Notes under the pieces: generated by a model
Databases searched by the model: none
The model's input: only the letters and a program-made list of their open reading frames with translations
What the model was told of the DNA's origin: nothing
Position numbers and translations under genes: made by a program
Shown here: positions 1 to 24,029 of the stretch, piece by piece
Layout: each line of letters begins with the position of its first letter
Position numbering within the stretch: the first letter of the stretch is position 1
From: a virus
Reading direction: 5' to 3' (one strand)
Length of the DNA: 24,029 bases
Virus record (IMG/VR): IMGVR_UViG_3300030102_003782
Location: 444-24,472 of that record

Positions 1-86
1 AAGTTGAAATATTCTATAGGGGCATCATCAGTAGCTTCAATGATAGGCTCTAATTCCTCTAATACTTGTGTATTACTCTTCGCCAT
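1..86 (-). CDS. Partial CDS cut by the window edge, unknown
   Basis: The reading frame opens with ATG at 86-84 on the minus strand and runs 28 codons without a stop to the window edge. The visible N-terminus (MAKSNTQVLEELEP, then an acidic stretch ending near EYFN) is Glu/Asp rich and looks like the start of a real acidic protein. An in-frame TAG lies about 27 bases upstream of the ATG and no other start codon falls between, so this start is forced if the gene is real. A G-rich run (about 105-111) is too far away to be a normal Shine-Dalgarno and no good ribosome site is visible. Its product cannot be named. Confidence 0.5.
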   Translation of the reverse strand, partial: MAKSNTQVLEELEPIIEATDDAPIEYFN

Positions 87-205
87 GCTTAATTTAGATA
101 CAGTCTCCCCCTACATTCCCCTAATGTATTTTCTAAGAGTACAGAAGTTTTCAAAAGTATGCAATAGAGAATATGAAAAAAGTATGTCTATTTATCCAAA
201 TACTC

Positions 206-294
206 TGACAAAAATGACAAAAATAAAATATTCGCCAAAAGCCCTTAATATAAGGCTTTCGCTTGTCACAATAGCTATGACAAAAACCCGACAA
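206..294. promoter_or_regulatory. Cluster of TGACAA motifs, candidate operator or binding array
   Basis: The 210-bp gap 87-296 between two minus-strand genes holds TGACAA at 206-211 and 215-220, and an inverted pair TTGTCA 263-268 / TGACAA 278-283 around ATAGCTAT. A near copy, CGACAA, lies at 289-294. The inverted pair has 9 bases between arms, the geometry of a dimeric regulator site. I see no convincing sigma-70 promoter in the gap. The motif is seen; the binding role is inferred. Confidence 0.35.
237..259 (-). terminator. Hairpin downstream of the 95-aa gene, terminator-like
   Basis: On the minus strand AAAGCCTTA and TAAGGGCTTTT pair across a 3-base loop with one bulged G, and the stem ends in four Ts. 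It begins about 38 bases past the stop at 297. The stem is A/T capped and the T tract is short, so it would be a modest terminator. Confidence 0.4.
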
Positions 295-296
295 AA

Positions 297-584
297 TTAA
301 ACATCAAACTCAAAATCAAAATCAGGCGTAAAAACTATGCTGTTTGGAGTCTCAACATACTGTGAAATCATCTCATCTACCGCCTTTACGCAACTAGCTT
401 CATCAAAACCAGTCTCTTCCAGGAGTCTAGCAAAAGCATAACTCATGACCCTCTTATAAGTAATGACACGCTCCACACCTCTGAAATTGTGATTTGTAAC
501 CATGCTGTCTAAAGTATCAATCATTTCCTGTATATCAGGAGTTTCTTGCTTATCCTTTATGTTTACTATCTTTAAATCACTCAT
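297..584 (-). CDS. Hypothetical 95-aa protein
   Basis: The protein starts MSDLKIVNIKDK. The same frame is open for 25 more codons upstream, but that extension is a hydrophobic stretch lying on the divergent promoter region, so ATG 584 is preferred. The protein is acidic and mostly helical in appearance. It ends in an aromatic, acidic tail (FTPDFDFEFDV), reminiscent of the acidic tails by which some phage proteins recruit partners; that comparison is only suggestive. No family is recognised. It is divergent from the early plus-strand operon and is the only complete minus-strand gene at this end. A hairpin at 237-259 may end its transcript. Confidence 0.6.
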   Translation of the reverse strand: MSDLKIVNIKDKQETPDIQEMIDTLDSMVTNHNFRGVERVITYKRVMSYAFARLLEETGFDEASCVKAVDEMISQYVETPNSIVFTPDFDFEFDV

Positions 585-616
585 AACTAAATATATATAA
601 AATAGGGTACAAAGAG

Positions 617-644
617 TGGACATCTCTATACATATCCTTATAAT
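617..644 (+). promoter_or_regulatory. Sigma-70-type promoter of the first plus-strand operon
   Basis: A -35 box TGGACA (617-622, 5 of 6 to consensus) and a perfect -10 box TATAAT (639-644) are 16 bases apart. The expected start point is near 651, leaving a leader of about 20 bases that holds the Shine-Dalgarno AAAGGAG (658-664) before ATG 670. It lies in the divergent gap 585-669. Host sigma-70 would read it, fitting an early operon. AGAG/CTCT arms flank the -35 box, a possible but weak operator. Confidence 0.6.
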
Positions 645-669
645 AACACTTTTTAACAAAGGAGAAACT

Positions 670-894
670 ATGAGTAAAAATACAGCAGAGGATCTGCTTA
701 GGAAGGATAAGTTTAATTACCTTATCCATCAACTAAGCAATCATCTAAAAGATCTAGAACAAGCTCTTAGAGAGCAAATACAAGAGATAGAAGAACAGGA
801 AGAGCAAGAGGAGCAGTTTATCTGTGAAACTTGCGGAAAACCAGCCGATTACAAAAAAGGCGGACTATTCTTTTGTATGGAGCATCTCAATTGA
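670..894 (+). CDS. Small zinc-finger-like acidic protein (74 aa)
   Basis: The start is ATG 670, placed by the Shine-Dalgarno AAAGGAG six bases upstream and by the promoter at 617-644; the frame is open upstream but crosses that promoter. Residues 1-40 are helical and charged, followed by a run of Glu and Gln (about 38-49, IEEQEEQEEQ). The C-terminus has two metal-ligand pairs, CETC (CxxC) and FFCMEHL (CxxH), about 14 residues apart, a minimal treble-clef or zinc-ribbon-like site. No enzyme domain is present. Such small Zn-knuckle proteins in early phage operons often bind nucleic acid or host proteins, but the role here is unknown. First gene of the early operon. Confidence 0.7.
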   Translation: MSKNTAEDLLRKDKFNYLIHQLSNHLKDLEQALREQIQEIEEQEEQEEQFICETCGKPADYKKGGLFFCMEHLN

Positions 895-1112
895 GTTTTC
901 TAACACCTAAATTCTTCTCTACACCTTTTATCTATGATGACGATCTTTCTTGGAAAGATAACTACGCAGAATGGCTAAGGATAACCAACAAAGAACTTAA
1001 GGCTTGGGGAGAAGATGAACTATCCTACGTTGACGGTATGCGAGCTTTCGCAAAACAATGGGGATTTAAATCAAAACATGCAGAGAGGAGCAAAGATGGA
1101 ACAACACACTAA
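891..1112 (+). CDS. Hypothetical 73-aa protein with TTG start
   Basis: The preferred start is TTG 891, which overlaps the preceding stop as TTGA and has GGAG eight bases upstream, the coupling pattern used throughout this genome. An upstream ATG at 831 would lie deep inside the zinc-finger gene. The predicted protein (MSFLTPKFFSTPFIYDDDLS) is rich in Trp, Tyr and Phe, with no membrane segment and no recognised motif. It overlaps the next gene's start (ATG 1096) by 17 bases. Function unknown; it may be an accessory of the exonuclease encoded immediately after it, but only position suggests this. Confidence 0.55.
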   Translation: MSFLTPKFFSTPFIYDDDLSWKDNYAEWLRITNKELKAWGEDELSYVDGMRAFAKQWGFKSKHAERSKDGTTH

Positions 1113-1989
1113 ACTACCAGAGTTTTTAGAAACTAAAGAGTATCTTGTAATAGGAGAAGCATTCTATTTTCCAGATATGTCCAATGACGATTATCATTCG
1201 GGTCCAGGACACTCATCATCAACAGTAAGAAGATTTATGCAATCTGAGGTTCATGCACTAGAGGAGGAAGTAAAAGATTCTCCAGCACTTAGATTCGGGA
1301 CTGCAGCACACGCTTATATTGTAGAAGGCGAGAACGCTTTTGCAAAAGAGATTGCTTGCATCTCTGGATCTCCTTACACAAAAGCAAACAAAGAACTGAA
1401 AGCAGACTTTGAAGAAAGAGGTTATACAGTCATATCAGCAGACGACAGAGAGAAGATACATGCTATGTCTAGACATCTAATACCTGAAGCAGATAAATAC
1501 TTACATCCAGAGATAGGAGAATATCCTTCTGTGTTTGAAGTACCGCATGAAAGAGCTATCTATTGGTATGAAGGAGACTTGCTTCTCAAGGTAAAGTCAG
1601 ATGTACTCAGACACCCAATTAAGTCGCCTTACGCTACCAATGAGATCATCTTAGTAGACTACAAAACTACACAAGACTGCTCTCCATACGGATTCTTGCA
1701 ATCTGTTAAGAAGTATCAATACGATATTCAAGCAGCTTGGTATAAAAGAGGATTTGAAAAGGCGGGATTCAAAGTAACAGATTTCTATTTTGTTGCACAA
1801 GAAAAGACTATGCCTTTTGCAAATAAGATATTCAGGGTCAGCGAATCGGATATGGAAGTTGCTTGGAATAAAATCAAACATGCTTTACCGAGATTTGAAC
1901 AAGTGTTGAATGGCGATAAAGCTAAGATCTATAACTCACCAGATATAGTCGATCTATATGTCTGGACAAAACCAATAGGAGAAGAATAA
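1096..1989 (+). CDS. RecE/exonuclease VIII-like PD-(D/E)XK nuclease
   Basis: This is a 297-aa exonuclease of the RecE / DUF3799 type. Known members resect double-stranded DNA 5' to 3' and leave 3' single strands for an annealing protein. Seen motifs in order are GTAAH (68-72), the basic strand KVKSD (165-169), the catalytic VDYKTT with D188 and K190, and QAAWY (212-216), the QxxxY element of this superfamily. All catalytic positions appear present. The start is ATG 1096, set by AGAGGAG at 1084-1090; the frame is open 27 codons further upstream but without a ribosome site. The natural partner is the Sak4-like annealase with SSB at 3448-4658, coded on the opposite strand. The stop overlaps the next start (TAATG). 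Confidence 0.85.
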   Translation: MEQHTKLPEFLETKEYLVIGEAFYFPDMSNDDYHSGPGHSSSTVRRFMQSEVHALEEEVKDSPALRFGTAAHAYIVEGENAFAKEIACISGSPYTKANKELKADFEERGYTVISADDREKIHAMSRHLIPEADKYLHPEIGEYPSVFEVPHERAIYWYEGDLLLKVKSDVLRHPIKSPYATNEIILVDYKTTQDCSPYGFLQSVKKYQYDIQAAWYKRGFEKAGFKVTDFYFVAQEKTMPFANKIFRVSESDMEVAWNKIKHALPRFEQVLNGDKAKIYNSPDIVDLYVWTKPIGEE

Positions 1990-2174
1990 TGGAGGAAAAA
2001 TATGCACAAATACTAGAAGTAGCTAAAAGTTTAGACAAAGTTAAAAGCTACATTTTTGAAACAGGTAAACCAGATGTTTACTCTGCAAAAGAAAAGGAGA
2101 TAGATGAAGCAATAGATGTTATTGACGACTATCTGCAACGAAATTTAGACACACTACTAGGTAAGGAGGAGTAA
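1989..2174 (+). CDS. Hypothetical 61-aa acidic helical protein
   Basis: The start overlaps the exonuclease stop as TAATG, and its own stop overlaps the next start the same way, with GGAGG just before that junction. The protein is strongly acidic and almost all helix-forming, beginning MEEKYAQILEVAKSLDKVKS and ending in DDYLQRNLDTLLGKEE. Heptad-like spacing of hydrophobics suggests a short coiled coil or helical hairpin. No family is recognised. Tight coupling to the exonuclease suggests it is made in a fixed ratio with it, but no function follows from the sequence. Confidence 0.65.
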   Translation: MEEKYAQILEVAKSLDKVKSYIFETGKPDVYSAKEKEIDEAIDVIDDYLQRNLDTLLGKEE

Positions 2175-3112
2175 TGAATAAAGCAAAAATTTTAAGAAAA
2201 ATACTACGTAACGAAAGAACCATGACACAAATACTTGAAAGGCTTGAAAGATATCGAATTAATTACGAAGAACTTGAGGGAGAAGTAAAACTTTTATATG
2301 CAGACTTGCACATGCCCTACACATCTTCCGTTAATCTTCTGGATCTACCCTTTCTTGAAAAACTTACAGGTAAAAATTCTAAAAGAGACATATTAATCAT
2401 GAAGGAGTGGAATGAAAATCTCGATAGCACTTTACAATCTATTGCTGATAAATATGATCTAACTAGAGAAAGGGTAAGACAGATTTTAGAAAAATGGGAA
2501 GATATTGGATATCACATAAGAGAACCTAAAGATAGAACTAAGTTTCGCAGAAAAAAAGAACTTGATTCTGTTCATGAAGAAATTGTTAATGCTATTGAGT
2601 CTTGTTATGGAACACCTAAATTTTCAAAGTGGAAAAAAAGTTTCTATAAAAAAGCTAACTTATGGCAAAGGAGATATTTTAAAGAAATTTTGCATAAATA
2701 TTGGAAAGAAGGAAAAGCAGATCCATTACTGTTCGTAGATGTTGAAAATATCAAACTTAAAAAAAGGCACTATAAAATTTTAAAGATGAAAAAATCTGGC
2801 ATGCAGTTAAAAGATATAGGAAAAAAACTAGGCATATCAGAGCAATTAGTTGCTTATGCGATTAGAGATTTGAAACAGGCACATCTACTTGCCCATGAAA
2901 GTATAACTCAAGTTGAATCTGTATCTTTATCTAAAGAGGAAGTTGATAGAAGGCTTAACAAAATGAGACAAAAAGTTATTGAAGGCATAGCTTTGAGTAA
3001 TTTAGATCAAGAAGGAAATATAAAATACGATATTGGAACTAGCAACGCTACTGCCATGCATTTTGTTAGACGACACTTTTTAAAACCTCTCAAATTAGGA
3101 GGTCAAAAATGA
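2174..3112 (+). CDS. Sigma region 4-like HTH regulator with two helix-turn-helix segments
   Basis: This 312-aa basic protein carries a stretch at about residues 84-110 (STLQSIADKYDLTRERVRQI) that closely follows the sigma-70 region 4 recognition helix pattern, in which TRERVRQI is the hallmark. A second HTH lies at about 198-234 (MQLKDIGKKLGISEQLVAYA). I see no counterpart of sigma region 2, which melts and reads the -10 box, so it is not a complete sigma factor. It may be a DNA-binding adaptor that redirects host polymerase, a transcription activator for late genes, or a terminase small subunit-like HTH protein. Lysine-rich segments (120-180) fit DNA contact. The start overlaps the previous stop (TAATG after GGAGG). 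Confidence 0.7.
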   Translation: MNKAKILRKILRNERTMTQILERLERYRINYEELEGEVKLLYADLHMPYTSSVNLLDLPFLEKLTGKNSKRDILIMKEWNENLDSTLQSIADKYDLTRERVRQILEKWEDIGYHIREPKDRTKFRRKKELDSVHEEIVNAIESCYGTPKFSKWKKSFYKKANLWQRRYFKEILHKYWKEGKADPLLFVDVENIKLKKRHYKILKMKKSGMQLKDIGKKLGISEQLVAYAIRDLKQAHLLAHESITQVESVSLSKEEVDRRLNKMRQKVIEGIALSNLDQEGNIKYDIGTSNATAMHFVRRHFLKPLKLGGQK

Positions 3113-3378
3113 CTCAGTATTCATCTCAAGTAGAGGCACAACAAGCTTTACTAGAAGCTGAAGAATGGGCAAAACAAATAGATTGGATTATTACCGACAA
3201 CTTAGATAATACTAGTTACGGTTTCAATTACCCAAGAGAAGAAAAATTAGGTGTATGCCATTGTATAAAATACAACTCAGGTATTGTTAAATGCGAAAAC
3301 ATTTATACAGGTAAAATTACTTACTTTGGAAAAAGGTTAGAGGGTAGGGAATTATTAGATAAATATTTGTTCGGTTGA
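3109..3378 (+). CDS. Hypothetical 89-aa protein
   Basis: The ATG overlaps the stop of the HTH gene as ATGA, with GGAGG about six bases upstream. The protein opens with a helical, Gln/Ala/Glu-rich segment (SSQVEAQQALLEAEEWAKQI), followed by a beta-like Tyr/Gly-rich half with CHC and one more Cys, too sparse for a clear metal site. No family is recognised. It is the last gene of the first plus-strand operon. Its final codons and UGA stop are part of the interlocked stem structure at 3373-3407, so mRNA folding could protect its 3' end or affect termination. Confidence 0.65.
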   Translation: MTQYSSQVEAQQALLEAEEWAKQIDWIITDNLDNTSYGFNYPREEKLGVCHCIKYNSGIVKCENIYTGKITYFGKRLEGRELLDKYLFG

Positions 3379-3446
3379 GGGTAGCTCGCTCAACCAACAA
3401 GCTACCCAACGTCCAGGAAATGAATCTTATAGGAGAGTCCTGAACG
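3373..3446. other. Interlocked stems: possible pseudoknot plus a third hairpin
   Basis: The convergent gap is filled by structure. Stem A pairs GGTTGAG (3373-3379) with CTCAACC (3389-3395). Stem B pairs GGGTAGCT (3379-3386) with AGCTACCC (3400-3407), and GTT/AAC (3374-3376 / 3408-3410) can extend it past a GA bulge. The arms alternate A-B-A'-B', so they either form an H-type pseudoknot or exclude each other as a switch. With G3379 unpaired, the loops would be about 1, 3 and 4 bases. Stem C pairs CGTCCAGGA (3410-3418) with TCCTGAACG (3438-3446), 8 of 9 pairs. There is no T tract, so it is not a standard terminator. Both strands can form the same stems. Confidence 0.6.
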
Positions 3447-3447
3447 C

Positions 3448-3915
3448 TTAGAATGGGGGAGGTGGATTCTCTTCCGCATCACTACTCGCAAGATTTTCTA
3501 ACTGTTTGAAAGTTAGTATCTTGTTTCTGTAGGATGTTCTTTTTTGTCCTTCCTGATCCAACCAATCTTCTTCAACTTTATCTAAAGCAATCTGAACTTT
3601 TTTACCAATAAGCTCATCTTCCTTTTCGATCTGCTCTTTAAATCCTATGGCTTTTAAAAGTTTTGTCCATCTTTGTGTAGCAATATTTTTGTAATCTTCT
3701 TTATCGCTCCACAAGTTAAAGTATTCTGTGACATCTTTAAACTTGCCGTCAGCAACTTGGAAAACAACTTTAAAGCTAGTGTTACCAGCTTTACTAACAT
3801 GCTCCATAGCTTCTAAAACTTTACAATCATAGTCTCCCTTAGGAGCCACCTCTGGCCCTAAAGGAGCTTGAAGATCTAGATCACCCATAAATTCAACATC
3901 TTTGAATAACGACAT
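3448..3915 (-). CDS. DUF669-type phage ssDNA-binding protein with SSB-like C-terminal tail
   Basis: This 155-aa protein resembles the phage DUF669 group, which sits beside annealases and replication genes. The body (about 20-135) alternates beta strands and charged loops, as an OB-fold-like protein would, with segments such as KGDYDCKVLEAMEHV and TSFKVVFQVADGKFKDVTEYF. The last residues, DAEENPPPPF, are an acidic stretch ending in Pro-Phe. This copies the logic of the bacterial SSB tail (acidic, ending PF), which docks partner proteins. Its start overlaps the stop of the Sak4-like gene (TAATG after GGAGGTAGC), so the two are made together. Inference: it coats single strands from the exonuclease and loads the annealase. 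Confidence 0.75.
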   Translation of the reverse strand: MSLFKDVEFMGDLDLQAPLGPEVAPKGDYDCKVLEAMEHVSKAGNTSFKVVFQVADGKFKDVTEYFNLWSDKEDYKNIATQRWTKLLKAIGFKEQIEKEDELIGKKVQIALDKVEEDWLDQEGQKRTSYRNKILTFKQLENLASSDAEENPPPPF

Positions 3916-4658
3916 TAGCTACCTCCTTCTGCTGATTTTACTTCTTGTACTTTTGGAGCAGAAGAAATAAAACCTAGTTTGGTAATTAAGTTTGTTAGGT
4001 TTGGTTGTTCAAACGGTTCCAACAAACCACTTCTATCTTTTGCATTAAACCCTTGTCCAATTTCTGTTTGCAACCATCTTTCTCTAGTAAGGTTGCCCTC
4101 ATCATCTTGTCTTTCAATGACTCTTAACGCTAAGACCTCATCAAAAAAGTAAGGGATAGATTGACCAAGTTTGGCTCCTACCATTTTTGGTTCATGAACA
4201 AGAGATCCATCTACATTCAGTTTCTCTTCTTTACAAAGAAAAATAACATGCATCTGCAAATCTCTGAAAGCTCTCATAACATTAGTAACAGTTTCTTGAA
4301 CATTACCATAAGCCATTCTGGCATCTTTATGTTTAGCTTTCTCAGCAGATAGTAAAAGTTCACTAATCTCTGAAATAGAATCTAGGCATACCGTGTCGTA
4401 CTTGCCTTTAAGTTTTCCGTTTCTAAGAGAGTTGTGAAGCTCCATAACTTCTGCTGCTTCTTTTACTTCTATTGCATCAATGTTTGGTTTGTCCTTAATT
4501 GATAGCAATCCAGCTTCTGCACTTATGACAAGTTTCTTGCCAGGAGCGGTAGAACAAAGATATGTTTTACCAGATCCAGAAGCCCCATACACTAGCACTT
4601 TAGCGCCTTGGTCTTGAACCATAGCACTAGGGCTAACTATATTATCTTCTATACTCAT
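3915..4658 (-). CDS. Sak4-like RecA-fold ATPase (single-strand annealing protein)
   Basis: This is a 247-aa P-loop protein with Walker A GASGSGKT (25-32) and a Walker B-like strand ending TVCLDS (89-94). Its size and layout match the phage AAA_24 / nucleotide-binding protein group that includes Sak4, a reduced RecA-like annealase stimulated by its own SSB. Sak4 genes are known to lie beside SSB genes, as here. It would pair complementary single strands in phage recombination or break repair. The start at 4658 has a very strong Shine-Dalgarno (GGAGGTGA, minus strand 4670-4663). It is first in a two-gene operon read away from the dyad at 4688-4711. A plain AAA DNA-handling ATPase is the alternative. 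Confidence 0.75.
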   Translation of the reverse strand: MSIEDNIVSPSAMVQDQGAKVLVYGASGSGKTYLCSTAPGKKLVISAEAGLLSIKDKPNIDAIEVKEAAEVMELHNSLRNGKLKGKYDTVCLDSISEISELLLSAEKAKHKDARMAYGNVQETVTNVMRAFRDLQMHVIFLCKEEKLNVDGSLVHEPKMVGAKLGQSIPYFFDEVLALRVIERQDDEGNLTRERWLQTEIGQGFNAKDRSGLLEPFEQPNLTNLITKLGFISSAPKVQEVKSAEGGS

Positions 4659-4681
4659 AGTTCACCTCCGTTAAAAAAGTA

Positions 4682-4717
4682 TTGCGTGAGTGTACTATAT
4701 TAGTTACACTCCGTAAA
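4682..4717. promoter_or_regulatory. Divergent control region: dyad with facing promoter candidates
   Basis: An imperfect dyad has arms GAGTGTACTA (4688-4697) and TAGTTACACTC (4701-4711), loop TAT and one bulged T. Each arm ends in a -10-like TACACT. On the plus strand TTGCGT (4682-4687) lies 17 bases before TACACT (4705-4710). On the minus strand TTTACG (4717-4712) lies 17 bases before TACACT (4694-4689). The two boxes match consensus only moderately. The arrangement lets one protein bound to the dyad block both directions. The HTH gene starts at 4741, so self-control is likely. The dyad is seen; the promoters are inferred. Confidence 0.5.
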
Positions 4718-4740
4718 TCTTTTTTTATCGGAGGAGTAAC

Positions 4741-5100
4741 TTGTCACAAACGCATAGCGAAGTCTGGAAAGCAAACTACTATTTTAGAACAGCTATTATT
4801 GCAGCAAGAGAACTCAAAAAAATGGAACGGCTTAACATCAAGCCACAAAACACAAACAGGAAGGTAAAAAGTATGACATTAAGAGAATGGATAGAGTTCT
4901 ATGGAATGAAAGCTTCTGCTGAATTATTTAATGTTTCAGAGTCAACCGTGAAAGCTTGGAGATATGGTTATAGATTGCCATCTATAAAACAGGCACAAAA
5001 AATTATACAGGCAACAGACGGAAAGATTGGCTATGAATCAATGTATGGAGCGATAAAAGATATAGTTGATCAAAAGGATGTTTCAGCTAAATCTATCTGA
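4741..5100 (+). CDS. HTH regulator (Cro/repressor-like), TTG start
   Basis: The 119-aa reading uses TTG 4741, seven bases after GGAGG. An internal ATG at 4873, with AGGAAGG ten bases upstream, would give a 75-aa form holding the whole HTH (MTLREWIEFYGMKASAELFN); both could be made. The HTH is at about residues 52-85, with turn and recognition helix near FNVSESTVKAWRYGYRLP. SESTVKAWRYG follows the Cro / lambda-repressor pattern. The N-terminal 44 residues are basic. Position directly beside a dyad operator suggests it regulates its own operon and the opposing Sak4-SSB operon. It overlaps the primase gene by 23 bases. A replication-initiator accessory is an alternative. Confidence 0.7.
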   Translation: MSQTHSEVWKANYYFRTAIIAARELKKMERLNIKPQNTNRKVKSMTLREWIEFYGMKASAELFNVSESTVKAWRYGYRLPSIKQAQKIIQATDGKIGYESMYGAIKDIVDQKDVSAKSI

Positions 5101-7189
5101 GAACGATACAGCTTTAGAACTCGCAGAAGCCTATCATACAGAAGGCTATAGCGTTGTTCCTCTATTGAGAGCCAATAAAAGACCGTTAGAGGATTGGAAG
5201 AAGTATCAATATGAAAGACCAACTGAAGAACAAATTCAGAAATGGTTTACAAATAGAGATGATTTAGTTGTTGCTTTAGTATGTGGGGATTTTTTAGTAG
5301 TTGATGCAGATAGTCCTGAAAGTATGGATTGGGTTGAAAAGAATTTACCACCTAGTCCTTTCAGAGTTATAACAAGTAAAGGCATGCATTTTTATTACAA
5401 CAATCCGCAAAACTTTTCTACCTTTGCTACTAAAAGAACTGCAACTACACCTATTGAACGACATATAGATATCAGAGGAACAGGAGGTTTGATTGTAGCT
5501 CCACATAATAGGCATGCTAGTGGAGCCATTTATAAGCCTGTTACATTTCCTGATTGGAAGGTAATGGATGTTACAGACTTACCTGACTTTACAGATGTAG
5601 AGTGGCACAAGGTTACAGGGGTTGCTAAAACAGAAACACAAACTACCGTTTCACCTTTTTCGTTAGATGGTGTGAACGAGGGGTCAAGAAATGATCAGGC
5701 AGCAAGATTAGCGGGTTACTTAATATCAAAAAATATAAACCAAGAGTTTGTTAAGTTTTTCTTACAATCTTGGAATACAAACAACAATCCGCCATTACCA
5801 CAAAAAGAAGTAGATACTGTTGTAAGGAGCGTTAGAGAAACACACGATAGAAAGAATGCAAAAGCTCCTCTGTTTGTATCTTATGAAGAATCCATACCAA
5901 GACCAAAAGATCTCTTCAATCCTCCAGGCTTGGTTAAAGATATGTTTGAGTATTGTGAACAAATAGCACAAGTGTCTCAGCCTGAACTTTCAATGGTAGG
6001 AGCTTTGTCTCTTGCTAGTGTAAGTTGTGGAAGGATCTACAGTACAAATATAAATAATTTTTCTAGTTTGTTTTTTATGGGTATTGCTAAGTCAGGGCAA
6101 GGTAAAGAAAACATAAAAACATTTGTAGAAAGAAACCTAAACGCTTCAAACCATAGTGCTTTGCTTGTAGGAGATGGTTATACATCTAGTGGAGCAGTAC
6201 ATTCAATACTTAAATATAGACCTACTCAGATTACCATAATGGACGAATTTGGAAAAAGATTAGAGGCTATCAGCAATCAAAGCAATTCTAACAGAGAAGA
6301 CGGTCTACAGACGCTTATGGAGGCTTGGGGAAGGTGTCATGGGACACTAAGACCAGATAACTACTCAATGATGAATGTACCTGAACAATATAGAGAACAA
6401 TTCATGAATAGAATAACGCACAAGCCCGCAATCACATTAGTAGGACTATCTGTGCCAAAAAACTTTTATAGAGCTTTGAACTCTGGCCGTATAGCAGATG
6501 GTTTTTTAAACAGGTTTATTGTCGTTGAATCAAAAGAACCAAGAAAAATGTCAGCACTCAAAGAGTCTAGTACACCACCTAAAAAAATTACTGATTGGAT
6601 AGATGGAGTTAGATATCCAAAAACAAGATTAATGGCAACTGCTATTAACAATGCTGAAATGGACTTTAAGCAACAAGTTTTAAAGTTTGATGATTTATCT
6701 AAGGAGCTGTTGAATGATTTAGCAAGAGATATAGTCAAGCGCCAAGACGTATTGGAAAAAGATAACTTAGAGCCTTTGTTATCAAGAACAAGAGAAAAAG
6801 CCATGCGTTTATCTTTGTGCTGTGCATTAGCGGATAATGTAAATGCAGAAACAATTTCTGGAGATATTACTAAATGGTGTATAGACTATGTTAATTATTA
6901 CGACAGTATCTTTATTGAAGCTTGTAGGGATAAGGTAGCAAGTTCTGCAACTGAGTCAAAAATAAAACAAGTTTTAAACTTTATAAGATCCAGAAACGGA
7001 GATGGTATTTCAAAAAGAGAGGTCGATAGACATGAACTATTTAGAAGCATGAAGTCACATGAAGTTAAAGAAATTATTGATAGGTTGATAAATGCAGGCG
7101 AGATACAAGAAGTTGAGATAAAGGTTGGAGGTAAAGGCAGACCAGCTAAAAGATTTGTTGCAGTAGATCCAAATTATTTTGAGGAATAG
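5078..7189 (+). CDS. Primase-polymerase fused to DUF3987-type helicase
   Basis: The 703-aa protein should prime and unwind DNA for phage replication. Residues 1-160 resemble the bifunctional primase/polymerase N-terminal domain: acidic VVDAD (D76, D78), TSKGMH (S100, H104) and HIDIRG (D131). A PriCT-like helical segment follows (GSRNDQAARLAGYL, 202-215). Residues 270-560 match the DUF3987 ATPase layout, with Walker A-like GIAKSGQGKE (335-344) and Walker B-like IMDE (387-390). The C-terminus (about 620-690) looks like a winged helix. No polymerase A gene is in the window. The start is uncertain: ATG 5078 has AAAAGG directly against it, while TTG 5066 gives four more residues. Both lie inside the HTH gene. 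Confidence 0.8.
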   Translation: MFQLNLSENDTALELAEAYHTEGYSVVPLLRANKRPLEDWKKYQYERPTEEQIQKWFTNRDDLVVALVCGDFLVVDADSPESMDWVEKNLPPSPFRVITSKGMHFYYNNPQNFSTFATKRTATTPIERHIDIRGTGGLIVAPHNRHASGAIYKPVTFPDWKVMDVTDLPDFTDVEWHKVTGVAKTETQTTVSPFSLDGVNEGSRNDQAARLAGYLISKNINQEFVKFFLQSWNTNNNPPLPQKEVDTVVRSVRETHDRKNAKAPLFVSYEESIPRPKDLFNPPGLVKDMFEYCEQIAQVSQPELSMVGALSLASVSCGRIYSTNINNFSSLFFMGIAKSGQGKENIKTFVERNLNASNHSALLVGDGYTSSGAVHSILKYRPTQITIMDEFGKRLEAISNQSNSNREDGLQTLMEAWGRCHGTLRPDNYSMMNVPEQYREQFMNRITHKPAITLVGLSVPKNFYRALNSGRIADGFLNRFIVVESKEPRKMSALKESSTPPKKITDWIDGVRYPKTRLMATAINNAEMDFKQQVLKFDDLSKELLNDLARDIVKRQDVLEKDNLEPLLSRTREKAMRLSLCCALADNVNAETISGDITKWCIDYVNYYDSIFIEACRDKVASSATESKIKQVLNFIRSRNGDGISKREVDRHELFRSMKSHEVKEIIDRLINAGEIQEVEIKVGGKGRPAKRFVAVDPNYFEE

Positions 7190-7510
7190 ATGAAAATAAA
7201 TAAATTTTATTACACCCCCCTACCTGATTATTTAGAGATAAAAAAAAGTAAAATTGACGGTATGGGTATCTTTGCGAAAGAAGATATAGAGCAAGATACT
7301 AATATTGGTATTACACATGTTCAGATACCAATACTTACAAACTACCTCAGAACTCCATTAGGAGGCTTTATAAACCACTCAAAAAAAAATAATTGCTATT
7401 TAGCAGAAATGCTGAATTGGGATTGTTATAAGGTTTTTAATCTGTTCTCAGAGGTTGATATATTAAAGGGCGAAGAAATTACGCTTAACTATCATATACA
7501 CGATTTATAG
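7190..7510 (+). CDS. Small SET-domain protein (putative lysine methyltransferase)
   Basis: The start ATG directly follows the primase stop (TAGATG). The 106 residues are almost exactly one SET core. The N-terminal glycine loop is KIDGMGIFAKEDI (GMG 24-26), the knot motif is GGFINHS (58-64, N62 H63) with NC at 68-69, and the catalytic end motif is GEEITLNY (94-101, Y101). In known SET enzymes these bind S-adenosylmethionine and methylate lysine in proteins. The size is close to the viral stand-alone SET type, without pre- or post-SET cysteines. Neighbours are the primase and, two genes on, the cytosine methyltransferase. The target is unknown: host protein, phage replication protein or a ribosomal protein are possible. 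Confidence 0.75.
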   Translation: MKINKFYYTPLPDYLEIKKSKIDGMGIFAKEDIEQDTNIGITHVQIPILTNYLRTPLGGFINHSKKNNCYLAEMLNWDCYKVFNLFSEVDILKGEEITLNYHIHDL

Positions 7511-7518
7511 AGGTAATT

Positions 7519-7983
7519 ATGAAACCACCAAGTTTTGAAACTCATCAGGATCAAAAAAGAGAAGAAAGGGTAGCGGGATTTTTAGAAGGCTTATGGAATG
7601 TAAGTTGTTTTAAGTTGCCTGTAAGTTATGCCTTAGATTATTGGATCGAATCTAAAGAAAGATGTTATTGGTGTGAAGTCAAATGTAGAACCTTTGAGGG
7701 GGATAAATATGATACTTTCATAATCTCTGCCAAAAAATTTAGGAAAGGAGCTTCTTATGCAGAATCTACCAAAGTACCATTTATTTTAGTTTATGCTATG
7801 AAAGATAGTGTTTGGTGTCATGAATATGACCCAAAGTTTAAATATGATTTAAGAATGAATGTGAACACTTCTCCTGAATCAGATGAAGATAACGAACCCT
7901 TCGTCCATATACCAAAAGATAAAATGATTTGTTTGTCTGATAAACCATTAGGTATGGATAGAAATGAAATAGGCATTTTATGA
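7519..7983 (+). CDS. PD-(D/E)XK-fold-like protein, putative nuclease
   Basis: This 154-aa protein begins ATG 7519 after a short gap with GAGG. Its core is ALDYWIESKE followed by CYWCEVKCR, giving D40 and E53-V-K55, with E16 in the preceding helix. This E...D...ExK order is the minimal PD-(D/E)XK signature seen in resolvases, restriction enzymes and phage endonucleases. The strand after it (TFIISAKKF) and PFILVYAM continue an alpha/beta fold. Four cysteines are present but unevenly spaced. The stop overlaps the methyltransferase start (ATGA). It could be a nuclease partner of the methyltransferase, a Holliday-junction-type enzyme, or an inactive fold. The family is not named with certainty. 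Confidence 0.55.
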   Translation: MKPPSFETHQDQKREERVAGFLEGLWNVSCFKLPVSYALDYWIESKERCYWCEVKCRTFEGDKYDTFIISAKKFRKGASYAESTKVPFILVYAMKDSVWCHEYDPKFKYDLRMNVNTSPESDEDNEPFVHIPKDKMICLSDKPLGMDRNEIGIL

Positions 7984-9482
7984 ATGTATTAAGTTTATTT
8001 GATGGTATGAGTTGTGCACAACTCGCTTTACAAAGATCGGGCATCAAAGTAGATAAATACTATGCAAGTGAAGTAGATAAATATGCTATTGAAATTACAC
8101 AAAAAAACTTTCCTGACACTATACAAGTTGGAGATGTAACAAAATTAAAAGCAAAAGATTTCAAAGATATAGATCTAATAGTCGCTGGATCTCCATGCCA
8201 AGGTTTTAGTTTTGCGGGTAAGCAACTTGCATTCGATGATCCAAGATCGGCTTTGTTTTTTGAATTTATAAGACTGCTAAAAGAAATAAAGCCAAAATAT
8301 TTCTTACTTGAGAATGTAAGAATGAAAAAAGAATTTATAGAAGTTATTACACAACAAGTCTCTGATTGCTATCCTGATCATCAGGGTTCGGGACTCTTTC
8401 CAGGATTGATAGAACCCATACTTATTAATAGCGCTTTACTAAGTGCACAATCAAGACAAAGACTTTACTGGACTAACATACCAAATGTTGAGCAACCTGA
8501 AGATTTAGGAATTGTTTTGAAAGATATTCTGATTGACGATTACGAAACAGAAAAAGATAAATCTTATTGTATAGATGCAAACTATTATAAGGGAGCTAGT
8601 GTTGAGCAATATAAAAAGAAATCTAGAAGACAGTTAGTGAGTAAAAAAATATCTGATTACAATTTATCAGATAAGATGAATAAAAGAGTTAGAGAAAACC
8701 CAAGATCTAGAGCATTCAAACCAAATCAAAAAAAAAGTGGAGCGTTATTAGCTAATCAAGCTAAAACATCTACAGATAGTTTGTATGCTTTGAGAAAGCC
8801 TAAACAAGTTGGTGTTGCTACTGACATAAACGGGCATGATATTTTAAAAAGAGTTTACTCAGAAGATGGCAAAGCCCCAACTTTAAATAGTATGGGCGGA
8901 GGTAATAGGGAACCTAAGGTTATGGTAAAAAGACTGCCGAAAGGATCTAGTGGTAAGTCTTGGTTCTTTGAGCAGCAAACATATATGGAAGATACAGATA
9001 AGACTGGCCCATTAAAATCTAGTTCAGGTAGTGGCAATATACCAAAAGTAGTGACAGGGGGTAGAGTAGTGGGTAGAGCTTATGATAAAGATGGTAAAAG
9101 ATCAGATAGGTTTGGCGAATCAGTAGCGGGTAAAACTGAACAAATGTTAGAACTACGCCAAGATAAAAAATCTAACGCACTAACTACTGCACAAAAGGAT
9201 AGCTTGGTAGTAACTGAAAAATCACATCCATTAAAAGAAAATTATTATAAATCTTCTAAAGCGAACTTTGAAAATGACACATCAAAAGGCGGTAAGTTTT
9301 CTGCAACAGGCGTGCAGTCAGAGGATCTTACTTGGAGAAAGTTATTGCCAATAGAATGCGAAAGATTGCAAACAGTTCCTGATAATTATACAGAGGGAGT
9401 CTCAAACACTCAGCGCTATCGCATGCTCGGAAACGGCTTTACCGTTTCGGTAATATCTCATATTTTTAACAATATTAAATAA
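7980..9482 (+). CDS. DNA (cytosine-5) methyltransferase, orphan, long target-recognition region
   Basis: All core C5 methyltransferase motifs are visible in the 500 residues: I LSLFDGMS (4-11), IV GSPCQGFSFAG with catalytic C73, VI ENV (111-113), VIII QSRQRLYW (157-164), IX LTWRKLLPIECERL (450-463) and X GNGFTV (484-489). It transfers methyl groups to cytosine C5 using S-adenosylmethionine. The span between VIII and IX, about 285 residues, is unusually long and holds similar short segments: SGALLANQ, KAPTLNSMGGG, TGPLKSSSGSGN and SNALTTAQKDS, plus NYYKG (201-205) and NYYKS (421-425). These may be repeated recognition modules. No restriction enzyme is evident apart from the PD-(D/E)XK-like neighbour. 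Likely role: protection from host restriction. Confidence 0.88.
   Translation: MNVLSLFDGMSCAQLALQRSGIKVDKYYASEVDKYAIEITQKNFPDTIQVGDVTKLKAKDFKDIDLIVAGSPCQGFSFAGKQLAFDDPRSALFFEFIRLLKEIKPKYFLLENVRMKKEFIEVITQQVSDCYPDHQGSGLFPGLIEPILINSALLSAQSRQRLYWTNIPNVEQPEDLGIVLKDILIDDYETEKDKSYCIDANYYKGASVEQYKKKSRRQLVSKKISDYNLSDKMNKRVRENPRSRAFKPNQKKSGALLANQAKTSTDSLYALRKPKQVGVATDINGHDILKRVYSEDGKAPTLNSMGGGNREPKVMVKRLPKGSSGKSWFFEQQTYMEDTDKTGPLKSSSGSGNIPKVVTGGRVVGRAYDKDGKRSDRFGESVAGKTEQMLELRQDKKSNALTTAQKDSLVVTEKSHPLKENYYKSSKANFENDTSKGGKFSATGVQSEDLTWRKLLPIECERLQTVPDNYTEGVSNTQRYRMLGNGFTVSVISHIFNNIK
9430..9448. other. Hairpin near the convergent gene ends
   Basis: GAAACGG (9430-9436) pairs with CCGTTTC (9442-9448) over a CTTTA loop, inside the codons for methyltransferase motif X. 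The convergent genes overlap by 8 bp (9475-9482), so no other space exists for a terminator. A TTTTT run sits 14 bases downstream on the plus strand, not directly at the stem. A termination role is only possible. Confidence 0.3.
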
Positions 9483-12400
9483 TTCTTCTGCCAGCTAACC
9501 TTTCTGCAAACTCAACTCTATCATCAAAATCTGTTGCTGCCGTCAATGGACCTGTTGCTACAGGAGTTATTTGTGGCATAGGTATGTTAGTGGTTCTTTG
9601 AGGAATGGTAATTCTATCTCTTAGATCTCGTAAAGTTTTTCTCTCACTTTCTAAAGCTTCTAAAGGATTTAATTCTTCTAATAAGGCTTGCCCTTCTTCT
9701 CCTGCTTCTTTAGTCAGATTATCTATTTGTACCTGTAATTGATCGCTTGGCACTAACAATCTAATACCAAATTGTCTGCCAGCTCTCTCTAAAGCATCTA
9801 TAGCTTTTACAATGGATCCTTTATCTGTTTTAGCTGCTACTTTTAAAAAAGTTGCGTTACCCATAACAGTTTTCATAATACCTAATCCTATGATGGTTGG
9901 TAACATAGCTAAGTTCAAAGCTCCCGCAGCTATACCCGCAGCAACTAGAGTACCTGCTGTACCTCCTCTACCAACTTCTCCCGCCGTTAAACTTCTCATA
10001 CCCTGTTCAAAAGCCCTTAGTGCATTCTTAGTTTCTGATCCGAACATAGCCTCTAACGTATCGTCTCCATAAGCATCTAGAGCAGATTTAAGATTTTCTG
10101 GTTTGAATATATCTGTAATTCTACCTGTACCTTTTCCAGGAGCATCAATAGCCTTTTCTAATATTTTACCCATACTAGCTTGTTGTATTCTTGCAAAGTC
10201 TGCGGGATCTAATGTTTCTTCTAATGCTCTTATAGCACTTGCATTTTTTGGTCTAAATGCTGCAGCAACAACTTCATCAGTAGATAAGTTTGGTAAATCT
10301 CTTAATATTCTATTGCTCTGAAATATTTCTAATTCACTTCTAGTTTTCGCAAGTTGTTCTAACTCTTGCATGAAAGCTTCTGTTTTTCCCAAACCTTTTT
10401 CTTTATTAAACTGTTTTATTAAAACAGATAAATCTTTAGCCTTTATATTTACATTTAATTTTTCTAACTCATCCATAGTCCTGAAAACATAATCAGCATC
10501 TTTACCAAATAAGACATTAGCTTTCTCTCTATCATTTGCATAAAGCCTTTTCACATCTCTAGCAAACTTTGTAAAGTCTATATTTTCTGTGACCCCATCT
10601 GTATTTTTGACAGCAGTTTGGTTGAAGAACCTTCTAATTAACCCCTGTCTTAGCTCTTCTGCCTTATTAGATGGAGCTTCATTAGGCTTCATAATTTTTA
10701 GATAATCGTCATATTCTCTTAAACCTCTAAATATTTTATCTAAATCATTACCACTAATATTTCCTTTGATTACTGTTTGATATATGTCATCAGCATCAGT
10801 CCCGCCTTTAAATGATTCACTAATCATTTTTTTCACTTTTAAGTTAGCAAAAGCATTCATATCTTCAGCATATCCTCTATTAACATCTCTCAGACTTCTT
10901 ACTAAAGTGCTAACTTTTTTACCTGATTGTCTGCCTATGCCTGTATCACCTACTATGCCTTTGTAAAAGTTCGGATCTTCTACAGCACTAAATATACTTT
11001 TTCCAGGCTCAGAAAACTCTAAATGTCTATCATCTATTGCTTTTATAATTCTTGTTAAAAATGCTTCCTGTGAACCACCAAATAATCCTGCATGCTTTGC
11101 ATTCAAAAGTTCAGATAAAACATTTCTAGATTTCTCTAAGAAAGGCACATCTATAAAATTCATAAAATTATTTTGATTCAACTGAATGTTTGGATTAATT
11201 TCTAAAAGAGTTTTAGCTGACTCTGCTTCTCCTCTAGCAATACGTAAAGTTCCTTCATACATAGCATCATAATCATCTAACATCTTAATACCTTTACCGT
11301 AAACACTAGCTATGGTTGCATCAGCTTCAGATGCTCCAAAATCGTCAGGAAGTCTAGCTTTAAGAGCATTTAAATCATTTCTAAGCTCATTTAATATAGG
11401 TCTTATACCATTATATAGCTCTACTTGTACTGAAGCTTGTAGAGCCTCTTCTGTGGTTGTAAGAGCATCTAACATTTGCTCATCAGTTAGTTCGTCAGCG
11501 TCTCTAGCTGCGACAACTTCATCTCTATTTTTAAATCTTGGTGGAGTTTTAAAATCTATAAGATCACCAAATAATCTATTGAGTTGTTTGTATTGACCAC
11601 CATAATTAGTTTGTATCATTTCTCTTGCGGATTGAAGCGTGTTTTGAATCTCTGCTCCTATCTCTCTTGAAGACAAAACACCACCTGAAGTTTCTGATAA
11701 GGCTTTTGGTCCAGCTACATTTTCAAGTACATCATCTAATAAAGTAGAAAGTTGTTTTTTGACATTTTCATCTGCTTGGCTCAAAGCAGTATATTTAGCT
11801 GTAATCTGTTCATCTAAAGATCCTTTTGTAACCTCATCAATATATGCAGATAAATTATTTTGATCTGAATCAATAAGTCTAAGTAATTTGTTAAGTTCTG
11901 CATTTAAATACTTTTTGGTTTTACCTGTTCTAGCGTCTCCTAATACAGTCTCTGCAATTTTCTGAAATCTTCCAGGTATGGCTCTGTTCAAAGCATCTTG
12001 TGATGGGACTGCTCTTTCAGCAAAAACTTCTATTTGGCCAGCTTTTATAGCTTTTTTTATTTCAGCTTCTGTAGCCTCTCTACCTAAATTTTTGTCTAAC
12101 TTCATTAAATCTATAATAGATCTACCTAAGTTAGCTTGTTGTATAAATCTTAAATTGTCGAATGGAGCTTTTTTACCAAACATGCTTCCATATAAAAGAC
12201 CAAGACCCTCTCCAAGCCCTTGTCCAAAACCACCCAAAAGTGCTTCTTGCCCTAAAGTTTGAGCGAGTTCATTACGGTCTTGTAATTGAAATCCCTCTGC
12301 TGCATCTAACGCTTCCTCTCCGCCTTTACCCGCAGCTGAACCAACGGCTGCTTGTATTATTCTTGCAGCTCTACCTGAACCTAAAAAAGAAGAAACTATT

Positions 12401-12900
12401 TTTGCTAATCTAAGTTGTGGAGACATCATTATGATAGCTCCCGCTATTGGACCTACAACTCCTGAAAAATCAGATAAATCTCTACCAAAATTTACTTCTC
12501 TCTCATCTATAATTACGTTTTTAGCTATCTTTGTGCCATCACTTAAAGTTACAAATTTTTGTAACTCAGGTAAACCAAGCTCTTCTAAGCCTTCATGTGT
12601 TACAGCTAACCTACCTCTTGAATCTCTTGTAAAACCACTTGTCCCTAAAATATTAGTAGCCACTTGGTCTTGTTCAGCGAAAGGGTTTGGACCTTTAGTT
12701 ATTTCTGTTCTACCTAATTTAGATCTTAGACCTCTAATATTTGGTATACCTGTTTCATAATCAAAAAGAATGTTATCTACATCGCTAGACAACTCACTCG
12801 TAAGTATTTTTGATTTTGCTATTTTTCTAGCTTCCTCTTCATTATTAGCTTCAATAATTAAAGAATTACTGCCATCAACATTTACTCTGAATCTTTGCAT
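9475..12900 (-). CDS. Very large putative internal virion / DNA-ejection protein (1141 aa)
   Basis: This is the last and largest gene of the late operon. The N-terminus (MQRFRVNVDGSNSLIIEANN) looks like a small beta/alpha domain. Hydrophobic Gly/Ala-rich stretches occur at about 140-200, about 218-240, and strongly at about 980-1014 (GTLVAAGIAAGALNLAML). Long charged helices lie between. Large helical proteins with membrane-active segments encoded last in podovirus late operons are typically ejectosome proteins, as T7 gp16 is, but I see no lytic transglycosylase motif. The start overlaps the preceding stop (TAATG). Its tail-to-tail overlap with the methyltransferase gene leaves no intergenic space. 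The assignment is by size, composition and position. Confidence 0.6.
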   Translation of the reverse strand: MQRFRVNVDGSNSLIIEANNEEEARKIAKSKILTSELSSDVDNILFDYETGIPNIRGLRSKLGRTEITKGPNPFAEQDQVATNILGTSGFTRDSRGRLAVTHEGLEELGLPELQKFVTLSDGTKIAKNVIIDEREVNFGRDLSDFSGVVGPIAGAIIMMSPQLRLAKIVSSFLGSGRAARIIQAAVGSAAGKGGEEALDAAEGFQLQDRNELAQTLGQEALLGGFGQGLGEGLGLLYGSMFGKKAPFDNLRFIQQANLGRSIIDLMKLDKNLGREATEAEIKKAIKAGQIEVFAERAVPSQDALNRAIPGRFQKIAETVLGDARTGKTKKYLNAELNKLLRLIDSDQNNLSAYIDEVTKGSLDEQITAKYTALSQADENVKKQLSTLLDDVLENVAGPKALSETSGGVLSSREIGAEIQNTLQSAREMIQTNYGGQYKQLNRLFGDLIDFKTPPRFKNRDEVVAARDADELTDEQMLDALTTTEEALQASVQVELYNGIRPILNELRNDLNALKARLPDDFGASEADATIASVYGKGIKMLDDYDAMYEGTLRIARGEAESAKTLLEINPNIQLNQNNFMNFIDVPFLEKSRNVLSELLNAKHAGLFGGSQEAFLTRIIKAIDDRHLEFSEPGKSIFSAVEDPNFYKGIVGDTGIGRQSGKKVSTLVRSLRDVNRGYAEDMNAFANLKVKKMISESFKGGTDADDIYQTVIKGNISGNDLDKIFRGLREYDDYLKIMKPNEAPSNKAEELRQGLIRRFFNQTAVKNTDGVTENIDFTKFARDVKRLYANDREKANVLFGKDADYVFRTMDELEKLNVNIKAKDLSVLIKQFNKEKGLGKTEAFMQELEQLAKTRSELEIFQSNRILRDLPNLSTDEVVAAAFRPKNASAIRALEETLDPADFARIQQASMGKILEKAIDAPGKGTGRITDIFKPENLKSALDAYGDDTLEAMFGSETKNALRAFEQGMRSLTAGEVGRGGTAGTLVAAGIAAGALNLAMLPTIIGLGIMKTVMGNATFLKVAAKTDKGSIVKAIDALERAGRQFGIRLLVPSDQLQVQIDNLTKEAGEEGQALLEELNPLEALESERKTLRDLRDRITIPQRTTNIPMPQITPVATGPLTAATDFDDRVEFAERLAGRRII

Positions 12901-14825
12901 TATAAATCTATGTCTACTATTGGCTGATATGAAGTCGCAGCAGTTGCAACATAAGGGGCAAAAGGATCATCTGCTAATACTGAATTTATACTACTTAATT
13001 TTGAAAGTATGGTATCAAAACCTCTTGAACCAAACTCAGGCGATTGCAAGAATCTCATTTCATCTTGTATATCTCCCTGTCTTGCACGGTTAGCTAATTG
13101 TAATTTTTCTAAAGATTTTTCTAGTTTAGTTATTGCAATATCTGGAGATTCATCAATTTTTATACCGCCAAACACATCTTTGATTATATCTCTATCTAAG
13201 TTTGAAATGGTTCTACCTGATTCTCCTAATATGTCTCTAATATTACCTTGCCTTACAACTTCAATTAATTTGTTAATTCTTGTTCTAGCAGATTGATCCT
13301 CAGGTCCTTCATCATAACCAAATAAAGCTTGTACCCTATCTCCAAGTTCAGCCATAAATCCAGGTATACCGCCTAAAGGCTCTCCTGTTTCTCTAGCTTT
13401 TTTAAATATAGATAATGCTTCTTGAACAAACCTTATACCTGCTCTACCGCCTTCGTATTCCTGAATTTTTAAATTAATATTTTGTCCAGAGTCTCTTAAT
13501 GCTTTTAAGTCAGTTGCTTTGAGAGCTGTTTTTGTAGCTCCTTCTGCTCTTGCTTTTGCTTCAGCAGCTTCTTTTTGTCTTCTTAAAGTTACTGCATCAG
13601 CAGCCCCACCTGCTAATCCTAAATCTACTCTACCTGTTTCAACTAATTTACCGCCTACTGCGCCAAGAAAGTCTAATGCTAAGTCAGGATCTACTAATGG
13701 TTTGTAAGTTTTAGCTACCTTTCTTTTTTCAACTTTAGGTTCCTCTTTCTTCGTAGGGTCAAAAGGTATATCTATCGTTTGTGTAGGATCAAAAATAGCA
13801 CTAGGTGTTTCTACAAAATCTTCTTCCTCAACTTGTTCTTCTATTGGCAATTCTTTTTTTACAGCATCTCCTAAATCACCTAATCTTTGTTGCATAATTT
13901 TATCTTCTGAAACTTCTTCAATCATTCCATAATTTTTTAATGCATTTGTAATATCTAATGTTTGATCTGTATAACTTCTTTCACCGGGCAATTCATCAGG
14001 CACTCCAAAAAAAGCAGTTTCAGTTACATAACCTAAATCTCCCGTAAAATTTTTAATTTTTCTTACAGCGTCTTGAAATAAAAAAGTAAAATTTGAAGGT
14101 GTCGTGGGACCACTACGTAACCTCTGCTCGATAGCTTCTGCTGATCTTGGAGCAGATTCAATAGCAAATATGTTGCCAGTTTCTCTTACGGCTTTTGATG
14201 CTTCTCCTAAAGCTTTGAGTAATCCAGGTTCTTCTAAAGATGCAAATTTATACAATATTTTAGATGCATCTTGACCAGCATCAAAAGTTTTATCTCCAAT
14301 AATTTGATAAATAAATTCAGGGCGTGCTTGTGGTGATCTACTATTTAACTGATTGATAAATTTATCAGTTAATGTAAAAACTTTTCCGCCTACGGTAAAT
14401 TGTTTTGATTCTAAAGGTATTCTGCTAGGAGACATTATAATTTGATCAAAAGACTCGCTACCTTTTAATGGCTCTTCTAAACTTGGTGTTGTGTTCAACA
14501 AATCACTAAAGTTATCTACGCCTGTAATATTTATATTACCTATACCGACAGGATCTACAGTAGGAACAGGTATGGCACTAGGTCTTGGAAACTCTAAGCT
14601 TGCAGCCATAACTTTAGGAGTTTCTTTACCCTCTACTATTTCTTCTACTTCTGCTAAAGATAATCCTGACACTCCAAATGAAGATGCATATTGGTTTACT
14701 GCATCAAATATTTCTCTTGCAGTTTTAGTCCCATCATTTAGATTTGCTGCATAAGCTTGTAAATTAACAGCAGGAGAGTCAGCCTGTCCTCCATTTTGAA
14801 ACATTCTTCTTTTTAATACACTCAT
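12900..14825 (-). CDS. Putative internal virion / ejection protein (641 aa)
   Basis: It starts with TAATG coupling to the upstream 361-aa gene (MSVLKRRMFQNGG). The first 320 residues mix Gln/Asn-rich and helical segments. A linker near 330-375 is rich in Glu, Pro and Lys (EEPKVEKRKVAKTYKP). The C-terminal half is mostly helix and includes LGESGRTISNLDRDI (533-547), a segment like one I associate with internal proteins of other marine phages, from memory. No enzymatic motif is seen. The order 361, 641, 1141 aa parallels the increasing sizes of T7 gp14, gp15 and gp16, so an inner-core or ejection role is the best inference. Confidence 0.55.
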   Translation of the reverse strand: MSVLKRRMFQNGGQADSPAVNLQAYAANLNDGTKTAREIFDAVNQYASSFGVSGLSLAEVEEIVEGKETPKVMAASLEFPRPSAIPVPTVDPVGIGNINITGVDNFSDLLNTTPSLEEPLKGSESFDQIIMSPSRIPLESKQFTVGGKVFTLTDKFINQLNSRSPQARPEFIYQIIGDKTFDAGQDASKILYKFASLEEPGLLKALGEASKAVRETGNIFAIESAPRSAEAIEQRLRSGPTTPSNFTFLFQDAVRKIKNFTGDLGYVTETAFFGVPDELPGERSYTDQTLDITNALKNYGMIEEVSEDKIMQQRLGDLGDAVKKELPIEEQVEEEDFVETPSAIFDPTQTIDIPFDPTKKEEPKVEKRKVAKTYKPLVDPDLALDFLGAVGGKLVETGRVDLGLAGGAADAVTLRRQKEAAEAKARAEGATKTALKATDLKALRDSGQNINLKIQEYEGGRAGIRFVQEALSIFKKARETGEPLGGIPGFMAELGDRVQALFGYDEGPEDQSARTRINKLIEVVRQGNIRDILGESGRTISNLDRDIIKDVFGGIKIDESPDIAITKLEKSLEKLQLANRARQGDIQDEMRFLQSPEFGSRGFDTILSKLSSINSVLADDPFAPYVATAATSYQPIVDIDL

Positions 14826-15910
14826 TATGCGTTCTGCGAATAAGGGTTTTCAGCCGTAGGTTTTCTTAAAGCAGCATACATGCTTAATCCAGCTCCTGCT
14901 CCTACTGCTGCAGGATCTCTTGGTATGCCGTAAGTAGTTTGCAATTGTCTTTGGCCAGTTCCTAAACCGAAGGTAGGTAATAAACCGCCAGCAGTTTTAA
15001 GAGTGTCCAAACCTAAATTTTGTTGTGCTGCCTGTTGTGCAAAAAGAGCATCTAACTGAGCTTGGTCTAAACCTCTCTGCAATTGTCCAAAAGAAGATAG
15101 ATTTCTTATATCTTCTGTTTGTCCTTTTCTTAATGCATCAGCTAAGTCTTTTTGCGAAGTAGCAGACGCTCTGAAAGCTCCTGCTTCAGCTGCTCCAAGA
15201 TCTCCTAATAAACTAGCAAGTCCTGTTTGAGCTGCTCTTGTACCTCTAAAATCTTCTCTAGCAGCATCTAAAGATTGCCTAAATCCACCAGATCTAATGT
15301 TGGCTAAACTTTCTGCTAATCCTCTACCTCTAGCTCTTTCTAAATCTTCTCTCTTTAATCTGCCTCTAGAACCAAAAGCAGACTCGCCTGCTCTTGAAAT
15401 GTCGTCTGCTAATAAAGCTTGATCCTCTACAGCAGCTCTTCTATTAAAATCATCTATTGTTCTTTGTATTACTTGTTCTTCAAATGGATCGTAGTATTGA
15501 TCTATCATGCTTGGATCAAATTCCATATCAGCAGCTCTTCTACCTATTTCTCTTGCTGCGGTTGTACCTTCTAACAAAGCTTCCAAACCTGAACCAAATT
15601 GTCTTTCGGCAGTTTCTAAAAATGGTCTAAAGGAATCTAAACCTTCTTGTTGTCTAGCTATAGCTTGTTGTTCTAGCTCACTAAGTCCCGCTACTTCTTT
15701 TAATGGAACACCAGATTGTAATCTCTGTTGCGTAATCTTTCTTAATTGATCAATAAAACCAGGTGTATCGGCAGAGCCAAAATATAGTTCTCTAATTAAA
15801 GGATCTACAGTAGTTAAGTTTTCTACTTGTGATGCAATTATAGGATCAACAGCTCGTTGATCGCTAAATGGAACGATATCGGAAGGGTTATTATAAAACT
15901 GTGCACTCAT
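14825..15910 (-). CDS. Putative internal virion protein, Ala/Arg-rich helical (361 aa)
   Basis: The ATG overlaps the upstream stop as ATGA. Residues about 40-290 are dominated by Ala, Arg, Glu, Gln and Leu in long amphipathic helices, with Arg-rich patches such as GSRGRLKREDLERARGRG. The C-terminus is short, Gly/Ala-rich and slightly hydrophobic (GAGAGLSMYAALR). No signal peptide or membrane helix is clear. Such proteins are common just before the large ejection proteins in marine podovirus genomes. The specific family is unnamed here, and a scaffold or tail-adaptor role cannot be excluded. Confidence 0.5.
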   Translation of the reverse strand: MSAQFYNNPSDIVPFSDQRAVDPIIASQVENLTTVDPLIRELYFGSADTPGFIDQLRKITQQRLQSGVPLKEVAGLSELEQQAIARQQEGLDSFRPFLETAERQFGSGLEALLEGTTAAREIGRRAADMEFDPSMIDQYYDPFEEQVIQRTIDDFNRRAAVEDQALLADDISRAGESAFGSRGRLKREDLERARGRGLAESLANIRSGGFRQSLDAAREDFRGTRAAQTGLASLLGDLGAAEAGAFRASATSQKDLADALRKGQTEDIRNLSSFGQLQRGLDQAQLDALFAQQAAQQNLGLDTLKTAGGLLPTFGLGTGQRQLQTTYGIPRDPAAVGAGAGLSMYAALRKPTAENPYSQNA

Positions 15911-17232
15911 GCGAACCTCTCAAAATGTTTCATTAATTTCATCATATTAGCTGCGCCTTTCTTTCTGTTTGGTTTACCGTTTGGTATTAATTCTAAACCA
16001 ACTTTTGATTTTGTAATTTTAAATCCTCCTGCTCCGTTGTTAGCTTTCGCAGTCATAACAAACTCGCCATCACTTAACATAGCTGGTATATCATCTGAGG
16101 TTCCTGTACCTGGACCTATTGATTCCCCACCACCTCGCATATCTAGTTCAGCTATACCACCTTCAGCAAAACCAAGATCAAAACCTCTAGAATAAGGTTG
16201 TGGTTCTGGTCTTAAATCTCTTATATCTTTTTGACCAAACTGATATTTCTTAGCTTCTTTCTCTGCTAACTTACCGTAGGCAGTAGATAAAGCTAACAAA
16301 GCAGGATCTATATTTGAAATAGATCCAAAGAAGGTATCTTTAAGAACATCACCTAAACCTTTTTTTGTTGCTTCTGCAGCGTCTTCTGCAAGTGAATAAT
16401 CAGAAATGGTTGGTACATAACCAGCTGCTGATAAATCAGAAAAACTTGGTTGTGTTGGAACGCTACCTACTACCTTCATAACTTCATCAACTTCGCCACC
16501 TATTAAAGATTCAGCTCCTGATGCATCTGTAGTTGGAGACATAGTGCCTTGTTGTACCACATCTGTGCCAGTCATAGCGGGTTGATTGCCTGATGTAAGC
16601 TCTGTAGTAACATTTCTTTTGTCTAATAAAGTTTGCATTTCAGGACTAACACTAGCTCCTGCTTTTACGCCCTCTGCAAAACCAACCCCATCTTTTACAC
16701 CTTTTATACCGCTTGCAATAGTTGCCATAGCAGCAGCAGACGCAGCTCCTTTGGCTCCTTCAGTAAGTACGTCTTTTGGCTTCTGTCCACCTAAAAATGA
16801 TCCTGCGGCGGCTCCTATACCACCCGCAGCGGCGGCAGCTCCTATCGCAGTACCACCCATAGCTAAAACAAATGGAGCAGCAAACGGCAATCCTACTGCA
16901 AGTCCTACTGCAGCTATCGGAGCTATTTTCTTACCTAACTTCTTTAATTTCTTTGATACGCTGCCTTTAATACCTAAGGCTCTTTTTAAACTAAATCCGT
17001 ATTCAGGCAGTCCTGTAATAGGATTAATAGAAGCAGAATCTGAACCTACAAAAAATGAATCAAAATCATCATAACCTTTGTCCTCTAATTTCTTTTTAAG
17101 GGACATGAGCAGTTTGTTGTCTAGTATATCAGGCGGTAAAACCATCTCGCCTGTAGCCACATGAGCTAACGTATCGTCTTCAAATCTTCCTAATGTAGCT
17201 ATACCTTTTAAATTTTCTCTTAATTCTTGCAT
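15907..17232 (-). CDS. Virion-associated protein with membrane-active core and paired GE-V motifs (441 aa)
   Basis: The protein has short similar motifs at both ends: LAHVATGEMVLPP (23-34) and PAMLSDGEFVMTAKA (384-398). Between them, about 104-148 is a continuous hydrophobic Gly/Ala stretch (VGLAVGLPFAAPFVLAMGGT). That is followed by low-complexity Ser/Thr/Gly sequence. The end is basic (KPNRKKGAANMMKLMKHF). GGGESIGPGTGTSDDIP precedes the second motif. DGEFVM segments of this type recur in phage structural proteins I recall, with no assigned function. The hydrophobic core suits insertion into host membranes during ejection. Four bases separate it from the upstream gene's stop at 17237. Confidence 0.5.
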   Translation of the reverse strand: MQELRENLKGIATLGRFEDDTLAHVATGEMVLPPDILDNKLLMSLKKKLEDKGYDDFDSFFVGSDSASINPITGLPEYGFSLKRALGIKGSVSKKLKKLGKKIAPIAAVGLAVGLPFAAPFVLAMGGTAIGAAAAAGGIGAAAGSFLGGQKPKDVLTEGAKGAASAAAMATIASGIKGVKDGVGFAEGVKAGASVSPEMQTLLDKRNVTTELTSGNQPAMTGTDVVQQGTMSPTTDASGAESLIGGEVDEVMKVVGSVPTQPSFSDLSAAGYVPTISDYSLAEDAAEATKKGLGDVLKDTFFGSISNIDPALLALSTAYGKLAEKEAKKYQFGQKDIRDLRPEPQPYSRGFDLGFAEGGIAELDMRGGGESIGPGTGTSDDIPAMLSDGEFVMTAKANNGAGGFKITKSKVGLELIPNGKPNRKKGAANMMKLMKHFERFA

Positions 17233-17236
17233 ATCA

Positions 17237-17569
17237 TCATGAAATTGTAATTGTTACTGCTCCTAAAGAGGAGGTTATAAATGCAGGAAACTTAACATTC
17301 TCGTTAGTTACTGTAAGTAAGGCGAAGGGAGTGCTTAAATTAACAAACTCTACCCCATCGAATAATTGTAGGCTGTTAGTAGTTGTGTTAAAAATCAACG
17401 AACCTTCGTTGAAGTTTAGCTCATCTCTTTCAGCTTCTGTTAATTGTAGCGTATTGTTTGGGTCAAAACTACCTAAGTTGATCTCTAAAATACGAACTAA
17501 TCTATTGAATAATTCAGGAGTTACCTCATTACTAGCTAAAGGTAATCTTGTAGTTAATAGCTTTGACAT
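17237..17569 (-). CDS. Small tail/fibre-like structural protein (110 aa)
   Basis: It starts with TAATG coupling to the gp10-like gene. The segment EGSLIFNTTTNSLQLFDGVE (55-74) is the short beta-hairpin text common in phage tail fibres and collar proteins, where a field is written as beta strands around Asn-Ser-Leu-Gln. The N-terminal half is helical, and the C-terminus is a beta-rich tail (TSSLGAVTITIS). It may be an adaptor or fibre-attachment protein. No catalytic residue is visible. Confidence 0.5.
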   Translation of the reverse strand: MSKLLTTRLPLASNEVTPELFNRLVRILEINLGSFDPNNTLQLTEAERDELNFNEGSLIFNTTTNSLQLFDGVEFVNLSTPFALLTVTNENVKFPAFITSSLGAVTITIS

Positions 17570-19464
17570 TACCTTCTACCATCAGGTCTTAAATCTAATC
17601 TAGTAGATCCAAACCTCCAACCAACTCCAACATTAGTATCATCTCCATCATTTGATGCTATTCGTATGACTGCTTGTCTACCTCTAGCTCTTATGTGTGA
17701 TTGTTGAGTAGTGGGATTTATAGTTGATGTGCTTGCCGTTGATAGAGTGTCGCCAGGAAAGTTTCTAGTTTTAGTAATTATATTTACCGTAGAGTTAGCG
17801 TCTGTATCTAAAAATTTTATGTCAGGTATTAGCCTTCTCATAAATACAAACTGATCGCCGTCACCTATATCAAAATCTGATGATTCAATAAATACGTTAG
17901 TCATCTCAGAACCATCATCATCAAACCCATCTTCATGCTCGTATAAATAACCACCTGATACAGCTTGCGGGTAACTTTCTATACCAGCATCTAACCAAGC
18001 TGTTCTTGATAATTGTCCGTAGTACCAAATGTTATCTCTATAATTAAATATTACATATCTATCTATCTCTGAAGAACTAGCAGAAGGATAGTACCAACCA
18101 ACTTCAGAATGTTTATTATTGGTGAATGCTTGAACTTTATAAATTTGTGCGTCATTTATATCGCTAAAAACGTAATTTTTAACCGTACAAGGCAGCTCTG
18201 CTACGGTACCGTTGTAAGTGTAAAAAGAATCGTAAGACATAAAATAAACACCATCAGGAGCTGTTACTGCTGCTTTAGGTCCAACCAATCCTGTTGATTC
18301 GTTAATTAAATTTAAAGCAAATGTAAATGGAGGACCTACAAACTGCATGTTATAAACAGAGGTATCAGTAAATATTATAATCTCTTGTCTTGACTTAACT
18401 GCTCCCATAATCTGAGATCCAGAAGATAATCTTAACGAACCCGCAGTATTAGTTAGCTTAGGCTCAAACTCTAATAAATTCTCTTGATCACTAAAAGCAA
18501 TAAACATAGGATCTATAGCTTGAGTTCTTGCTGTACCAGCTGCGTTCAAAGGATCTGCCCCAAGAACAATTAAATGCCTATCAACTTCCGAAGTTAAAAC
18601 CTGTAGCCCTAAAGTTGGTACAAGATTTGCTCCTGTAATACCTGAAAGTTCTTGACCTCTTTTAGTATTTTCTGAAGACGCTGCACTACTAGGTAAACCG
18701 ACACTTTGATCCCATCTATAGATACCACCTCCTCTTACGTTGAAAACTAAATCTTCGCCGTAATTATCATGCGTATATATTCTAAGTTGGTTTGTTGCTG
18801 ATAAAGGAGTTGAAGAACCCCAACCGCCTGATCCCCAAGCGCCTACACCCCAACCAGTAGATTGCACAAATACATCAAGACCTGTATTTATTTGATAGTA
18901 GCCATCAACGCCTGCTCCACCATTACCTGAATCACTAGAATTTGCTGTTACTGTACTACCTGATGTGTCTTTAGCTATAATTTTGTATGAGTCACCATCA
19001 ACAATAGAGGCGATTTGATACTCCTGATTTAATACAGTTGCAGTAATGTTACCACCTAACGACACAGCGCCTTCAATACTAACAAAGTCATTTTGTACCG
19101 CTCCATGACCTGTATCTGATACTGTTAATTCTGATGAGCCATTTGTAGCAGAGAAGGTTATGCTATTTGTGCTTTCCTTTCTTATTGGGGTTATATCTGA
19201 GAAACTTGCATTATTCTCTACCACATAATATTTAAAATGCGTACCAACACCTAAAAATTTTGTACCAGCCAAAGATATCCAATTGTGTAAAGCCCTAGCA
19301 GTCCCTTGGTATGCTTCATTTATAAGTTTTGACCAACCTCCAAACTTCTCTGGCCTACCCATACGAAATCTAACTAAATTGCAATCAAACCATCCGCCCT
19401 CATTATCATATGCGGTTCCTTCTCTATTTATGCCTGGTCTGAACTCTTGTCTTTGTAGTGTCAT
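17569..19464 (-). CDS. gp10-like DNA-stabilisation / tail-hub protein (631 aa)
   Basis: The N-terminus (FRPGINREGTAYDNEGGWFD, then NLVRFRMGRPEKFGGW to about 44) matches the entry segment of phage packaged-DNA stabilisation proteins of the P22 gp10 type. These close the portal after packaging and build the tail hub. The rest is beta-rich with many Gly, Asn, Ser and Tyr and repeated short strands, which fits beta-propeller or beta-sandwich folding. Its start lies inside the nuclease gene, a 41-bp overlap that is unusual in this operon, and its ribosome site is weak (AGAAA). It may therefore rely on translation of the upstream gene. The gp10 assignment is by pattern, not alignment. Confidence 0.6.
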   Translation of the reverse strand: MTLQRQEFRPGINREGTAYDNEGGWFDCNLVRFRMGRPEKFGGWSKLINEAYQGTARALHNWISLAGTKFLGVGTHFKYYVVENNASFSDITPIRKESTNSITFSATNGSSELTVSDTGHGAVQNDFVSIEGAVSLGGNITATVLNQEYQIASIVDGDSYKIIAKDTSGSTVTANSSDSGNGGAGVDGYYQINTGLDVFVQSTGWGVGAWGSGGWGSSTPLSATNQLRIYTHDNYGEDLVFNVRGGGIYRWDQSVGLPSSAASSENTKRGQELSGITGANLVPTLGLQVLTSEVDRHLIVLGADPLNAAGTARTQAIDPMFIAFSDQENLLEFEPKLTNTAGSLRLSSGSQIMGAVKSRQEIIIFTDTSVYNMQFVGPPFTFALNLINESTGLVGPKAAVTAPDGVYFMSYDSFYTYNGTVAELPCTVKNYVFSDINDAQIYKVQAFTNNKHSEVGWYYPSASSSEIDRYVIFNYRDNIWYYGQLSRTAWLDAGIESYPQAVSGGYLYEHEDGFDDDGSEMTNVFIESSDFDIGDGDQFVFMRRLIPDIKFLDTDANSTVNIITKTRNFPGDTLSTASTSTINPTTQQSHIRARGRQAVIRIASNDGDDTNVGVGWRFGSTRLDLRPDGRR

Positions 19465-19885
19465 TTGTTTCTAATAAAAGTTGTTCAAGAGATTGATTTA
19501 AACTCTGTAAAGTATCTACTTGCTCTAAGTATTCTACCTTTTTATTAAAAGTTTTTGTCAAATTCCTGTTTGGAACAAAAACAACTTTATCTATCATAAG
19601 TGCTACAAATGCAAAAATATCAACTTCATCAGATGCGTAAATCCTTTTAGATACTTTGTTTGTTTGTTTTTTTGCTATATCCCAACGACACCAAAGATCT
19701 TTTTTCTTTAAAGATGTAGCATTCGTAGTTTTTACCTGTATTTTGTAGTTTATGTGATCCTTAACAACTAAAAAATCAAACCTACTGCTTGCTTCTGCAA
19801 AGTAAATGTCGTCAAAAACTCTAGACAAATAACTTGCCGCTAGAAACTCTCCTGACCTACCAATCATTATATTTTGGGGGGTCAT
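19424..19885 (-). CDS. PD-(D/E)XK (QxK-type) nuclease-like protein inside the late operon
   Basis: The 153-aa protein begins GRSGEFLAASYL, with E13 in a first helix. It continues ASSRFDFLVV (D37) and YKIQVKTT (Q50-V-K52), giving the E...D...QxK order of PD-(D/E)XK nucleases of the intron-endonuclease/resolvase group (PDDEXK_5-like). The start has AGGAGG only three bases from ATG 19885, which is rather close. The C-terminus is Gln/Leu-rich and lies over the gp10-like gene's start. A nuclease between lysis and tail genes is out of its expected place. It may be a resolvase that clears branched DNA before packaging, or a mobile nuclease captured by the operon. Activity is untested. Confidence 0.65.
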   Translation of the reverse strand: MTPQNIMIGRSGEFLAASYLSRVFDDIYFAEASSRFDFLVVKDHINYKIQVKTTNATSLKKKDLWCRWDIAKKQTNKVSKRIYASDEVDIFAFVALMIDKVVFVPNRNLTKTFNKKVEYLEQVDTLQSLNQSLEQLLLETNDTTKTRVQTRHK

Positions 19886-19896
19886 GCGCCTCCTGT

Positions 19897-20094
19897 TTAA
19901 AATAAGCTCTTATAAACTATAGGTAAAAGCAAGCTTATAATAATACCTGCTATCCACCATAATCTTTGTGAATTTACAGATATCATACTTTCTAATCTAT
20001 CAAATCTTTCGTAAGCATGAGTCCATCTTTCTGAACATACTTTTTCATGAGTTTCTAGTTGGTTGGCTACTTCTTTGACGGTAGATCTAGACAT
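19897..20094 (-). CDS. Small lysis-cassette membrane protein (coiled coil plus C-terminal TM, 65 aa)
   Basis: The preferred start is ATG 20094, in TAATG overlap with the endolysin stop; ATG 20106 would add four residues. Residues 1-42 form a charged helix with heptad character (EVANQLETHEKVCSERW), and 46-65 form one strongly hydrophobic helix ending at the C-terminus. This architecture resembles XhlA-type hemolysin or holin-associated proteins, which sit on the inner membrane and assist lysis. A spanin role is less likely because no signal peptide or lipobox is seen. It follows the endolysin and holin, completing the lysis cassette. Confidence 0.6.
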   Translation of the reverse strand: MSRSTVKEVANQLETHEKVCSERWTHAYERFDRLESMISVNSQRLWWIAGIIISLLLPIVYKSLF

Positions 20095-20465
20095 TAATAA
20101 CTCCATATAGTAGGTCTCTGCTTACCATGATTAACCTCTGCAATATCTAAATGTATGAAGCGACCTTGCCCTTTTTGGTTTACTCCTATACCTGTAAAGC
20201 CATGTTTAGGAGCGGTAGCAACTATTTTGTAAGCTTGTTCTCCATGCGACAAAATATCTACAGCAAACCCCATAGCGTGTGTGCCAGGTTTACTTTTATT
20301 TACTTCATTAGGATGTTCAGGACACCTATAACCAGAGGTAATTACAAAAGGAAACCCTAGTTCAGTTCTCAAACTTTGTAATTTATCTACTAAATTGTGG
20401 CTTATTAAATTTTTGCCACAATGTCTACAAGCAAATTCGTCTAAGTTAAAATTTTCCCAAGTCAT
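20094..20465 (-). CDS. Endolysin, M15-family zinc peptidase
   Basis: The 123-aa enzyme should cleave peptidoglycan peptides during lysis. Typical M15 text is seen: SGYRCPEHP (44-52), the zinc ligands H63 and D70 within GTHAMGFAVDI (61-71), and HLD (105-107) with H105. CRHC (13-16) near the N-terminus also occurs in phage M15 relatives. No signal peptide is present, so release depends on the holin encoded just upstream. The starts are coupled: its TAATG follows the holin stop and its own stop overlaps the next ATG. The D-Ala-D-Ala or L-Ala-D-Glu specificity cannot be told from sequence. Confidence 0.85.
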   Translation of the reverse strand: MTWENFNLDEFACRHCGKNLISHNLVDKLQSLRTELGFPFVITSGYRCPEHPNEVNKSKPGTHAMGFAVDILSHGEQAYKIVATAPKHGFTGIGVNQKGQGRFIHLDIAEVNHGKQRPTIWSY

Positions 20466-20863
20466 TAGTTTCCTTTTGTCACTTTTTCTTTCTTTTCATA
20501 AGTTCTAAGGCCAGCCATTCCTAACATAGCCATCAATATTGTCGATAATTGACTAAACTCAAACTCAGGTAAATCAACTTGTATACCTGCTATTCCAATA
20601 GCAAACTGAATCATAGGCGCAAGTATAAAATGATAAAGCATAGCTAAACTACATACCCAACCAACACTCGGTCTCCAGCCAGCTACAAACCAACTTTTAC
20701 TTGCAGCTTCAATCTTGTTTACCTCTATTTGGGCAAGGTTAGCAGTTTGTAATTGTGTCTTGAGTTCATGCTCAAGTTTCATTTTTAAATTCTTATCTGC
20801 AACAAATTTATTTAAAACATTTCCCGCTATACCAACTACTGAATTTGTTATTGGATCTGCCAT
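20465..20863 (-). CDS. Holin, GTA_holin_3TM-like
   Basis: This 132-aa protein has a helical N-terminus (about 10-55), then the family hallmark GWRPSVGW (62-69). Hydrophobic helices follow at about 66-93 and 105-120, and a charged tail EKKEKVTKGN. The WRP motif before the membrane helices is typical of gene-transfer-agent and phage holins. It would open the inner membrane and let the M15 endolysin reach the wall. It is tightly coupled: the start follows the upstream small membrane gene with GAGG in front, and the stop forms TAATG with the endolysin. The number of membrane passes (two or three) is uncertain. Confidence 0.75.
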   Translation of the reverse strand: MADPITNSVVGIAGNVLNKFVADKNLKMKLEHELKTQLQTANLAQIEVNKIEAASKSWFVAGWRPSVGWVCSLAMLYHFILAPMIQFAIGIAGIQVDLPEFEFSQLSTILMAMLGMAGLRTYEKKEKVTKGN

Positions 20864-20865
20864 TT

Positions 20866-21036
20866 TTACCTCAAGTTTGATGCACTAAAAACTAATACCA
20901 AAACTATCAAACAAAATAATCCTATTGAGCCAAACATCTTGTATGCTTCTAACCTTTTAGCCTTTTTTCTAGCTTCTATATCAGCTTTACTAGGTCTGCC
21001 TCTTCTTGCGTATTTAAAAGGTTTTGCTTTAGCCAT
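20866..21036 (-). CDS. Small AT-hook-like, tail-anchored membrane protein (56 aa)
   Basis: The preferred start is ATG 21036, which has GAGGAAGAG in front and follows the 25-aa ORF stop by one base; an ATG at 21054 would overlap that ORF. The N-terminal half is basic (KPFKYARRGRPSKADIEARKK) and contains RRGRP, the core of AT-hook DNA-binding motifs. The C-terminal half is one hydrophobic helix (about 37-54, SIGLFCLIVLVLVFS). The combination of a basic, possibly DNA-binding face with a membrane anchor is odd. It sits immediately before the holin, so an accessory lysis role is the simplest reading; GRPSK may also be plain positive charge. Confidence 0.6.
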   Translation of the reverse strand: MAKAKPFKYARRGRPSKADIEARKKAKRLEAYKMFGSIGLFCLIVLVLVFSASNLR

Positions 21037-21037
21037 T

Positions 21038-21115
21038 TTACTCTTCCTCATCATATTCTGGATCGTAATTAGTTACTTTGTATAACCCATCATAATGTAC
21101 GTTTTCATTTTCCAT
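21038..21115 (-). CDS. 25-aa acidic micro-ORF between tail and lysis genes
   Basis: The minus-strand ATG 21115 lies one base past the stop of the tail gene. It reads MENENVHYDGLYKVTNYDPE then YDEEE and stops at 21038, one base before the next start. Both junctions are exactly the spacing used by neighbouring genes, which favours a real gene despite its length. The Shine-Dalgarno before it is weak, but it could be reached by reinitiation. The product is very acidic with four Tyr. It might only be a leader that passes ribosomes to the membrane protein. Confidence 0.5.
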   Translation of the reverse strand: MENENVHYDGLYKVTNYDPEYDEEE

Positions 21116-21116
21116 G

Positions 21117-21821
21117 TTACGTTAAGTTTATAGTATAAGTATAAGTTGCGCCAGTCGGCGAAGTGTATTTTGCATTTATAGCTTTGCCAATATAGCTTGT
21201 TGGCAAACCACCATTAGTATTGTCAAATCCCCAAGTAAGTTGAGATTGATCTCCGTTTGCCGCGGTGGCGTAAGTGCCTTGCGTCCTTTCTGTGGAATCA
21301 ATGTTATTTGAAGTGGTAGAAATAGAACCACTACCTGAGTTTACTAAACCTACTCTACTAGTCACAACAGCAGCTTCAGTAGCACTTGTCACCCAACAAG
21401 AAAAAGTTTCTGTGCCGCTGCCGAATCCAGATACACATTTTAGAGTCAAGGCTAATCCTCTGCCAGCAGCGGTGTTAAACGTAAAAGTAAAACTACCAGC
21501 GCTATAACCGCTTACGGCATCAGAATAATTTCCAAAGTCTTGTGAATTATAGCCGTCTGTTATACGCCCGCCTATATATCTTTGCGTAAACCCGGGTAAA
21601 ATGCTTGGATTAAAAGTAACAGTAGCGTATTTAGACCTGCCATAGAACTGCGACATAGATATTTGCGAACCGCTTGAAATCACTCCGCCTAATTTACGAA
21701 AAGCAGCTTCGTTCATGTCTCTAGCTGCTGTAGCCGAAGCGTCTAGTTCTAAATTAATTGATTCTCCTGCGGTGGATCCACCAAGGGATATAGGACCTGA
21801 ACTATTAAGTTGGTCGCTCAT
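21117..21821 (-). CDS. Tail fibre/tip protein with SGxIS-type N-terminal domain (234 aa)
   Basis: The N-terminal 60 residues (SSGPISLGG, 7-15, then RKLGGVISSGSQISMSQFYG, 42-61) match a short domain found in many marine phage tail fibres. There, SSGPIS... and ...ISMSDFYG bracket a small fold. The rest (about 65-234) is beta-rich with Ser, Thr, Gly and Asn, and has Tyr/Phe-rich strands, as expected of a host-recognition or decoration module. No enzyme signature is seen. The start overlaps the S74 fibre stop (ATGA), so both are likely parts of one adhesion apparatus. Confidence 0.6.
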   Translation of the reverse strand: MSDQLNSSGPISLGGSTAGESINLELDASATAARDMNEAAFRKLGGVISSGSQISMSQFYGRSKYATVTFNPSILPGFTQRYIGGRITDGYNSQDFGNYSDAVSGYSAGSFTFTFNTAAGRGLALTLKCVSGFGSGTETFSCWVTSATEAAVVTSRVGLVNSGSGSISTTSNNIDSTERTQGTYATAANGDQSQLTWGFDNTNGGLPTSYIGKAINAKYTSPTGATYTYTINLT

Positions 21822-22873
21822 TTTTTAAGTTCTTCTATTTCTGCTTTTAGTTCCTTGATGCCTTCGATTAACAAAGGCACTAGTTGTTCGTATCTGACTG
21901 CTTTTGTACCGTCAGGTCTAGTTGCACAAGCTTCTGGCAAGATAGCTTCTATTTCTTGAGCCACAACACCCACATCAGACTTACGGACAAAGTAATCGTC
22001 CTCGCCGCCTCTTTCTTTTACAACTTCATCTTTCCAATCAAAATTGTAACCAGAGATAGCTTGTATTTTTTCAATTGAGTTTTCTATTGGATTTAAGTTT
22101 TCTTTTAAACCTATGTCCGAAGAATAGTAAGCTGTAATGTTATTAGTGGCTCTTATTTCGCCAGAAGTTCCTGATCCTGCTGTTCCCACACCTAAACTGT
22201 CTGCTCTTAAATCGTTTGATACAGTTAAATCATCCGCTATGGTTATGTCTTTGTTTCCATCTATTGTTATGACAGGATCTGAGCCAACAGCTGTTCCCGT
22301 GCCTATAATAAAATCGTTTGATGAATCATCTAAAGCAACATAAAAATCTTGAGCATTACCATCAAATACTATTTTAGCGTCTGTTTCTGTTCCATCACCT
22401 AAAGTAAACGTAGGAGTTGTTCCCTCTATACTTAACTGGCTTGTAACAGATAGACCTGAAAAAGCATCTATTACACTTGCTCCAGATCCTGCGCCATCTG
22501 AATATACTACTGCTGTGTCGGTAGGACCTATAGTTACCGTATTTCCTGATCCTTGTTTGATAATTATGTTTTGCGATCCGCTAGTTGCGTTTTCAATAAT
22601 CCAAACTTTAGATACAGTGTTGGGCCCAAGAGTGATGGTGCAGGCAGAATCTAGTGTGCCTGTATATTTTAAATATAAGGATCTGCCGGGGTCAGTAGCA
22701 CCATCAGCTATAGTTGTTGTGTGCGTATCAGCGTTTGTTGTTATGGCTTCTGTGCCGTAGCTAAACGCTTCTGCTATAAGTTCTAAATTAGTGTTGGTAG
22801 ACGTACCCCAAGTACCCGACTCATCACCTGTGGCTATTTCTTTTAGCCTTAAATCATTTACATACGTTGCCAT
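21818..22873 (-). CDS. Tail fibre with C-terminal S74 intramolecular chaperone
   Basis: The N-terminus (NDLRLKEIATGDESGTWGTS, 6-25) is the standard opening of a marine phage fibre family. The middle is beta-rich repeats typical of a trimeric shaft (VSNDLRADSLGVGTAGSGTS). Residues 249-351 form a peptidase S74 domain with SSDIGLKENL (251-260), the self-cleavage Ser-Asp site, and VGVVAQEIEAILPE (301-314), ending in a charged helix that trimerises. S74 domains fold the fibre, then cut themselves off. This fibre is the likely main receptor-binding protein. It sits downstream of the Ala/Gly repeat protein and shares late-operon coupling. Confidence 0.85.
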   Translation of the reverse strand: MATYVNDLRLKEIATGDESGTWGTSTNTNLELIAEAFSYGTEAITTNADTHTTTIADGATDPGRSLYLKYTGTLDSACTITLGPNTVSKVWIIENATSGSQNIIIKQGSGNTVTIGPTDTAVVYSDGAGSGASVIDAFSGLSVTSQLSIEGTTPTFTLGDGTETDAKIVFDGNAQDFYVALDDSSNDFIIGTGTAVGSDPVITIDGNKDITIADDLTVSNDLRADSLGVGTAGSGTSGEIRATNNITAYYSSDIGLKENLNPIENSIEKIQAISGYNFDWKDEVVKERGGEDDYFVRKSDVGVVAQEIEAILPEACATRPDGTKAVRYEQLVPLLIEGIKELKAEIEELKK

Positions 22874-22874
22874 A

Positions 22875-23786
22875 TCATGCTACCTCTTCCCAAGATGGTG
22901 TTTGATTCTCATTTATCTCTGACCAACTCGGAGTTTGTGTGTCTGTAATATTACTATAATTAGGAGTTTGTGTGGTATCAAATTCAAACCAGACTATAAG
23001 ATTCTCGCCTACTTCCCCTGTAGCGGATACCCCGGCTAACGAAACGTTTGCATCGGCATTAGGCGTGACCGTGCCAAGAGCGCTGGTTCCTGCTTGTCCA
23101 GTTAGAGTTAAATTAGCTTTACCTGTTACTGTAGGTGTGCCGAGTGCACTAGTTCCAGCTTGGCCTGTTACGTTTACGTTAGCTTCTGCATCTACTCCAA
23201 CAACAGTTACCGATCCTACAGAAGCAGTTACCGTAGGCAGAGCGACCACGGCTTGTGCGTTTACGCCCGGAGCAGAGAAAGCTGCTGTAGCGCTTTGTCC
23301 TGCTGGCGTGACGTTTGCCTCTGCATCGGTAGCTACCGTGCCTAAAGTAGAAGTGCCTGCTTGACCTGTAACCGTTACATTAGCTTCAGCATCTATAGTA
23401 GGTGTGCCAACAGATCCTGTGGCCGCGAGTCCTGCAACACCAATCTCACCACCAGCAACAATGGCTATTCCGCCTAACGCAGAAGTTCCTGCTTGACCTG
23501 ATGGAACTACGTTAGCTTCAGCGTCGGTGGTTACGCTTACCGAACCTACCGAACCCGCAAGACTTGGTAGAGTTGCTATGGCCTGTGCGTTAACACCAAC
23601 ACCAGCTACCGCTGACGTACCCGCTTGACCGCTTGGTGTTACGTTTGCTTCAGCATCTACACTTATAAGTAGTTGTGTAGGATCAGATAACGAAGCAGTT
23701 GCAGCTACACCTGATATGTCTACTTGTACGGGGGTTCCACCTAATGACGCAAAAGGCGACTGAGAAAAGGCGGATATACCAAACAT
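22875..23786 (-). CDS. Repetitive Ala/Gly/Val-rich virion surface protein (303 aa)
   Basis: The protein is built of short repeats of the form DAEANVxxxGQAGTSALG, about six times between 44 and 237. They alternate with GVNAQA..LP..SVGSV units, and a roughly 62-residue block is duplicated (44-105 and 154-216). Strand-turn repeats with Ala and Gly suggest a fibrous beta-roll or stacked beta structure. The last 35 residues hold three copies of a TQTPxW-like unit (TQTPNYSNI, TQTPSWSEI, NQTPSWEEV), which may be a docking tail. Similar Gln-Thr-Pro-Trp tails occur on cyanophage and marine phage fibres, as I recall. Base composition is richer in GC than the neighbours. No enzymatic residues are seen. 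Confidence 0.65.
   Translation of the reverse strand: MFGISAFSQSPFASLGGTPVQVDISGVAATASLSDPTQLLISVDAEANVTPSGQAGTSAVAGVGVNAQAIATLPSLAGSVGSVSVTTDAEANVVPSGQAGTSALGGIAIVAGGEIGVAGLAATGSVGTPTIDAEANVTVTGQAGTSTLGTVATDAEANVTPAGQSATAAFSAPGVNAQAVVALPTVTASVGSVTVVGVDAEANVNVTGQAGTSALGTPTVTGKANLTLTGQAGTSALGTVTPNADANVSLAGVSATGEVGENLIVWFEFDTTQTPNYSNITDTQTPSWSEINENQTPSWEEVA
22878..22973 (-). repeat. Triplicated QTP-aromatic coding repeat at the gene's 3' end
   Basis: The last about 32 codons of the repetitive protein encode TQTPNYSNI, TQTPSWSEI and NQTPSWEEV. The units are about 9-11 residues apart and similar in DNA as well as protein, which implies recent tandem duplication. Confidence 0.6.
23139..23657 (-). 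repeat. Duplicated 62-residue block within the repetitive protein
   Basis: Codons for residues 44-105 (23472-23657) and 154-216 (23139-23327) encode aligned blocks. Both run DAEANV, GQ, GVNAQA, LP, SVGSV, DAEANV, GQAGTSALG in the same order. The match is strong at protein level, while the intervening 106-153 uses simpler repeats. Confidence 0.6.
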
Positions 23787-23787
23787 G

Positions 23788-24018
23788 TTAGCTCTCCGCT
23801 ATTTCGTTGATGGTTTTAGTTTCGGTTTGTTTGATTTCTACAGACGCAGTAAGTTGTTGTTCAAAGACAGAGAGCGCTGCGGACAATACATCTGTTTGTC
23901 GCATGAGATCTTCTTTTTTCATGCGTAGTTCTTGTATCTGACTCAACAAGTATTTTTGTTGATCGTTAAGATCAGCTACTTCGTAGTCTTTATCGTTTAT
24001 GGTAATCGTGTCTGGCAT
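23788..24018 (-). CDS. Small coiled-coil protein (DUF6447-like)
   Basis: This 76-aa protein starts at ATG 24018 in TAATG overlap with a gene beyond the window. A beta segment MPDTITINDKDYEVADL (1-17) is followed by one long helix (20-60, QKYLLSQIQELRMKKEDLMR) with heptad hydrophobics. The N-terminal text and length resemble DUF6447, a small protein encoded beside tail-fibre genes in marine phages; that match is from memory. It probably acts as a trimeric adaptor or assembly chaperone for the fibres that follow. Confidence 0.55.
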   Translation of the reverse strand: MPDTITINDKDYEVADLNDQQKYLLSQIQELRMKKEDLMRQTDVLSAALSVFEQQLTASVEIKQTETKTINEIAES

Positions 24019-24029
24019 TAGCTACCCTC
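24018..24029 (-). CDS. Last codons of an upstream late gene, cut by the window edge
   Basis: The minus strand at the edge reads GAG GGT AGC TAA, and the A of the TAA is the A of the next ATG. This is the stop/start coupling used elsewhere, so the bases probably end a gene whose product finishes Glu-Gly-Ser. Nothing more can be said. Confidence 0.35.
   Translation of the reverse strand, partial: EGS

Follow-up and report, generated by a model that had tools for sequence, protein, structure and literature searches.

In E. coli, Rho-terminated mRNA is trimmed by exonuclease to a stem-loop (PMC9927376). RNA structures have also been described at genes for single-strand DNA binding proteins: the pseudoknots of the STAXI motif lie close to DNA-handling genes, ssb among them (Weinberg et al. 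2010, PMC2864571), and in phage T4 the gene 32 operator is a pseudoknot in the 5' leader of the gene (PMC535899). The element described here, located at the end of a phage ssb gene, resembles these systems in part. It shares with the Rho-trimmed mRNAs a stable hairpin lacking a U-tract, which would be the trimmed 3' end. Like the T4 operator, it links RNA structure to the SSB gene of a phage, but at the 3' end of the gene. Unlike the element, STAXI is a tandemly repeated motif.

The window, that is the whole stretch of DNA analysed, covers 24 kb out of a 24.5-kb uncultured virus record. A DNA search did not match it to cultured phages, and we found no tRNA or tmRNA in it; the kin of its structural gene are those of the Pelagibacter phages HTVC023P/027P and of other phages. 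The gap at 3379-3447 separates an 89-aa gene on the + strand from a convergent ssb gene on the - strand, which comes after a gene for a Sak4-like annealing protein. The ORF of the 89-aa gene, for which phrog and Pfam profile searches gave no family match, ends at 3378, and its TGA lies inside stem A, an overlap that the original prediction had noted; the ssb ORF ends at 3448, the edge of the element. The features are as follows:

3109-3378, + strand: 89-aa gene, convergent to ssb (from the ORF listing; present in four relatives)
3448-3915, - strand: ssb, gene for a phage single-strand DNA binding protein, DUF669 (phrog_378, E 5.9e-14; PF05037 above cut-off)
3915-4658: gene for a Sak4-like annealing protein
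3373-3407: interlocked inverted repeats, stems A and B (from reading the sequence and from randomised windows)
3373-3379 and 3389-3395: arms of stem A, GGTTGAG / CTCAACC, perfect
3379-3386 and 3400-3407: arms of stem B, GGGTAGCT / AGCTACCC, perfect
3366-3401, + strand: hairpin A, UUUGUU-c-GGUUGAG / CUCAACC-AACAAG, loop GGUAGCUCG
3379-3407, - strand (ssb sense): hairpin B, 12 contiguous pairs, two of them U.G, loop GGUUG
3409-3418 and 3438-3447, - strand: hairpin C, 10 pairs (two G.U), 19-nt loop, directly after the ssb stop codon

Reading the sequence confirmed the two perfect stems with alternating arms that had originally been pointed out, and likewise the third hairpin following them (3409-3447); no U-tract adjoins any stem, either in the sequence itself or in a terminator scan, also as first described. 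Stems A and B have G3379 in common, so only 7+7 bp can be formed together. Interlocked pairs of this size within 36 nt occurred by chance twice in 30 randomised 24-kb windows (~0.07 per window), and the interlocked geometry taken alone is only mildly unusual.

Fold strength is stronger evidence than repeat geometry that the element is not due to chance. The - strand is predicted to fold at -32.9 kcal/mol, compared with -18.6 +/- 3.0 for shuffled sequences (z -4.7; none of 2000 as low), and - strand 90-mers across the element come second among the 3192 such segments of the window. Structure on the + strand is no more than moderate (z -2.7; 22 of 2000 shuffles as low). Pair probabilities, obtained by partition-function folding of 200 bases, were 0.99 for the core of hairpin A on the + strand and 0.85 for its extension (UUUGUU/AACAAG), ~0.85 for hairpin B on the - strand against 0.01 on the +, and 0.99 for hairpin C on the - strand against 0.73 on the +. 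Four of the pairs in hairpins B and C are G.U, so that only the - strand can form either hairpin in full; in hairpin C, the G.U pairs formed there replace mismatches. Searches of Rfam, including STAXI, gave no match in the window at gathering cut-offs, and a permissive search gave matches at chance level only.

A pseudoknot or a two-state switch, as the original prediction had it, is not the best reading of the locus: hairpins A and B are not formed together, and the dominant one differs by strand, A on the + and B on the -. On the + strand, hairpin A forms first and is ahead of hairpin B by 2.6 kcal/mol (-16.2 versus -13.6 kcal/mol); on the - strand, hairpin B is ahead by 7.5 kcal/mol (-22.3 versus -14.8 kcal/mol). 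A switch between the two hairpins on one transcript would fit the mutual exclusion of stems A and B in nested folds, but on each strand the hairpin formed first is also the more stable one, and there is no adjoining downstream gene in the sense direction to be regulated. We give such a switch hardly any credence.

A pseudoknot on the - strand appears sterically unlikely by hand estimate, with a zero-length loop for crossing stem B and no nucleotides left. On the + strand, at the 3' end of the 89-aa gene, an H-type pseudoknot is sterically just possible after one pair is dropped; the candidate has a stem GGTTGA/TCAACC, a loop-tail stem GGTAGCT/AGCTACC and loops of 1, 3 and 4 nt. Its energy of ~-14.8 kcal/mol, a rough hand sum, competes with the -16.2 of hairpin A; however, the six-pair extension of hairpin A takes up these loop bases, there is far less structure on the + strand than on the -, and stem A would be covered by the ribosome at the stop codon. 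With all known copies of the element identical, covariation speaks neither for nor against the pseudoknot, which we consider unlikely. A -1 frameshift was also considered and rejected: the ~24 codons for which the -1 frame stays open beyond the stop are within what chance would give, and the stem is not preceded by a slippery heptamer.

Hairpins B and C provide one feature of an intrinsic terminator, a stable GC hairpin near the gene end (z -4.7). A U-rich tract right after the stem is absent, the sequence after hairpin B being UCAACCGAACAAAU, and the terminator scan was blank here on both strands. It might also be proposed that the site works at the DNA level, as a folded single strand in recombination, replication or packaging, given that ssb and Sak4 are neighbours and that the - strand as DNA is likewise more stably folded than its shuffles (z -2.5). 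Against this, the full stems need G.U pairs, favouring RNA, the strand folds far less stably as DNA (-13.5) than as RNA (-34.5), and relatives carry transcription terminators at the same site, so that a DNA-level site seems very improbable.

The exact element is present in only four other IMG/VR contigs, all near-identical, of which three are 92-95% identical to the window. Relatives sought through the two + strand genes were the same contigs only, with no intermediate relatives; only one lineage is known to carry the element. All copies are identical over 3373-3447, leaving no compensating changes to compare in either stem. In each of three relatives 6-8% of sites differ in the neighbouring + strand gene and 2-3% in ssb, and a 147-bp stretch (3361-3507), which includes the likewise invariant 3' coding end of ssb, is unchanged across the three in a compared region where 9% of sites vary. 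Only one invariant run in the 5.9 kb compared is longer. Because 6% of the 75-bp segments in the phage group are equally invariant, conservation alone is a weak argument.

Two other regions stood out in this comparison. The longest difference-free stretch among the relatives (4627-4778, 152 bp) sits in the gap where sak4 and the next + strand genes diverge, with a repressor-like gene from 4741, and probably holds promoters or operators. The gene at 2174-3112, which has sigma-70 region 4 and HTH matches, differs from two relatives by more than 200 changes over 935 bases, with surroundings far less divergent, as if it had been swapped by recombination.

We gathered Sak4-ssb pairs from IMG/VR and read what follows each ssb stop codon in the DNA. 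All 83 distinct downstream sequences had a structure 3' of ssb: 29 had a hairpin with a U-tract, 43 a pseudoknot without a canonical terminator, seven (within L025-L037) a GC hairpin with a short U-run, two (L019 and L020) a 10-bp hairpin without a U-run, and two were of the window's own type. The Sak4 tree nests the window within a clade of 17 rows made up of terminator and hairpin phages (95/90), most of which have U-tract terminators 3' of ssb; the pseudoknot phages form one separate clade (100/100). The exact place of the window is unsure owing to its long branch. As the structure types track few clades, only a small number of independent changes lie behind the observation that pseudoknot and terminator exclude each other. 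L019 and L020 present a U-less end structure near the window's lineage, with a hairpin CCTACTAC.../...GTAGTAGG and a long loop after the ssb stop.

The intrinsic terminators of related phages (e.g. L010, L022 and L061) resemble the window element in lying directly 3' of ssb, in having a GC-containing hairpin and in often facing a convergent gene. They differ in having a U-tract after a short-loop stem, whereas the window has two hairpins in the ssb sense, an overlapping one on the other strand and no U-tract. With the window nested in the terminator and hairpin clade, the element occupies the site where its nearest kin end the ssb transcript, and this shared site is the main argument that it may have a 3'-end role. 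Functionless chance repeats in a short gap could draw on the frequency of interlocked repeats in randomised windows and on that of equally invariant stretches; this explanation is rather unlikely, given that no shuffle reached the fold strength and that the repeats are placed exactly at a site structured in all relatives examined.

The structure found in the sister clade is a conserved H-type pseudoknot directly 3' of ssb, which we found in uncultured phages at 183 loci, many of them overlapping fetches of one contig. Examples are:

L079, 4232-4281: pseudoknot RNA
L130, 3712-3761: pseudoknot RNA
L225, L231, L247 and L272: further examples

P1 is variable (CGGCU/RGUCG, AGGUGC/GYGCCU, AGGCU/GGYCU and others), and so is an inserted hairpin, P3 (GAGC/GCUC, GAGUC/GACUC, GAGAUA/UAUCUC, GGAAGUG/CGCUUCC, GGGU/ACCC). 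In about 49 distinct forms (55 were listed, six of which are antisense chance hits), P1 and P3 have changed on both sides of the stem. The pair in the middle of P1 is almost invariably G.U or U.G and so identifies the RNA strand as that of the ssb sense. An invariant GCUAGG in the loop pairs with an invariant CCUAG tail; as the pairing does not vary, this stem is supported by position and complementarity and not by covariation, and the searches that found the pseudoknot required these letters themselves. The gene following the pseudoknot is convergent at 79 loci and co-directional at 50, often starting 6-7 bases later. Since the next gene varies and ssb is constant, the function of the pseudoknot is probably tied to ssb. 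In L242-L281 (e.g. L247 near 2310-2390) 6-7 bases lie between the end of the pseudoknot and the ATG of a co-directional gene (MKPQSAKQKGRKLQQWVRDKL...). There is no obvious Shine-Dalgarno sequence, and the pseudoknot could therefore also affect how this gene is translated.

The pseudoknot had no match in Rfam, and its strict pattern was not found in a collection of bacterial and archaeal genomes; from its sequences, it looks like a new RNA motif. The window element resembles it in coming after ssb, in having G.U pairs in the ssb sense and in lacking a canonical terminator, and the pseudoknot, too, often abuts or overlaps the end of a convergent gene. They differ in sequence and architecture, the pseudoknot having a P1 of 5-6 bp and the inserted P3 (GCUAGG...CCUAGC, L071-L284), and they belong to separate clades. 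The GCUAGG loop and CCUAG tail flanking P3 are absent from the window, and the pseudoknot model R1, which is weak even on true distant members, did not match there. Judged by sequence, the window element is not a member of the pseudoknot family.

With moderate confidence, we interpret the window element as an RNA 3'-end element without a U-tract that sets a stable 3' end of the ssb mRNA; the opposing gene would have a weaker counterpart. The ssb transcript would fold hairpin C directly past its stop codon and then the 12-bp hairpin B, and the transcript of the opposing gene would fold hairpin A at its own stop codon. The inverted repeats would be interlocked because two opposite messages share 35 bp of DNA and their hairpins overlap. 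The lack of a U-tract makes canonical intrinsic termination at the hairpins improbable; termination would likeliest take place further downstream, by Rho or by collision of the convergent polymerases, and 3'-to-5' exonuclease trimming would then halt at hairpin B in the ssb mRNA and at hairpin A in the opposing one, with a presumed benefit for ssb. Alternatively, on the ssb mRNA the element may be a termination site instead of an exonuclease barrier. A nuclease-blocking 3' end or structured RNA had been among the options of the original prediction, and it is the best supported of them by virtue of the - strand fold and the site shared with the terminators of kin; the exonuclease block itself we infer.

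By analogy with T4, where gp32 nucleates on an mRNA pseudoknot (PMC535899), the phage SSB might bind its own message at the 3' end and so regulate itself. The element adjoins ssb, and relatives have a conserved pseudoknot at the same site; however, the T4 site is in the 5' leader, and most close relatives here have plain terminators, which need no SSB. We regard autoregulation by this element as quite unlikely. A broader and doubtful proposition is that these phages keep a regulatory site 3' of ssb whose occupant can change from one RNA structure to an unrelated one (terminator, conserved pseudoknot or the strand-specific interlocked hairpins of the window), the structured ones doing more than ending the message, for instance through SSB binding that tunes its own synthesis.

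The 3'-end reading of the window element would mean that the same 35 bp can serve two convergent phage genes, giving each strand an end hairpin of its own where a terminator would otherwise stand. The pseudoknot family is more interesting than the window element, which is a modest variant of known 3'-end structures: a covariation-supported pseudoknot outside Rfam, present in many environmental, largely marine-type phages, makes a role of RNA at the ends of ssb genes testable.
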